The notes beneath the pieces were generated by a model. It was not told the origin of the DNA. It searched no databases and saw only the letters and a list, made by a program, of their open reading frames with translations. Position numbers and translations under genes: made by a program. 64,000 nt of DNA from Achromobacter aloeverae (GTDB taxonomy: Bacteria; Pseudomonadota; Gammaproteobacteria; Burkholderiales; Burkholderiaceae_B), in assembly GCF_004121055.1 (NCBI RefSeq), contig NZ_PYAL01000008.1, forward strand, positions 62,001 to 126,000. Direction: 5' to 3'. This document shows, in pieces, positions 1 to 64,000 of this stretch (positions are counted from its first letter, which is position 1; the number at the start of each line of letters is the position of its first letter).

Positions 1-620
1 AGGATCCACAGGACCAGGACCGCGCCCGGCAGCACCACGCCGATCAGGCCCTTGGCCAGGACGCCCAGCGCGGCCAGCGCGCCGGTGGACACCGACAGCG
101 CGTGATAGGGCAGCCCGGCGTCGGCGCGCAGCACCGTCGTGGCGCCCGCCAGGATGGTGAGGCCGATCAGGCCGGCCACCAACATGTCCAGGTTGGCGAA
201 TTGCGCGCTGCCGAAGAAGAATGGCTGCGTCAGCAGCGCCAGCAGGCCGATGACGGCCGTGCCCTGCCCGCGCCAGCGGCGCAGGAAGAAATACAGCGCC
301 ATCGCCACGCCCCAGGCCCCCAGCCAGGAAGGCAGCCGTGCTGCCCATACGCTGGGGCCGAACAGGCCGTAGGCGGCTTCGGCCAGCCAGTAATAGAGTG
401 GAGGCTTGTGGAAGAACGGCATCCCGTTCAGGGTCGGCAGCAGGTGCGTGCCGTGGCTCAGCATCTCCCATGCGACGCCGCCATAGCGGCCTTCATCGGG
501 CAGGGTGAGCGGGCGCAGCCAGGAGAGCCAGAGCAGCCATGCGCCCGAGCCAAGACAAACCATCGCGCGGGAAGGCGCGATCAGCAGACGCCGCAAGGCG
601 TCTGTACCAGTACGTCTCAT
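1..620 (-). CDS. ArnT-like glycosyltransferase (GT39/GT83), partial
   Basis: Only the first 206 codons are present; the gene continues past the left edge. The N-terminus has one membrane segment, then a loop with DEGRYGG and, further on, HKPPLYYW. Both are hallmarks of ArnT/PMT-type polyprenyl-phosphate sugar transferases, which move a sugar from undecaprenyl phosphate to lipid A or another acceptor at the periplasmic face. Several hydrophobic helices follow. The ATG overlaps the stop of the upstream GT2 gene (ATGA), so the pair is translationally coupled. In Bordetella an ArnC-like/ArnT-like pair (Lgm) adds glucosamine to lipid A phosphates; that role is plausible here but inferred from family and pairing only. 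Confidence 0.85.
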   Translation of the reverse strand, partial: MRRTGTDALRRLLIAPSRAMVCLGSGAWLLWLSWLRPLTLPDEGRYGGVAWEMLSHGTHLLPTLNGMPFFHKPPLYYWLAEAAYGLFGPSVWAARLPSWLGAWGVAMALYFFLRRWRGQGTAVIGLLALLTQPFFFGSAQFANLDMLVAGLIGLTILAGATTVLRADAGLPYHALSVSTGALAALGVLAKGLIGVVLPGAVLVLWI

Positions 621-1645
621 TTGGCGGTCGGCTTCTCGGTAAAGACCCTACCGCGCTGTTCGCGGACGACATACAGCGGACGTCCTTTCACTTCGTCGAA
701 GATACGACCGACATACTCGCCGACCACGCCCAGCGACAGCAAATTGATGCCAGCAAAAAACATCAGGGCCGCCACGATGGTGGTCCAGCCGGACAGCGGA
801 TTTCCATACAGCCAGAAATCGACGACCAGGTAGCAGCCATAAGCGAACGAAAGCACGGCAAACAACATGCCTATCATGCTGACGACGCGCAGCGGCCAGG
901 TCGTGAATGCGGTGAGGCCCGCAAAGGCCAGCTTGAACAGCTGCCGTCCGTTGAAATGGCTATCGCCATGCGCGCGCTCGGCAGGGCTGTAGGGCAGCGG
1001 CTCGGCCTTGAAGCCCACCCAGGCGTACAGGCCCTTCATGAAGCGGGTGCGCTCGGGCAAGGCGTTCAGCGCCTGCACCACCCGGCGGTCCATCAGGCGG
1101 AAGTCGCCGGCATGCGGCGGCACCTTGACGCGGCGGCCATTGCTGAGCAGCCGGTAGAAGGCCTGGGCGCCCAGGCGCTTGGCCCAATGTTCGTCTTCGC
1201 GGTGCTCGCGCACGGCATAGACCATGTCGGCGCCAGCGCGCCAGCGCGCCAGCATTTCGGGAATCAGGGCGGGGGGATGCTGCATATCCGCGTCCAGGCA
1301 GATCACCACGTCCCCGGACGTATTCTCCAGGCCGGCGCTGATCGCCGCTTCCTTGCCGAAATTACGCGAGAGCTGCAGATAGCGGACGCCGTCGACGGCC
1401 GTCCACTCGCGCATCATGTCGGGCGTGGCGTCCGTGCTGCCGTCATCGGTGACGACGATTTCCCACGACGTGCAGAGCCGACCCAGCATGGAGATGAGGG
1501 CAGGCAACAGCACGCGCAGATTGGCGCTTTCATTCAGACAAGGGACGACACAGGAAATCCTGATGTCGTCGATATTCTCTGATCGGGGCGTTACGTCCGG
1601 CAACATACTGGGCGATAACGCCCCGGCCCGGGATTCGATATGCAT
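617..1645 (-). CDS. ArnC/DPM1-like family 2 glycosyltransferase
   Basis: A 342-residue GT2 enzyme. The GT-A fold starts near residue 30 with VVPCLNES, followed by DDGSTDAT (nucleotide-sugar binding) and LDADMQHPP (metal-binding DxD-type region). Two hydrophobic helices lie in the last 110 residues, as in ArnC, GtrB and DPM1 proteins that charge undecaprenyl phosphate with a sugar at the cytoplasmic face. The next gene, an ArnT-like transferase, overlaps it by 4 bases and would use that lipid-linked sugar. An internal ATG 13 codons in is an alternative start. The sugar cannot be told from sequence. Confidence 0.88.
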   Translation of the reverse strand: MHIESRAGALSPSMLPDVTPRSENIDDIRISCVVPCLNESANLRVLLPALISMLGRLCTSWEIVVTDDGSTDATPDMMREWTAVDGVRYLQLSRNFGKEAAISAGLENTSGDVVICLDADMQHPPALIPEMLARWRAGADMVYAVREHREDEHWAKRLGAQAFYRLLSNGRRVKVPPHAGDFRLMDRRVVQALNALPERTRFMKGLYAWVGFKAEPLPYSPAERAHGDSHFNGRQLFKLAFAGLTAFTTWPLRVVSMIGMLFAVLSFAYGCYLVVDFWLYGNPLSGWTTIVAALMFFAGINLLSLGVVGEYVGRIFDEVKGRPLYVVREQRGRVFTEKPTAK

Positions 1646-2028
1646 GGCTCACCGCTAGGTAAAGGACTGCAGGCACGAATTATGGACACCCGGTCGTTGA
1701 ATTTTCATCAAACGCAATACAAGCGCAAGATCGATAGAATTGGAACTTCAACCATTTATTTGTAACACTTTCCATTTAGCGTGCCTAGAAGGGAAAGTGT
1801 GGTCGGTGGCGCTTTCATTTCACCTTCACCTGGGCAAGACCCTCGGACTGGGCAGCGGACTGTTGCCAGCAGGCGACACAGCCAGCCATGAAGGACTGCT
1901 GCACCAGGTTGCGGCGCCCAGCCGGTCGAAATCATGGCGGTCCCTACCGGTATATCATCGGCGGCGCCGACGCGAACGTTCGCCCACCCGCGCGCATCAG
2001 CCCGACGTTCGCGGCCACCCGTACGCAT
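1646..2028. other. Divergent intergenic region, 383 bp
   Basis: Lies between the leftward GT2 gene and the rightward O-antigen-ligase-like gene. Its left half is markedly richer in A/T than its surroundings and should hold both promoters. I see no convincing RNA gene, operator or conserved small protein in it. An in-frame upward extension of the ligase gene to 1888 is open but looks non-coding. Confidence 0.5.
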
Positions 2029-3300
2029 ATGCCGACTCGACACTACCTGATCTGCACCACCACGCTGGTGCTCCTGGCTTGCGCCACGTCGCTGGTCAGC
2101 GCCGACGCCGGCCCCGTCCTGCTCTACCTCACCGCCGTGATGGCCCTGGTGGCCATGGCCATCAACCTACATACCCGCCGCGAGTCCTTCCAGATCGGCG
2201 CGCCCATCGTGGTGGCACTATGCGCCCCGCTTGCGGTCATGCTGGCGGTCAGCGCGGTCAGCGGCACATGGGCGCCGTCGGAATTCGAGAAGCTGTTGCG
2301 CTTCGCCCTGGGCGCGCCGCTCGCATGGCTGCTGTTGCGCGCCGACCGGCGCTGGCTGCGTCACGTCCAATGGGCGCTGCTGTTCAGCGCATACGCCGGC
2401 TCGCTGATGCTCATCGTCATCGTCACCACGAATGAACTGGGCCGAATGGCGGTCGCCGACTATGGCGGCCGCTACAACGCCGTCGCGTTCGCGGACCTGA
2501 CGCTGTTCTTCGGCTTCGCGTCGGCCTTGACCATGCCGTGGACATGCTCGCCCTGGCCGCGCGCCGAAGCCCTCCTCAAGGCCGTGGCCTGTCCGCTGGC
2601 CATCTATGCGGTATGGCTTTCGCAGACCCGCAGCAGCTGGATCCTGCTCGGCATATTGGCGCTGGTCGTCTTGCTGGAGAACACGCACTGGCGCCGGCGC
2701 GCCAAGCTCGGGTTCGCGGCGGCGACGCTGGCCCTCCTGGCCGCCGGCGCCGCGTTCTCCTGGCATTCGCCGGACAGCCGCATGAGCGCCGTATGGTCGG
2801 ATGTGCAGCACTATGAACATCAGGACCGCGACACTTCCGTGGGCATACGCATGCAGCTGTGGCACGCCTCCTGGCTGATGTTCAAGGAAAATCCCCTGCT
2901 GGGCGTGGGACCGTCCCAGTTCCGCGCCGAGCTGGCCAGGTTCGAAAAGCAGGGAATCGTGACGCCCGCGGTGGTCGAGGGTTATGGCGAACCGCACAAC
3001 GACTTCCTCAATGCCCTGGCGGGCTACGGGCTGTTGGGTTTTTTCAGCGTGTGCGCGCTTTACTTGCTGCCATCGGCCGTCTTCCTGAAGCGCTTGCGCG
3101 CCCCGGATATCACGGTCCGCACGGCGGCCCGGATCGGCCTGCTTTTCACCTGGGGGTATGCCTGCTTCAGCGTGACTGAAATGATGTTCCGCAACATGCG
3201 CAGCGTTCCCATCTATGCCATCACGCTGGTGATACTCCATGCCCTGGCCTCGCCGCGCCCGGAACGCTTGACCGCGCCGGTGCGCCCGGCGGGCGGCTGA
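2029..3300 (+). CDS. O-antigen ligase family (Wzy_C) membrane protein
   Basis: A 423-residue polytopic protein with about ten hydrophobic helices. The Wzy_C signature is present: QTRSSW in the middle, then a large periplasmic loop containing GVGPSQF and EPHNDFLNALAGYG, where the HNDFLN histidine is typical of WaaL/Wzy enzymes. These join or polymerise lipid-linked glycans at the periplasmic face. I chose the ATG at 2029 because the hydrophobic start follows at once; the in-frame ATG at 1888 would add 47 polar Arg/Pro-rich residues. WaaL ligase, Wzy polymerase and pilin-type oligosaccharyltransferase cannot be separated by sequence. The adjacent glycosyltransferases support an envelope glycan role. 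Confidence 0.82.
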   Translation: MPTRHYLICTTTLVLLACATSLVSADAGPVLLYLTAVMALVAMAINLHTRRESFQIGAPIVVALCAPLAVMLAVSAVSGTWAPSEFEKLLRFALGAPLAWLLLRADRRWLRHVQWALLFSAYAGSLMLIVIVTTNELGRMAVADYGGRYNAVAFADLTLFFGFASALTMPWTCSPWPRAEALLKAVACPLAIYAVWLSQTRSSWILLGILALVVLLENTHWRRRAKLGFAAATLALLAAGAAFSWHSPDSRMSAVWSDVQHYEHQDRDTSVGIRMQLWHASWLMFKENPLLGVGPSQFRAELARFEKQGIVTPAVVEGYGEPHNDFLNALAGYGLLGFFSVCALYLLPSAVFLKRLRAPDITVRTAARIGLLFTWGYACFSVTEMMFRNMRSVPIYAITLVILHALASPRPERLTAPVRPAGG

Positions 3301-3645
3301 GGCCCGCAGCAACCGTCGCGGAAGAGGGCCGCCAACGAATAGACAGCGGAAGCGCAGCCGGTGCGCGCGAATCCGCGGAAGGCCTGGGCCTTGGTTGGCA
3401 AGCGGGAGCAACGCGGTCCCGCAGCCGACCGCGAGCCACATCCTGTCCTGACGGTCGCAAGTCCGTCGGCCGCCGTGATGGTTTCCCCCTATTTCCCCCC
3501 TCTTGCCAAGCGCGAGCTGAATCCGTACGATCCGTAAATCGATTTAGTAAACCGATTTACTTGTCTGACTTCGCACACTGGATCGACCGATACCGGCCAC
3601 ATCGATGGCCGGAAAACATAACGACGACATTCAGGAGACAAAGTC
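3301..3645. other. Intergenic region with operator pair
   Basis: 345 bp between the O-antigen-ligase-like gene and the TRAP operon. The first 180 bp show nothing recognisable. The tandem palindromes at 3534-3560 lie about 90 bp upstream of the TRAP receptor start and are the only clear element. A good ribosome binding site (AGGAGA) lies 8 bases before the ATG at 3646. Confidence 0.5.
3534..3560. promoter_or_regulatory. Two abutting LacI-type operators
   Basis: Site 1 (3534-3547) reads GTAAATCGATTTAG, with a perfect 12-bp palindrome TAAATCGATTTA. Site 2 (3547-3560) reads GTAAACCGATTTAC, palindromic except for one position. They share base 3547 and their centres are 13 bp apart. Even symmetry with a central CG is typical of LacI-family operators. 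The LacI-family gene at 6874 is the fourth element of this operon, so autoregulation of the whole operon is the simplest reading. Binding is inferred. Confidence 0.65.
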
Positions 3646-4686
3646 ATGAGGCTGACCCCGCCACCGGCACGCCCGTCGCGCCGCGCCTTTTTGCAGACCG
3701 CCGCCGCCGGCGCGGCCGCCCTCGCGGCGCCCAACATCATGGCGGCGCCCGCGCCCGTGGCGCTGCGCTGCTCGTCCTCGCAACCGGCCGACCAAAGCGC
3801 CGCCCAATTCATCTGGTACGACCGCTTCGCCGCCAATCTGCGCCAGTCGGTAGGCGACCGCATCCGCGTCGACTTTTTTCCCAATGGCCAATTGGGCAAG
3901 GAAGCCGATGTGGTGCAGCAGGTACGCCTGGGTTCGATCGACATGATGATCACCGGCAGCTCGATCTGGGCCACCGCCCTGCCCGAGCTGGCGCTGCTCG
4001 ACATGGGCTTCCTGTTCGACAGCTGGGAACACGTCAACAAATCCGTCGACGCCGGCGTCGGCGCGCAGTTCGACAAGCTGCTGCAGGAGCGCACCGGCTG
4101 CACGTTCCTGGGCTGGGGCAATCACTTCAACGCGCGCAGCGTCTACACCAAGAAGCCGGTGCTGCGCGACGCCGACCTGAAGAACGTCAAGCTGCGCGTG
4201 CTGCCCACGCCCATCTTCGTGGAAACGTTCAAGCTGATGGGCGCCATCCCCACGCCCATTCCGGTCAACGAGCTGTACACCGCGGTGCAGACCGGCGTGG
4301 TCGACGGCTTCGAACACGACGCCGCCACGGTGCTGTCCAGCAAGTTCAATGAAGTGGTCAGCAACTGCTGGCTGACCAACCATCTGTTCAGCCCTTCCAT
4401 CACCGCCATTGGCAAGCGCGGCCTTGCCAAGGTGCCCAAGGACCTGTTGCCGGCCTTCCACCAGGCCGCCAAGGACGCCGACGCGTTCCAGCGCCAGGCC
4501 TCCGGCACCAAGGGCAAGGAAGCGCTGGCCGCGCTGGAGAAAGCCGGCATTGCCTTCCACCCCATGGACCCGGGCGAGCGCCAGCGCATCCGCCAGACCA
4601 TGGAGACCAAGCTGTGGCCCACGGTGACCGCGCAGTACCCGGTGACCAAGCCGATGCTGGACATCATCAACGCCCAGCGCGCATAA
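3646..4686 (+). CDS. TRAP transporter substrate-binding protein (DctP family)
   Basis: A 346-residue periplasmic receptor. The N-terminus carries a twin-arginine-like motif (SRRAFLQ), an alanine-rich hydrophobic stretch and a likely cleavage site near AAPAPVAL. The mature part has the DctP pattern FFPNGQLGKEADVVQQVRLG and LKNVKLRVLPTPIF; the Arg in KLRV matches the conserved residue that clamps a ligand carboxylate. The C-terminal half (VDGFEHD) is also typical. It delivers an organic acid to the fused permease encoded 168 bp downstream. The ligand is unknown. The dehydrogenase and amidohydrolase in the operon point to a hydroxy or sugar acid. Confidence 0.92.
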   Translation: MRLTPPPARPSRRAFLQTAAAGAAALAAPNIMAAPAPVALRCSSSQPADQSAAQFIWYDRFAANLRQSVGDRIRVDFFPNGQLGKEADVVQQVRLGSIDMMITGSSIWATALPELALLDMGFLFDSWEHVNKSVDAGVGAQFDKLLQERTGCTFLGWGNHFNARSVYTKKPVLRDADLKNVKLRVLPTPIFVETFKLMGAIPTPIPVNELYTAVQTGVVDGFEHDAATVLSSKFNEVVSNCWLTNHLFSPSITAIGKRGLAKVPKDLLPAFHQAAKDADAFQRQASGTKGKEALAALEKAGIAFHPMDPGERQRIRQTMETKLWPTVTAQYPVTKPMLDIINAQRA

Positions 4687-4854
4687 GCGGGCGCGCGCCG
4701 CCGGCCCTCCCCGGGGAGCGTTTGCCCTTGGGGACGGGCCGATGACGCAGAAGAAGAACAACCCGGGGAACAACCCGCGGACCGACCCGGAAATCAGGGC
4801 GGGAAAGCGGGATGGGAAGACAGGGCGGAAAAGAAAGGTCAAGGAGATGGAGAC

Positions 4855-6819
4855 ATGAGTTCACACGCAATGGCAAACGCCGCCGCGCCCGACGCCGCCG
4901 TGGCGCACGCCGCGCACGGGGCGACGGAAGACGACGCGGTGGCCGGGCATGGCATGCACGCGGGGCATGGCGCGTCCGCGACGCCAGCACCATGGCCCGC
5001 GCTGACCCGCCTGTGCAAGGTGATCGAATACTTCTGCGCGGCTATCCTCGCGGCCGACGTGGTGGTGGTGTTCGTGTCCGTCATCCTGCGCTACTTCCTG
5101 CATAGCCCGGTGGACTGGGCCGAGGAAGTCGCCCGCAACCTGATGGCGACGCTGGTGTTCCTGGGCGGCGCCACCGTACTCGCACGCCGCCAGCACGTGG
5201 GCATCGAGGTCTTCCGCGGCATGCTGCCGGCCTCGTGGCGCGAGCCCGCCATCCAGCTTGGCGGCTGGACCGTTGCTGGCGTGTCCGCGGCGCTGCTGTA
5301 TTCATCCGTGCTGCTGCTGGAGGACTCGGTCAACGTGACCACGCCCATCGGCACGCCGCAATGGGTCAGCGTATTACCGGTCTGCGTCGGCGCGCTGTTC
5401 ATGACGGTCGCCGGCATCGCCAATGCCATCAGCGGCGCCAAGCGCGCCACCTGGGCCACGCTGGCCGCCGCCATCGTGCTGTGCCTGGCCGTCTGGGGCT
5501 GGAACACGTTCGCGCCCGAGGCCTTGGCCATCCAGCCATGGCTGCTGCTGACCGTCGCCTTCCTCGCCAGCCTGGTCATGGGCATTCCCATCGCCTTCGT
5601 GCTGGCGCTGTCCTCGCTGGTCTATTTCCTGGCCGAGCCCAGCCTGCCCATGATCATCTATTCGCAGCAGGTGATGGCCGGCATGGACCATTTCGTGCTG
5701 CTCGCCATTCCGTTCTTCGTCCTGGCGGGGCTGATCATGGAAGCCAACGGCATGTCGTCGCGGCTGATCGAGCTGCTGGTGCGCATGTTCGGCCGTGTGC
5801 GCGGCTCCATGAACCTGATCTCCATACTCGCCACCGCCTTCTTCTCCGGCGTGTCGGGTTCCAAGCTGGCCGACATCGCGGCGGTCGGCGGGATCGTGGT
5901 CCCGGCCGTGCGCCGCACCAAGCAGGACGCCAACGAAACCGCCGCGGTGCTGGCCGCGTCGGCCGTGATGGCCGAGACCATACCGCCGTGCGTCAACCTC
6001 ATCATCATGGGCTTCGTCGCCAACATTTCCATAGGCGGCCTGTTCCTGGCCGGCCTCGTCCCCGCGGCCGTGCTGGCCGCGGGGCTGTGCGCGATGGCCG
6101 TCGCCTTCGGGCGCAAGATCGATCCGCGGCTGGCCTTCCCGCAGCGCATGGCCCTGCCCAAGCTGCTGGGCGGCGCACTCATCGCGCTGGTCATGGTGGG
6201 CATGATAGGCAAGGGGGTGACCTCGGGCATCGCCACGTCCACGGAGGTCTCCGCCTTCGCCGTGGTCTACGCGCTGCTGGCCGGCGGCATCGCCTTCCGG
6301 GAATTGACGCCCCGCGCCATCGTCGGCCTGTTCGTGCGCGCCGCGTCCATGGCCGGCGGCATCCTGTTCATTATCGCCGCCGCGTCCAGCGTGGCCTTCG
6401 CCCTGACGGTGCAGCAGCTGCCGACCTTTCTGTCCGGCACCATGACCACGCTCGCCCACGACTACGGCAGCGTGGCCTTCGTGCTGGTGTCCGCCCTGCT
6501 GATGGTGATCTTCGGCGCCATCCTGGAGGGCGCGCCGGCCCTGATCATCTTCGGTCCCCTGCTGACGCCCATCGCGCAGCAGGTGGGCGTCAACCCGCTG
6601 CACTTCGGCACCGTGGTCGTGATCGCGATGGGCCTGGGCTTGTTCGCGCCGCCCTTCGGCCTGGGCCTGTTCGCCACCTGCGCCATGACCGGCACCCGCG
6701 TCGAGCAGGTCGCCCGTCCCATGATCAAATACCTGGTGCTGCTGGCCATCATGCTGGTGGTGCTGATATTCGTTCCTGCCATTTCGCTGTGGCTGCCGCG
6801 TATGTTCAACATGGCGTAA
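4855..6819 (+). CDS. Fused TRAP permease (DctQ-DctM)
   Basis: A 654-residue membrane protein joining the small DctQ subunit (about residues 50-200, four helices, with VDWAEEVARNLM) to the large DctM subunit (about 215-654, many helices, with the GSKLADIAAVGGIVVPA region). TRAP transporters use ion gradients and a periplasmic receptor, here the product of the gene at 3646. An AAGGAG lies 8 bases before the ATG. The first 40 residues are unusual, with His at 4, 18, 21, 32, 35 and 38 in an Ala/Gly-rich, probably disordered cytoplasmic tail. Confidence 0.93.
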   Translation: MSSHAMANAAAPDAAVAHAAHGATEDDAVAGHGMHAGHGASATPAPWPALTRLCKVIEYFCAAILAADVVVVFVSVILRYFLHSPVDWAEEVARNLMATLVFLGGATVLARRQHVGIEVFRGMLPASWREPAIQLGGWTVAGVSAALLYSSVLLLEDSVNVTTPIGTPQWVSVLPVCVGALFMTVAGIANAISGAKRATWATLAAAIVLCLAVWGWNTFAPEALAIQPWLLLTVAFLASLVMGIPIAFVLALSSLVYFLAEPSLPMIIYSQQVMAGMDHFVLLAIPFFVLAGLIMEANGMSSRLIELLVRMFGRVRGSMNLISILATAFFSGVSGSKLADIAAVGGIVVPAVRRTKQDANETAAVLAASAVMAETIPPCVNLIIMGFVANISIGGLFLAGLVPAAVLAAGLCAMAVAFGRKIDPRLAFPQRMALPKLLGGALIALVMVGMIGKGVTSGIATSTEVSAFAVVYALLAGGIAFRELTPRAIVGLFVRAASMAGGILFIIAAASSVAFALTVQQLPTFLSGTMTTLAHDYGSVAFVLVSALLMVIFGAILEGAPALIIFGPLLTPIAQQVGVNPLHFGTVVVIAMGLGLFAPPFGLGLFATCAMTGTRVEQVARPMIKYLVLLAIMLVVLIFVPAISLWLPRMFNMA

Positions 6820-6873
6820 GGCCCTCACCCCGATGAATCGACGCGGCAATCGCGACAGTATCCCTACGACCCT

Positions 6874-7959
6874 ATGACGACTATCCAGGATGTGGCTGCG
6901 CTGGCCGGCGTTTCGGTGAGTTCGGTATCCAACGTGCTCAACGGCCGCACCGAGCGGCTGGGACGCGAAACCTACAGGCGCGTCGAAGAGGCGATACGCC
7001 AGCTCAATTACCGTCCCAACCTGGTGGCCCGCCAGCTCAAGACCGGCAACGCGCCCTTGCTGGGCTTGCTGGTCCCCTCCACCGCCAACCCGATGTTCGG
7101 CGAACTGGCGGTGCATGTGGAAAAGGCCGCCAGCGAGCAGCACGGCTATCGCGTCCTGCTGGGCAACACGCATCGTGACCAGGACCAGGAAGCGCGCATG
7201 TTCGACGACCTGCTGTCGCAAGGGGTGCGGGGCGTCATCCTGGCGTCCTCGCGCACCGACGAAGGCCACTTGCACAGCGCCATCGAACGCGGGCTTGCGG
7301 TGGTCAGCTATGACCGCGGCGGCAACGGCGAACCGGACTCGCGCATCGACCACGTCTCGCCCGACAACATGAAGGCCGCGCGCCTGGCCGTGGAGCACCT
7401 GGTCGAGCAGGGCCACCAGCGGCTAGCCCTGGCGACGCCCGACGTCAAGACGATCAGCCGGACGCTCAAGCGCGCGGGCTTTCTCGACGCGGCCGCGGCC
7501 GCCGGGCTGGGCGACCAGGCCCAGGTGATCGAAGGCGCGACCGGCCCCGACTTCGGCGACTCGCACCTGGCCGACGTCGGCTATCGGCTGGCCACGCGCA
7601 TCGCCGGCATGGCGCGGCGGCCCACCGCCATCATCACCATCAACGACATGATGGCGCTGGGCCTGATGGCGGGCCTGCAGGCGGCCGGCCTGTCGGTGCC
7701 GCACGATATTTCCGTCATCGGCATGGACAACCTGGTCATGGGCGCCTACGTGAACCCGCCGCTGACTTCGGTCGACATGCCCAGCGCCGACATGGCGCGC
7801 TGCATGGTCGACATGCTGATGCAACGCCTGGCGCAGCCGGATGCCCCGGCGCGCGAAGTGTTGTTCCAACCCTCGCTGGTGAAGCGCGCCTCGGTCGCGC
7901 CGCCACCGGCTGGCGCCCATCGCGCCGCTCCCCGTATCACCAGGAAGAAAAAGGCATGA
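6874..7959 (+). CDS. LacI-family transcriptional regulator
   Basis: 361 residues. The N-terminal helix-turn-helix reads TIQDVAALAGVSVSSVSNVLNG, followed by the hinge region (RPNLVARQLKTG) and a periplasmic-binding-protein-like effector domain ending near residue 340. It sits inside the TRAP operon, 54 bp after the permease, and overlaps the dehydrogenase by 4 bases. The tandem palindromes upstream of the TRAP receptor are the best candidate target. The effector is probably the transported acid or a metabolite of it. The C-terminal tail is basic (RKKKA). Confidence 0.93.
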   Translation: MTTIQDVAALAGVSVSSVSNVLNGRTERLGRETYRRVEEAIRQLNYRPNLVARQLKTGNAPLLGLLVPSTANPMFGELAVHVEKAASEQHGYRVLLGNTHRDQDQEARMFDDLLSQGVRGVILASSRTDEGHLHSAIERGLAVVSYDRGGNGEPDSRIDHVSPDNMKAARLAVEHLVEQGHQRLALATPDVKTISRTLKRAGFLDAAAAAGLGDQAQVIEGATGPDFGDSHLADVGYRLATRIAGMARRPTAIITINDMMALGLMAGLQAAGLSVPHDISVIGMDNLVMGAYVNPPLTSVDMPSADMARCMVDMLMQRLAQPDAPAREVLFQPSLVKRASVAPPPAGAHRAAPRITRKKKA

Positions 7960-8948
7960 CCACCATTTTGTTGACGCATTCACCGCTGGCGCGCCAGAAC
8001 TACTACGGCGACGCCGCGTTGCAGGCCTTGGGCGAGCTGGGCGAGGTTCGGCTGAATCCGGGCGCCGACCCGGCCGACCCCGCCGACCTCATCCGCCTGG
8101 CCCAGGGCTGCCAGATCATCGTCTCCAGCCGCCTGGCGGCGGCGCCGGCCCAGGTCTTCGACGCCTTGCCCGACCTTGTGGCTTTCTGCCGCGTGGCGGT
8201 GGACATCCGCAATATCGACGTCGACGCGGCCAACCGTCATGGCGTGTTGGTGACCCATGCCACGCCTGGCTTTGCCGCGTCGGTATCGGAATGGATCATC
8301 GGCGTCATGATCGACGCGGCGCGCGGCATCAGCCAGTCCGCCGCGGCCTATTGGCGTGGCGACGCGCCCGTCATCGCCATGGGGCGCGAATTGCGCGGCG
8401 CCACGCTGGGCATCATCGGCCACGGCCATATCGGCGGTTACCTGGCGCCGTTGGCGGGCGCCCTGGGCATGCGCGTGGTGATATCCGATCCCAAGCCGGA
8501 ACAGGATCCGGGCGACCTGCCCCGCCTGTCGCTGGAAGCGCTGCTGGCCGAATCAGACTATGTCGTGTGCCTGGCGCCCGCCAATGCGCGGACCGCCAAC
8601 CTCATCGATGCGGCCGCGCTGCGCCGCATGAAGCGCGACGCCTTCTTCATCAATGCCTCGCGCGGCGAACTGGTCGACGAGGACGCACTGCGCGCGGCGC
8701 TGGACGAAGGCTGGATCGCCGGCTGCGCCATGGACGTGGGACGCGCGCAGGACCAGATGCCGACGCCCGCGCTGGCCGGCCATCCCCGCGTCATCGCCAC
8801 CCCGCACATCGGCGGCCTCACGCCGGCCGCCTCGATGCACCAGGCCATGGACACCGTGGCCCAGGTCCGTGCCATCGTGCGCGGCGAAGCGCCGCCGCAT
8901 GCCGTCAATCTCGACAACGCGACCCGTCTGCGGCGCCTGCGCGCCTGA
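7956..8948 (+). CDS. D-2-hydroxyacid dehydrogenase family protein
   Basis: 330 residues of the NAD-dependent D-isomer 2-hydroxyacid dehydrogenase family. The Rossmann motif GHGHIGG starts near residue 155, with an Asp (ISDPKP, about 178) at the end of the second strand, suggesting NAD preference. The catalytic Arg (NASRGEL, R236) and His (TPHIGG, H284) are in place. The usual catalytic Glu of the DVFxxEP motif is not: the segment reads DVGRAQDQMP, with Gln265 at the aligned position. The start overlaps lacI (ATGA). It probably oxidises or reduces the acid brought in by the TRAP system; activity without the canonical Glu is uncertain. Confidence 0.88.
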   Translation: MTTILLTHSPLARQNYYGDAALQALGELGEVRLNPGADPADPADLIRLAQGCQIIVSSRLAAAPAQVFDALPDLVAFCRVAVDIRNIDVDAANRHGVLVTHATPGFAASVSEWIIGVMIDAARGISQSAAAYWRGDAPVIAMGRELRGATLGIIGHGHIGGYLAPLAGALGMRVVISDPKPEQDPGDLPRLSLEALLAESDYVVCLAPANARTANLIDAAALRRMKRDAFFINASRGELVDEDALRAALDEGWIAGCAMDVGRAQDQMPTPALAGHPRVIATPHIGGLTPAASMHQAMDTVAQVRAIVRGEAPPHAVNLDNATRLRRLRA

Positions 8949-8999
8949 CGCCACAAGCCTGAAGCCATAAGCCTGAAGCCTGAAATCCGAAGGAAGCCC

Positions 9000-9845
9000 A
9001 TGAAGACTCCCGAACTGAAGGTACCCCAACTCAAGGCGCCCGCCGGCGCCTGCGATTGCCACATCCATATCTACGAACTGCACCGCTATCCCCTCGCGTC
9101 GACCGCCACCTTCGGGCCGCCGCAGGCATCGTGGGACGACTACCTGGAAGTCCGTCGCGCCCTGGGCCTGGAACGCGCCGTCATCGTGCAGGCCACGGGC
9201 TACGGCTTCGACAACCGCTGTGCGCTGGAAGCCCTGGCGCTGTCGCGCGGCACGGCACGCATGATCGCCACGCTGCGCGCCGATACGCCGCTCGCGGAAC
9301 TGCGCGCGCTGCATGAAGCCGGCGTGCGCGGCGTGCGCTTCATGATGATCCCCAACAGCGGCGGCGTGATGCAATGGGACGATCTCGAACCCATGGCCGA
9401 ACGCATCGCCGAACTGGGCTGGGTCATCAATCTGCAGTTGGACGGCCGCGAACTGCCCTTGTACGAGGACAGGCTGGCGGCCCTGCCCTGCCAGGTCAGC
9501 ATCGACCACAACGGCAAGTATCTGACGCCGGTGGCGCCCTCCGATCCCAGCTTCCGCTCGCTGCTGAGACTGCTGGATCGCGGCCATGCGTGGGTCAAGC
9601 TGTCGGCGCCCTACGAAACGTCGCGCTCCGGCCCGCCGCGCTACGACGACGTCAGCGCCCTGGCCCGTGCGCTGGCCGCCGACTATCCGGACCGTTGCCT
9701 GTGGGCCAGCAACTATCCACATCCCGGCCGCGCGGACCGGCCCGACAACGCGGACATGCTGGACCTGCTAGCGCACTGGGCGCCCGGGGAGACGGACCGG
9801 CGCAAGATCCTGGCCGACAATCCGGCGCGCCTGTACGGGTTCTGA
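9000..9845 (+). CDS. Amidohydrolase-2 family (COG3618) hydrolase or lactonase
   Basis: A 281-residue TIM-barrel hydrolase. CDCHIHIY near residue 18 supplies the HxH metal pair and IDHNGKY a later His. The strand-8 motif reads LWASNYPHPG, with Asn where many relatives have a catalytic Asp. Relatives include 2-pyrone-4,6-dicarboxylate hydrolase (LigI) and D-galactarolactone isomerase, so the substrate may be a lactone of a sugar or aromatic-derived acid. It is the last gene of the TRAP/LacI operon, 51 bp after the dehydrogenase. A well-placed GAAGG precedes the ATG. Confidence 0.86.
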   Translation: MKTPELKVPQLKAPAGACDCHIHIYELHRYPLASTATFGPPQASWDDYLEVRRALGLERAVIVQATGYGFDNRCALEALALSRGTARMIATLRADTPLAELRALHEAGVRGVRFMMIPNSGGVMQWDDLEPMAERIAELGWVINLQLDGRELPLYEDRLAALPCQVSIDHNGKYLTPVAPSDPSFRSLLRLLDRGHAWVKLSAPYETSRSGPPRYDDVSALARALAADYPDRCLWASNYPHPGRADRPDNADMLDLLAHWAPGETDRRKILADNPARLYGF

Positions 9846-9930
9846 AACCGACGAGCCATGTCTCGGCCACGAGCATGGCACGCGGCAGCGGCTGCCCAGG
9901 TCCGGCGCCCAAAGGGCAGTCGTTCTATAG

Positions 9931-10032
9931 TTGTACATATCTTGTATTTCCAAATCGCCGATAGCGGGTATAGACCTCGGGTATACCCCTAGAATTTCCA
10001 CGCATCGCGCTGAGTTATAAATCGTCTTGTAC
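9931..10032. promoter_or_regulatory. Possible control region of dehydrogenase/Bug/RraA cluster
   Basis: The gap before the gene at 10062 holds three TTGTA(C/T) hexamers (9931, 9942 and 10027), the first two spaced one helical turn apart, and a perfect 10-bp palindrome GGGTATACCC at 9979-9988 preceded by a GGGTATA direct repeat at 9966. It is A/T-rich for this genome. No regulator gene is adjacent, so the cognate factor is unknown. Confidence 0.35.
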
Positions 10033-10061
10033 TTTTTATGTATCACCGACAAGGCGAAGTA

Positions 10062-10961
10062 ATGAAAATTGCGATTCTGGGTTGCGGCGAAGTCGGCCAT
10101 TGCTATGCGCAGGCATGGATGGCAGCGGGACACGTAGTGACCGCTGTCTGCGAACTGCGGCAAGACGAGGACATGCGGGCCCGGGTCGGGTCCTATGGCG
10201 CCACCCTGCACGCCACGCCCGGCCCCTGGCTGGCCGACGCCGACCTGGTCGTGTCGGCCGTCTTCGGCCACGCCGCGCTGGGCGTCGCCGAGCTGGCCCT
10301 GCCCCATATGCGCGCCGATGCGGGCTATGCGGACTTCACCACCGCCAGCGCCGGCGACATGCGCGCGGCCGCGGCGGTGGCCGCGCGTCACGGCATCGCC
10401 TTCACCGACGTCGCCATCATGGGCGCCATCGTCCTGCTGGGCGCTCGCACGCCCCTGCTGTGCGCCGGCACCGGCGCCGACGCCGTGGCCCGCTTCGCCG
10501 TCGCCAGCGGCGCTCCCGCGCGCGCCATCCCGGGCGAGGCGGGTGACGCCGTGCGCCTCAAGCTCCTGCGCAGCATCATGACCAAGGGCATGGAAAGCCT
10601 CACGGTGGAATGCCTGGTCGCCGCGGAAAGCATGGGCTTGCGCGACGCGCTCTACGAAGTGCTATCCGACATCGACCGCACGCCGCTCACGGCCTTCATG
10701 GACTCCTTCCTGCGCTCGCACGTCCTGCACGCGCAGCGCCGCCTGGCGGAAGTGCGCGAAGCGCGCGACCAGTTGACCGAGGCCGGCCTGCAACCCCTGG
10801 TGCTCAACGGCGTCGAAAGCCTGTTCGCCCGCACGTCGCAGGGCATCGAGGCGGCTCGGGCCGCGCACGGCGGCAAGCCGCTGGAAGTACCTGATACAGT
10901 GCCGGCGCGCCTGGCATGGCTGACCACGCTGGCACGGCAGGAGACCCCCGCCTCGGCATGA
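10062..10961 (+). CDS. NAD(P)-dependent beta-hydroxyacid dehydrogenase-like protein (DUF1932)
   Basis: 299 residues. The N-terminal Rossmann domain begins at once with ILGCGEVGH. The C-terminal helical DUF1932-type domain has KLLRSIMTKGMESLTVECLVAAE, whose Lys lies where the catalytic Lys of 6-phosphogluconate and beta-hydroxyacid dehydrogenases is found. I chose the ATG at 10062 over an in-frame ATG 8 codons upstream because an AGG lies at the right distance and the Rossmann strand follows directly. It heads a group with a Bug receptor and an RraA-like aldolase, consistent with breakdown of a branched hydroxy acid. The substrate is not known. Confidence 0.85.
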   Translation: MKIAILGCGEVGHCYAQAWMAAGHVVTAVCELRQDEDMRARVGSYGATLHATPGPWLADADLVVSAVFGHAALGVAELALPHMRADAGYADFTTASAGDMRAAAAVAARHGIAFTDVAIMGAIVLLGARTPLLCAGTGADAVARFAVASGAPARAIPGEAGDAVRLKLLRSIMTKGMESLTVECLVAAESMGLRDALYEVLSDIDRTPLTAFMDSFLRSHVLHAQRRLAEVREARDQLTEAGLQPLVLNGVESLFARTSQGIEAARAAHGGKPLEVPDTVPARLAWLTTLARQETPASA

Positions 10962-11121
10962 GGCATGGGGCGAGCCCGGGCGCGCCGGGTTGGCATGCCG
11001 GCGGCGGCAGCCCGGCGTCTTTACGATCCCCATGCATGCTGCCCGCATACTCCCGATACCCACAAGGTCCGGCCGCGACCCAGCGGCACGGCCATAAGAA
11101 CAAGCTCTTGAGAGGAAGACA

Positions 11122-12099
11122 ATGCGATTCTTGAAAAAACTGGTCGTCACGGCGACGCTGGCCCTATGCGCCCTCCCCACCCTGTCCGCCCATGCCGCGG
11201 ACCTGAGCGGCGCGCCCGTCACCTTCATCTCCCCCTTCCCGCCCGGCGGCGGCACCGACATGCTCACGCGCATGGTCAGCAACGCCATCGGCCAGCACAC
11301 GCACTGGAACATCGTCGTCGAGAACAAGCCCGGCGCCGGCGGCAACCTGGCGCTGGACGCCACCGCCCGGGCCCGGCCGGACGGCCATACGCTGGTCATG
11401 GCGCAGACCGACAACATCGTGCTCAACCCCTGGCTCTACAGCAAGTTGACCTACGACGTGTTCAAGGACTTTCGTCCGGTAGGCCTGGCCGCGTCCTCGC
11501 CCAGCGTGTTCGTGGTGCTGCCTGATTCGCCGTACAAGAATCTCGCCGACGTGGTCAATGCCGCCAAGGCCAGGCCGGGCCAGATCTCGCTGGGCATACC
11601 CGGCATCGGCGGCAGCGGCGACCTGATCGGCCACCTGTGGGGCAAGGCCGCCGGCATGGAGCTGATGCACGTGCCCTACCGCGGCTGGGGCCAGGCCTTT
11701 CCCGACCTGATGAGCGGGCGCATCGCCGTCTACACGGGATCGGTCGCCACGCTGCTGCCGCAAATCCGCGGCGGCAAGGTGCGCGCCCTCGCGGTGGTCG
11801 CGGAAAGCCGCTCGCCCGCCCTGCCCGACGTGCCCACCTTCGCGGAAAGCGGCTTCAAGTCGATCACGCAGACGATCTGGTGGGGGCTCTTCGCGCCCGG
11901 CAAGACGCCGGATGACGTGATCGCCACCTTGAACACCGAACTGAACCGCGCGCTGGCCCAACCCGAGCTGGTGCAAAAACTGGAGGAGGCCGGCTATAGC
12001 GTCATGAAGGGCACGCCGGCCGACCTCGCCAGGCAGTTGCGCGCCGACCACGACATATTCGGCAAGGTCGTGGAAGAAGCAGGCATTCCCAAACAGTAA
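11122..12099 (+). CDS. Bug-family (TctC) tripartite tricarboxylate receptor
   Basis: A 325-residue secreted receptor with a classic Sec signal peptide (basic start, hydrophobic core, cleavage near AHAAD). The Bug pattern is clear: PFPPGGGTDMLTR, VENKPGAGGNL, the LMHVPYRG segment and a C-terminal AQPELVQKLEEAGYSV. Bug proteins bind carboxylates such as citrate, glutamate or benzoates and are often encoded without the TctAB membrane partners, as here. A GAGAGGAAG precedes the ATG. Neighbouring genes suggest the ligand is substrate of the dehydrogenase or aldolase. Confidence 0.94.
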   Translation: MRFLKKLVVTATLALCALPTLSAHAADLSGAPVTFISPFPPGGGTDMLTRMVSNAIGQHTHWNIVVENKPGAGGNLALDATARARPDGHTLVMAQTDNIVLNPWLYSKLTYDVFKDFRPVGLAASSPSVFVVLPDSPYKNLADVVNAAKARPGQISLGIPGIGGSGDLIGHLWGKAAGMELMHVPYRGWGQAFPDLMSGRIAVYTGSVATLLPQIRGGKVRALAVVAESRSPALPDVPTFAESGFKSITQTIWWGLFAPGKTPDDVIATLNTELNRALAQPELVQKLEEAGYSVMKGTPADLARQLRADHDIFGKVVEEAGIPKQ

Positions 12100-12154
12100 G
12101 CGCGGCCGACTGCCCGCCCCCCCGCCGCGGTCCCTTTCTTCCTCAGGAGCCATC

Positions 12155-12826
12155 ATGATCGGATTCGCCATCCACCCCCGCCAACGCGCCGTCAGCGCCG
12201 AGGCCGTGGCCCGTTTTCGCGACATTCCCGTCGCCAACGTCAGCGACTGCATGTCGCGCATGAGCGCCGGCGGCGCCCGCCTGCGGCCCATGCACGACGG
12301 CACGCCCATGGCCGGCCCGGCGCTGACCGTGCGCTGCCGCCCCGGCGACAACCTTTTGGTGCACAAGGCGCTGGACCTGGCCGCGCCCGGCGACGTCATC
12401 GTGGTCGATGCGGGGGGCGACCTGACCAACGCCATCATCGGCGAAATCATGGCTGCCTATGCGGCGACGCGCGGCGTGGCCGGCATCGTGATCAACGGCG
12501 CCATCCGCGACGCCGGCACGCTGCGCCAGGGTACGCTGCCGGTCTATGCCGCCGGCGTGACCCACCGGGGCCCCTACAAGGACGGTCCGGGCGTCATCAA
12601 TGGCACGATCGCGCTGGACGGCATGACGATCGAGCCGGGCGATCTCATCCTGGGCGATGACGACGGCCTGCTGTGCGTCCCCTACGCGCAGGTGGAGGCG
12701 CTGTACCAGGCCGCCAGCGCCAAGCACAAGGCGGAACTGGAGATGCTGGCGCAGATTGCCGCGGGCAAGCTGGATACGTCGTGGATCGATGCGCGCCTGG
12801 CGGCCCTGGGCTGCGAGACGAAATAG
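12155..12826 (+). CDS. RraA-like / HMG-CHA aldolase family protein
   Basis: 223 residues of the RraA/demethylmenaquinone-methyltransferase-like fold shared with class II 4-hydroxy-4-methyl-2-oxoglutarate and 4-carboxy-4-hydroxy-2-oxoadipate aldolases. GEIMAAYA and, further on, INGAIRD match the segments that carry the metal/pyruvate-binding Arg-Asp pair; GDLILGDDDG is another family block. It lies 55 bp after the Bug receptor with a strong AGGAG. A divalent-metal aldolase producing pyruvate or oxaloacetate is the likely role. True RraA (RNase E inhibitor) is less likely given this metabolic context. Confidence 0.87.
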   Translation: MIGFAIHPRQRAVSAEAVARFRDIPVANVSDCMSRMSAGGARLRPMHDGTPMAGPALTVRCRPGDNLLVHKALDLAAPGDVIVVDAGGDLTNAIIGEIMAAYAATRGVAGIVINGAIRDAGTLRQGTLPVYAAGVTHRGPYKDGPGVINGTIALDGMTIEPGDLILGDDDGLLCVPYAQVEALYQAASAKHKAELEMLAQIAAGKLDTSWIDARLAALGCETK

Positions 12827-12946
12827 GTTAGGCGGGGCACGACCCGCGCTCGCTGCGTAAAGGCCGCCGTACCCATGCTGCCCAGCAGGGGGCAGCCCAT
12901 GGCGCGAGTGCCTTGCCGGCGCCCGCGAGGGAAATCGCGCTGGCGA

Positions 12947-13609
12947 TCATCCCCTGGCCGGCGCCTTCCCCTTGCGCTGCCCGCGGAACAGCAGGTGGGT
13001 CGCCGACAGGTGAAAGCGCATGGCGGTCTCGGCATGCGCCGCATCCCCCGCCCGCAAGGCGGCGATGATGTCGCGATGATGCTCCACGCTGCGCAGCATG
13101 TCCTCGTGGCTGTAGAAGTAGAACGAGCCGATGATGATGGGCAGGTCCAGCAGGCTCTCCACCAGCGAGCGCACGCGCGCCGACTGCGCGGCCGCCAGCA
13201 AGGCATGATGGAAGCGGTTGTTGAGTTTCTGGACCCGGTCCACACGGTCGGCATCGTCCGACTCGGCGGCCGCCTTCATGCCGCGATTGATGGCTTCCAG
13301 CTCGTCGATCTCCGCCGGCGTGGCGCGCTGCGCCGCAACGCCGGCGGCATAGGGTTCCAGCAACAGCCGCAGCGCGAACGCCTCGTCGATATCGCGGTCC
13401 AGCCAGCCCAGCACCACCGTCCCGCGCCGCCCGTCACGCTTGACCAGGCCGTCGGCTTCCAGCCGCTCGATGGCCTGGCGCACCGGCGTGCGGCTGACGT
13501 CCAGTTCCTTCGCGATGCGTTCCTCGCGCAATTTCTCGCCGGGCAGGAAGGCGCCCGCCATCAGGCGTCGGCGTAACTCCCCATAAACCAGGTCGCGGGC
13601 GCTGGGCAT
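12947..13609 (-). CDS. GntR-family regulator (FadR/FCD subfamily)
   Basis: 220 residues. The winged helix is at about residues 5-70 (LREERIAKELDVSRTPVRQAIERL), followed by an all-helical FCD domain with the metal/ligand His residues in FHHALL and EHHRDII. I chose the ATG at 13609; the frame is open further up but that stretch is the antisense of the amidase gene. It is the last gene of the peptide transport operon, 37 bp after the amidase, so it probably controls that operon in response to a carboxylate product. Confidence 0.92.
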   Translation of the reverse strand: MPSARDLVYGELRRRLMAGAFLPGEKLREERIAKELDVSRTPVRQAIERLEADGLVKRDGRRGTVVLGWLDRDIDEAFALRLLLEPYAAGVAAQRATPAEIDELEAINRGMKAAAESDDADRVDRVQKLNNRFHHALLAAAQSARVRSLVESLLDLPIIIGSFYFYSHEDMLRSVEHHRDIIAALRAGDAAHAETAMRFHLSATHLLFRGQRKGKAPARG

Positions 13610-13646
13610 CGATGCTCGAATACGGAAGGACTTGTGGAGTTGCCGA

Positions 13647-15182
13647 CTATACCTGAAGGCCACCTGTCCGGACGCCGCCCGCCGCTCCGGAGGCCCCCGC
13701 ATCCTCCAGCACGGGCTCCAGGCGCGCGCCCACCGATTGTTCGAAGGCGTAGGCCAGCCCCAGCAGGCGCGCCTCGTCGTGGGGCGCGCCCATGAAGGAC
13801 AGGCCCACGGGCACGCCGGCGCGCGCCCGGCCCGCCGGCACGCTGATTTCCGGCAGGCCCGCCGCGCTGGCGACATACAGCGCGGCATAAGGATTGCCGG
13901 GGTGCTCCACATAGGAGGGATCGGGCTGGTCGTAACGCGGCGAAGCCGGACAGGAAAGCGTGGGGAACACCAGCGCCGTCACGTCCTCCTGCCGCATCCG
14001 CTGCATCAACGCGGCACGAAAGCCCGCCAGCGTGGCCTGCGCCCGCGCGCGCTCCACCGCCGTCTGCTGTCGCGCCGCCTCCAGCGCGCGCCGCATGCCG
14101 GCCAGCGTGCGCGGATTGACATCATGCGTGGGACAGGCCGCGGACCAGGCGGTGGCGGCATCGACCAGTTGCGCCATGGTAAGCGGTGCCGCACCCAGGC
14201 TCTTCTTCAGGTACTCATCCAGCTGCCCGGGCCATTCCGCGTCGGCGAGGGGCGCGAGCAGAATGGGATGCAGCGCCGTCGCCGGCGCGGGCACCCGCAG
14301 GTCCACCAGGACGGCGCCCAGGTCGCGCAGGCGGTCCAGGGACTGCCCGACGATGGCCTGGACCTCTTCGTCCTCGCCCGGGAAGTCCGCCACCACGCCG
14401 ATGCGCTGGCCCCGCAGGGCCCCCGCATCCAGCGCGTCAAGATATTCGCCGCGCTCGCCACCCGGCACCGCGCATGCCATCGAACGCAGCAACAGCGCCA
14501 CGTCGCGCACCCGGCGCGCCAGCGGCCCCACGGTGTCGAAGGACAAGGACAGCGGCAGAATGCCATCGACCGGAATCAGGCCCAGGGTGGGGCGCAGGCC
14601 AGCCAGCCCCGCCACGCAAGCCGGCGCCCGCACGGACCCGAAGGTATCGGTGCCCAGCGCCGCCGCCGCGAAGCCCGCGGCCACGGCCGCCCCGCTACCG
14701 CTACTGGAACCCGCCGCGTTGCGGGCGCGGTTGTAGGGATTCAACGTCAGGCCAGCCAGCGAGCCATAGCCGTAGCGCCCGTTGGAGCAGGCGAATTCCG
14801 ACATATTGGTCTTGCCCAGCACGATGGCGCCGGCCTGCCGCAAACGCCGCACGACGCTTGCATCGCGGGCGGGGCGATGTTCGCGCAACAGCGCGGAGCC
14901 CGCCGTGGTCGGCAGGCCGGCCAGGTCGATGTTGTCCTTCACGACAATGGGGACGCCATGCAGCGGCCCGCGCACCAGGCCGTTCGCCCGCTCCTGGTCC
15001 AGCTGGCGCGCCTGGGCGGCCGCATCGTCGCACAGCCAGGTCATGGCATTGATGGCGGCGCCCTTCTTGTCGTGGGCCGCGATACGCGCCAGGTAGGCCT
15101 CGACCAGTTGCAGGGAAGTGGTGGCGCCGCTTGCGAGGTCGGCGCCCAATTCCGAAATGTCCTGGCTCAAGGGATCGTACAC
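13647..15182 (-). CDS. Amidase-signature family hydrolase
   Basis: 511 residues starting at GTG (15182), supported by AGGAG 5 bases upstream; no ATG lies nearby. The Ser-cisSer-Lys triad is visible: Lys82 (PIVVKDN), Ser159 in NAAGSSSGSG, and the nucleophile Ser183 in GTDTFGSVRAPA. The usual TDTGGS glycine is Phe here, a substitution close to the nucleophile that may alter substrate choice. It is downstream of the peptide ABC transporter and upstream of the GntR regulator, which suggests hydrolysis of an imported amide or peptide derivative. Family members range from GatA to aryl-acylamidases, so the substrate is unknown. Confidence 0.9.
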   Translation of the reverse strand: MYDPLSQDISELGADLASGATTSLQLVEAYLARIAAHDKKGAAINAMTWLCDDAAAQARQLDQERANGLVRGPLHGVPIVVKDNIDLAGLPTTAGSALLREHRPARDASVVRRLRQAGAIVLGKTNMSEFACSNGRYGYGSLAGLTLNPYNRARNAAGSSSGSGAAVAAGFAAAALGTDTFGSVRAPACVAGLAGLRPTLGLIPVDGILPLSLSFDTVGPLARRVRDVALLLRSMACAVPGGERGEYLDALDAGALRGQRIGVVADFPGEDEEVQAIVGQSLDRLRDLGAVLVDLRVPAPATALHPILLAPLADAEWPGQLDEYLKKSLGAAPLTMAQLVDAATAWSAACPTHDVNPRTLAGMRRALEAARQQTAVERARAQATLAGFRAALMQRMRQEDVTALVFPTLSCPASPRYDQPDPSYVEHPGNPYAALYVASAAGLPEISVPAGRARAGVPVGLSFMGAPHDEARLLGLAYAFEQSVGARLEPVLEDAGASGAAGGVRTGGLQV

Positions 15183-15244
15183 GGTCTCTCCTGAAGGCTG
15201 ACGCGGCCGCCGGAAGGCGGCACGTTCGCCATCGTGCCGCAAGC

Positions 15245-16251
15245 CTAGCGGAAATGGCAAGCCACCCACTGGGTCGCCGCCGCCGCCGAGCCGTCCGCGC
15301 CGGCACCGTCCGGGCTGCGTGGCGACAGGACCGGCCGCTCCTTTTTGCAAATATCCTGGGCCAGCGGGCAGCGCGTGTGGAATCGGCAGCCGCTGGGTGG
15401 ATTGGCCGGACTGGGCGGATCGCCTCGCAGCAGGATGCGCTGGCTGTGCACATGCGGATTGGGCACGGGCACCGCCGACAACAGGATCTCCGTGTAAGGA
15501 TGGCGCGGCCGCGAGAACAGCGTCTGGCGGTCCGCCAGTTCGACCACCTGGCCCAGGTACATCACGGCCACGCGATGGCTGATGTGGCGCACCACGGCCA
15601 GGTCGTGAGCCACGAACAGGTACGCGATGCCGAACTCCCGTTGCAGGTCCGTCAGCAGATTGATGACCTGCGCCTGCACCGAGACGTCCAGGGCCGACAC
15701 CGGTTCGTCGCACACGATCAGCTTGGGCCGCAGCGCCAGGGCGCGCGCGATGCCCAGCCGCTGGCGCTGCCCGCCCGAGAACTCGTGCGGAAATTTCTTC
15801 ATGGCCTCCGGCCGCAGGCCCACCTTGGAGAACAGCCAGGCCACCCGCTCGGCCCGCGCCGCCGCGCCATGCCCCTGCGCGCTGCTGAAATTGCGCATGG
15901 GCTCTTCCACGATGGCGCCGGCCGTCATGCGCGGATTGAGCGAAGCGTAGGGGTCCTGGAAGATGATCTGCATATCGCGCCGGCGCTCGCGCATCGCCGC
16001 CGCATCCAGCCTGGCGATATCCTCGCCGTCGAGCTTGACCGAGCCGGACGTCGGTTCGATCAGGCGCAGGATGGATTTGCCGGTGGTGGTCTTGCCACAG
16101 CCGGACTCGCCCACCAGGGCCAGCGTTTCACCACGTTCGACGTCGAAGGACACGCCATCGACCGCCTGTATGGTCGGGCGCTTGCGGCCCAGCCAGCTTG
16201 CGGCCCCGGGATAGTGCTTGACCAGGTCGCGGACCTGCAGCAAAGGAACAC

Positions 16252-16255
<4 letters not shown>
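15245..16255 (-). CDS. Peptide ABC transporter ATP-binding protein (OppF/DppF-like)
   Basis: 336 residues. Walker A is GESGCGKTT, the signature is [15 protein letters not shown] and Walker B is [12 protein letters not shown]. The C-terminal oligopeptide-transporter extension carries [14 protein letters not shown], the cysteine cluster common in this subfamily. It forms a heterodimer with the preceding OppD-like subunit, whose gene it overlaps by 4 bases. Confidence 0.94.
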
Positions 16256-17286
<1,031 letters not shown>

Positions 17287-17292
17287 ATCCTC

Positions 17293-18207
17293 CTACAGTT
17301 GGTTCGCCAGGCGCGGATCGAGCGCATCGCGCAGGCCGTCGCCGATCATGTTGATCGACAGCACGGTCAGCGCGAGCAGCACGCCCGGGAACAGGATGAC
17401 CGTGAAGGCCACCGCCACGAAGTTGCGGCCGTCGGCCATCATGTTGCCCCAGCTCGGCACCTGCGCCGGCACGCCCACGCCCAGGAAGGACAGCACCGCC
17501 TCCGTCAGCACCGCGGTGGCGGCGATGAAAGTCGCCTGCACGACCAGCGGCGTGACGATATTGGGCAGGATATGGCGCACCAGTATCACCGGCAGCCGCG
17601 TGCCGATGGCATGGGCCGCCTCGACGAAAAGCTGTTCGCGCAGCGTCAGCGCCAGCGAACGCACCAGCCGCACCACGCGCGGCACCTGCGGTATGGTGAT
17701 GGCCAGGATGACGGTGGACAGGCTGGCGCGTATCACCGCCATCAACGCGATGGCCAGCAGGATGTCGGGAATCGCCATCAGCCCGTCCATCACCCGCATG
17801 ATGAGCGAATCGGCCCAGCGGACGAAACCGGCCATCAGCCCCAGCGCCACGCCCAGCGCGGTCGCCAGCACGGCGACCGCGATCGCCACCACCAGCGACA
17901 CGCGACCGCCCCACACGGCGCGGCTGAACACGTCGCGCCCAAGCGCGTCGGTGCCGAAGAAATGTTCCGCCGACGGCGGCTTCAGGCGCTGCAAGGGATT
18001 GATGGCGGTGGGATTGTGCGTGGCGATCCACGGCGCGGCCAGCGACAGCACCACGATGGCCGCCAGCAACACCAGGCCAAGGATCAAGGTCGGGTGCTTG
18101 CGCAGCCAGCGCCAGCGCAGGGACGGCGGCGCCTGCGTGGCGGCGATCGTTGCGCCGGCTGCGTTGGCCGCGCCCGCCGCGTCCGTTGCCGAAGAAGTTT
18201 CAAGCAT
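17293..18207 (-). CDS. Peptide ABC transporter permease (DppC/OppC-like)
   Basis: 304 residues with six predicted helices. The N-terminal cytoplasmic segment is Ala/Thr-rich, then the OppC_N pattern HPTLILG and FFGTDALGRDVFSR. The EAA-type cytoplasmic loop (EAAHAIGTRLPVILVRHILPNI) contacts the ATPases. I chose the ATG at 18207 because AGGGG lies 8 bases upstream. A further ATG 7 codons upstream is possible, and the open frame beyond it is antisense shadow. Confidence 0.93.
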   Translation of the reverse strand: MLETSSATDAAGAANAAGATIAATQAPPSLRWRWLRKHPTLILGLVLLAAIVVLSLAAPWIATHNPTAINPLQRLKPPSAEHFFGTDALGRDVFSRAVWGGRVSLVVAIAVAVLATALGVALGLMAGFVRWADSLIMRVMDGLMAIPDILLAIALMAVIRASLSTVILAITIPQVPRVVRLVRSLALTLREQLFVEAAHAIGTRLPVILVRHILPNIVTPLVVQATFIAATAVLTEAVLSFLGVGVPAQVPSWGNMMADGRNFVAVAFTVILFPGVLLALTVLSINMIGDGLRDALDPRLANQL

Positions 18208-18227
18208 CTGGTTTCCCCTGGGCCGCA

Positions 18228-19163
<936 letters not shown>

Positions 19164-19287
19164 GCGAACTCCGTACTACGGGCTAGCGACGGCAACCGCC
19201 CCGCGCGGCGGATGGCCGTATCGTGTTGTGGCCGGCACGCCGCGGCACTGGGCGTGGCACGGCGCGGGATGGCTATCGACGCCGTGG

Positions 19288-20865
19288 CTACTTATCCAGC
19301 ACCCAGACGTTGGGCAGGCCCCACAGCAGGTCGCTGTGCTTGATCGAGGCACGCACCGCGTGCACGCGATCGAACTGGCCCACGGCGATATACGGCAAGA
19401 CCTCGTAGGCGCGCGCCTGGAACTTGTCCAGCAGCTCCTTGCGCTTGGCCGGATCGGTGGCGCCGACCCACTGCGTGCGCAACTCGTCGAGCTGCTTGTC
19501 GCAGGGCCATCCGGGCAGGCTGTTGCCGCAAGCCGCGCCCAGGTAGGTATTGTTCAGCGGAGAGTTGACGTTGTAGTCGGCCGCCGAGGACAGGTAGACG
19601 CTCCACCCGCCCTTCTCGACCGGGTTCTTGCTGGCGCGCCGCGCCGTTTCCGTGGCCCAGTCCATGGACTGGATATCCACGTTCAGGCCCAGGTCCTGCA
19701 TGGCCTGGATCGCCACCAGCGTGGCGGAGTTCAGGTAGGCCACGTCGGTCGGCAGCATGACGGCGACCTTCTCGCCTTTGTAGCCCGATTCGGCCAGCAG
19801 CTTCTTGGCCAGCGCCATGTCCACCTTGCGATAGGGTTCGGCGCCGGCGCTGGTGTCGTTGGGGCTGCCGCAGATGAAATAGGTCGCGCAGTAGTTCATG
19901 CGCAGGTCTTCCGGGTAGCCCATGGCCGCCACGAATTTCTCCTGGTCGATGGCATGGCGCAGCGCCTGGCGCGCCTGCGCCTTGTCGAACGGCGGATTGA
20001 GGAAATTCATGATGAGATAGGCCTGCGACTTGCCGGTCACCCCCGTATGCACGGCGCTGTCGCCGCGCAAGGCCTTGATGTAGTCGGGCGTGACTTCCTC
20101 GATCATGTCGACTTCGCCGTTCTTCAACGCGGCGATGGCGCTGTTGGCGTCCGGCAGGATGGCCCATTCCACGCGATCCACATGCGAGGTCTTGTTGCCG
20201 GCCAGGCCCGAGGGCGCATCGGCGCGCCCCACGTAGGCGGGGTTGCGCAGGAACACCAGCTTGCTGCCAGGCACCCATTCATCGCGCTTGAACAGGTAAG
20301 GGCCGGAACCGACCACTTCGTTCAACGGCGCGGTGTCGGGCATCTTCGCCAGGCGCTCGGGAATGATGAAGGCGGGATAGCTGGCCACCTTGGCCAGGCC
20401 GTCCAGCACCGGCCCGAAGGGCTGGTCCAGGGTCAGCGTGAACGTCTTGTCGTCCACCGCGGCCCACTTGCCGCCGGCCGCGACCATGGCGCGGCCGATG
20501 TTGTCGCGCTTCTCCCAACGCTCCAGCGATGCCACCACGTCGGCGGAACGCACGGGATTGCCGTCGCTGAACTTCAGGCCGTCGCGCAGCGTGAAGGTCC
20601 AGGACTTGCCGTCCGCCGAGGTCTTGTAGGTGTCCACCATCTGCGGCCGCGGATTGCCCTTGGCGTCCGGCCCGAACAGCGTGTCGTACACCATGAAACC
20701 GAAATTCCGGGTGATGTACGCCGTGGTGAAGAAGGGGTCCAGCACCTTGAGGTCGGCGTAAGGCACCAGCCGCAGGGTCTTGCCCTCGGCCTGGGCGGGG
20801 GCGCCGGAGAGACAGGCGGCTGCCATGGACAGGGCGGCGAGCGCGGAGTAGAGGCGGCGTTTCAT
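19288..20865 (-). CDS. Peptide-binding periplasmic protein (SBP family 5)
   Basis: 525 residues with a Sec signal peptide (MKRRLYSALAALSM, cleavage after AQA). SBP-5 blocks are present: DGKSWTFTLRDGLKFSDGNPV near the middle of lobe I, VGSGPYLF and the C-terminal DYNVNSPLNN. The family binds di- and oligopeptides, opines and glutathione; no residue pattern fixes the ligand here. The M81 peptidase gene lies 44 bp upstream and the permeases 124 bp downstream. Confidence 0.94.
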   Translation of the reverse strand: MKRRLYSALAALSMAAACLSGAPAQAEGKTLRLVPYADLKVLDPFFTTAYITRNFGFMVYDTLFGPDAKGNPRPQMVDTYKTSADGKSWTFTLRDGLKFSDGNPVRSADVVASLERWEKRDNIGRAMVAAGGKWAAVDDKTFTLTLDQPFGPVLDGLAKVASYPAFIIPERLAKMPDTAPLNEVVGSGPYLFKRDEWVPGSKLVFLRNPAYVGRADAPSGLAGNKTSHVDRVEWAILPDANSAIAALKNGEVDMIEEVTPDYIKALRGDSAVHTGVTGKSQAYLIMNFLNPPFDKAQARQALRHAIDQEKFVAAMGYPEDLRMNYCATYFICGSPNDTSAGAEPYRKVDMALAKKLLAESGYKGEKVAVMLPTDVAYLNSATLVAIQAMQDLGLNVDIQSMDWATETARRASKNPVEKGGWSVYLSSAADYNVNSPLNNTYLGAACGNSLPGWPCDKQLDELRTQWVGATDPAKRKELLDKFQARAYEVLPYIAVGQFDRVHAVRASIKHSDLLWGLPNVWVLDK

Positions 20866-20909
20866 GGGGCGGCTCCGTAGGTCGGGGTCGAGGGGATGTC
20901 GTGGATTGT

Positions 20910-22349
20910 TCAAAGCGGCCATTTCGGCATGCGGATTTTCTTGTACACCAGCGTCTTCCAGTCCGGCGTGGCCACGCCAGGCGCGCCTACGTAGATCACG
21001 TGCCTGGCGATCTTCGAGTAGGACGCATGGAAGTGCTGGGCCGATTTCACCACCACCATCTTGTGCGCGGCAAGGTCGCAATCGAGTTGCGAGAACAGAT
21101 CCGTGTTGATTGCCTGATTTCGATTGGATACCAGCACAATATCCACACCCTGCGCATGCACCAGCGCGCAATCGCCCATGGGCGCCGGGCTGCCGGTCAG
21201 GCTGGTCATTTTCATATCGCGGCGCAAGGCCCGCACGGTACAGGTCACGTCCACCGGGTCGCCGGACAAGGGGCCCACCTTGCCGCCCAGGCGCATGGGC
21301 AGCGTGGCCCCCTCGCCGGCGTCGAAGGCAATACGCACGGCGATGGGGTCCCACAGCGGTCCCATCGCGACGTTGGCGATGCCGCGTTCGAGCAGGCGGC
21401 GCAGCACATAGGTCGAGTCGCCGGGCGCACCGCTGCCGGGATTGTCGGCGCGGTCGGCCAGCACCACGGGGCCGCCATCGAAGGCCAGGGCCTCGTCTAT
21501 GCCTTCGTCTATCGTGCGGTACTTCACCATCAGGTTTTCGCGCTGGCCGATGAGCTCGTCGGCCAGACGGCGGGCCAGGTCGCGCGCCTTGGCTTCGTCG
21601 GCGTCGGTATAGACCAGCACCTTGGCTCCCATCTCCGGCACGTCGCCGGTGGCGAATCCCATGGAGAACGACAGGGACAGGACGCCGTCCTTGCCTTCCA
21701 TGGCGCGCAGGCGATCGACGAAACCCTTGGCCGGCTCGCGCGTCGTATGCATGGGCACCACCATTTCGCAATCGACCAGGGCGGCGACCGGACGGGTCCG
21801 GCCCTGCGCCTTGTCCAGGCAAAGGTCCAGCAACTGCTCGGCGCACCGGACGATATCGGTATGGGGATATTCCTTGTACAGCACGACGATATCGGCACTG
21901 TCCACGATCAGCGGGCTGAGGTGGGCATGCGGGTCCAGCTCGGTCCCGATGACGACCTCGGGCCCCACGATCGCGCGCGCCCGCTGCAGCAGGTCGCCTT
22001 CGCAGTCGTCGTAGCCGTCGGCCACCATGGCGCCGTGCAGGCCCAGCAGGACTATGTCCACGGGCAAGGCGGCACGCAGGTCGGCGAGGATCTGTTCGCG
22101 CAACGTTTCATAGGCCTCGCGGGTCGTGGTGCCGCTGGGCTGCGCCGAGGCCACCAGGCCTTCCTTCAGCGTCCATCCCAACGGCCCGCCACGCTTGCGC
22201 GCCACCCATAGCGGCGCGCCCTGCGCCGTCGGCGTATCAGGGTGCTGGCCCGCCGGGAAGTACTCCTTGCCGCGGAACGAATCGAGGCTGGTCGGCAGGG
22301 GAGCGAAGGTATTGGTCTCGGTGCCGAGACCGGCGCTGAAAATACGCAT
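20910..22349 (-). CDS. M81 family metallopeptidase (MlrC / microcystinase C-like)
   Basis: 479 residues. The DUF1485 N-terminal domain has LGLHGAMVADGYDDCEGDLL; the zinc-site residues characteristic of MlrC are visible as LDPHAH (Asp and His) and YPHTD (His). The C-terminal MlrC_C domain ends KKIRMPKWPL. MlrC cleaves linearised microcystin fragments, and most family members sit next to peptide transporters and handle unknown small peptides. I chose the ATG at 22349 with AAGGA 8 bases upstream. It is the promoter-proximal gene of the peptide operon. Confidence 0.9.
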   Translation of the reverse strand: MRIFSAGLGTETNTFAPLPTSLDSFRGKEYFPAGQHPDTPTAQGAPLWVARKRGGPLGWTLKEGLVASAQPSGTTTREAYETLREQILADLRAALPVDIVLLGLHGAMVADGYDDCEGDLLQRARAIVGPEVVIGTELDPHAHLSPLIVDSADIVVLYKEYPHTDIVRCAEQLLDLCLDKAQGRTRPVAALVDCEMVVPMHTTREPAKGFVDRLRAMEGKDGVLSLSFSMGFATGDVPEMGAKVLVYTDADEAKARDLARRLADELIGQRENLMVKYRTIDEGIDEALAFDGGPVVLADRADNPGSGAPGDSTYVLRRLLERGIANVAMGPLWDPIAVRIAFDAGEGATLPMRLGGKVGPLSGDPVDVTCTVRALRRDMKMTSLTGSPAPMGDCALVHAQGVDIVLVSNRNQAINTDLFSQLDCDLAAHKMVVVKSAQHFHASYSKIARHVIYVGAPGVATPDWKTLVYKKIRMPKWPL

Positions 22350-22718
22350 GGCGAATGTCCTTGGAGGGCCACGATGGGAGTCCAGGAGCGCATCATGCCG
22401 TTTGGGTTGGAGGCCGTACAAATAGCAATTGCGGCAGGAACCATAACCGATGGTTATCCGCTGGTGAAATAGCTAGGGTTAACGATGATATTTCCGAGGG
22501 AACTTGTGCGTTCCGGGGTCCCCGTACGAGGGTTTACCATGCCCTAAAGGTTATGTTTCGCCGCATCAGCGCCGGGCCGGCGCCGAGAGGCCTTCCCCCC
22601 ACGCCCCTTTCCGTTTCCCGCCGCGCAGCCAGGTTATGGAAGGTACGGCGTTAGGCATTGGTCACCGCCGTCAGGCAAGCGCACAATGCCGCATCGTTCC
22701 CAGCCAAGGACCCCAAGC
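22350..22718. other. Divergent intergenic region with palindrome
   Basis: 369 bp between the leftward peptide operon and the rightward D-aminoacylase. It contains the palindrome at 22443-22457 and several further GGTTA(T/A) words (near 22478, 22549 and 22633). No gene is evident. Confidence 0.5.
22443..22457. promoter_or_regulatory. Candidate operator ATAACC-GAT-GGTTAT
   Basis: A perfect 6-bp inverted repeat with a 3-bp spacer, 94 bp upstream of the M81 gene in the divergent control region. It could be the target of the GntR regulator at the end of the operon, though this is not the common FCD operator shape. Assigned by position only. Confidence 0.4.
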
Positions 22719-24179
22719 ATGGACACGCAGCAACCGTACGACCTGATACTGCAAGGCGGCGACGTCGTCGACGGCACGGGCGCCCCGCGCCGCCGCGCCG
22801 ATGTCGGCATCCGCGGCGGGCGCATCGCCGCCATTGGCGACCTGGCCTCGGCCCCGGTCCGCCCCCAAGGCAGGATGGATGTCACGGGACTGGTGGTCGC
22901 TCCTGGCTTCATCGACTGCCATTCCCACGATGACTGGGCAGTCCTGGAAATGCCCGACATGGCGCCCAAGGTCTCGCAAGGCGTGACCACCGTCATCAAC
23001 GGCAATTGCGGCATCAGCCTCGCGCCGCTGCAATCGGAGGAGCTGCCGCCGCCGCCGTTGAACCTGCTGGGCGGCGGCTACCGCTTCGGCAGCTTCGCCG
23101 AATATCGCGCGGCCATCGACGCCCGGCCGCCCGCGGTGAACGTCGCCGCGATGGTCGGCCACTCCACCCTGCGTGTGCGCCATATGCCCGACCTGGATAC
23201 CCCGGCCGACGCGGCGCAGATCGCGGCCATGCGCGCGGACGTGGAGCAAGCCTTGCGCGAGGGCGCGCTGGGCGTGTCCACCGGCACGTTCTACCCGCCC
23301 GCGGCCGCCGCCACCGAAGCGGAAATCATCGCGGTCTGCGAGCCGTTGTCGCGCCTGGGCGGCGTCTATGCCACGCACATGCGCGACGAAGGGAATCACG
23401 TCATGGACGCCATCGACGAAAGCCTGCGCATCGGCGCCGCCTTGAACGTGCCTCTCGTCATTTCGCACCATAAGCTGGTGGGCAAGCAGAACCATGGCCG
23501 CTCCGCGCAGACGCTGGAGCACGTGCGCGCGGCGGCGGCGCGCCAGGCGGTCTGCATGGACTGCTATCCGTACGACGCGTCCTCCACCATGCTGCGGCCG
23601 GAGCGCGTGGAGATCTGCGACCGCATCATGATCACCTGGTCCAAGCCGTTCCCGCAGGCCAGCGGCCGGTATCTGGAAGACCTGGCGGACGAATGGGGCT
23701 GCTCGCGGCGCGAAGCCGCCGAGCGCCTGCTGCCCGGGGGCGCGGTCTACTTCATCATGGACGACAACGACGTGCGCCGCATCCTGGCGTACCAGGACAC
23801 CATGATAGGGTCCGATGGCCTGGCCGCCGACGCGCGGCCGCATCCGCGCCTGTGGGGCACCTTCCCGCGCGTGCTCGGCCACTATGCGCGCGGGCTGGGC
23901 GTCTTCTCGCTGGAAGAGGCGGTATTCCGCATGAGCGGGCTGACCGCACTGCGCTTCGGCCTAAGGGAACGCGGCCAGGTGGCGGTGGGCTTCCATGCCG
24001 ACTTGGCCGTCTTCGATCCCGCCACCATCATCGACCGAGCCACCTTCGATGAACCGGAAACCCCGTGCGAGGGCATGCGGCATGTCTACGTCGGTGGTGT
24101 CGCGACCTGGGCGGATGGTGCGCCCACGGGTGCGCGGCCGGGCCGCTACATCGCCGAACGGATCGGCCGGTCCGCCTGA
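22719..24179 (+). CDS. N-acyl-D-amino-acid deacylase (D-aminoacylase) family
   Basis: A 486-residue amidohydrolase. The N-terminal beta-sandwich is followed by GFIDCHSHDD (HxH), then INGNCG (the Cys that serves as a metal ligand in D-aminoacylase), SHHK and GSDG (late Asp). C-terminal DLAVFDPATI is the usual barrel-to-sandwich return. It removes acyl groups from N-acyl-D-amino acids or acts on D-residue dipeptides. The ATG at 22719 follows AAGGA by 8 bases; the ATG at 22686 is rejected. The divergent peptide operon suggests a shared substrate containing D-residues. Confidence 0.9.
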   Translation: MDTQQPYDLILQGGDVVDGTGAPRRRADVGIRGGRIAAIGDLASAPVRPQGRMDVTGLVVAPGFIDCHSHDDWAVLEMPDMAPKVSQGVTTVINGNCGISLAPLQSEELPPPPLNLLGGGYRFGSFAEYRAAIDARPPAVNVAAMVGHSTLRVRHMPDLDTPADAAQIAAMRADVEQALREGALGVSTGTFYPPAAAATEAEIIAVCEPLSRLGGVYATHMRDEGNHVMDAIDESLRIGAALNVPLVISHHKLVGKQNHGRSAQTLEHVRAAAARQAVCMDCYPYDASSTMLRPERVEICDRIMITWSKPFPQASGRYLEDLADEWGCSRREAAERLLPGGAVYFIMDDNDVRRILAYQDTMIGSDGLAADARPHPRLWGTFPRVLGHYARGLGVFSLEEAVFRMSGLTALRFGLRERGQVAVGFHADLAVFDPATIIDRATFDEPETPCEGMRHVYVGGVATWADGAPTGARPGRYIAERIGRSA

Positions 24180-24220
24180 GCCGGCCCTGGCCGGAGGGGC
24201 GGCATACCCCGCAAGAAAAA

Positions 24221-24244
24221 AGGCCGGAGATCGCTCTCCGGCCT
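24221..24244 (-). terminator. Rho-independent terminator of icd
   Basis: A perfect 10-bp stem (AGGCCGGAGA / TCTCCGGCCT) with a TCGC loop. On the minus strand it is followed by a six-to-seven-base T run, so it ends icd; the plus strand shows only GTTT after the stem, giving weaker termination of the convergent D-aminoacylase gene. Confidence 0.85.
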
Positions 24245-24282
24245 GTTTCCCTGATCGGACGATCAGCGCGGCGACGCGCGCA

Positions 24283-26865
<2,583 letters not shown>

Positions 26866-28446
26866 TCACCGCCTGCGCAGGCACAACCCGACCAGGACGC
26901 AAGCCATCATGGCCACGCCGGCGAGCAGGAAGGCGTCACTATAGGAAAGCAGCAAGGCATCGCGCTGGACCAACCTGGCCACCAGGCCGACCGCCTGGGA
27001 GAAAAACGGCTGCACCGCCGCATCCCCCCCCATGGGCGGCGACCCGACCCCGCCATGGGCGAACACGTTACCCAAGGCCGCCAGCCGCTCCTGAGTCGCC
27101 TGCGCGAACAGCGTCACCGATTCGCCGATGCGCTGCGCGTGGAATTTACCGCGGTCCACCACCACCTGGCTGAACAAGGCGATGCCGATAGCGCCGCCCA
27201 CGTTGCGCACCATCGAGAACAACCCGGAGGCGGAGCCGATCTCCGCCTTCTCCAGTCCCTGGACTGCCATCACCCCCAGCGCCACCACGACTAGCGATTG
27301 GCCGATGCCGCGCACGACCAACGACGGCACGATGACATTCGCGGCCGCGTCGATATTCAGGGACACATTCATCAGGCAACCCAGGCCGGTGATGAGAAAG
27401 CCCGCGACGATGACCGTGCGCGCGCTTGTCCAGCGCATCAGCCGCGGCGTGGCGAAGGACATGACGAACTGCACCAGCCCGTAGGGAATCATCAGCAGGC
27501 CGATCTGCCGGGCGTTGTAGTCGTGGATCTCGGAAAAATAGTTGGGCACCAGGAAGACCACGCCGAACACCACCGCGCCGAACGTGAATTGCATGAGGCT
27601 GGCGATGCCGAAGTTGTACCGGCCCAACAGTCTCAGGTTGATGAAGGGATGTTCGCGCCGCAACTCGATCAGGACGAAGGCCGCCAGGCTGACGACGGTG
27701 GCGCAGGCGCAATAGACGATGGCCGGCGACGCGAACCAGTCGTAGCGCTCGCCCTCCTCCAGCAGGATCTGCAGCGCCGACAGGCCAACGGCCATGGTCG
27801 CCATGCCCCACCAGTCGCCCTGCCGCAAACGGCGCAGCTCGACAGGACGGGGGCGCACCGACCAACCGATCGCCGCGAGCAGCAGCACGCCCGGCGGCAC
27901 CTGCAGGTAGAAAATCCAGCGCCAGGAAAACACGTCGGCCAGCCAACCGCCCAGCGACGGGCCGGCGGCTTGCGCGACATTGTTGGCGACGGCGAACAGC
28001 GCCATGCCTAGGGGATGCCTGGCCGCCGGCAACTCCGTGACGATGAGCTGGAACGACAGGGGAATCAGCACGCCGCCGAAGGCGCCTTGCAGCGCGCGCG
28101 CAAGTATCATCGTCTGGATGTTCGGCGCCAGCGAGCAGGCAATCGAGAACACCACGAAACCGGCCGTCCCCACCACCATGACGCGGCGCATGGAGAATAT
28201 CGACACCAGCCAGCCTGTCATCGGAATGATGATGATCTCCGCCACCAGGTAAGCGGTGGTGATCCAGGACCCCTCCTCGAAGGTGGCCCCCAGCGAACCG
28301 CGCACGTCCGGCAGGGCGGCATTGGTCACATGGACATTCATGCCGGCCATGAAGCAGCCCACCACGCTGCCCAGGACGGCTACCCAGGTGCGCAGGGAAA
28401 TTTCCGGAACGACCGGGGACGGCGGGCCCGCGACCTTGCTATTCAT
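26866..28446 (-). CDS. DHA2-family (EmrB/QacA) multidrug efflux permease
   Basis: 526 residues with about 14 helices. Motifs seen: helix-1 MNVHVTNAALPDVRGSLG (the D1-type signature LD/NxTVVNVALP), motif A in the 2-3 loop (GWLVSIFSMRRVMVVG) and the antiporter motif C region (GPSLGGWL). It exports drugs or lipophilic anions by proton antiport. It works with the adaptor (8-bp overlap) and the outer-membrane channel encoded upstream. A divergent AraC regulator flanks the operon. Confidence 0.93.
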   Translation of the reverse strand: MNSKVAGPPSPVVPEISLRTWVAVLGSVVGCFMAGMNVHVTNAALPDVRGSLGATFEEGSWITTAYLVAEIIIIPMTGWLVSIFSMRRVMVVGTAGFVVFSIACSLAPNIQTMILARALQGAFGGVLIPLSFQLIVTELPAARHPLGMALFAVANNVAQAAGPSLGGWLADVFSWRWIFYLQVPPGVLLLAAIGWSVRPRPVELRRLRQGDWWGMATMAVGLSALQILLEEGERYDWFASPAIVYCACATVVSLAAFVLIELRREHPFINLRLLGRYNFGIASLMQFTFGAVVFGVVFLVPNYFSEIHDYNARQIGLLMIPYGLVQFVMSFATPRLMRWTSARTVIVAGFLITGLGCLMNVSLNIDAAANVIVPSLVVRGIGQSLVVVALGVMAVQGLEKAEIGSASGLFSMVRNVGGAIGIALFSQVVVDRGKFHAQRIGESVTLFAQATQERLAALGNVFAHGGVGSPPMGGDAAVQPFFSQAVGLVARLVQRDALLLSYSDAFLLAGVAMMACVLVGLCLRRR

Positions 28447-29674
28447 GACGCGTGTCCACCGACGCGATCACCGACATGCCGGGGCGGATGTCGCGCATCC
28501 GCGGCTGTCCCGCGTCCAGCACGATCTTCACCGGCATGCGCTGGACGATCTTGGTGAAATTGCCCGTGGCATTGTCGGGCGGCAGCAGCGCGAACTGCGC
28601 GCCCGATGCCGGCGCCAAGCTATCGACGTGGCCATGCAGCCGCAGCCCGTCGAAGGCGTCGACCTCCACGATCGCCGGCTGCCCAGGTCGTAGCTGGCCG
28701 ACCTGGGTCTCCTTGTAGTTGGCGATGACATAAACGTCCCCGGGCACCACGGCTAGCAGTGGCGTGCCCGGCGCCACGGCGGCGCCCACGCGCACACTGC
28801 GCTGTCCCACCAGTCCGCCGACCGGGGCGCGCACGACCGTGTAGGACAAGGCGATACGCGCCTGCGCGAGCACCGCTTCCGCTTCTTCGCGCCTGCCCTG
28901 CGCTTTTTCGTATTCCGAGGCGGCCATGCGCTTCTCGGTTGCCAGCACCGAAAGTTCGCGTGTACGCGCCTCCAAGCCGGCACGGGCCGACGCCAGGACG
29001 GCATCGGCCTTGCGGGCGTCCGCCTGCGCGGCCTCCCATTGCTGCGCGCTGTTCACCTGGCTGTCGAAAAGCTGGCGCTGGCGGGCCCGCGCCTTCCCCG
29101 CACGCGCCGCTTCGGCCTGGGCTACGCGTACCGCGCCTTCGGCCTCGTCGATCAGGCTCTGCTGCAGGCGCGTACGGGCATCCAGGTTGGCGACCGCGGC
29201 CGCGCGAGCCTCGCGTTCCGCTCCGGCGGCGTGCAGCGCTGCAGTGGCCTGGGCCACTTTCGCCTGGTAGCCGCTGTCGTCGATGCGCGCCAGTATGTCG
29301 CCGGCGCCGACCTGCTGGTTGTCCCGCGCATCGACCGCCAGGATATGGCCGGCGACGCGCGCCGACACGGTGGAGATGTCCGCCCGTGCGTAGGCGTCGT
29401 CCGTCTCCACCATGTAGCGGGCATGCAGCCACCACCGCACGCCCCAGGCCACCGCCAGCACCGCGATGATCGCCACCGCGGCCATGCGGAATTGTTTCGA
29501 CGCGAACGGGTTCGCGCGTCCGGCGGGACGAGTGCTGCCCTGCCCGTCCATGTATTTACTGTCCATGTCTTTCCAATCTGTATCGCGCGCTGCGTGCGCC
29601 GCCGCGTGCGTGGTTGCTCGCGTCATCACCCGCCTCATTCCGGGCGGCCTTTCTGATGGCGTCTCTTCCCTCAC
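28439..29674 (-). CDS. HlyD/EmrA-type membrane fusion protein
   Basis: 411 residues. One membrane helix lies at about residues 63-84 after a 60-residue cytoplasmic tail. Then follow the biotinyl-lipoyl half (VSARVAGHILAVDARDNQQVGAGDILARID), a long alpha-hairpin rich in Ala/Arg/Glu, the second lipoyl half (VRAPVGGLVGQRSVRVGAAV) and a beta-barrel. It links the inner-membrane pump to the outer-membrane channel. The start overlaps the stop of the channel gene (ATGA), which supports the long N-terminus. Confidence 0.92.
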   Translation of the reverse strand: MREETPSERPPGMRRVMTRATTHAAAHAARDTDWKDMDSKYMDGQGSTRPAGRANPFASKQFRMAAVAIIAVLAVAWGVRWWLHARYMVETDDAYARADISTVSARVAGHILAVDARDNQQVGAGDILARIDDSGYQAKVAQATAALHAAGAEREARAAAVANLDARTRLQQSLIDEAEGAVRVAQAEAARAGKARARQRQLFDSQVNSAQQWEAAQADARKADAVLASARAGLEARTRELSVLATEKRMAASEYEKAQGRREEAEAVLAQARIALSYTVVRAPVGGLVGQRSVRVGAAVAPGTPLLAVVPGDVYVIANYKETQVGQLRPGQPAIVEVDAFDGLRLHGHVDSLAPASGAQFALLPPDNATGNFTKIVQRMPVKIVLDAGQPRMRDIRPGMSVIASVDTRHE

Positions 29675-31170
29675 TGGCCGATTTCGCCCTTCCCGATGGA
29701 CGGGCCGGCGGCGGCGACCCGGTCCGGGACAGCCAGGGCGACGGCCGGCGCCTCCCGCCAGCCGCCCCCCGCCGCCTTGAACACCTGCACCTGCGCGTCG
29801 ATGAGCGCTGCCCGCGCCCCGGCCAGCCTTGCCTGCGTCGCCACGTCCTGGCGCTGGGCGTCCAGGTACTCGAGCGCCGACGTCTCGCCCGCCTGCCGTC
29901 CCAGCGTGGCCAGGCGCAAGGCCTCATCGCTCTGGCGCTCGGCCTGGGTCAGGTCGGCCACGCGCCGGGACGCGGCGTCATAGGCGATCAGGGACTGGCG
30001 CAACTCGCCCAGCGCGCGCAGGATGGCGCCGTCGAACCGCGCCAGCGCCGCGCTTTCATGGGCGCCGGCCTGCGCGATGCGGGCGCGCGCCGCGGTCATG
30101 TCGGGAAACGACCAGCTCAGCAGCGGACCGAGGCTCCAGACGGTACTCCGGCTTTCCCCGCCCCGGCCCACGTCCAGGACGGCATGCGTAATACCGCCGC
30201 CCAAGGCGATGCGCGGATAGAGTTCAGCGCGCGCCACGCCCAGCCTTGCGGTAGCGGCCGCCAGCTCATGCTCCGCCTCGCGCAGGTCGGGCCGGCGCCG
30301 CAGCATGGCGACGGGATCGTTCGCAAGCATGGCGCCGGACAGGGCAGGCGGCGCCTCGCACGTCCGCGCCTGCGCAGGCGCATCCTCGGGCACGCGCCCC
30401 ATCAGCACCGCGAGCCGCGCCAGCGCCTGCCGTCGCGCCGCGGCCAGGTTCGCGGCATCCGCGCGCGTTTCGGCGATCAAGGCCCGCGCGCGCGCCACGT
30501 CCAGCGCCGACCCGGCCCCGGTGTCGCGCAGGCGATGCGCCAGCGCAAGGCCATCTTCGAGTAGACGGATCGAATGCTGCTGGATCGCCAGGCGGCTGGC
30601 GGTGCTGCAAGCCTGCAGCCAGGCCCGGGTGGTATCCGCGGCGACGAGAATACGCACACCGTCCCGGGCCGCCGCGGCCGACTGGGTGTCCTCCCGCGCG
30701 GCATCCGCCAGGTGACGCAGGCGGCCGAAGAGATCCAGCTCCCACCCGACGTCCAGGCTCGCACCGACACGGCTGCCGGTATGTCCCTCTCCCGCATCGG
30801 CCATCGCGGCTTCGGGCTGGCCGCTGGTGGCGTTGCCATGACCGGCCCACGCGCCTGTCGCCGCATGCAGTCGCCCGCGGTCGTCCACTTCGTCCTGCAT
30901 CGCCATCGCCGCCAGCAGGTTCGCCGCGGCGACGCGCAAGTCGCGGTTGTGCGTCAGCGCCTCCTCGACGGCGTCGTTCAGTGCGTCGTCGCTGTATAGC
31001 GTCCACCATTTATCCGGCGTGTCCACGGCCAGCTTGGTGGTCGCGGGTTCGTTCGTAGGGGAAAGCGGCACAGTGGCCCGCGGCGGTCCGTCGGGTCCGA
31101 CCGCGCAACCCGCGACAGCCAGCACCAGCGCCGCCGCCGCCGCGCGCAATGTTGTAGGAATGATCTTCAT
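29671..31170 (-). CDS. NodT-family outer-membrane efflux lipoprotein
   Basis: 499 residues. The signal peptide ends with lipobox AVAGC (lipidated Cys near residue 22). The mature protein has the OprM/NodT repeats: WWTLYSDDALNDAVEEALTHNRDLRVAAANL, the LRRRPDLREAEHELAAATARLGVARAELYPRI block and a second half of similar layout. It forms the trimeric exit duct of the pump. The ATG at 31170 is preceded by GGAGG. First gene of the efflux operon. Confidence 0.93.
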   Translation of the reverse strand: MKIIPTTLRAAAAALVLAVAGCAVGPDGPPRATVPLSPTNEPATTKLAVDTPDKWWTLYSDDALNDAVEEALTHNRDLRVAAANLLAAMAMQDEVDDRGRLHAATGAWAGHGNATSGQPEAAMADAGEGHTGSRVGASLDVGWELDLFGRLRHLADAAREDTQSAAAARDGVRILVAADTTRAWLQACSTASRLAIQQHSIRLLEDGLALAHRLRDTGAGSALDVARARALIAETRADAANLAAARRQALARLAVLMGRVPEDAPAQARTCEAPPALSGAMLANDPVAMLRRRPDLREAEHELAAATARLGVARAELYPRIALGGGITHAVLDVGRGGESRSTVWSLGPLLSWSFPDMTAARARIAQAGAHESAALARFDGAILRALGELRQSLIAYDAASRRVADLTQAERQSDEALRLATLGRQAGETSALEYLDAQRQDVATQARLAGARAALIDAQVQVFKAAGGGWREAPAVALAVPDRVAAAGPSIGKGEIGQ

Positions 31171-31553
31171 GCAACCTCCAGATTCGTCCGCGACACAGCG
31201 GGCGGCCGGCGCTGCGTTCACACTGGAAGCTCGACTACCTGGAAGTTCGACCACCGCGTACACGCAAGGCGTTCCGCCCATCGCGGGACAAATTCTGCGG
31301 CGGCCGGCGCGCCCGGAATCGACGCAATCCGACAACCTTCGTCGGGATCTGGACATGAACCGAATATGACGGCCGGAGGCGGACCTCGGACAGCTACCCC
31401 GGACATGGCACCAACCGGCGCGCAATTGCCAACCGTGCCAGTGAAAAAGACAAAAGCGTTGCCCAGGGCTTACCGGGGCGCGCAGGTTATGGATAATGAA
31501 GCCGGCCCACGAAGCCGCCCGGCTTCACGAGTAAGCGCATCACCTGCATTGAA
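31171..31553. other. Divergent region, efflux operon / AraC gene
   Basis: 383 bp holding the promoters of the efflux operon (leftward) and of the AraC gene (rightward). I see no strong palindrome. The AraC gene has no clear ribosome binding site. Confidence 0.45.
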
Positions 31554-32423
31554 ATGAATTGCCTGAGTTGCACCCATCGGCGTTTCGAGGATTGCCAGCA
31601 CACCCTGCGCCCCCTGGCCGCCATGGCCAGCAATCATCCGGACGGGGACTATATCGACCGGCACAGCCATCGCCGCGGACAGTTGCTGCACTCGCTGTCG
31701 GGCGTGATGATCACCAACTGCGAGCACGGCAACTGGTACGTGCCGGCCGGCTGCGCCATCTGGATTCCCTGCGGGATCGACCATGGCATCCGTATCTCGG
31801 GACCGGTGCAGATACGCACGGTGTTCGTCGAAGCGAATGCGCGCGCATCGCTGCCGCGGCGCTGCGAAGTCATCGGCGTCAGCTCTCTTCTGCGCGCGGC
31901 CATCATCGCGGCGGTGGGCTTGCCGCTGGACTATGCTCCGGACAGCCGCGCCGCGCACATCATGGACCTTATCCTGGACGAGCTGGAAATCGCGCCCCGG
32001 CAATCCACGCGCCTTCCCATGCCGCGCCATGCCAAGCTGGCTCATCTTTGCGCGCGCCTGCTCGCGGCGCCCGCCCTGCCCCTATCGTTGGAAGACGCGG
32101 CGCGCGGCGTGAACATAAGCAGCCGCACGCTGACACGCTTCTTCCATCGTGAAACCGGAATGAGCTACACCGCCTGGCGACGGCAGTCCCGCATCCTGCT
32201 CAGCCTGCCCCAGCTCGCCGAAGGGGCATCCATCTTGCGGGTGGCGCTGGACCACGGATACGACAGCCCCAGCGCCTTCGCTGCGGCCTTCAAGCGCGTG
32301 CTGGGCGTCCCACCCAGCGTCTATGCACGCGAGGATGACGGCGAACCGGACGGCCGGCCTGTGGATAACAGGGCTGCCCCTGCACTCGGCCGCATGCCCG
32401 AGTGCTCACAAATCGAGCAGTAA
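31554..32423 (+). CDS. AraC-family regulator with cupin N-terminus
   Basis: 289 residues. The N-terminal cupin shows DRHSHRRGQLLHSLSGV and VPAGCAIWIPCGIDHGI, the usual effector domain of this subfamily. The C-terminal double helix-turn-helix contains DAARGVNISSRTLTRFFHRETG and YDSPSAFAAAFKRVLGVPPS. The gene is divergent from the efflux operon and is its probable activator or repressor. The start has a poor Shine-Dalgarno; an internal ATG at 31623 would cut into the cupin. Confidence 0.88.
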   Translation: MNCLSCTHRRFEDCQHTLRPLAAMASNHPDGDYIDRHSHRRGQLLHSLSGVMITNCEHGNWYVPAGCAIWIPCGIDHGIRISGPVQIRTVFVEANARASLPRRCEVIGVSSLLRAAIIAAVGLPLDYAPDSRAAHIMDLILDELEIAPRQSTRLPMPRHAKLAHLCARLLAAPALPLSLEDAARGVNISSRTLTRFFHRETGMSYTAWRRQSRILLSLPQLAEGASILRVALDHGYDSPSAFAAAFKRVLGVPPSVYAREDDGEPDGRPVDNRAAPALGRMPECSQIEQ

Positions 32424-32514
32424 AGGGGAGCCTGACTGGGGACACCAGGCGACAATCGAGCAGCATCCTGCCTGCTCATAGATCCAGCAGCAGCAGACGG
32501 CCCGACAAGGGCGC

Positions 32515-32695
32515 TTCGGCGTTGTTTCGTGGACCGACCTGCCCACGCCCAAGGGCCGCCATCGTGAAGAAGCTGGAGGCCGCCATAATGCGCGGCTTCG
32601 CCGAGCCCGATGCCAAGGCGAAGCTGGAATCCACCGGCTTCGAGGTGGTTATCCGGGACAGCACCTGCGCCGGCCGTGGCGCCGAACGTGGCTAG
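32515..32695 (+). pseudogene. Remnant of a Bug-family receptor gene
   Basis: From 32515 one frame reads FGVVSWTDLPTPKG, then from about 32555 the next frame reads AAIVKKLEAAIMRGFAEPD followed by AKLESTGFEVV. Together these match the C-terminal part of TctC/Bug receptors (the W...P.GTP.AIV.KLN segment and the ..LA.PD.KAKL...GFE block). The 5' two-thirds of the gene is missing, the frame is broken, and the end runs into the convergent Fic gene. A decayed duplicate or deletion scar. Confidence 0.7.
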
Positions 32696-33318
32696 GCAGG
32701 CGGCGGAGGACGCTCCCGATCTGGCGGCTGGCTCAGCTTCAGCACGCCAATATACAGATCGAGCGATCGTTGCACCGAGACCGCGACCAGGGACGTGATA
32801 TCGGCGTAATCGCCGCGAACGCACGCCGTGTCCAGGACATCGTAGTATCCCAGCCGGTCTTCCTTGAGAAGGATCGCAGGCGGATAGCCCTCTTTCATCA
32901 ATTCGAAGTTAAGCAGCAAGCGCCCGGTTCGCCCATTGCCATCGATAAATGGGTGAATCTTCACGAATCGTGTGTGCAGCTCCGCGGCCCGCTCGACCGG
33001 ATGCAACGCCCCGGCGTGCCCGTACCAATCCAGTAGCGCGGCCATTTCGACGGAAAGGTGCAGAAAATCCGGCGGTGTCGTACTCGCGCCTGCGGTCACT
33101 ACGTTTTCCTGCCGATACCGGCCAGCCTGTTCCGGATCGATGCCCTTAAGGACGAGTGAATGCAAATTGCGAATCTGCCATTCGGTAAGCGCCTCGTGCT
33201 TGGCAACGATATCTTCGACGTACAGGATCGCGTCGCGGTGATTGGTCGCCTCGAAGTGCTCGCGCAAGGACTTCCCGCTCCCGCCACACGGCCAATCTTT
33301 GAAGGGGCTGGTATCCAT
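32692..33318 (-). CDS. Fic-domain protein, apparently deleted near its N-terminus
   Basis: 208 residues with a complete Fic active-site motif, HPFIDGNGRTGR (about 122-133), which normally transfers AMP from ATP to a protein hydroxyl. Relatives as I recall them begin MDTSPF.DWP, continue for about 50-60 residues with an inhibitory (S/T)xxxE(G/N) helix, and then reach GGKSLREH.EAINHRDAI. Here MDTSPFKDWP runs directly into CGGSGKSLREHFEATNHRDAI, so the inhibitory segment looks cleanly deleted. The gene is either a degraded copy or an unrestrained AMPylase. It lies just downstream of a tRNA gene and terminator; upstream open frame through the terminator is rejected. Confidence 0.75.
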   Translation of the reverse strand: MDTSPFKDWPCGGSGKSLREHFEATNHRDAILYVEDIVAKHEALTEWQIRNLHSLVLKGIDPEQAGRYRQENVVTAGASTTPPDFLHLSVEMAALLDWYGHAGALHPVERAAELHTRFVKIHPFIDGNGRTGRLLLNFELMKEGYPPAILLKEDRLGYYDVLDTACVRGDYADITSLVAVSVQRSLDLYIGVLKLSQPPDRERPPPPA

Positions 33319-33404
33319 GCCCCCGGGCCGACGAATTGCTCGGCCGAATGACGTCCTTGTTCCGCTACGGACGCCCAATAAGCCGACTGGACCAGCATGG
33401 ACGC

Positions 33405-33438
33405 AAAAAAGCCGGCGTCTCTGTCGAGGCCGGCTTTT
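33405..33438 (-). terminator. Terminator after tRNA-Val
   Basis: Inverted repeat AAAAGCCGGC / GCCGGCTTTTTT with a 12-base loop, 16 bases past the tRNA 3' end and followed by T's on the minus strand. A good intrinsic terminator. Confidence 0.85.
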
Positions 33439-33453
33439 CAACTTCGGAATTCC

Positions 33454-33528
33454 TGGTGGGCGGTACTGGGTTCGAACCAGTGACCCCTGCCGTGTGAAGG
33501 CAGTGCTCTACCACTGAGCTAACCGCCC
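33454..33528 (-). tRNA. tRNA-Val (anticodon CAC)
   Basis: The 75-nt minus-strand cloverleaf starts GGGCGGT and ends ACCGCCC-A-CCA with the CCA encoded. The D arm contains AGCTCAGTGGTAGAGC, the anticodon stem-loop is CTGCC-TTCACAC-GGCAG (anticodon CAC, reading GUG valine) and the T arm has GGTTCGAACC. A terminator follows. Confidence 0.95.
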
Positions 33529-33629
33529 GAAGTGAGACAGCGACTATAGCATGTCTTTTTGCATCATGGCAAGCATCGATGAAAAATCGCGACACGATCG
33601 TCAGCTACCGGCGCGGGCGGAAACGTTTG

Positions 33630-34373
33630 TCAGCCGGCCGGCGCTGCTTCCCCGGCGGGTGGCAAGGGATCGTAGGTTCGCCATACGCAGGCGCCCCCCA
33701 CCGATTTGTCCAGGACCAGCAGATATTCTTGGTGCTCGGCCAGTTCCTCGGCCGCCGCTACGATCACGGGCAGGCCGGACGCATCGAAGCGGCCCATCAC
33801 TTCGGCGCCCGCCTGCGCGCCCGTGCCGTCGTCTTCCACCTCGATCAGCAACGCATCCTGGCCGCGGGTCATCGCCAGCCACACCTCGCCCAGCAACTGC
33901 GCATCGAGCAAGGCGCCGTGCAGCGTCCGGTGGGCGTTGGAGATACCGTAGAAATCGCAAAGCGCATCCAGCGAATTGCGCTTGCCCGGGCGCCGCTGGC
34001 GCGCCTCCATCAGCGAGTCGGTGATCTTGCCGCAATACTCCACCATCGCGGGCTTGCCCAGGCGGGCCATTTCCGCATTGACGAACTTGGTGTCGAAGGC
34101 CGCGTTATGGATGATGATTTCAGCGTCCCGCATGAACTCCATCAGCTCATCGGCGATCTCCTCGAAGCGCGGCTTGTCGGAAAGGAATTCGGTGGTCAGG
34201 CCATGCACCGCCAGCGCCTCGGGATCGCTGTCGCGGTCCGGGTTCAGGTAGACATGCATATTGCGGCCGGTCACCGTCCGATTGACGATTTCGACACAAC
34301 CGATTTCGACGATGCGATGGCCCTGGGCAGGGTCCAGTCCGGTGGTTTCGGTATCGAAAATGATCTGGCGCAT
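33630..34373 (-). CDS. dnaQ: DNA polymerase III epsilon subunit (3'-5' exonuclease)
   Basis: 247 residues, usual for epsilon. All DEDDh residues are visible: Asp7 and Glu9 (FDTETTG), Asp94 (HNAAFD), and His152 with Asp157 (HGALLDAQ). It proofreads for the replicative polymerase. I chose the ATG at 34373 because IIFDTETTG must lie at the extreme N-terminus; upstream open frame is rejected. It follows rnhA by 128 bp on the same strand, a common betaproteobacterial order. Confidence 0.96.
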   Translation of the reverse strand: MRQIIFDTETTGLDPAQGHRIVEIGCVEIVNRTVTGRNMHVYLNPDRDSDPEALAVHGLTTEFLSDKPRFEEIADELMEFMRDAEIIIHNAAFDTKFVNAEMARLGKPAMVEYCGKITDSLMEARQRRPGKRNSLDALCDFYGISNAHRTLHGALLDAQLLGEVWLAMTRGQDALLIEVEDDGTGAQAGAEVMGRFDASGLPVIVAAAEELAEHQEYLLVLDKSVGGACVWRTYDPLPPAGEAAPAG

Positions 34374-34501
34374 GGAGGCGGTGCGGAAGGCAGGAAAACG
34401 GCAAGGCGACAGTGTACGCCACGACCCCGCCGGCGACGCAACGCCCCCGCAACGCGGCGGCAACGTCGCCGCGGCATCGAACCGCTATCCCCGCGGCAGG
34501 A

Positions 34502-34999
34502 TCACTGCGCCACGGGACGCCGCGTGCTCTCCTGCCGGCGCGCCTCGTCCACGCCCCGATTGGCCAGCAGATCCGCCATTTCGTTGCCCGGATCCCCCGC
34601 ATGCCCCCGCACCCAGCGCCATGTCACCTCGTGGCGCTGTACCTGCTCGTCCAGCAGGCGCCACAGGTCGGCATTCTTGACGGGCTTTTTCTCCGCCGTG
34701 ACCCAGCCGCGCCGCTTCCAGTTGGCCAGCCATTCCGTCATTCCCTTCATCACGTACTGCGAGTCGGTGTGGATGGTGACGCTGCATGGCTTGTTGAGCA
34801 CGCCCAGGCCCTCGATGACGGCCGTCAACTCCATGCGGTTGTTGGTGGTCGACATCTCGCCGCCATGCATGGTTTTTTCATGCGTGCCCGCGCGCAGCAG
34901 CACGCCCCACCCGCCAGGTCCAGGGTTGCCCTTGCAGGCGCCATCGGTCCAGATTTCCACTTCGGGGCGAGCATCAGTAGTCAAGACTATGTATTCCAA
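34502..34999 (-). CDS. rnhA: Ribonuclease HI
   Basis: 165 residues. Catalytic residues are Asp19 ([16 protein letters not shown]), Glu57 ([12 protein letters not shown]), Asp79 (HTDSQYV) and Asp143, with loop His133 ([13 protein letters not shown]). It degrades RNA in RNA:DNA hybrids. The C-terminal tail ([13 protein letters not shown]) is basic and slightly longer than in E. coli. The methyltransferase gene ends nowhere near its frame; it begins 43 bp downstream of that gene on the same strand. Confidence 0.96.
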
Positions 35000-35042
35000 T
35001 CAATTCGGAAAAAAAACCTGGCGCGCATGATACGCGCGGCCG

Positions 35043-35807
35043 TCAAAGATCGCCGACCCGGTGATTGGCCACCACGGACGCGGCCGCCGGCGCCTTGCGC
35101 TTCTGCTTCCATGCCGGACCGATCAGGCGCATGCCGGCCACCCGCTTGATGGCCGACACCACATATACCGCTCCGCAGACCGCCCACCAGCGGTCGCCCG
35201 CCGACTCCATGAACTTCCAGCGATCCAGCCAGACATCGGTGCGGCAGGCCGGCGCATAGCAGCCGAACCGCCCACGATCGACCTCGAAGGAAAGCAGCTT
35301 GAGCCAGTCCTTCACCCGCGCCAGCGATACCTGGGCCGACGGCGCATGCGGCAGCCACGGCTCCATGCCGGGCATGCGATTGCGCGCCCCCCAAAGACTC
35401 CAGGGATTGAAGCCCGAAATCACGACCCGCCCCTCGGGCATCAGCACGCGCTCCACCTCGCGCAAGATCTCGTGCGGCGCATCGGTGCACTCGAAGGCAT
35501 GCGGCAGGACCAGCAGGTCGATGCTGCCCGATTCGAACGGCAAGGCATGCGGATCCGCCACCGTGCATGCCTGCCAGCGTGCGGCGACGTCAGGCTCGGG
35601 CATGACTTCGCCCACGTATGCCTTGAAGGGCATACGGTTGGCGCGCAGCAGATCCAGCTCGGCCAGCCCCACCTGCAGGGCGTTGTAGCCGAAGACGTCG
35701 GCCACTACCGCATCGAACTGAGCCTGCTCCCAGCGCAGCGCATACTGGCCGGGAGGTGTCTCGAACCACTCGGCCAGTTCTACAATCGGCGCAATTTCTT
35801 CTGCCAC
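35043..35807 (-). CDS. Class I SAM-dependent methyltransferase
   Basis: 254 residues of the Methyltransf_11 type. The N-terminal half includes DVFGYNALQVG where the glycine-rich SAM loop is expected, though the usual GxGxG is degenerate; DPHALPFESGSIDLLVLPHAFECTDAP and LMPEGRVVISGFNPWSLWG are clear motifs. It is divergent from gloB (19 bp between starts) and upstream of rnhA, a conserved betaproteobacterial arrangement. The substrate is unknown. Confidence 0.88.
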   Translation of the reverse strand: MAEEIAPIVELAEWFETPPGQYALRWEQAQFDAVVADVFGYNALQVGLAELDLLRANRMPFKAYVGEVMPEPDVAARWQACTVADPHALPFESGSIDLLVLPHAFECTDAPHEILREVERVLMPEGRVVISGFNPWSLWGARNRMPGMEPWLPHAPSAQVSLARVKDWLKLLSFEVDRGRFGCYAPACRTDVWLDRWKFMESAGDRWWAVCGAVYVVSAIKRVAGMRLIGPAWKQKRKAPAAASVVANHRVGDL

Positions 35808-35826
35808 GCTTTGGATTCCTTAGATC

Positions 35827-36663
35827 ATGCAAGCTACCCACGCCCCCGCTGGCGTCGGCGCACAGGGTCCCGCCATCCTGCCCGTGCCGGCATTCTCCGA
35901 CAACTACATCTGGCTGTTGCGCAACCAGGGCCTGGCCGCCGTGGTGGACCCCGGTGACGCCGCGCCGGTTTTCGATGCGCTGGAAAAGCAGGGCCACGAA
36001 GGCGAACCCCTGCAACTGCGCGCCATTCTACTCACGCATCACCACGCCGACCACGTAGGGGGCGTCCTGGAATTGTCGCGCGCCACGGGTGCCACCGTAT
36101 ACGGCCCGGCCCTCGAAACCTTGCCGCGCTGCGACGTCCCCTTGCAGGAAGGCGACCGGGTGCGGCTGCCGGACCTGGACCTGGACCTCGCCGTGCTCGA
36201 TGTCCCTGGCCACACCGCGGGCCATATCGCGTATTGGGGACGGGCCGCGGGTGTCAATCCCGCGCTGTTCTGCGGCGATACCCTGTTCGCTGGCGGCTGC
36301 GGGCGCCTGTTCGAAGGCACCCCGGCACAAATGCATGCATCCCTGGAAAAATTCGTAACATTACCGCCTGAAACACAAGTTTTCTGCGCTCACGAGTACA
36401 CTCTGGGCAACTTGCGCTGGGCATTGGCCGTAGAACCTGCCAACCGCACCCTGCAACAGTGGTATCAGCGGGCCCAGCAACTGCGCGAACTCGGTCTTCC
36501 CACCCTGCCCTCCTCGATGGGCCAGGAGACGAACACCAATCCCTTCCTTCGCACCCAGCAAGTTGACGTTGCCAAGGCTGCCGCGGTTCAGGCTGGGCGT
36601 TCACTAACCTCGCCGGTCGAAGTATTTGCCGTACTTCGAGAATGGAAGAATAACTTCAAGTGA
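35827..36663 (+). CDS. gloB: Hydroxyacylglutathione hydrolase (glyoxalase II)
   Basis: 278 residues. The metallo-beta-lactamase fold carries THHHADHVGG (His71, His73, Asp75, His76 bind two metals), then VPGHTAGHIAYW and CGDTLF. The C-terminal glutathione-binding domain has the CAHEYTLGNLRWAL block. It hydrolyses S-lactoylglutathione to lactate and glutathione in methylglyoxal detoxification. It starts ahead of mltD, with 8 bp between them. Confidence 0.95.
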   Translation: MQATHAPAGVGAQGPAILPVPAFSDNYIWLLRNQGLAAVVDPGDAAPVFDALEKQGHEGEPLQLRAILLTHHHADHVGGVLELSRATGATVYGPALETLPRCDVPLQEGDRVRLPDLDLDLAVLDVPGHTAGHIAYWGRAAGVNPALFCGDTLFAGGCGRLFEGTPAQMHASLEKFVTLPPETQVFCAHEYTLGNLRWALAVEPANRTLQQWYQRAQQLRELGLPTLPSSMGQETNTNPFLRTQQVDVAKAAAVQAGRSLTSPVEVFAVLREWKNNFK

Positions 36664-36671
36664 TCTAACTG

Positions 36672-38084
36672 ATGAAATTGCTCCGACTGATTGTTCCCTT
36701 GCTGGTTGCCTTGTTGGCAGGATGCGCGGGAACAGCGCCGAAACAGAATTTCTCTGATGCCGATTCCAAGCAGCCCGGATACCCCAATCGCTATGTCGCC
36801 GCGGTGACATCGCGCACCGTCGACCTGACGCACCCTCCGCGTGACGTCTGGGACCGCATCCGCCGCGGCTTCGCCATCCCGAATCTGAATACGCCGCTGT
36901 CGGAACAATGGACCGAGTACTACGCGTCCCACCCCGAAGCCATGCAACGCATGGCCGAGCGCGCCGGCAAGTATCTCTATTACGTCACCGACGAAATCAA
37001 CCGGCGCGGCATGCCTACCGAACTGGCGCTGCTGCCTTTCGTCGAAAGCGCCTACAACCCGACCGCGCTGTCGCGGTCGCAGGCGTCGGGCCTGTGGCAA
37101 TTCGTGCCCGCGACCGGCCAGCACTTCAATCTGAAGCAGGACTGGTGGCGCGATGAGCGACGCGATCCGATCGCGTCGACCAATGCCGCCCTCGACTATC
37201 TCAGCAACCTCTTCGACATGCAGGGTGACTGGTACCTGGCGCTCGCCTCCTACAACTGGGGCGAAGGATCGGTGCAACGCGCCATGGCCAGGAATGAGGC
37301 CGCGGGCCTGCCGACCGACTACCTGTCCCTGACCATGCCCGAAGAAACCCGCAACTACGTACCCAAGTTGCAGGCCATCAAGAACATCATCGCCGACCCC
37401 GCGAAGTATGCGGTGGTGTTGCCGCCCGTCAGCAATCAACCGTATTTCGCCACGGTGCAGAAGAACCAGGACATGGACGTGGAAGTCGCCGCCCGCCTGG
37501 CCGAGATGCCTCTGGACGAGTTCAAGGCCTTGAACCCGTCCTTCAACCGTCCGCTGATACGCGGCGAGCATGCACCGACCCTGATCCTGCCGGCTGATCG
37601 CGTGGCCATCTTCAATGCCAACATCGACGCCTACAAGGGCCAGTTATCCAGCTGGAAGGTGTACAGCGCGCGGCGCGGCGAGTCGTATGCCGCCATCGCC
37701 AAGCGTTTCGGCGTGTCCGAATCGACGCTGCGCCAGGTCAACGAGATCCCCCATAAGCAGAAATCCGCCGTGGCGCAAAACCTGCTGGTGCCGGGCAACA
37801 GCGGCGCGGTGCAGGTGGCGTCGCTCGATATGTCGGATGGCGCGGAGCGCGCCGAGATCAAGCCGGCGGTGGCGCAAAGCCAGGGCCGCCTGGCCTCGGT
37901 CAAGCCCAATGCCGTCAAGCCCAACGTGCGCCAGCACAAGGTGCGCAGCGGCGATACCTTGTTCTCGCTGGCCCGCCAGTACAGCACGTCGGTGGACGCG
38001 CTGCGCGCCTTGAACAACCTGAAAGGCAATAACCTGAAGGTCGGCAGCACGCTGCGCGTGCCCGGCACCAACGTCCGGGGCTGA
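36672..38084 (+). CDS. mltD: Membrane-bound lytic murein transglycosylase D
   Basis: 470 residues. A lipoprotein signal ends in LLAGC (Cys18). The SLT domain (about 90-260) has the catalytic Glu125 in LLPFVESAYNP, then ASGLWQFVPATG and YNWGEGSV. Two LysM domains follow (about 331-377 and 419-465; YSARRGESYAAIAKRFGVS and HKVRSGDTLFSLARQYS), which bind peptidoglycan. It cleaves MurNAc-GlcNAc bonds with anhydro-sugar formation during wall remodelling. Confidence 0.95.
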   Translation: MKLLRLIVPLLVALLAGCAGTAPKQNFSDADSKQPGYPNRYVAAVTSRTVDLTHPPRDVWDRIRRGFAIPNLNTPLSEQWTEYYASHPEAMQRMAERAGKYLYYVTDEINRRGMPTELALLPFVESAYNPTALSRSQASGLWQFVPATGQHFNLKQDWWRDERRDPIASTNAALDYLSNLFDMQGDWYLALASYNWGEGSVQRAMARNEAAGLPTDYLSLTMPEETRNYVPKLQAIKNIIADPAKYAVVLPPVSNQPYFATVQKNQDMDVEVAARLAEMPLDEFKALNPSFNRPLIRGEHAPTLILPADRVAIFNANIDAYKGQLSSWKVYSARRGESYAAIAKRFGVSESTLRQVNEIPHKQKSAVAQNLLVPGNSGAVQVASLDMSDGAERAEIKPAVAQSQGRLASVKPNAVKPNVRQHKVRSGDTLFSLARQYSTSVDALRALNNLKGNNLKVGSTLRVPGTNVRG

Positions 38085-38119
38085 CCGGCGCCCTGTCCGG
38101 CATCGATTTTTCGGGATCC

Positions 38120-38152
38120 ACGGCCCGATCCGCTGATAGCGGGTCGGGCCGT
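38120..38152 (+). terminator. Terminator after mltD
   Basis: Long GC-rich stem ACGGCCCGATCCGC / GCGGGTCGGGCCGT around a TGATA loop with one or two imperfect pairs, followed by TTGCTTTG. Lies 35 bp past the mltD stop. Confidence 0.7.
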
Positions 38153-38327
38153 TTGCTTTGCACACGGGACGTGGAGACGGGACGAGCGGGGAACGGGACG
38201 AGCCTGCAGCCGCCGCAACGTGTTTTGGCTTTGTCACGATGACAACGGGACAGCGGAGAGAAATCTGATTCTCGACGGAGCCATCCTTCCAGATACTGCC
38301 CGGGCGCTTCACCACCAGGAACCATCG

Positions 38328-39104
38328 ATGCCGCCCACACCGAGACACACGCTGTCCTGCAACTGCACAACGACGCAGACTTCATGCTCAAACCCTGGCG
38401 ATGCCGGCCATGCCGCCCGCCGCCGCTTCATGGGCCTGGCCCTGGCCGCCGCGGCATCCGGCGGGCTGGGTCTGAACGCGGCGCCGGCACTGGGGGCCAC
38501 GCCCAAGTTGTTGAGCCCACTGCCTGCCAACACGCCTGACGAAGCCCTGGCAAAGCTGATGGCCGGCAACGCGCGCTATCTGCAACTCAAGCACACTACG
38601 TCCCCGCACGACTTCGAAATGCTGCGCACGCAAACCGCCGAAGGCCAGTCTCCCTTCGCGGCGATTCTTGCCTGTTCGGACTCGCGCGTCCCTGTCGAAC
38701 TGCTTTTCGACCAGTCCATCGGCAAGCTCTTCGTTGTTCGCGTGGCAGGCAATGTCGCCTCCTCGGCCGTCATCGGCAGCCTGGAATACGCGGCTGAAGT
38801 ATTGAAGGTGAAAACGCTGATGGTGCTGGGCCATAGCCGGTGCGGCGCGGTCAAGGCGGCCATCGACAACAGGAACGCGCCGGGTCAGATCACGACCCTG
38901 TACTCCTACATGCATGGCGCAATCGCCAAGATCCCGTCGAAGGAATATCGTGCCGTGGTCATGCAGAACGCCATCGAGCAGGCCCGGGTACTGGGCGCCG
39001 CGTCGCCCGTGATCGCGCAGCGCGTCAAGACGGGCGCGTTGCGCGTCCAACCCGCGATCTATGACGTCGAAACCGGCGAGGTCGCCTTGCTGGGCCTGGC
39101 GTAG
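38328..39104 (+). CDS. Beta-class carbonic anhydrase with Tat-type signal
   Basis: 258 residues. Zinc ligands are Cys116, His169 and Cys172 (LACSDSRVP, LGHSRCGAV), with the Asp118-Arg120 dyad. Upstream of the enzyme domain is a twin-arginine motif (ARRRFMGLALAAAASGG, Arg31-33) and an Ala-rich stretch, so the enzyme is probably exported. The first 20 residues also hold three Cys. I chose the ATG at 38328 because AGGA lies 7 bases upstream. It interconverts CO2 and bicarbonate, presumably in the periplasm. Confidence 0.9.
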   Translation: MPPTPRHTLSCNCTTTQTSCSNPGDAGHAARRRFMGLALAAAASGGLGLNAAPALGATPKLLSPLPANTPDEALAKLMAGNARYLQLKHTTSPHDFEMLRTQTAEGQSPFAAILACSDSRVPVELLFDQSIGKLFVVRVAGNVASSAVIGSLEYAAEVLKVKTLMVLGHSRCGAVKAAIDNRNAPGQITTLYSYMHGAIAKIPSKEYRAVVMQNAIEQARVLGAASPVIAQRVKTGALRVQPAIYDVETGEVALLGLA

Positions 39105-39199
39105 AGGCATGGAGGCCCGTGCGTGCTCACGAACGCCATGGGCCCCTATGGAAAGCCCATGGGCGTCCACAGCCCCGGACGCCTGCCGGCGCTACGCCT

Positions 39200-39796
39200 C
39201 TATGCCTGCGCTTCGACGGCGTAGTCGAACACCAGCACGCCCCCCTGCGGCGCCAGCAGCGGGCCGACGTAGGCCTTGAACTCATCGTGCCTGGAGTCGA
39301 AATACGCCTGGTCGGTGACGACGGGCTTGCCGACGTAATAATTGCGGTCGCCGGCCGATTTGAACGCCACGGTATAGCCTTGCTCGTAGCCCTGCCCCAC
39401 GCCTTCCAGGCTGTTCTGGCTGCCCGACGTGATGGAAAGGATATAGGCAGAGGCGGCGCCGGCACGCTTGGAGCCGCCCAGCGCCAGGAAGCGGCGCTGC
39501 ACTTCCAGTTTTTGCTCCGCCGTAACCTCCGCCTTGTACTTGAACAGCACAATGTGGAGCAGCAAGCCCGGTTGATATGCGTCGCTGGTAAAGACTGCGT
39601 CGGGCTCGCGGGCGGATGCGGGCGTTCCCGCGGCGGCGGTCGTGGACGACAGGCTACCGGGAGCGGCGGTCCTGGACGGCAGGCTATCGGAAACGGCGCT
39701 GGTGGGCGGCAGGCTGGCCGGGGCGGCGGTCGTGGACAGGCAGGCGAGCATGGAACCGGCTCCCGCTTTGAGCAAGCGGCGTCTCGAGTCGTACAT
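39200..39796 (-). CDS. Tat-signal protein with Dabb (stress-responsive A/B barrel) domain
   Basis: 198 residues. The N-terminus MYDSRRRLLKAGAGSML is Tat-like. Residues about 23-65 form a low-complexity linker of Ala, Ser, Thr and Pro encoded by a 30-bp tandem repeat. The Dabb domain starts at LLLHIVLFKYKAEV and ends VLVFDYAVEAQA. Dabb domains are small dimeric barrels, some being olivetolic-acid-cyclase-like enzymes; no catalytic role can be claimed here. I chose the ATG at 39796, with GGAG upstream. Confidence 0.8.
   Translation of the reverse strand: MYDSRRRLLKAGAGSMLACLSTTAAPASLPPTSAVSDSLPSRTAAPGSLSSTTAAAGTPASAREPDAVFTSDAYQPGLLLHIVLFKYKAEVTAEQKLEVQRRFLALGGSKRAGAASAYILSITSGSQNSLEGVGQGYEQGYTVAFKSAGDRNYYVGKPVVTDQAYFDSRHDEFKAYVGPLLAPQGGVLVFDYAVEAQA
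39631..39740. repeat. 30-bp imperfect tandem repeat, about 3.7 copies
   Basis: Units begin at 39631, 39661, 39691 and 39721 with exact 30-bp period and a shared core GGCGGTCGTGGACGGCAGG. The repeat encodes a ten-residue unit (such as TAAPASLPPT, SAVSDSLPSR, TAAPGSLSST) in the linker of the Dabb protein. Period and frame preserved, so copy number can vary without a frameshift. Confidence 0.85.
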
Positions 39797-39957
39797 GGTG
39801 AAAAACTCCAGGAAGGTCGGACCAATCCGATCGCCTGGCGTTATACCGAGCGCCGCGCCGCCCGGACCATCAGATATATCCACCGGCACGCCCGCCGATA
39901 AATCCGCGGACATATCCTAAAATGGCGGTTTTCCAGATCCGTCATCAAGGACCAATC

Positions 39958-40740
39958 ATGGGTTTTCTCGCCGGTAAACGCATTCTCATCACGGGCGTCC
40001 TCTCCAACCGTTCGATCGCCTACGGCATCGCGCGGGCCTGCCATCGAGAAGGGGCCGAACTGGCCTTCACTTATGTCGGCGAACGCTTCAAGGACCGCGT
40101 GAGCGAATTTGCCGCCGAATTCGGCAGCAAGATCGTGCTGGAATGCGACGTGGCCGAAGACGCGCAGATCGCCGCGACGTTCGACGGCCTGGCCCAGCAT
40201 TGGGACGGCCTGGACGGCCTGGTGCACTCCATCGGCTTCGCGCCGCGCGAGGCCATCGCCGGCGACTTCCTGGAAGGCCTGTCGCGCGAGGGCTTCCGCA
40301 TCGCGCACGACATCTCCGCCTATAGCTTCGCCGCCATGGCGAAGGCCGCGCTGCCGCTGATGAAGGGCCGCAACGGCTCGGTGCTGACCCTGACCTACCT
40401 GGGCGCGGAGCGCGTGGTCCCCAACTACAACACCATGGGCCTGGCCAAGGCTTCACTGGAAGCCAGCGTACGCTACCTGGCCACGTCGCTGGGCCCGCAA
40501 GGCATACGCGCCAACGGCATTTCCGCCGGTCCCATCAAGACGCTGGCGGCCAGCGGCATCAAGGACTTCTCGTCCATCCTGAAGTTCGTCGAGGCGAATG
40601 CGCCGCTGCGCCGCAACGTCAGCATCGATGACGTCGGCAACGTCGCCGCCTTCATGCTGTCGGACCTGGCCAACGGCGTGACCGGCGAAATCACCCACGT
40701 CGATGCGGGCTTCTCGACCATCGTGCCGGGCATGGAATAA
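39958..40740 (+). CDS. fabI: Enoyl-[acyl-carrier-protein] reductase (NADH)
   Basis: 260 residues, an SDR-type enoyl reductase. The catalytic Tyr157 and Lys164 ([11 protein letters not shown]) and Tyr147 match the E. coli enzyme offset by one. The N-terminal [15 protein letters not shown] is the FabI cofactor loop. It reduces trans-2-enoyl-ACP in fatty acid elongation and is the target of triclosan. I chose the ATG at 39958 (AAGGA upstream); an in-frame ATG 12 codons earlier adds residues not seen in the family. Confidence 0.96.
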
Positions 40741-40779
40741 GCCGGGGCCGGCCAAGCCGGCCACCGCCTGGCGCCGACG

Positions 40780-41175
40780 TCAAGCCGGCGCCAGCTCCGC
40801 CGACACCTGGATCTCCGTCTGCGTCATCAATTTGTGGACGGGGCAGCGGCCGGCGACATTCAGCAGTTCCTGGCGCTGTTCTTCGGTGAGATCGCCATTG
40901 AGCGTCAGTACGGTCTTCAAGCGATAAACGCCTTTTCTTTCTTCCGAGTCATCGCGCTGGACATCGACATCGATCGACATCAGCGGAATGCCCTTGCGCC
41001 GCGCATACAGCGTGACCGTCAACGCCTTGCACGCGCCCAGCGAGGTATCGAACAGATCATGCGGATCCGGACCGTCGCCTTCCGGCGGCGGCATATCGAT
41101 GGGCAGATCGTGGCTGCTGGCCGTGGCGGTGAATTGCAGGCCCTGCAAGGCGTTCTGGCGGATACGTATGGTCAT
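40780..41175 (-). CDS. OsmC/YhfA-family protein
   Basis: 131 residues. Two conserved Cys are present: LGACKALTVTLYARRKG and AGRCPVHKLM. This is the pattern of OsmC-type peroxiredoxins and the YhfA-like branch, dimeric proteins that may reduce organic hydroperoxides. It is convergent with fabI (39 bp apart). Peroxidase activity is inferred. Confidence 0.9.
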   Translation of the reverse strand: MTIRIRQNALQGLQFTATASSHDLPIDMPPPEGDGPDPHDLFDTSLGACKALTVTLYARRKGIPLMSIDVDVQRDDSEERKGVYRLKTVLTLNGDLTEEQRQELLNVAGRCPVHKLMTQTEIQVSAELAPA

Positions 41176-41355
41176 CGCGGCTCCATGTGGATGAGGGCGG
41201 CCCCGGACAGCGCGGCCGCCGGGATGCTTGTATGGGCATGCCAGGGCACGCCTGGGTATGCCTGGATATGCATCATGGCCTTCATCATACCGGCATGAGG
41301 TCGCCGCCCAGTCGCGCGCGCCGCCCCGCCATCCATGCGCTCCGCCCCGCGGGAA

Positions 41356-42450
41356 TCAATCGGCGTGCAGCCCCATGCTCGCGGTCAGCGTGGAGAAGCG
41401 ATCGATATCGCTGTCTATCAAGGCCTGGAACGTCTGCGGCGAACTGCGTGTGGGACTGAAGCCGAGTTGGCGCAAGTCGTGCTGCACGTCCTCGCGCCGC
41501 ATGATGGCGGATACCGCGGCATTCAGGCGCGCAATCACCGGCGCTGGCGTGGCGGCCGGCGCCAGCAGCCCGTGCCATTGGTCCAGCGTGTAGCCGGGAA
41601 ACCCTTGCTCCGCCACGGTCGGCACGTCCGGCATCAGGTCCGAACGACGCGGCGACGTGACCGCCAGCGCGCGCAGGCGGCCCGCGGCCAGGAAGGGCGC
41701 GGCGCTGGACGCGGTGACGATGCCCATGCCGACCTGGCCCGACAGCACGTCCGTCAGCGCCGGCCCGCAGCCCCGATACGGCACGTGCTGCAAGGCACGT
41801 CCGCTGGCCCGCCGCAGCATCTCCCCGGCCAGATGTTGCGGCGTGCCGTTGCCGCAGGAGGCAAAGGCCAGCTGCGGCACGGCCGCGGGGGGCGCCGTCG
41901 GATCCTGGCGGCCGGCGCTTTCCAGGGCCTGCGCCAGCGTGCGCAGCGGCGAGGCTGCCGGCACCACCAGCACCGAAGGCACGAACGCGACGTTGATCAC
42001 GGCGCGTAGGTCGCGCTTGGGCGAGAACGGCAGGTTACGGTATACGCCGGGGTTGATGGCGTAGGAACTGTTGACCATCAGCAGGGTGTAGCCGTCCGGC
42101 GCCGCCTCGGCGACGGCACGCGCGCCCAGGTTGCCGCTGGCGCCGGGACGGTTCTCGACGATGACGGACTGGCCCAGTTCGCGCTGGAGTTCGGCGCCCA
42201 GGCGGCGCGCCAGCAAGTCCGTGCCGCCCCCCGGCGGAAACGTGACCAGGATGGTGATGGGACGCTTGGGAAAGCTCGCCGCGACGGCCGCGGCGGCCGC
42301 CGCGCCATCCGCCGGTTCGGCCATGCCCAGCCGCAAGGCCCCTAGGGACAAGCCCAGGGCCGCGACGGCGATTGCGCCGGCGGCGCGCAAGCGATTGCGG
42401 ATTGCGGGCGGCGGGCGCCCGCCGTCGACGCGTTCAGGTTCGATGGACAT
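41356..42450 (-). CDS. Bug-family (TctC) tripartite tricarboxylate receptor
   Basis: 364 residues with a hydrophobic signal segment at about 20-45 after a longer than usual polar N-terminus, then TFPPGGGTDLLARRL, VENRPGASGNLG and LQHVPYRGCGPALTDV. The ATG at 42450 is preceded by GAGGAGG. It follows nadC by 11 bp on the same strand, so it may be co-transcribed; a receptor for a pyridine carboxylate such as nicotinate or quinolinate would fit but is speculation. Confidence 0.9.
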   Translation of the reverse strand: MSIEPERVDGGRPPPAIRNRLRAAGAIAVAALGLSLGALRLGMAEPADGAAAAAAVAASFPKRPITILVTFPPGGGTDLLARRLGAELQRELGQSVIVENRPGASGNLGARAVAEAAPDGYTLLMVNSSYAINPGVYRNLPFSPKRDLRAVINVAFVPSVLVVPAASPLRTLAQALESAGRQDPTAPPAAVPQLAFASCGNGTPQHLAGEMLRRASGRALQHVPYRGCGPALTDVLSGQVGMGIVTASSAAPFLAAGRLRALAVTSPRRSDLMPDVPTVAEQGFPGYTLDQWHGLLAPAATPAPVIARLNAAVSAIMRREDVQHDLRQLGFSPTRSSPQTFQALIDSDIDRFSTLTASMGLHAD

Positions 42451-42461
42451 GATGGCCCTCC

Positions 42462-43346
42462 TCAGGCATCCAGGCCGATATCCAGGACGCGCGCGCTGTG
42501 CGTGATCCAGCCGACGGCGATCAGGTCGACGCCCGTGGCCGCGACGTCCGGCGCCGTCTCCGGCGTGATGCGGCCGGACGCTTCGGTCACCGCGCGCCCA
42601 CGGCACATGGCGGTGGCCCGGCGCAATTCGTCCAGGCTCATGTTGTCCAGCAGCACGACCTCCACGCCGAGGGACAACGCTTCATCCAGCTGCGCCAGGG
42701 TGTCGACCTCCAGCTCGATGCGCACCATGTGTCCCACGGCAGCGCGGGCGCGCTCGACGGCATTGCGCACGCCGCCGGCCAGGGCCACATGGTTGTCCTT
42801 GATCAGGACGGCATCGTCCAGGCCATGGCGGTGATTGCTGCCACCGCCCACCCGCACGGCGTACTTCTGCACCGCGCGCAGGCCGGGCATGGTCTTGCGG
42901 GTGCACGTGACGCGCGTGCCATGGGCGCGGATGGCATCCGCGATGCCGGCGGTGGCCGTGGCGACACCGCTGAGATGGCAAAGGAAATTCAGCGCGGTGC
43001 GTTCCGCGGTAAGAATTCCGCGCGCGGGGCCGCGCAGCGTGGCGATATGGCTGCCCGCCTGCAAGCGCGCGCCGTCGCGCAGGACCGGCTGGAAATCGAT
43101 GCGCGCGTCGGTCAGGCGCAATGCCAGCCGCACCAGGTCGAGGCCGGCGAGCACGCCCGGCTGGCGTGCCACCAGACGCAGGTCGGCTTGGGCGTCAGCC
43201 GGCACGATGGCGTCGGTGGTGATATCGCCGGCGCGCCCGAGATCTTCCAACAAGGTCGCGCGGACGAGCGGCTCCAGCATGACATCGGGCAAGGGCGGAA
43301 CGATGGGCAAAAGTGAGGCGGAATCGAGGACAGGGGCGACGGTCAT
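42462..43346 (-). CDS. nadC: Nicotinate-nucleotide pyrophosphorylase (quinolinate phosphoribosyltransferase)
   Basis: 294 residues. Blocks seen: [59 protein letters not shown] and LLDNMS. It makes nicotinate mononucleotide from quinolinate and PRPP. I chose the ATG at 43346; the frame stays open to 43571 but that stretch holds the regulatory boxes. The usual neighbours nadA and nadB are absent. A NadQ-like box begins 6 bases upstream of the start. Confidence 0.95.
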
Positions 43347-43351
43347 GATAT

Positions 43352-43372
43352 TTATGCTCAAGTGGAGTATTA
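43352..43372. promoter_or_regulatory. NadQ-like box A
   Basis: TTATGCTC-N5-GAGTATTA, an 8-5-8 imperfect inverted repeat (two mismatches), 6 bp upstream of the nadC start. Same layout as box B. Confidence 0.6.
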
Positions 43373-43552
43373 ATAGTCCGAAAAAAATCGCGTGTAGATC
43401 GTTGCGTGATTTGGATAGACAGCGGCCGGGATCCGGTTTCGAGGAGGCGTCGGTCTCCACGCCGGCGTCATGCCTGTGCTGGAACCGTGGGAAGCCCGGG
43501 AAACAATGACCGCTGGCGTCTATGTCTCGGTATCTGGATAGCGTGCCTGAAT

Positions 43553-43573
43553 TTATGCTTTTTTTGAGCATAA
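43553..43573. promoter_or_regulatory. NadQ-like box B
   Basis: TTATGCTT-TTTTT-GAGCATAA, a nearly perfect 8-5-8 inverted repeat, about 205 bp upstream of nadC. The shared TTATGCTC/GAGCATAA consensus agrees with my memory of NadQ sites; the nadQ gene lies 159 bp away. Confidence 0.65.
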
Positions 43574-43731
43574 GTCCGGCATCATGGTTTTGTCAACGCC
43601 GATTCCGGAAGCCGGCCATATCAACGGAAACAGACAGGGCCAGCGTAACAGGCAGGATCAGCGGGATGGCGGATGGATGCCGGCCGGCGCATCGCCCTGC
43701 CCGCCCGCCGGAGTCGCACGCTCCGCCGACG

Positions 43732-44673
43732 TCAGACCGGATGCAGTTCGCGGGCCAGCGGCAGCTTGCTGCCGGAAATCGCCCGCTCCAGCAGCACGTC
43801 GCGGCGGAAACGGAAAAGCTTGGCGGGACGACCGGCGGCGCCGCTGGCCATGGCGCCGGTTTCCTCGACCAGGGCCTGCTGCTCGATGAGGCGGCGGAAA
43901 TTCTGCTTGTGCAATCCGCGTCCCGCCAGGGCTTCCACGGCCTGCTGCAATTGCAGCAAGGTGAATTCGGCCGGCATCAGTTCGAAGACCACGGGCCGGT
44001 ACTTGATCTTGGCGCGCAGGCGCGCGATGCCGGTGGCGAGAATGCGCCTGTGGTCGTGCCGCATGGGCGTACCCGGCAGCGGCGCGACTGGTGGCAACGG
44101 CGGCAGGCCGGCCACGCCATGGGCTTCCGGGACCAGGCCCACTTCGTAGAGCAGCTCGTAGCGCTGCAAGACCATGTCCTCGTTCCAGGCGCCCCCATGC
44201 AGGCCAAAACTGATTGCCGCGCGGTCGGCGCGCCGCTGGCGCATGGCGGCATCGTCGGCCAGGTCCACCCAGGCGGCCAGGCGCGGCTCGATCGCCTCCG
44301 CCATCAGCGCCCCCGGCCCTTGCCGGCGATCTTCCCAGGGGAAATAGCGATACCAGCTTTGCCATCCCACGCTGGCCACGCCGGTTTCCGCCGGTTCGCG
44401 CGTCAGGCCCAGGTAACTCACCGAAATGACCTGGGCGCCATCCTGGTCCGAGCGGTCCCGGTCGGCAAAGGTGTAGAGTTGTTCGACATAACCCAGGGGA
44501 TGGTGGGTCTGGGTTTCTACCCACGCGCGCAAGCCAGCCTGCAGCGAACGATGGTTGGACTCGAAGGGCCCCGCCGGCAACGCGCGTGCGTCGTCCGTGG
44601 TCAGCACACGGGGCTGGCCATCGGTCACCGCGGCGAGCACGGCGACGAGTTCGGCGGCAACGGGGTTTTCCAT
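43732..44673 (-). CDS. nadQ: NadQ-type NAD biosynthesis regulator (COG4111)
   Basis: 313 residues. The Nudix-like N-terminal domain includes QLYTFADRDR and VISVSYLGLTR but lacks a complete Nudix catalytic box, as in ligand-sensing NrtR/NadQ proteins. The C-terminal winged helix has AEFTLLQLQQAVEALAGR, NFRRLIEQQ and GRPAKLFRFRRDV. NadQ regulates NAD synthesis genes in alpha- and some betaproteobacteria. nadC with two matching boxes lies just downstream. I chose the ATG at 44673 (MENPVAAELV). Confidence 0.85.
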   Translation of the reverse strand: MENPVAAELVAVLAAVTDGQPRVLTTDDARALPAGPFESNHRSLQAGLRAWVETQTHHPLGYVEQLYTFADRDRSDQDGAQVISVSYLGLTREPAETGVASVGWQSWYRYFPWEDRRQGPGALMAEAIEPRLAAWVDLADDAAMRQRRADRAAISFGLHGGAWNEDMVLQRYELLYEVGLVPEAHGVAGLPPLPPVAPLPGTPMRHDHRRILATGIARLRAKIKYRPVVFELMPAEFTLLQLQQAVEALAGRGLHKQNFRRLIEQQALVEETGAMASGAAGRPAKLFRFRRDVLLERAISGSKLPLARELHPV

Positions 44674-44900
44674 CGGCGGGTACAGGGTGAGCGCCGGCCA
44701 AGCCGGCGTGCCGGAATTATACGGGGCCGGATATGTCCTGGCGTAAGGCAGGTCTGCGTCCACGGTGCCAGCTCACTGTTCCAGCTCCAGGAACGCAGTT
44801 AACGGGCGCCCCCCCTTTTTTCCATGCCGCGCCCTCGGCGATGATTGAAAGCCTGACCGGCCGCATCCGGCGGCCGTCCCCGACACAGCGAGGTGGATAC

Positions 44901-45929
44901 ATGGAATATCGACACTTGGGCGCATCCGGCTTTACGGTGCCCGTACTCAGCTTCGGAACCGGCACGTTCGGCGGCAAAGGCGAGTTCTTCCAGGCCTGGG
45001 GGCAGACCGACGTCGCGGAAGCGCGCCGCCTGATCGACATCTGCCTGGAAGCGGGGGTGACAATGTTCGACACGGCGGATATCTATTCGCGCGGCGCGTC
45101 CGAAGAGGTCCTGGGCGAAGCGATCAAGGGACGCCGGGACCAGGTCATCCTGTCGACCAAGGCAACCTTCCGTTTCGACGACACCCCGAACAATGTGGGA
45201 TCGTCGCGCTTCCATTTGATACGCGCGGTCGAAAACTCGCTCAAGCGCCTGGGCACCGACTACATAGACCTGTTCCAGCTGCACGGCTTCGACGCCAGGA
45301 CCCCCGTGGAGGAAGTCCTGTCGACGCTGGATACGCTGGTGCGCGCCGGCAAGATCCGCTACACGGGCGTATCCAATTTCTCCGGGTGGCATCTGATGAA
45401 GTCGCAGGCGACGGCCGACCGCTACGGCTATCCGCGCTACGTGGCCAACCAGACCTATTACTCGCTCATCGGGCGCGATTATGAATGGGAACTGATGCCG
45501 CTGGGCCTGGACCAGGGGGTGGGCGCGGTGGTGTGGAGTCCGCTGGGTTGGGGTCGGCTCACCGGCAAGATCCGGCGCGGCCAGCCGCTGCCGGCCAACA
45601 GCCGTCTGCACAAGACGGCCCACCTGGGGCCGCAGATGGCGGAGGAATATCTCTTTCGCGTCGTCGATGCACTGGACGAGGTCGCCCAGGAAACCGGCAA
45701 GACGGTCCCGCAGATCGCGCTGAACTGGCTGCTGCAACGGCCGACGGTCAGCACGGTGCTGATCGGGGCGCGCGATGAAGCCCAGTTGCGGGCGAACCTG
45801 GGCGCCGTAGGCTGGAACCTGACGGCCGACCAAGTGGCGAAGCTGGACGCCGCGAGCAAGGTGGACCGCCCATACCCTTATTGGCATCAGCAAGGTTTTG
45901 CGGAACGCAATCCCGCGCCTACGGAATAA
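44901..45929 (+). CDS. Aldo/keto reductase
   Basis: 342 residues of the AKR (beta/alpha)8 family, probably the tas/YajO-like AKR group. The tetrad is visible: Asp and Tyr in FDTADIYS, Lys in LSTKAT and His in LFQLHG. The C-terminal part has the NADPH-binding VLIGARDEAQLRANL. The ATG at 44901 follows GAGGTG by 7 bases; frame is open upstream but without a good start. The substrate is unknown. It stands alone, divergent from nadQ. Confidence 0.93.
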   Translation: MEYRHLGASGFTVPVLSFGTGTFGGKGEFFQAWGQTDVAEARRLIDICLEAGVTMFDTADIYSRGASEEVLGEAIKGRRDQVILSTKATFRFDDTPNNVGSSRFHLIRAVENSLKRLGTDYIDLFQLHGFDARTPVEEVLSTLDTLVRAGKIRYTGVSNFSGWHLMKSQATADRYGYPRYVANQTYYSLIGRDYEWELMPLGLDQGVGAVVWSPLGWGRLTGKIRRGQPLPANSRLHKTAHLGPQMAEEYLFRVVDALDEVAQETGKTVPQIALNWLLQRPTVSTVLIGARDEAQLRANLGAVGWNLTADQVAKLDAASKVDRPYPYWHQQGFAERNPAPTE

Positions 45930-45973
45930 GGGCACCGGGGCGCGGCGGGGTGTGGCGCTCTGGCGCGCCAGCA

Positions 45974-46021
45974 CGCAATCGCAGGCATGCAATCGAGGCA
46001 TGCAATCGCAGGCATGCAATC
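45974..46021. repeat. Short 13-14 bp tandem repeat
   Basis: Three and a half copies of GCAGGCATGCAATC, one shortened to GAGGCATGCAATC, just past the aldo/keto reductase gene. Each unit contains the palindrome GCATGC. Role unknown; slippage-type array. Confidence 0.8.
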
Positions 46022-46130
46022 GTTTGCTATTTTTACACACAATATTTGTTTACTTTTATTAGCAAACTTGTTGAGGCGCGACGATTGAAATAATTAATTA
46101 ACTTAACTACTATCCCTACACCCCAGTAGT
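46022..46130. promoter_or_regulatory. AT-rich region with long-spaced inverted repeat
   Basis: About 110 bp of strongly AT-rich sequence in a GC-rich chromosome, upstream of the histidine kinase gene. An exact 8-bp inverted repeat, GTTTGCTA (46022-46029) and TAGCAAAC (46060-46067), brackets 30 bases. Further on is TTAATTAA. It probably contains the kinase promoter and a regulator site; which regulator cannot be said. Confidence 0.5.
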
Positions 46131-46204
46131 GGCCAGTTGCAATTGGCACCGGTAGCGCGACCGCGCCGCGCAGTCCCGGCCCCCCCGGGCCGTGCTGGAC
46201 CACC

Positions 46205-48541
46205 ATGCGACTCAAAGCGATCCTCGCCAGGCTGGCGTTCCTGCTGTCAGTACTTTTGGCCACGACGACCGCCTGGGCTGGGGACCTGCGTTTAAGCGCC
46301 GCGCCGGACCGCCCCCTGGACCTGAAGCCGTACATCGACGTCTATGACGATATGTCGGGACGGCTGCGGCTGCCCGATGTACTGGCCCTGATGCGGTCTT
46401 CCCCCCGCGTCTTCCAGCACAGCAGCCACGACCCGCGCTCCCCGCCCGCGCAGGCCATCCGCTGGATGGCGATCGCCCTGCACAACGACGCCGACGTCCC
46501 CCTGCGGTTGGCGTTGATCCCCGCGGCTACCGACACCGACGAGGTGGAAGTCAACGTGGACCTTGACGGTGCCTGGACGCAAACGCGCTTCGGCAGCGCC
46601 CTGCCCTTGGAACAGCGAACCAACGCCGACGACGCCACCAGCACCCGTTTCGTCCTGGAGCCCGGCGCCCAGGCCCGTGTCTTCATAAGCGTGCGCAATG
46701 CCTTGCCCAGCCCCATCATGCCCATGCTGGAATCGGCCGAGCGCCATGCGCGGATCAAGTCCGCAAGCCTGGCCTGGGATGCCGCGCTGATCGGTGGACT
46801 GGCCGCGCTGGCCTGGTGCGCGTTCCTGATAGGCTGCATCACGCAACGCCTGCCCTATGTGTACCTGGGCCTGCTGGCCGCCACGGAAGCACTGTACGAA
46901 GCGGCCATCCGCGGCCAGGCCCAGGCCATGTTCTGGCCCGACGCCGCCGGCTGGGGCAGCCGCGCGGAATTGGTCCTGGGCAGCATCTGCATCGTGCTGT
47001 TCATCCTGTTCCTGCGCAGCGTGGCGCGCCGCGACCCCTTGCTGGCGGGCGGGCTGCTGGCGGTGGACATGGTGCTGGCCCTGCTGACCGGCCTGCTGGT
47101 AGCGTCTTGGACCACGGATCTTTACACGGTGTCGGTGCTGCTGACCGCCATCGGCGCGGTAGTGAGCGCCAGCCTGCTCGCCGTGACGCCCTTCCTGCCG
47201 CGCCGCGCGCTGCCCACGGCACGCCTGCTGGGTATCGCCGCCGCGCTGCTGCTATGCCATACCTTGCTGCATACGGCCAGCCTGCGCAGCCTGCAGGCGG
47301 TTCTCTCGCCCTATCCCGAGCTCGGGATAAACACGATGTCGGCCTTGCTGCTGCTGGCGCTGGGATCCACGCTGGCCATGCTCGCCGCCTGGACCAACCG
47401 GCTGCCCCGGCGCGGCAGCGCGGCGGCGATCATGGGACCGCATGAACGCGCCAGGCTGCGCATGCAAGTACAAATGCAGACCGCCGCGCTGGACGAGGCG
47501 CTGCAGCAGGCCACGCAAAAGAGCCGCCAGCAGGACCAACTGCTGGGGTATATCAGCCACGACCTGCGTGCGCCGCTGGCTACCATCGCCAATTACATGC
47601 GCCTGGTGCGCGAGGCCGCCACGCCGGAACAGCAATCCCACCTGGACGTCATCGAGCGCAGCCTGGGCCATCAATTCCAGCTGGTGGACGAAGTACTGGC
47701 ATTCGCCCGCGGCCGGACCCAGCCGCTGGAACTGGTGCCGGCGCCGGCGTCGCCGACCCAGCTGCTGAGCGAGGTCATCGGCAATGCCGTGGCCTTCTGT
47801 GCCGCCAAGCGCAACGCCTTCCATTTCCTGCCGCCCGCCAGCCTGCCCGTCAGCATCATGGTCGATGCGGTCAGGCTGCGGCAGGCGCTCTTGAATCTCC
47901 TGGACAATGCGGCCAAGTTCACCGAGGACGGCCGGGTATCCCTCTGCGTCACCACGCTAAGGCGCGACGACCGCTGGATCCTGGAATTCATGGTGGCTGA
48001 CAACGGTCCGGGCGTACCGCTGGAACGCCAGGCGGAAATCTTCAGCGCCTTCAAGCAGCTGCGCAACGAGCACGGCGGCGTGGGCCTGGGCCTGTTCATC
48101 GCGGAGCACATCGTGCGCGCAATGGGCGGCCAGCTTGCCTTGTCCAGCATTCCCGGCGACGGCGCGCGATTCAGCTTCAGCATCGACGTGCCGGGCGTCG
48201 ACCAGACCCTCGTATCCATGTCTCCGGTCAGCGTGGCGCCGCCGCCCCGCTTCCTCGAAGCCGCGCTGACCTTGCCGCCGGCGGCGACACGGCAGGCGCT
48301 GGCGCGGCTGGCGCGCGACGGCGAGGTCAGTGAATTGCATGCCTGGCTGAAGCGGACACGCGACAAGCATCCGGAATGCGGCGCCTTCATCCAGCGCGTC
48401 CATGGCGCCCTGGAAGAGCTGGACCTGGCCACCATCGAACACCTGGCGCGCGCATCCTACGATACGTCCTACGCCAACACCGCGATAGCCGCGCCGGCGA
48501 CACCGCCGCGTCCCAGGCGACGCCAGCGCACCCGCGCCTAG
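46205..48541 (+). CDS. 7TMR-DISM sensor histidine kinase
   Basis: 778 residues. A signal peptide (cleavage near AWAGD) precedes a periplasmic DISMED2-like domain (about 30-185), seven membrane helices (about 190-400), a short coiled coil and a HisKA domain with His452 in YISHDLRAPLA. The HATPase follows (LLNLLDNAAKF, ADNGPGVP, GVGLGLFIAEHIV). The last 100 residues form a helical tail seen in similar kinases (HAWLKRTRDKHPECGAF). No receiver is fused and no response regulator is adjacent. It is convergent with cheB (37 bp between stops). Confidence 0.9.
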   Translation: MRLKAILARLAFLLSVLLATTTAWAGDLRLSAAPDRPLDLKPYIDVYDDMSGRLRLPDVLALMRSSPRVFQHSSHDPRSPPAQAIRWMAIALHNDADVPLRLALIPAATDTDEVEVNVDLDGAWTQTRFGSALPLEQRTNADDATSTRFVLEPGAQARVFISVRNALPSPIMPMLESAERHARIKSASLAWDAALIGGLAALAWCAFLIGCITQRLPYVYLGLLAATEALYEAAIRGQAQAMFWPDAAGWGSRAELVLGSICIVLFILFLRSVARRDPLLAGGLLAVDMVLALLTGLLVASWTTDLYTVSVLLTAIGAVVSASLLAVTPFLPRRALPTARLLGIAAALLLCHTLLHTASLRSLQAVLSPYPELGINTMSALLLLALGSTLAMLAAWTNRLPRRGSAAAIMGPHERARLRMQVQMQTAALDEALQQATQKSRQQDQLLGYISHDLRAPLATIANYMRLVREAATPEQQSHLDVIERSLGHQFQLVDEVLAFARGRTQPLELVPAPASPTQLLSEVIGNAVAFCAAKRNAFHFLPPASLPVSIMVDAVRLRQALLNLLDNAAKFTEDGRVSLCVTTLRRDDRWILEFMVADNGPGVPLERQAEIFSAFKQLRNEHGGVGLGLFIAEHIVRAMGGQLALSSIPGDGARFSFSIDVPGVDQTLVSMSPVSVAPPPRFLEAALTLPPAATRQALARLARDGEVSELHAWLKRTRDKHPECGAFIQRVHGALEELDLATIEHLARASYDTSYANTAIAAPATPPRPRRRQRTRA

Positions 48542-48578
48542 CGCCGCGGACTGCCGTGGCGGGGCGGCGTGGTCCGGC

Positions 48579-49649
48579 CTAGCGTCCGGCCACGGCCTGG
48601 ATTTCCCGGCCTATCGCCGCCAGGGCCACGGTGCGCTCCACGGCGCCGCGCTTGATGGCCTCCTTCGGCATGCCGAACACCACGCAGCTCTCCTCGTCCT
48701 GCGCCAACGTGCGCGCGCCGGCGCTGCGCATTTCAAGCAGGCCGGCCGCGCCGTCGTCGCCCATCCCGGTCATGATGATGCCCAGGGCATTGGCGCCGGC
48801 GCTGCGCGCGACCGAACGGAACAGCACGTCGACCGACGGTCGATGGCGGTTGACCAGCGGACCGTCCAGCACATCGACGTAGTACTGCGCGCCGCTGCGC
48901 TTGAGCACCATGTGGCGCCCTCCCGGCGCGATCAGCGCGCAACCGGGCGCGACCCGGTCCCCTGATCGTGCTTCCTTCACGCTGATGCGGCACACGCCGT
49001 CGAGCCGCGCGGCGAACGCCGCGGTGAATTTCTCCGGCATGTGCTGCACGATGACCAGGCCGGGGCACACCCGCGGCAGGCTGGTCAGCACCTCCTCCAG
49101 CGCCTGCGTGCCGCCGGTGGAGGTACCGATGGCGACAACCCGCTCGGTGGTCTGCGCCATGGCGCGCGCCTGCGGCGGCGGCCGCACGGCGTCCGCGCTG
49201 AGCTTCGGCGCCGGCGGCGCGCCACCGCCCGGCCGCACCCGGGCCCGGGCGGCGCTGCGCACGGTGGCGATCAACTCGTTGGCGGCTTCCACCAGGAATT
49301 GCCGCAGGCCCAGCTTGGGCTTGGTGACGACGGCTACCGCGCCCACGGCCAACGCCTCGATCGAGGTGCGCGCCCCTTTTTCAGTCAACGTCGAACAGAT
49401 CACCACGGGCGTGGGGCGTTCCTGCATCAACAGGCGCAGGAACGTCAGGCCGTCCATGCGCGGCATTTCGATGTCGAGCACGATGACGTCGGGCCACGCC
49501 TGTCCCGCCTGCCTGAGGCGGTCGATGGCGAGCAACGGGTCCGCCACCGCATGGCTGACGGCGATATCGGGCGCATCGTTCAGCACGCTGGCGAGCACCT
49601 GGCGCACGACGGCGGAATCGTCGATGACCATGACGTTGAGGGTAGGCAT
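48579..49649 (-). CDS. cheB: Chemotaxis protein-glutamate methylesterase
   Basis: 356 residues. The receiver domain has the phospho-acceptor Asp59 ([13 protein letters not shown]). A linker of about 40 residues leads to the methylesterase with the catalytic Ser, His and Asp in [19 protein letters not shown] and MTGMGDDGA. It demethylates and deamidates receptors. The ATG at 49649 follows cheD by 14 bp; frame further up is antisense-like shadow. Last gene of the operon. Confidence 0.95.
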
Positions 49650-49663
49650 GACTGTACTGGGTC

Positions 49664-50230
49664 CTACGTGATCGTTGGCGCCGACGGCGGGAGTGAAATC
49701 TGCTTCACCCAGACGTCGCCGGTCGCCATACTGAAAATGACTTGCCTGTGGCCGCTGCCGAACAGATGCTCCGATCGCACCGCGACGCCGTATTGCCGCA
49801 ACAACTCGCGGGCCGCCTCGCCATTGCGGCGGCCGATATCCACCACGTGAGGATGGGGCCGGTCGGGGAACATATTGCCGCCGCCGAAAATCTTGGCCTC
49901 GCACTCCTGCACCCCGATGCCTTTCCTTTCCAGCGCCCGTACCATCAAGTGCACCGCCTCCGCGCCGTAGCGGCCATCCAGCGGCTGGTCGCCGTGCCGG
50001 GGGCGGGAAGCCAGCAGGAAGTGGGACATCGCGCCCTCGCGGCGACCCGGATGCCACAACGTGATGGACACGCACGATCCCAGGATGGTGCGAACCCGGA
50101 ACCGCGCATCGCCCACGATGTAGCTGCCCGGCTGCAGGAACATATCCACGGCATGCCCCGCCAGCGACGCATCGGCCGCGTCGTTGGCAGGGCGACGCGG
50201 CGCGGGCTGGGCAGGTATGCATTCCCGCAT
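49664..50230 (-). CDS. cheD: Chemoreceptor glutamine deamidase
   Basis: 188 residues. The Cys-His-Thr triad is visible: Cys53 ([12 protein letters not shown]), His70 (MSHFLL) and the Thr in [10 protein letters not shown]. CheD deamidates glutamines in receptors and can bind CheC-type phosphatases. The start at 50230 lies 2 bases past the cheR stop, so translation is coupled. Confidence 0.93.
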
Positions 50231-50232
50231 GG

Positions 50233-51042
50233 TCAGGTCTTGCGATACACGGACGGCATCACCGCGGTCACCGCGGCGTCCAGGCCGTGCAGGCTTTCCG
50301 AATGACCCACGAACAGCACCCCTCCCGGTTTCAGCCGCGACAGGACGCGTCCTATCACCTGCCGCTTGGTCTCGCCGTTGAAATAGATCATCACGTTGCG
50401 CAGGAACACCGCATCGAAGGCGCCCAGGTCCGGCAGGGGCGCGTTCAGGTTGGCATGATCGAAGCGCACATGCTGGCGCAGCGTCCGGTCGACCAGGAAG
50501 GTGCCGGCCTGCGGACCCAACCCCTTGAGGCAATAGCGCTTGAGCATGGCCTGCGGAATATGGCGTCCACGCTGTTCAGGATAGTGGCCGGTACGGGCGC
50601 GCGCCAGCACCCGGGTGCTGATGTCGGTGCCCAGCACCTCGAAAGGACGGCCTTGCAGGCAGTCGTGCAGCACCATGGCGACGGTATAGGCCTCCTCGCC
50701 GGTGGAGCTGGCCGCGCTCCAGACGCGGTAAGGCCGGGACCTCGCGGCATCCGATTGCGCCTCCCGGGCAAGCACCTCGAAATGGCGGGGCTCGCGAAAG
50801 AAATAGGTTTCGTTGGTGGTCAGCAAATCGATCGCCAACTGCGACTCGCGCGCCTCGCCGTCACGCTGCAACAGCGCGAAATAGGCCGCATAGCTGTCCA
50901 CGCGGCGCGCCTCCAGCCGTTTGGCCAGGCGGCCGCAGACCAGCGCCTTCTTGGCCGCGGACAGGCTGATCCCCGCGGCCTCGAAGATGAAACGCTGGAA
51001 ATGCGTGAATTCTTGATCGGAAATGGCGTACATGCGGGGCAC
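50233..51042 (-). CDS. cheR: Chemotaxis protein methyltransferase
   Basis: 269 residues. An N-terminal helical domain is followed by [15 protein letters not shown] and the SAM-binding [30 protein letters not shown] is the conserved late block. It methylates receptor glutamates. A start 3 codons later (MYAISDQ) is equally possible. Neither nearby receptor ends with an NWETF-like pentapeptide, so tethering of CheR is unlikely. Confidence 0.95.
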
Positions 51043-51093
51043 GATGGCGGTCGAGGGGATGGAGGAGAAAACTCGTGGGAAGCCGGACTGCGG

Positions 51094-52389
51094 TCAGGGC
51101 GCGACAACGTCGCCAGCCTGGCGCGCGCCGCGAACCGGACGGCCAAGGCCCTCGCGCAGGCCATCGACCCGATGCCTGTGCTGCCTCAACCACCCTGGAA
51201 TGCCGCTGCCCGCCATGGGGCGGGCGATGAAATATCCCTGCCCCACCATGCAGCCCAATTCGCGCAACAGCTGCCAGTCCTCCTCGGTTTCGATGCCCTC
51301 GGCCGTCGACACCAGCCCCATCTGCTGCGCCATGTCGATGGCCGCCTTGAGAATGACGCGCAGGTTCTTGCGCTTGATGGCTCCGTGCACGAAGCTGCGG
51401 TCTATCTTCAATTCCGTGAACGGGATGCGCGCCAGCTGCTGCATGGACGAGAAGCCGGTGCCGTAGTCATCGATGGACAAGCCGAAGCCGCGCAGCCGCA
51501 GCCGCGCCAGCAGGCCGCGCGCATGGCCGCCCGGGTCGACCAGCGAGCTTTCCGTGATTTCGAAACTCACCTGTTCCGTCGGCACCTGGAAGCGATGCAC
51601 CACGGCCATGATGTCGTGCACCAGGCCAGGCCAGTCCAGCAGCAGGGGCGACAGGTTGATCGACAGCGTCAGGCGCAGGCCACGGCTGTTCCAGCTGGCC
51701 ATCTGCGCCAGCGCCTGCTCCATCACCGCGAAGGTCAACGGCTGGATCAGGCCATATTGCTCGGCCAGGGGAATGAAGCGCGCGGGCGGCACATCGCCCA
51801 GCCGAGGATGGCGCCAGCGGGCCAACGCCTCCACGCCGCGCACCAGGCCGGTGTTCATGTCGACCTTGGGCTGGTACTCCACATGGACCTGGCCCTGGGT
51901 CAGCGCGGCCTCCAGCATCCCGGGCGGGATCGGCGGCGCCTGTTCCTGTTCCCGTCCCTGTTCCTCTTCGGTCCCGGCGCCACGGCGCGGGCGCGCCGCC
52001 ACGCCATACGTGTCCAATGCATGGCCCAGGGCTTCCCGCGTAACGGGCTTTTCCAGGCCGGCCAGCACATTGAAACCCATGTCCAGCGCGATGGCGACCA
52101 CGGAATCGATCATCGCGCTCTCGCGGCCGGACGCGATGACCAGGTCGACCAGGGTATTGCGGATGCGCAGCTGCTCTATCAGCTCGACGCCGTCCATGCC
52201 GCGCATTTCGATATCGACCACGATGACCTGGGGCAAGGGCCGCAGGGTATCGAGCACGGCCAGCGCCTCCTCGCCGTCGCCCGCCTCGTGGACCGACGCG
52301 ATGCCCAGATCGCGGCATAGCGACGCCGTATGGCGCCGCTGATACAGGCTATCGTCGACCACGAGAATGGAGCGCAGCGTAGGCAACAC
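51094..52389 (-). CDS. Response regulator with EAL c-di-GMP phosphodiesterase domain
   Basis: 431 residues from a GTG start at 52389, 14 bp after cheW; no ATG fits. The receiver has VVDDS and phospho-acceptor Asp59 (VIVVDIEMRGMDG). The EAL domain (about 145-400) keeps the metal and catalytic residues: VEALARWRHP, NLSPLLL, FEITESS, IDDYGTGFSS, LKIDRSFV, AEGIET and GYFIARPM. It should hydrolyse c-di-GMP under control of phosphorylation, most likely by the CheA of this operon. The C-terminal 30 residues are Arg/Gly-rich. Confidence 0.9.
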   Translation of the reverse strand: MLPTLRSILVVDDSLYQRRHTASLCRDLGIASVHEAGDGEEALAVLDTLRPLPQVIVVDIEMRGMDGVELIEQLRIRNTLVDLVIASGRESAMIDSVVAIALDMGFNVLAGLEKPVTREALGHALDTYGVAARPRRGAGTEEEQGREQEQAPPIPPGMLEAALTQGQVHVEYQPKVDMNTGLVRGVEALARWRHPRLGDVPPARFIPLAEQYGLIQPLTFAVMEQALAQMASWNSRGLRLTLSINLSPLLLDWPGLVHDIMAVVHRFQVPTEQVSFEITESSLVDPGGHARGLLARLRLRGFGLSIDDYGTGFSSMQQLARIPFTELKIDRSFVHGAIKRKNLRVILKAAIDMAQQMGLVSTAEGIETEEDWQLLRELGCMVGQGYFIARPMAGSGIPGWLRQHRHRVDGLREGLGRPVRGARQAGDVVAP

Positions 52390-52402
52390 GTTCGCGCCCC
52401 GT

Positions 52403-52981
52403 TCAACCCGCCGCCGGGGCGCCGCGTGGCAGCAGGGACTGGGCCTGGTGCCCGCCGCCCGGCAGGGACGCGGCCTCGACCAGCGTCGCGCCATCCGGCA
52501 GGGCTTCCAAAGCCAGTATCCGGCCCACGGCCAACAGGATGACGAAGCGGCCGCGCACCTTGCCGACGCCGGCAATGAAGTCGGTGCGCACGCCAGCCCC
52601 GAACAAGGGCGGCGGCTCGATATCCGCGGCCGCGATCTCCAGCACTTCGCTGACCGCGTCCACCACCACGCCCGCCACCTGGGCGCCGCCCTCCGGCTCG
52701 TCGACCTCGACGATGACGATGCACGTGCGCTTGGTCACCGGCGCCGCCGGGCGGCCGAAGCGCGCCTGCAGGTCGATGACCGGCACCACGGCGCCGCGCA
52801 GGTTGATCACGCCGCGTATGGACGGCGGCATCATGGGCACCACGGTCAGGTCGTGGTACTCGATGATCTCCTTGATCGACAGGATGCCGATGGCGAACAT
52901 TTCGCCGCCCAGCAGGAACGTCAGGTATTGCGAGGAATCGGCCGGCGCGGCCGGCTCGCCCGCCAAGGACAAGGCATTCAT
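52403..52981 (-). CDS. cheW: CheW coupling protein
   Basis: 192 residues with a single CheW SH3-like domain: YLTFLLGGEMFAIGILSIKEII, MMPPSIRGVINLRGAVVPVIDL and FIAGVGKV. It couples receptors to CheA. The C-terminus has about 30 extra residues rich in Gly, Ala and Pro. It sits 15 bp after the receptor gene. Confidence 0.95.
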   Translation of the reverse strand: MNALSLAGEPAAPADSSQYLTFLLGGEMFAIGILSIKEIIEYHDLTVVPMMPPSIRGVINLRGAVVPVIDLQARFGRPAAPVTKRTCIVIVEVDEPEGGAQVAGVVVDAVSEVLEIAAADIEPPPLFGAGVRTDFIAGVGKVRGRFVILLAVGRILALEALPDGATLVEAASLPGGGHQAQSLLPRGAPAAG

Positions 52982-52996
52982 GGCAGCGCTCCGCGA

Positions 52997-54662
52997 TCAG
53001 TAGCGGCCGAACTGCGACTCGTCCGGCGTATCGACGCCGGCGAACGCAAGAGCGACGCCAGGTTCGACGTCGAGCGTCTCGCGCGCCGCCGCGGCCGCGC
53101 CCCGCTTCACCGTCGGCGCCGGCTTGCGCCGCGCCTGGACCGCGCCGGCCTGCCGTCCACTGAGCTTGAAATAAGCCATGGCCTGCTGCAACTGTTCGGC
53201 CTGCGAGCTCATTTCTTCCGCCGTGGCCGCCAGCTCCTCGGAACTGGAAGCGTTCTGCTGCGTGGTCTGGCTCAACTGGCCGACGGCCGCGTTGATCTGG
53301 CTGACGCCCGAGGACTGCTCCTCGGACGCCGCCGTGATCTCCTGCACCAGGTCGGAAGTCTTGCGGATATTCGGCACCATCTGCTCCAGCAAACGGCCCG
53401 CGCGCTCGGCCAGTTCCACGCTGGAGCTGGCGACGTCGCCGATCTCCTGCGCCGCCACCTGGCTGCGCTCCGCCAGCTTGCGCACTTCCGCGGCCACGAC
53501 GGCGAAACCCTTGCCGTGTTCGCCGGCGCGCGCCGCCTCGATGGCCGCGTTCAGGGCCAGCAGGTTGGTCTGGTAGGCGATATCGTCGATGATGCCGATC
53601 TTCTGCGCGATCTGCTTCATGGCGGCCACGGTGGAAGTCACGGCTTCGCCACCCTCGGCGGCCTCGGCCGCGGCCTTGGTCGCCATGCCGTCGGTGACCT
53701 TGGCGTTCTCGGTGTTCTGGGCGATGGACGCCGTCATCTGCTCGATGGATGCGCTGGTCTCTTCAACCCCGGCCGCCTGCTCGCTGGACGCCTGGCTAAG
53801 CGATTGCGCCGTGGCGCTGACTTCCTCCGACGCGCCGGCCAGCGCCTCGGCGCTGCTATTGACCTCTGTCACCACCTGCGACAGGCGGCCGACCATATTC
53901 TTGACCGCCGCCATCATGCTGGTGGTGTCGTTCTTCCTGGTCCGCACGTTGACCGACAGGTCGCCCTCGGCCACCTGCTTGAGGATGCCGGCCGCGTACC
54001 CGGGCTCGCCACCCAGCAGCTTGAGCAGGCCGCGCGTGATGAACAGGGCGATCAGCCCGGCCAGCACCACCGCGGCGATGGCCAGCGTCAGGACCAGCGT
54101 GCGGGTTTCGGCATAGAGCGCGTCACCCTCCTGGCGGGTATCCTCCATCAACTGGACCTGACGGGCGAGCAAGCTGCGCAGCGCCTCTTCCGATGCCGTA
54201 TTGGCGGCCAACACATCGCTTTTCAGGAAGGCGGCGGCGGCTTCGCGGTCCTGTGCATACAGCGCCAGGAAGCGCTCGACGTTCTGATCCACCGCCCGGC
54301 GCGCGTCCTGGGCGTGCTTCAGGAGCTTGCTCGCGGTGTCGTCGACGATGACCTTCTGCAACTTTTCCAGGTTGGCGCGGCTGGTGGCCATGTTATCGGC
54401 CATGCGCTTGCGCTGGCGGTCCAGTTCGCCGGCATCGCTCGTCAGCAGCATGCCGCGCAGGACGCGGCCGTCGTCGATAGTGCGTTGCACATTGTCGTTG
54501 AGCACGGGCGACCTTGGGATAGCGGTCCTCGGTCACCATGGCCAGGCCCGCATTGACCTTTTCCAGCCGCTGCATGCCCAGGACCGATATGGCCACGAGC
54601 AGGATGATCACCACCCCGAACCCCAACGCCAACCGCGTGGCGACTTTCATATTCCCAAACAT
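52997..54662 (-). pseudogene. Methyl-accepting chemotaxis protein gene with a frameshift
   Basis: The N-terminus (start 54662, GAGGAG upstream) encodes FGNMKVATRLALGFG, a membrane helix and [11 protein letters not shown] in one frame. At about 54506-54508, a CCC on the coding strand, the frame changes by one base and continues as [20 protein letters not shown] through a 4-helix-bundle sensor, a second membrane helix, HAMP ([13 protein letters not shown]) and a full signalling domain ([33 protein letters not shown]). Removing one C restores a receptor of about 554 residues. The reading is otherwise intact, so this is a recent mutation, phase variation or a sequencing error. Confidence 0.85.
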
Positions 54663-54720
54663 AGGCTTGCTCCTCGATCTGAATTGTCCACTCGACGATG
54701 TTCCGCGCCGGTCCTTGGCG

Positions 54721-56889
54721 TCATGCGTCTGACCGGGCGATGCCGGTTGGCGTGGAATGCCTTGCATTTTCCATAAGGGCCGGCACGTCAAGGATCAGCG
54801 CGACTTCGCCGCTGCCCAGGATGCTGGACCCGCTGATGCCCTGCACGCCCGCGAAGATACGCGCCAGCGGTTTGATGACGGCCTGTGTTTCGCCCAACAA
54901 GGTGTCGACGACCAGGCCACAACGCTGGGCGCCATGGCGGACCACCACGATGTTCTCGCGCGCGCCCGCTTCGCCGGACAGCGCGAACATCTCGCGCAGG
55001 CGAATGAAGGGCAGCACCTGGCCGCGCAGGTCCGTGTAGCTGCCGCCCGCGACCGCGTTATAGGCGACGCACTCGTCCACCATGTCCAGCGGCAGGATGA
55101 AACGCGAGCGGCCGACGCCGACCTGGAAGCCGTCGATGATGGCCAGCGTCAGCGGCAGGCGCACCGTAACCAGCGTGCCGGCGCCCGGGCGGCTGGTGAC
55201 ATCGACGCTGCCGCGCAGCGCTTCGATATTGCGCTTGACCACGTCCATGCCCACCCCGCGCCCCGACAGGTCGGTCACCGCGGCGGCCGTCGAAAAGCCC
55301 GGCTCGAAAATCAGCTTGAACACGTCGCTGTCGGACAGGACCTGCCCAGGCTCGACAATGCCGCGTTCCACCGCCTTCGCGAAGATGCGTTCGCGGTCCA
55401 GGCCGCCGCCATCGTCGCGCACCTCGATCACGATATGGCCCGACTCATGGCGGGCGTCCAGCGTGATGGTGCCGTGCGCGGGCTTGCCCCGCGCCACCCG
55501 CACGTCGGCCGGCTCGATGCCATGGTCTATGGCATTACGCACCAGGTGGGTCAGCGGATCGCCGATTTTCTCCACCACCGTCTTGTCCAGCTCGGTCTCC
55601 TCGCCGCTGATCGCCAACTCGATGTGCTTGCCCAGCGTACGCGCCACGTCGTGCACCACGCGGCGGAAACGGTTGAAGGTGGCCCCGATGCGGACCATGC
55701 GCAATTGCAGCGTGCTGTCGTGCACGGCCTCGACCAGGTCGGCCACCTGCGAAGCGCACTCCTGCGCCTCGGCGTTGCCGCTGCGCGCGGCGGCCAGGCT
55801 GGCGCCGGCGGACGCAGTGATCAGTTCGCCCACGAGGTTGATCAAATGATCGAGCTTGTCCGCGTCGACGCGCACCGACCGGCTTTCGCCCACCTTCCTT
55901 TCCTTGGCCTGCCGCTGCCGGTGCAACGCCGCGGCCACCACCGGCGGCGCGACCGCCAGCTGCTGCACCAGGATCTGGCCCAGGGGCTCCGGATCGTCGT
56001 CCTCGCCCTGCAGCCGCAAGGCCTCTTCCAATTCACGCGGCGTCAACGTCCCGCAGCGCACCAGCATCTCGCCCAGCATGGCCGGTTCCTCGCCCAGACC
56101 GGCCAGCATGTCCATATAGTCGGAGATGCGGCTGCGGGGAGGAATGATGCGTATGTTGCAATCGTCGATGACGAATTCGAAAGTGCCTTCGATCGTGGCC
56201 TTGTCGGCGGGACTGTCCAGGCCGATTTCGAAGCCGAGATAGCAGGCTTCCGGATCCATGTCGTCCAGGGCGGGCAGGCGTCCCGCCTGGCACGCCACGC
56301 CGGTGATGCGGCCCAGCCGCTGCAAGTAGCGGATGAAGGACAATGGGTCCATGCCATTGCGCAGCACGCCCTCGTGGAAACGCAGGGAGATATGCCAATG
56401 ATCGGCATAGTCCCCCGGCTCGTCCGCCTGACCTGCCTCGCCCGCCTGGCCATCCGCCCGCATCACCGCCACGGCGGCCGCGTCACCCTGGCCTCGCAGG
56501 TAGCCGGCCAGCCGCTCGCGCAGCATGCCCCCTTCCGTCCGCGAATCGGGATCATCCCCGTCCTGCGCCGCGCCTCCATCGACGCCGTCGACAAGGCGGC
56601 CGATATAGTCCTTGCAACCCAGCATCAGCGCCACCATCTCGGCGTCGAGGCCGATGACGCCCTCGCGCACCCGGTCCAGCACGCTTTCGACGTCGTGCGT
56701 GAACTCCACGATGCGGTCGATGCCGAACAGGCCCGCCGATCCCTTGATGGTATGGGCGGCACGGAAGATCGCATTGATGGCCGGCGCGCGGTCGATCTCG
56801 TCCTGCACCGTCAATAACGCCTCTTCCATTTCCGCCAGCAGTTCGCGGCTTTCGGTAATGAAGGTTTGCAGCGCCTGGTCCAGATCCAT
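54721..56889 (-). CDS. cheA: Chemotaxis histidine kinase CheA with MshEN-like insert
   Basis: 722 residues from the ATG at 56889 (GGAG upstream; another ATG 4 codons earlier). The Hpt domain has His46 (RAAHTIKGSAG). A P2-like region at about 162-252 (HWHISLRFHEGVLRNGMDP) is followed by two 24-residue MshEN-like motifs at about 271-294 and 302-325, then P3 dimerisation, the ATPase (HLVRNAIDHGIEPADVR, DDGGGLD, GRGVGMDVV) and a CheW-like P5. It phosphorylates CheY, CheB and probably the EAL regulator. Confidence 0.94.
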   Translation of the reverse strand: MDLDQALQTFITESRELLAEMEEALLTVQDEIDRAPAINAIFRAAHTIKGSAGLFGIDRIVEFTHDVESVLDRVREGVIGLDAEMVALMLGCKDYIGRLVDGVDGGAAQDGDDPDSRTEGGMLRERLAGYLRGQGDAAAVAVMRADGQAGEAGQADEPGDYADHWHISLRFHEGVLRNGMDPLSFIRYLQRLGRITGVACQAGRLPALDDMDPEACYLGFEIGLDSPADKATIEGTFEFVIDDCNIRIIPPRSRISDYMDMLAGLGEEPAMLGEMLVRCGTLTPRELEEALRLQGEDDDPEPLGQILVQQLAVAPPVVAAALHRQRQAKERKVGESRSVRVDADKLDHLINLVGELITASAGASLAAARSGNAEAQECASQVADLVEAVHDSTLQLRMVRIGATFNRFRRVVHDVARTLGKHIELAISGEETELDKTVVEKIGDPLTHLVRNAIDHGIEPADVRVARGKPAHGTITLDARHESGHIVIEVRDDGGGLDRERIFAKAVERGIVEPGQVLSDSDVFKLIFEPGFSTAAAVTDLSGRGVGMDVVKRNIEALRGSVDVTSRPGAGTLVTVRLPLTLAIIDGFQVGVGRSRFILPLDMVDECVAYNAVAGGSYTDLRGQVLPFIRLREMFALSGEAGARENIVVVRHGAQRCGLVVDTLLGETQAVIKPLARIFAGVQGISGSSILGSGEVALILDVPALMENARHSTPTGIARSDA

Positions 56890-56913
56890 GCTTCGCTCCA
56901 TGGGCCGCGCCGC

Positions 56914-57237
56914 TCAGGCGGCGGGCCCGATTTCCATGTCATGTCCGGCGGCCATGACAGGCGCCAGCGTGCTGTCCAGGCCCAGCAGGGCAATGACTTC
57001 GCGCAAGGGCTCGGCCAATCCGGCCAGGCGCAGTTCGCGTTGCTGCGCCTGGGCCCGCGCATGCGCCGCCAGCAACAGCTGTACGCCGGCGGTGTCGAGC
57101 TCGGTCACCCCGCTCAGGTCGACGCACAAGGGCTCGGGTTCCGCATCGGCAGCCAGGGCCTGCGACAGGCGCTGGCGCACCTCCTGCGCGGTATAGATCG
57201 TCAGCTCGCCCTCCAGCCGCAGCGTTCGCGCGTCCAT
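56914..57237 (-). CDS. STAS-domain protein
   Basis: 107 residues: a single STAS domain with DLSGVTELDTAGVQLLL, where Thr/Ser near LDTAG is the usual phosphorylation site of anti-sigma antagonists. Here it lies between cheY and cheA with a one-base overlap with cheY (TAATG). Similar small STAS proteins occur in alternative chemosensory operons and may bind or be phosphorylated by a kinase; the partner is not known. No switch kinase is encoded nearby. Confidence 0.88.
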   Translation of the reverse strand: MDARTLRLEGELTIYTAQEVRQRLSQALAADAEPEPLCVDLSGVTELDTAGVQLLLAAHARAQAQQRELRLAGLAEPLREVIALLGLDSTLAPVMAAGHDMEIGPAA

Positions 57238-57605
57238 TACGGCAGCACCAGTTTTTCCACCGCGCCCAGCAACTGGGCCGGCTGGAAGGGCTTGACCATC
57301 CAGGCCTTGGCGCCGGCCAGCTGGCCTTCGCGCTTCTTCGCTTCCTGGCTTTCCGTGGTAAGCATGATGACCGGCGTAAATCGATAGGCCGGCAGCTGCT
57401 TCACGCTCTTGAGGAACGTAATGCCGTCCATGTTCGGCATATTCACGTCGCTGATGATCAGGTGGATCTTCTGGCCCGTGAGCTTGGCCAATGCGTCCTG
57501 GCCATCGCGGCCTTCGATGACGTCATAACCGGCGCCGCGCAAGGCGATGCCCACCACCTGGCGCACCGAGGCCGAATCATCGACGATAAGTATGGTCTTG
57601 GGCAT
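57237..57605 (-). CDS. cheY: CheY-like response regulator
   Basis: 122 residues, a stand-alone receiver. Acidic residues VDD (9-10) and phospho-acceptor Asp53 (IISDVNMPNMDG), Thr in MLTTES and Lys in WMVKPF are all present. It carries the CheA signal to a motor or other target. It follows the upstream receptor-like gene by 9 bp. Confidence 0.94.
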   Translation of the reverse strand: MPKTILIVDDSASVRQVVGIALRGAGYDVIEGRDGQDALAKLTGQKIHLIISDVNMPNMDGITFLKSVKQLPAYRFTPVIMLTTESQEAKKREGQLAGAKAWMVKPFQPAQLLGAVEKLVLP

Positions 57606-57614
57606 GCTGCTTCC

Positions 57615-58754
57615 TCAGAAGAAAGTGATGTCGTCGCCGGCGGTCGCCGGCTTGGTGGGCGCGCCGCGATGCAACTCACGTTCGCCGGCCATGGCATAGG
57701 TCTTCTCCAGCTCCTGCAACAGGCCGCCAGCGGCAAGCGGCAGCAGTTCGCCGGCCTCCTCGCACTCGCGCCGATAATCCTGGATCACGGTCGGCAGGCG
57801 CTCGATATTGGCCACGACGTGCGCCATGACCTGGCTGACCCGGTCCTGGAATTGCAGCTGGACCAGCGCCTCGTTGACTTCGGTCTGGATACCCTGGCTC
57901 TCTTCGCGCAGGCGATCGGTGGTTTCCGTAAGACCGTCGGCAAAGGCCTGGAAGCCTTCGAGCACTTGCTGGATGGCGGTTTCCGAAGCCGCGACCGCCT
58001 CCTGCTCGCGGCGGGTGGTCTGCTCGGCGACGGTGCAGGTCTGCAGGATGGCCGCGCCTATCAGCTCGATTTTTTCCGCGATGCGGGCGCCGGTTTCCCC
58101 GGACTGCTTGGAAAGCGCCCGGACTTCCTGCGCGACCGTGGCGAAGCCGCGGCCCAGGCTGCCCGCATGGGCTGCTTCGATGGTGGCGTTGATGGCGAGC
58201 AGGTTGGTCTGCTGGGTCACCATGGCGATGGCCTGCACCATGTCCTGGAGCTCGTCGACGAAGCCTTGCAGGCCCTGGACCTTGACCAGCATGTCGGCCT
58301 TGGTCTGCATGCCGTCGCGCAGTAGTTGCAGCACGCCATCCAGCTGCTGCCGGCTGCGCGCGGAGACGGCGGCGGCCGAACGATCGCCGCTGCCCCCATT
58401 GTCCATGGAGAGCCTGAGCGTCTGGTCCAGGCGCACGGATATCTCGCCAAAGCGCATGCTCAGCGCCGTGATGGCCTCTTCCATCTGGCTACGGGACGAT
58501 TCGATCTGGCGCGACCACACCGGCGCCAGGTCCGCGCTGAAATTTTCCAGGTTGGCCATGTGACGCTGCACCGCCCCGTCTTCCGTGGACTCGGCACGTC
58601 CACGCCAGCCCGCGGCGATGCCCAGCGCAACCAGCACGGCGCCCGCGGCGCAGCCCCAGGTGGACCAGGCGGCGAAAGCCGCGCTGGCCACGCCTCCCGC
58701 GAGCCCCAGCAGCGTCGCACTCCAACGCGCCCACAGATGTCGAACCTCAGTCAT
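57615..58754 (-). CDS. Methyl-accepting chemotaxis protein, short N-terminus, no HAMP
   Basis: 379 residues. Two closely spaced hydrophobic helices near residues 10-50 form a hairpin with almost no periplasmic domain; no HAMP is visible. The signalling hairpin tip reads [36 protein letters not shown], more divergent than the other receptor. The C-terminus ends DDITFF. It probably senses a cytoplasmic or membrane signal. First gene of the operon; the start at 58754 is chosen over an ATG 22 codons earlier. Confidence 0.88.
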
Positions 58755-59095
58755 GTACCGCCCTTGAACCTTTGCCGACACCATCCGCCGCGATAACGGA
58801 TCGACGGCTTGCAAACCCACACCCCAAATCCATCATGGCGAAGCCGCCCACCGGCCTGAGGAGGGGGGTGCGCCCGGGCCGGGCCGGACATCGAAAATAT
58901 CCGGTCAACCTGGACAACGGCAGGCGGGCGGCCCGGCAATACGGTTTGGTCGGCCAAAAATCGGCATGACATCGGCCAAGTCTGTTATCTTTACTAATTG
59001 AAGATACAAATACTGACAACCTGCCCGCCGGTAATTGCCGCCGGCATGGCCGTAATGCTGTCGCCAGTCGCTGGCGGTAGCGCCTTCGGAGCCCC
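58755..59095. other. Divergent region, chemotaxis operon / AraC gene
   Basis: 341 bp. It holds an AT-rich patch at about 58980-59015 with an inverted repeat TATCTT-N9-AAGATA (58986-59006). No flagellar sigma-28 promoter was recognised. No gene is seen. Confidence 0.45.
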
Positions 59096-60151
59096 ATGTT
59101 CCACCCCTTACGCCGCGTCGCAAGACTTTCCGCCCTTCCCGATACGGCGGCCGCTGACGTCCCGCCGGTGGCCTTGCGCCAACTGATGACCGAAGCCTCG
59201 CGCGGCGGTCAGGACCCGGCGCTGCTTTGCGAGGGCGCGGGCTTCCGGCCGGACGACCTGCTGACGCCCGACTACCGGGTCTCGCGCGCGCAATACGCCC
59301 ATGTCATCCGGCGCGCGCTGCGCGAACTGGGCCGACCGGCCCTGGGGCTGGAGCTGGGCGCCGGCGTCAACCCCGTGTCCCTGGGCCTGGTCGCCCTGGG
59401 CTTCATGAGTTGCCGCCATTCTCGCGAGCTGCTGGACTTCGCCATCGAGCACCAGCATGAGTGCGGTGGCCTGCTGTCCGTGCACGGCGAGGAGCTGGCG
59501 CAGACCTGGAGCCTGGAAGGCCGTTCCCATTTCGGCGACCGTCGTATCGACGGCTTCGTGGTCGATCACTGCTTTGCCGCCCTTGTGCAGATCTGCCGCC
59601 AGGTGGTGAGCGATCTCTTCAATCCGCGCATGGTGGAACTGGCCAGCGAACGGCCGCCTTACGGCGCCCTCTACGAGAGCGTCTTCCGCTGCCCGGTGCG
59701 CTTTGGCCAACCGCTGAACCGCTTGCACTTCCCGCGCGAGCCCCATGCCATACGCAGCGCCGACGCGGTAACGCTGGCGCTGGTGCGACGCGACCTGGCC
59801 GGCCGGGCCTCCCGGCCGGCGGCGCCTTCGGCACTGCATGCCGTGGTGGCGCAGGCCATCCGGCGCGACCTGGCCTACCCCACGCCCCTGCGCGACATCG
59901 CGGCCAGCCTGCACACCAGTGAACGTACCTTGCGGCGCCGGTTGGAGGCACAGGGGCTGACCTATGCGGGACTGCTGGAAGAAGAAAGACGGGCCCGGGC
60001 GCTCACCCTGCTGACGCAATCCTCGCGCAACGTGCAGCAAATCGCCGCGGCATGCGGCTACACCAATGCGCGCACCCTGCAGCGTGCCGTACAGCGCTGG
60101 ACCGGCCATTCGCCCACCGGCCTGCGGCGCATCGGCCGGACCCAGGCCTAG
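59096..60151 (+). CDS. AraC-family regulator (arabinose-binding-like N-terminal domain)
   Basis: 351 residues. The N-terminal Arabinose_bd-type domain (about 25-220) is that of OruR/GbdR-like and ArgR-like virulence regulators; the C-terminal double helix-turn-helix has LRDIAASLHTSERTLRRRLEAQG and IAAACGYTNARTLQRAVQRWTGHSP. It is convergent with the flavin oxidase (25 bp between stops) and divergent from the chemotaxis operon, so its targets cannot be fixed. Confidence 0.88.
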   Translation: MFHPLRRVARLSALPDTAAADVPPVALRQLMTEASRGGQDPALLCEGAGFRPDDLLTPDYRVSRAQYAHVIRRALRELGRPALGLELGAGVNPVSLGLVALGFMSCRHSRELLDFAIEHQHECGGLLSVHGEELAQTWSLEGRSHFGDRRIDGFVVDHCFAALVQICRQVVSDLFNPRMVELASERPPYGALYESVFRCPVRFGQPLNRLHFPREPHAIRSADAVTLALVRRDLAGRASRPAAPSALHAVVAQAIRRDLAYPTPLRDIAASLHTSERTLRRRLEAQGLTYAGLLEEERRARALTLLTQSSRNVQQIAAACGYTNARTLQRAVQRWTGHSPTGLRRIGRTQA

Positions 60152-60176
60152 GCGTCCGTCATGGGCGGAGCCGGCC

Positions 60177-61820
60177 CTAGGCTTCGCCCAGGATGCGTTG
60201 CGCCGCCCGCACGCCCCACCACGAGGCTTCCTCGAAAACCGAATACCCCGACAGGTCGGCGTGGGCGAACAGCACCCGGCCATCGACATCGCGCAAGGCC
60301 GCCAGGCCCGGATTGTCCAGGTAGCCCGGCGCCGGTATCGCCATGGCATGCCCTCGCACCGTGATTTCGAGCTGGCGGGCGTAACGCCAGAAATCTTCAC
60401 CGTAGGCCGCCAGCAAATCGATGGCCGCCTGGTCGCGCAGGGCTTGCGCATCGGCACGGGCCAGCCAGCGGCGGGCCTGTTCGGGCGTCTCCGTGCTGAC
60501 CGCCTGGTAGGCGGTGAACACCGTGCGCGGCGGCGGCGCCACGCGTATCAACTGATGGGTGGACACCACATAACCCAGGCCCGGTCCTTCGTAGACCACG
60601 TTATCCCACGCCAGCGGCGCGCCCGCCAACTCGCGGGGAAAACCTTCCAGGGTGAAATTCGACACCAGCCAGGGCGCATGCGGCGACTGGTGCACGGCAT
60701 GGTCGTAGCCGTAGCCGGCCAGATCGCGCACGATATGGGCGGCCTCGAACAAGGGCATCGCGCAGACCACGCGGCCGGCGCGCAGCGAGCGCGTCACCGG
60801 CGCCGCCGGAGCGCCCGGCGATCCCTGGAAACCACCGGCCACCAGCACGGCCACGTCCGGGCCCTGTTCCTGCACGCGCATCGCCGTGCCGGACTGCAGC
60901 CAATCCTCATGGCCCAGCCGCCGCGTGATGGACGCCCGCAGATACGCCACCAGGCGCGCCAGCCCATTGGGCCAGGTCAGCACGGCGCCATCCGGCGCAT
61001 TGCTCGCATGGCCGTCGCGGGAGCAGAAGTAATGCAGTCCGGCCCACGCCGACACCCGGTCATGCGGCGCGCCATAATCGTCGCGGCAGCAGTAATCCAG
61101 GTACCAATGCAGCGCGGGCGACGTATAGCCCTGGTCCAGCAGCCATTGCCTGAAGGTCAGGCGGTCCAGCGCGCGCCATTGCGCATCCCGCGAAGACAAT
61201 GCGATGGGAATGCAGAACAGCTTGCGGCCATCCTGGCCCACCGCGTCGCGCAGGCCGTCGACATGGCGGAAGAAGGCATCGTGCTGGGCTTGATCCCGCG
61301 GCGTGGCGCCCGGCGGCACCAGCGCATCCTCCCACCGCCCGTCGCGCAGCAGTCTTTCGTCCAGGCCATGCACGACGACGGCCTCGTCCATATAAGGGCG
61401 TTCGGTTTGCGCGCCATCCAGGATGACGCCGAATTCGGCCAGCATTTCGCGCACGTGCGTGCTGGCTCGCGATGGCAGCGGCAAGTAGTGCGCGCCGCGC
61501 GGATAGGCGAGGTCTCCCGCGCCGCCGCCCGACGCATTGCCGCCGACCTCCGGTCCCGCCAGCACGACGAAATCCCGATGGCCGCGGCGCGCCAGGTGCC
61601 AGGCGCAGGACAGCCCCGCCACGCCGGCGCCCAGCACGGCCACACCCGCGCGCTGCTCGCCGCTGGGCGCCGGTAGCGCGGCACCGTCGCGCAGCCAGTG
61701 CCCTTCGCGCATGCCGGGATAGGCGAGCACCGGGGTGGTCTCGCGTATCGCCAGTCGCGCCGCGCTGCCCAGGGCCGCGGCGCCCACCGCCGCACCGAGC
61801 ACGAAGGTACGGCGCCGCAT
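60177..61820 (-). CDS. Tat-exported FAD-dependent amine-oxidase-like protein
   Basis: 547 residues. The N-terminus MRRRTFVLGAAVGAAALG is a twin-arginine signal. The FAD Rossmann motif follows at about 60-90 (AVLGAGVAGLSCAWHL, Gly64/66/69), and the C-terminal FAD contact is near DVDGRVLFAHADLSG. Fold and motifs fit the flavin amine oxidase / protoporphyrinogen oxidase group. It overlaps the aminopropyltransferase-like gene by one base, which makes polyamine-related oxidation in the periplasm plausible but unproven. Confidence 0.85.
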   Translation of the reverse strand: MRRRTFVLGAAVGAAALGSAARLAIRETTPVLAYPGMREGHWLRDGAALPAPSGEQRAGVAVLGAGVAGLSCAWHLARRGHRDFVVLAGPEVGGNASGGGAGDLAYPRGAHYLPLPSRASTHVREMLAEFGVILDGAQTERPYMDEAVVVHGLDERLLRDGRWEDALVPPGATPRDQAQHDAFFRHVDGLRDAVGQDGRKLFCIPIALSSRDAQWRALDRLTFRQWLLDQGYTSPALHWYLDYCCRDDYGAPHDRVSAWAGLHYFCSRDGHASNAPDGAVLTWPNGLARLVAYLRASITRRLGHEDWLQSGTAMRVQEQGPDVAVLVAGGFQGSPGAPAAPVTRSLRAGRVVCAMPLFEAAHIVRDLAGYGYDHAVHQSPHAPWLVSNFTLEGFPRELAGAPLAWDNVVYEGPGLGYVVSTHQLIRVAPPPRTVFTAYQAVSTETPEQARRWLARADAQALRDQAAIDLLAAYGEDFWRYARQLEITVRGHAMAIPAPGYLDNPGLAALRDVDGRVLFAHADLSGYSVFEEASWWGVRAAQRILGEA

Positions 61821-63331
61821 CAGCGTATGACCTTGCGCCAGTCTTCGTCGAAGTAGCGCACCAGCGATTGCTCGTTGAGCCGGTTCGGCGGCATCTCCAG
61901 CGCGGGCATGTCGACCGGGAAGTGGAACAGCTCCTTGAGCGTGGGGCCATCCAGGTAGCGCGTGGGCACGGACACGCGCGCCGGCGGCGTATAGTCGGCG
62001 CGCTTGCCGGCAAGGATGTAGCCCCAATCGCCGAAAGACGGCACGTAGCAGTGGTAAGGCCAGGTATGCAGCCCGGCTTCCTTCAAGGTGGCGTTGATGC
62101 TCCAGAACGAATGCGGCGCGAAGTACGGCGAAGTGGACTGCACGACCATATAGCCCTGCTCCGACAGATGGCGCGCCATCAGCCGGAAAATGGGCGTGGA
62201 ATACAGCCGGCCCAAGCCGAAATTGGTGGGATCCGGAAAATCCACGACGATGAAGTCATAGACATGGGCATTCGATTCCAGCCACGCCCCGGCGTCGGCA
62301 TTGATCACCGTCACGCGCGGGTTCTTCAGCGACCCCTGGTTCAACTCGACCAGGGGCGCCGACGTCGAGAAAAGCCGGGTCATCGCCGGATCCAGGTCGA
62401 CCAGCGTGATGTGCTCGATATTCTTGTGCTTGAGGATTTCGCGCACCGCCAGGCCGTCTCCGCCGCCCAGCACCAGGACATTGCGCGCCCAGGGCACGGC
62501 ATCCAGGCCCGGATGGACCAGGGCTTCGTGATAGCGATGCTCGTCGCGCGAGGAGAATTGCAGGTTCCCGTTGATATGCAGGCGCAGGTCGTCGCGCCAC
62601 CGGGTCACCACCAGCCGCTGATAGGGCGTGGTTTCCGCATGGATGACCTGGTCGCCGTACAAGCCCCGTTCGGCCCAGCCCGTCATCTGCCCCGACAGGC
62701 CGAAGCCCACCGCCAGCAGGCCCATCACCAGGGTGGCGCGCCAGACCTTGTCGGCCGCCCTGGACAAATGCGCGCGGAACAGCCACGCGGTCCAGAGCGA
62801 CACGCTGGCGTTGAGGATGCCGAACAGGAAACCCGTACGCAGCAGGCCCAGGTAAGGCGCCAGCAGCAGGGGGAACACCAGCGACACCGCCAGCGCGCCG
62901 AGATAATCGAAGGCCAGCACCTTGCTGACCAGCTCGCGGAACTCGGTGCGCTGTTGATTGAAGATGCGCATCACCAGCGGGATTTCCATGCCCACCAGCA
63001 AGCCGATCAGGAATACGCAGACATAGAGCGCCGCGCGAAACGGCGCCGCGACCCAGGCGAAAACGAGGAACAGCAGCGCGGCCGACAGGCCGCCGACCAA
63101 GCCCACCAGCAGCTCGACATCGATGAAGCGGTCGAGCACCTTGTCGTCGGGCACATAGCGCGAAAACCATGAGCCGACGCCCATGGCGAAGAGGTAACAA
63201 CCGATTACCGTGGAAAACTGCAAAATCGAATCGCCGAGCAGGTAGCTCGCCAGGGCGCTACCGATCAGCTCATAGCCTAATCCACATGATGCAACAATCA
63301 ATACGGAAAGTATCAGCGCGCGATCCCGCAT
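61820..63331 (-). CDS. Membrane-bound spermidine-synthase-like aminopropyltransferase
   Basis: 503 residues. About seven hydrophobic helices (residues 5-215) precede a polyamine-synthase domain: Tyr-His-Glu in DEHRYHEALVHP, the nucleotide-binding VLGGGDGLAVRE (289-293) and DFPDPTN (Asp364, Asp367), the position of the catalytic Asp. It would move an aminopropyl group from decarboxylated SAM to an amine, though family members may use other donors. If seven helices and an inside N-terminus are right, the catalytic domain faces the periplasm. The start at 63331 is chosen because the frame above is shadow of the DUF350 gene. Confidence 0.87.
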   Translation of the reverse strand: MRDRALILSVLIVASCGLGYELIGSALASYLLGDSILQFSTVIGCYLFAMGVGSWFSRYVPDDKVLDRFIDVELLVGLVGGLSAALLFLVFAWVAAPFRAALYVCVFLIGLLVGMEIPLVMRIFNQQRTEFRELVSKVLAFDYLGALAVSLVFPLLLAPYLGLLRTGFLFGILNASVSLWTAWLFRAHLSRAADKVWRATLVMGLLAVGFGLSGQMTGWAERGLYGDQVIHAETTPYQRLVVTRWRDDLRLHINGNLQFSSRDEHRYHEALVHPGLDAVPWARNVLVLGGGDGLAVREILKHKNIEHITLVDLDPAMTRLFSTSAPLVELNQGSLKNPRVTVINADAGAWLESNAHVYDFIVVDFPDPTNFGLGRLYSTPIFRLMARHLSEQGYMVVQSTSPYFAPHSFWSINATLKEAGLHTWPYHCYVPSFGDWGYILAGKRADYTPPARVSVPTRYLDGPTLKELFHFPVDMPALEMPPNRLNEQSLVRYFDEDWRKVIR

Positions 63332-63418
63332 GGGAGCTTCCGGAAGGCGAAAAATGCTGGCAGTATATCGAACCGCCCGCACGAACCGTCCCTGTTTACG
63401 AACCCTAGAAGGCACTCC

Positions 63419-63811
63419 ATGCTCACGACGCCGGCCTACGCCTATCTGATCTACCTGGTGTCCGCCCTGGTGATGCTGGCCCTGTTCGCGGTCATCTATT
63501 CGCACGCCACCACCTTCGACGAAATGGCGCTGATCCGTGCAGGCAACGGCGCCGCCGCCTTGTCCTATTGCGGTTCGCTGGTGGGCTTCAGCCTCACCCT
63601 CTATTCCAGCATTGCCACCCATGCCACCTACGGCATGTTCCTGGCGTGGGCGGCCGCTGCGATGATTACCCAGGTGCTGGCCTACGCCATCGCCGCGCGG
63701 GTCATCCGCGGGATGAACCAGGCCATCCAGGAAAACAACGTCGCGATGGGCGGCCTGATGGGCGGAATTTCATTGTCCGTGGGCATCATCAACGCCGCCT
63801 GCCTTACCTGA
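63419..63811 (+). CDS. DUF350 (YjfL-like) membrane protein
   Basis: 130 residues with four hydrophobic helices in two similar halves: a helix pair at about 8-65 and another at about 70-128. The conserved region around AALSYCGSLVGFSLTLYSSIA is typical of DUF350. Function unknown; in E. coli the family member YjfL sits with a glutathionylspermidine-synthase-like ATP-grasp protein. Divergent from the aminopropyltransferase gene with 87 bp between starts. Confidence 0.88.
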   Translation: MLTTPAYAYLIYLVSALVMLALFAVIYSHATTFDEMALIRAGNGAAALSYCGSLVGFSLTLYSSIATHATYGMFLAWAAAAMITQVLAYAIAARVIRGMNQAIQENNVAMGGLMGGISLSVGIINAACLT

Positions 63812-63856
63812 CCAGTACGCTGACCCCAACGCAGACCCTACGATTCGGGAGCCGCC

Positions 63857-64000
63857 ATGAGCCTCGGTTCATTCATACGCAAGCAGTTCATCGACATCCT
63901 CCAGTGGAACGAGGACGCGGACGGCGTCCTCGCCTGGCGCTATCCCATGCAGGATTTCGAAATCCAGTACGGCGGCAGCCTCACCGTGCGCGAGTCGCAG
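63857..64000 (+). CDS. SPFH-domain (YdjI/virion-core-like) protein, N-terminal fragment
   Basis: 48 codons before the right edge. The sequence MSLGSFIRKQFIDILQWNED and WRYPMQDFEIQYGGSLTVRESQ matches the start of bacterial SPFH-domain proteins of the YdjI type, which often follow DUF350 genes. GGGAG lies 6 bases upstream of the ATG. SPFH proteins oligomerise at membranes; the role here is unknown. Confidence 0.75.
   Translation, partial: MSLGSFIRKQFIDILQWNEDADGVLAWRYPMQDFEIQYGGSLTVRESQ

Follow-up and report, generated by a model that had tools for sequence, protein, structure and literature searches.

What could a membrane-bound relative of spermidine synthase and an exported flavin oxidase be doing in one gene cluster, and do the two act on the same side of the membrane? 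The question is raised by the right-hand end of a 64,000-nucleotide stretch of the Achromobacter aloeverae genome (the window). Here a gene for a 503-residue protein with seven helices and a C-terminal spermidine-synthase-like domain (61820..63331, minus strand) is followed by one for a 547-residue FAD-dependent oxidase with a Tat signal (60177..61820, minus strand), the oxidase ATG and the transferase stop codon sharing one base. On the plus strand, beyond an 87-bp region between divergent ATGs (63332..63418), lie genes for a 130-residue DUF350 membrane protein (63419..63811; PF03994, E 1.5e-29, positions 2-133) and for an SPFH protein, whose 5' part is in the window (63857..64000); the full gene encodes 353 residues and ends at G000:C12:126918, plus strand. 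The SPFH protein matched Band_7_1 (E 7e-76) and has a SHOCT-like C-terminus (25.3 bits, just under the cut-off of 27); a hydrophobic segment was looked for in it and not found. Open reading frames and Pfam and NCBIfam matches bear out the preliminary description of these four genes, including the one-base overlap, the divergent gap and the GGGDG and DFPDP motifs of the transferase.

That description also pointed to the sequence right of position 64000, where we find genes for a 488-residue DUF4178 protein (G000:C12:126928-128394; L004:5929-7395) and a 166-residue SpeD (G000:C12:128553-129053; L004:7554-8054), both on the same strand as the SPFH gene; the module is therefore a divergent one of six genes, not four. 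It is flanked by an AraC gene on the left and a cupin gene on the right, and the CesT/Tir-PspA families are absent among the genes between and adjoining its members. The DUF4178 protein matched PF13785 in two stretches and has two hydrophobic segments at its C-terminal end. SpeD, the sole PF02675 match in its genome (E 1.5e-34), scored 122.1 bits against TIGR03330 (cut-off 75.65), which predicts a class 1b AdoMet decarboxylase; it carries LSESHITIHTWPE and FMCG, whose residues we take to be the processing serine and the catalytic His and Cys. Members of this family can turn into ornithine or arginine decarboxylases, according to the passages available from PMC10407285. We set such a function aside for this SpeD, which keeps the expected residues and appears to track the membrane enzyme across genomes.

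Chance or artefact as the source of the arrangement is ruled out by its recurrence. Across 81 close loci, 80 of them the best of 323 relatives and close kin, all six genes occur in the same order and on the same strands in 69, nine of the 12 exceptions being contig ends, and the speE-like and DUF350 genes diverge in 80. Within the divergent region, a conserved ATATACTG element (63361..63368, minus strand) resembles a -10 box directed at the transferase gene. It is present in 60 of 80 intergenic regions, again from the best of 323 relatives, against 0.13 expected, but the motif was picked from the same regions, so that the expected number sets too low a bar. A terminator-like stem on the minus strand (63377-63359; 0.1 expected) overlaps the element, and a consensus scan of 63250-63500 found no sigma-70 promoter.

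Conserved co-occurrence extends well beyond the genus, as both these loci and more distant genomes indicate. The membrane enzyme (NF002956) was found in 23 of 199 genomes of the phylum, in a search that scored at most seven candidates per genome and may therefore have missed some. SpeD occurs in 19 of these 23 genomes, as compared with 32 of the 176 without the membrane enzyme (Fisher 1.3e-9, uncorrected for kinship). Class 1 SpeD is absent in the other four, two of which have a class 2 AdoMet decarboxylase that is not near the membrane enzyme, while neither class was found in the remaining two. Among the matches listed, a soluble SpeE, taken as a match of at least 100 bits starting after profile position 200, was present in 30 of the 32 SpeD genomes without the membrane enzyme but in only three of the 19 with it, none being found in the other 16. 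The membrane enzyme is accompanied by PspA and DUF2170 in three loci (L095, L102 and L108) and by PspA, CesT_Tir and SpeD in a fourth (L104). The link that had been drawn to the enterobacterial yjf locus thus holds in part: the membrane enzyme does occur elsewhere with DUF350, DUF2170 and PspA, but a search for a GspS-like ATP-grasp gene (GSP_synth, PF03738), positive in the controls Escherichia coli and Caulobacter, gave no hit in the 23 membrane-enzyme genomes, that of the window included. Such a gene therefore looks like an alternative to the membrane enzyme rather than a partner.

The transferase matched NF002956 (PRK03612, membrane-linked polyamine aminopropyltransferase) over positions 19-521 of 522 with 689 bits, against a cut-off of 472, and Pfam Spermine_synth at E 5e-35. 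GGGDG (residues 289-293) and DxPDP (DFPDP, 364-368) are intact, as predicted for an aminopropyltransferase. Structure comparison of the model gave Z 33.8 to 1uir for the catalytic domain (residues 224-496); the VIA-align matches were filled by this soluble domain. A canonical spermidine synthase SpeE was rejected as an identity, the score against TIGR00417 (123.3 bits) being below the cut-off of 249.55 and the acceptor column also differing. As judged by eye, DxxDP at the catalytic loop is not seen in any further PF01564 protein of the genome.

Seven helices with the N-terminus inside, as originally proposed, would place the catalytic domain in the periplasm. The AF2 model, built without a membrane, has helices at 2-32, 37-59, 62-93, 98-126, 131-161, 163-184 and 192-211 before the catalytic domain, followed by a short eighth at 213-225. 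Sidedness was judged on 51 of the 81 close membrane enzymes (alignment A1) and on a wide set of 32 sequences: that of the window, 23 from other genomes (stop-to-stop frames, start codons unset) and eight of the 80 relative loci. Loops 2-3, 4-5 and 6-7 carry more K+R than the other loops in all 83 sequences (32/32 wide, 51/51 close). One reading would nevertheless keep the domain in the cytoplasm, with helix 7 lying in the membrane surface, the enzyme aminopropylating the inner leaflet or an inner membrane protein, and the oxidase acting elsewhere outside. Its donor, decarboxylated AdoMet (dcAdoMet), the aminopropyl donor for polyamines, is itself cytoplasmic, and the SPFH protein without a hydrophobic segment and the soluble SpeD put two partners inside. 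Furthermore, the window protein has its lowest KD19 in helices 6 and 7 (1.45 each), and at a KD19 cut-off of 1.4 the 51 close sequences gave seven segments in 28, six in 22 and five in one. Against a cytoplasmic domain, segment 7 reaches at least 1.41 in all 32 wide sequences, with a mean of 1.92, and loop 6-7 exceeds the stretch that follows helix 7 in positive charge in 32/32 wide and 51/51 close sequences. Cysteine is also scarce in the catalytic domain: those of 31/31 membrane members have none or one, as compared with one to six in 20/20 soluble SpeE (one each from 20 of the 34 genomes for which a soluble match was listed), although the contrast is small for some, three of the 20 soluble enzymes, including that of G171 (L118), having just one. 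The membrane parts of the same proteins average 2.2 cysteines. One outlier below the profile cut-off (L111 of G001, with DFPVP) enters the topology counts but not those of cysteine and motifs. Model, charges and cysteine together predict a transferase domain that faces the periplasm, on the same side as the Tat oxidase, whereas the helix count falls short of seven in many close relatives; we regard an even number of helices as unlikely, and the cytoplasmic reading as a whole as a minority prospect.

If the domain faces outward, its product may still be an ordinary polyamine, with the enzyme making spermidine or a related compound at the inner membrane or outside it, for the Tat oxidase to trim. 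The catalytic machinery would allow this, since both catalytic Asp residues are present in every sequence compared, including 31/31 membrane members, and GGGDG in most members. The acceptor region argues otherwise. All 31 members have Phe, in the motif PSFG[DENQ]WG, at a position held by Tyr in all 20 soluble enzymes (as in PTY or VYP), presumably the acceptor-side tyrosine that forms part of the SpeE acceptor site, and DxxDPxGP[GA] occurs in 16/20 soluble enzymes but in 0/31 members. Judged from these alignments, the acceptor site of the membrane enzyme is different from that of the soluble enzymes. In 2019, Li et al. (Biochem J) reportedly described an MFS-SpdSyn fusion with a class 1b AdoMetDC and DUF350, apparently the same enzyme, SpeD and DUF350 as in our module, that uses an acceptor other than putrescine; it is said to have yielded no spermidine and no speE complementation, which counts further against a surface polyamine.

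The oxidase bears on the same alternative. Its N-terminus reads RRRTF, followed by GxGxxG at residues 64-69 (GAGVAG), and the twin arginines are kept in 80/80 close (best of 323 relatives) and 6/6 distant oxidases, which predicts Tat export; a lipobox cysteine is not in the window protein but is present in 37/80 close, from the same best 80 of 323, and 4/6 distant ones. In Pfam it matched NAD_binding_8 and DAO, and it fell just under the cut-off for Amino_oxidase PF01593 (17.6 against 19.8 bits), which 46 of 53 family members (alignment A2, drawn from 80 oxidases) matched at E 0.001. The model has a flavin amine oxidase fold, with Z 27.1 to putrescine oxidase (420 residues aligned, rmsd 3.7) and non-amine flavoenzymes of the same fold scoring close behind. 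Although MAO and PAO enzymes carry a lysine in the active site, the best lysine column in the 53 sequences is conserved at 81% and none reaches 90%. A Pseudomonas aeruginosa precedent favours trimming of a polyamine, in that the Tat-exported SpdH is proposed, in the text available from PMC11107197, to act on the SpeE2 product. Among the entries listed, it is also SpdH that aligns the most residues with our model (461; Z 25.6). SpdH is, however, a longer protein, many other amine oxidases reach almost the same Z, and a comparison of the oxidase profile with PDB sequences gave no hit at 1e-5. We consider the surface-polyamine explanation distinctly unlikely.

Seven of the 199 genomes gave a match to the oxidase family, all seven with the membrane enzyme at most 5.1 kb away (at most seven candidates scored per genome; hypergeometric 1.1e-7, uncorrected for kinship). 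With 16 of the 23 membrane-enzyme genomes giving no oxidase match at E 1e-20 under the same scoring, the core reaction does not require the oxidase. One could also take the oxidase for an unrelated neighbour that operon inheritance has retained, with the system consisting of SpeE-7TM, SpeD, DUF350 and SPFH or PspA only. This would suit these 16 genomes and G190, in which a 1253-residue sensor kinase separates oxidase and enzyme, but is improbable given the pairing in 7/7 sampled oxidase genomes and the persistence of the oxidase in more than one gene order, among them one that places it between membrane enzyme and SpeD in G024 and G189.

The reading that we prefer, to which we would give somewhat less than an even chance, is that SpeD supplies dcAdoMet, with which the membrane protein aminopropylates an acceptor outside the cytoplasm, and that the oxidase processes the product. 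SpeD would produce dcAdoMet in the cytoplasm, and the membrane half of the seven-helix protein may bring it across the membrane; if the domain faces outward, cells must carry dcAdoMet across. We know of no other case in which dcAdoMet is used outside the cytoplasm. The periplasmic domain would then transfer the aminopropyl group to an acceptor other than putrescine, probably an amine or phosphate group on a membrane lipid or on some other molecule of the envelope, and the exported, often lipid-anchored oxidase could oxidise or remove the added group on the same side. DUF350, SPFH-SHOCT and DUF4178 proteins may form a membrane scaffold or a sensor from the inner side; the response to membrane stress first proposed for these genes is conjectural. 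The full scheme, with export or presentation of dcAdoMet by the membrane half and a writer-and-oxidase system that adds and then removes or converts envelope aminopropyl groups, is speculative and on balance rather unlikely. Were the domain indeed to face outward, Burkholderiales, Xanthomonadales and their relatives would possess a hitherto unknown class of envelope modification. The role of the membrane-fused spermidine synthase becomes directly testable, with a dedicated oxidase as a second handle on its product.

Among the matches listed in a literature search on DUF350, DUF4178, SPFH, COG4262 and YjfL, only PMC11237479 concerned this cluster. Most of these gene associations have already appeared there, and the earlier view that the proteins are rarely studied together holds only in part. 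Its group 2 is described there as an operon of a 7TM spermine/spermidine synthase with CesT/Tir-PspA, DUF350, DUF4178 and a lipoprotein. Common to both are the clustered membrane-fused synthase, DUF350 and DUF4178 (compare L104); our module differs in that SPFH-SHOCT replaces PspA and CesT/Tir, DUF350 is a single unit rather than the 8TM form, a Tat oxidase is added and the order is divergent. A group 3 variant in the same article combines Band-7-SHOCT with AdoMet decarboxylase and polyamine oxidase, and shares Band-7 with SHOCT, DUF350, SpeD and an oxidase with our module. Group 3 is, however, portrayed as built around the GspS-like ATP-grasp enzyme that is found in 0/23 genomes here, and its band-7 protein as having two TM segments.

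P. aeruginosa SpeE2 is described, in the portion of PMC11107197 at hand, as a thermospermine synthase. There too an extra aminopropyltransferase adjoins a class 1b SpeD (SpeE2/SpeD2), and SpdH is a Tat-exported flavoenzyme of similar fold; that portion mentions no membrane domain for SpeE2, whereas the window transferase has one. Most of the gene associations having been published, the new and testable points are the outward topology and the dedicated oxidase. For the former, OatA and other acyltransferase-3 proteins that carry an SGNH domain on the outside offer a parallel: their membrane domain passes an activated donor from the cytoplasm to a transferase that faces outward. Folds and chemistry differ, and the likeness is one of analogy, but the same logic may apply to the module described here.

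The divergent module spans G000:C12:122177-129053 on the contig that carries the window, whose right end falls within it. On the minus strand, the gene of a Tat-signal flavoprotein (60177-61820; hereafter the oxidase) overlaps by one base that of a protein with seven helices and a spermidine-synthase-like domain (61820-63331; the enzyme). An 87 bp divergent intergenic region (63332-63418) separates the enzyme gene from a plus-strand DUF350 gene (63419-63811), followed on the same strand by an SPFH gene with a SHOCT-like end, which starts at 63857 and continues past the window. These four genes had been correctly observed in the preliminary description, but the module is larger than the four-gene unit proposed there: DUF4178 and SpeD (AdoMet decarboxylase), which it had suggested seeking to the right of 64000, are both present, DUF4178 to the right of SPFH (G000:C12:126928-128394) and SpeD after it (G000:C12:128553-129053).

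The module SpeD is the sole PF02675 match in the window genome. PF01564 has three matches; the two besides the enzyme score 41 and 25 bits, and reading by eye found no DxxDP at the catalytic loop in the frame of either. With a single SpeD, and with DxxDP absent from the other PF01564 matches, the genome's only clear predicted maker and only clear predicted user of decarboxylated AdoMet (dcAdoMet) both sit in the module. The genome also encodes a second spermidine-synthase-like protein, larger at 812 aa (locus L087 on contig G000:C5), which has many hydrophobic stretches and is without DxxDP at the catalytic loop.

Conservation was assessed in two samples. In a scan of named genomes, the best 80 of 323 relatives, together with the window's own locus, gave 81 loci; the 80 come from Bordetella, Achromobacter, Burkholderia, Paraburkholderia, Cupriavidus, Pseudoxanthomonas, Lysobacter, Zoogloea, Andreprevotia and others. 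Within this best-scoring set, enzyme and oxidase were co-directional in 80/81 loci, with the one-base overlap in 59 (in L080, 2857 bp separate the two genes), and enzyme and DUF350 were divergent in 80/81. All six genes were found in the same order and on the same strands in 69/81 loci; the remaining 12 all lacked SpeD, nine of them reaching a contig end and three (L037, L041 and L079) lacking it despite a full flank. The second, less biased sample comprised 199 genomes spread over the phylum, 23 of which, the window genome included, carry the enzyme above the NF002956 cut-off. DUF350 was present in all 22 other enzyme genomes (in 19 of them no more than 10 kb from the enzyme on one contig), SpeD in 18 (within 5 kb of the enzyme in nine), and DUF4178 in 15 (above its cut-off in 14). 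The window DUF350 is one full unit, and genome G074 has a single full match; seven of the 22 genomes (G190, G082, G178, G171, G189, G024 and G179) matched only partially, over 60-66 positions or roughly half the DUF350 profile, 13 gave two or more matches, and the match in G164 reads through two stops. Half-profile as against multiple matches suggest that the DUF350 unit seems to be modular.

SpeD occurred in 19/23 enzyme genomes as compared with 32/176 genomes without the enzyme (Fisher 1.3e-9, ignoring kinship). A soluble SpeE (ordinary spermidine synthase) match of at least 100 bits was present in 30/32 of the SpeD genomes without the enzyme, while among the 19 with it soluble SpeE was present in three and absent from the matches listed in 16. 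Class 1 SpeD is missing from four enzyme genomes; two of them, G184 and G151, carry a class 2 AdoMet decarboxylase (PF01536; 2/6 genomes tested, 0/14 controls), which was not seen near the enzyme in either. This pattern is what is expected if the membrane enzyme uses dcAdoMet.

The fold of the catalytic domain matches that of aminopropyltransferases (1uir: Z 33.8 over 267 residues, rmsd 2.1), and the two aspartates of D[FL]PDP occur in 31/31 members and 20/20 soluble enzymes. The DxxDPxGP[GA] loop, found in 16/20 soluble enzymes, occurs in 0/31 membrane members; the tyrosine of PTY/VYP, present in 20/20 soluble enzymes, is replaced in 31/31 members by a phenylalanine within PSFG[DENQ]WG, a stretch that the soluble enzymes have longer by one or two residues. 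This changed acceptor region fits an acceptor other than putrescine, which may be a lipid head group, phosphate or other envelope amine. Such fusions reportedly fail to replace SpeE in E. coli, and their hosts are said to be without spermidine.

In the AF2 model of the enzyme (pLDDT 85.2), seven long helices precede the catalytic domain. K+R are concentrated in loops 2-3, 4-5 and 6-7, exceeding their frequency in loops 1-2, 3-4 and 5-6, and loop 6-7 carries more positive charge than the segment following helix 7, each in 32/32 of a wide set of sequences and 51/51 close relatives; this charge bias argues for an N-terminus inside and a catalytic domain outside. Domains exposed to the oxidising periplasm commonly lose cysteine. 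The catalytic domain contains no cysteine in 22 and one in nine of the 31 members, which are 33-86% identical to one another, whereas each of 20 soluble SpeE proteins of the phylum has one to six, three having one (Mann-Whitney 2.7e-9). The membrane parts average 2.2 cysteines and are richer than their own catalytic domain in 28/31; in two genomes with both enzymes, membrane and soluble counts are 0 vs 2 (G082) and 0 vs 1 (G171). We regard this scarcity as an independent sign of an outward catalytic domain. It may alternatively be a founder effect. Segment counts at a plain hydropathy cut-off of 1.4 speak against a seven-helix, outward topology: only 28/51 close sequences yield seven segments, while 22 yield six and one yields five. 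Across the 32 wide sequences, the best 19-residue hydropathy of segment 7 has a mean of 1.92 and a minimum of 1.41, and the weakest segment on average is segment 2 (1.54). The outward placement of the catalytic domain, originally proposed from helix counting, is thus supported by model, loop charge and cysteine content, with the N-terminus predicted inside and a weak helix 7 as the caveat.

With E 1e-20 as the threshold, the oxidase-family profile found seven of the 199 genomes, all seven with the enzyme no more than 5.1 kb away (hypergeometric 1.1e-7, ignoring kinship); in G024 and G189 the order differs from that in the window, running enzyme, oxidase, SpeD on a single strand. The pairing is not reciprocal, 16/23 enzyme genomes having no oxidase match at E 1e-20. 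Judged by this distribution, the oxidase is apparently dedicated to the membrane enzyme. A twin arginine is present in 80/80 close and 6/6 distant family members, followed by a lipobox cysteine in 37/80 and 4/6, respectively, and not in the window oxidase. The oxidase is predicted (pLDDT 90.5) to adopt a flavin amine oxidase fold, with putrescine oxidase at Z 27.1 and MAO, protoporphyrinogen oxidase and phytoene desaturase close by. Spermidine dehydrogenase SpdH (Z 25.1-25.8) lies near these flavoenzymes and gives the longest alignment (461 residues), but is itself longer. Because the alignment holds no lysine conserved at 90%, the protein can be called only a putative amine oxidase.

The element ATATACTG occurs in 60/80 intergenic regions (56/76 distinct) as against 0.13 expected from first-order shuffles, a contrast that is overstated because these regions are related and also supplied the motif. 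Similar to a -10 box, the element occurs in both directions in 28/80 regions. In the window it lies within 63332-63418, directed at the enzyme gene and 29 bp away from that gene's ATG, but it also falls inside a terminator-like stem of the same strand; a consensus scan of the window control region found no sigma-70 promoter. An AraC-type regulator (Arabinose_bd, HTH_18; 59096-60151, plus strand), convergent with the oxidase gene, could control the module or be unrelated. Farther left, 54721-58820 (minus strand) holds a small chemotaxis-like cluster, named from translations: a CheA-like kinase (726 aa) together with a short STAS-like protein, a regulator resembling CheY and an MCP-like protein (401 aa). 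In the genome's flank beyond the window end, translations read as a PP2C-type phosphatase fused to a Ser/Thr kinase (L004:13658-15394) beside a FocA/NirC-like membrane protein (L004:12542-13651).

In the literature searched we found no prior description of a divergent six-gene arrangement that includes a dedicated Tat oxidase, or of a periplasmic location predicted for an enzyme of dcAdoMet. The GspS-like ATP-grasp gene known from other DUF350 clusters, which the preliminary description had raised as a possible neighbour, was found in none of the 23 enzyme genomes, and this absence suggests that its product and the membrane enzyme may replace each other in clusters of this type. A related module is attributed to Shewanella oneidensis MR-1, the host of AAN56744.1. 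Variant clusters combine the enzyme with DUF350, DUF2170 and PspA (L095, L102 and L108), with DUF350, PspA, CesT_Tir and SpeD (L104), or with DUF350 and DUF2617 (L105); in L108 a site-2 protease-like protein (12875-13546; Peptidase_M50B, E 1.4e-39) directly adjoins SpeD. The gene associations of the module are mostly already in print: PMC11237479 describes cluster groups that match these variants and ties them to PspA-type membrane maintenance.
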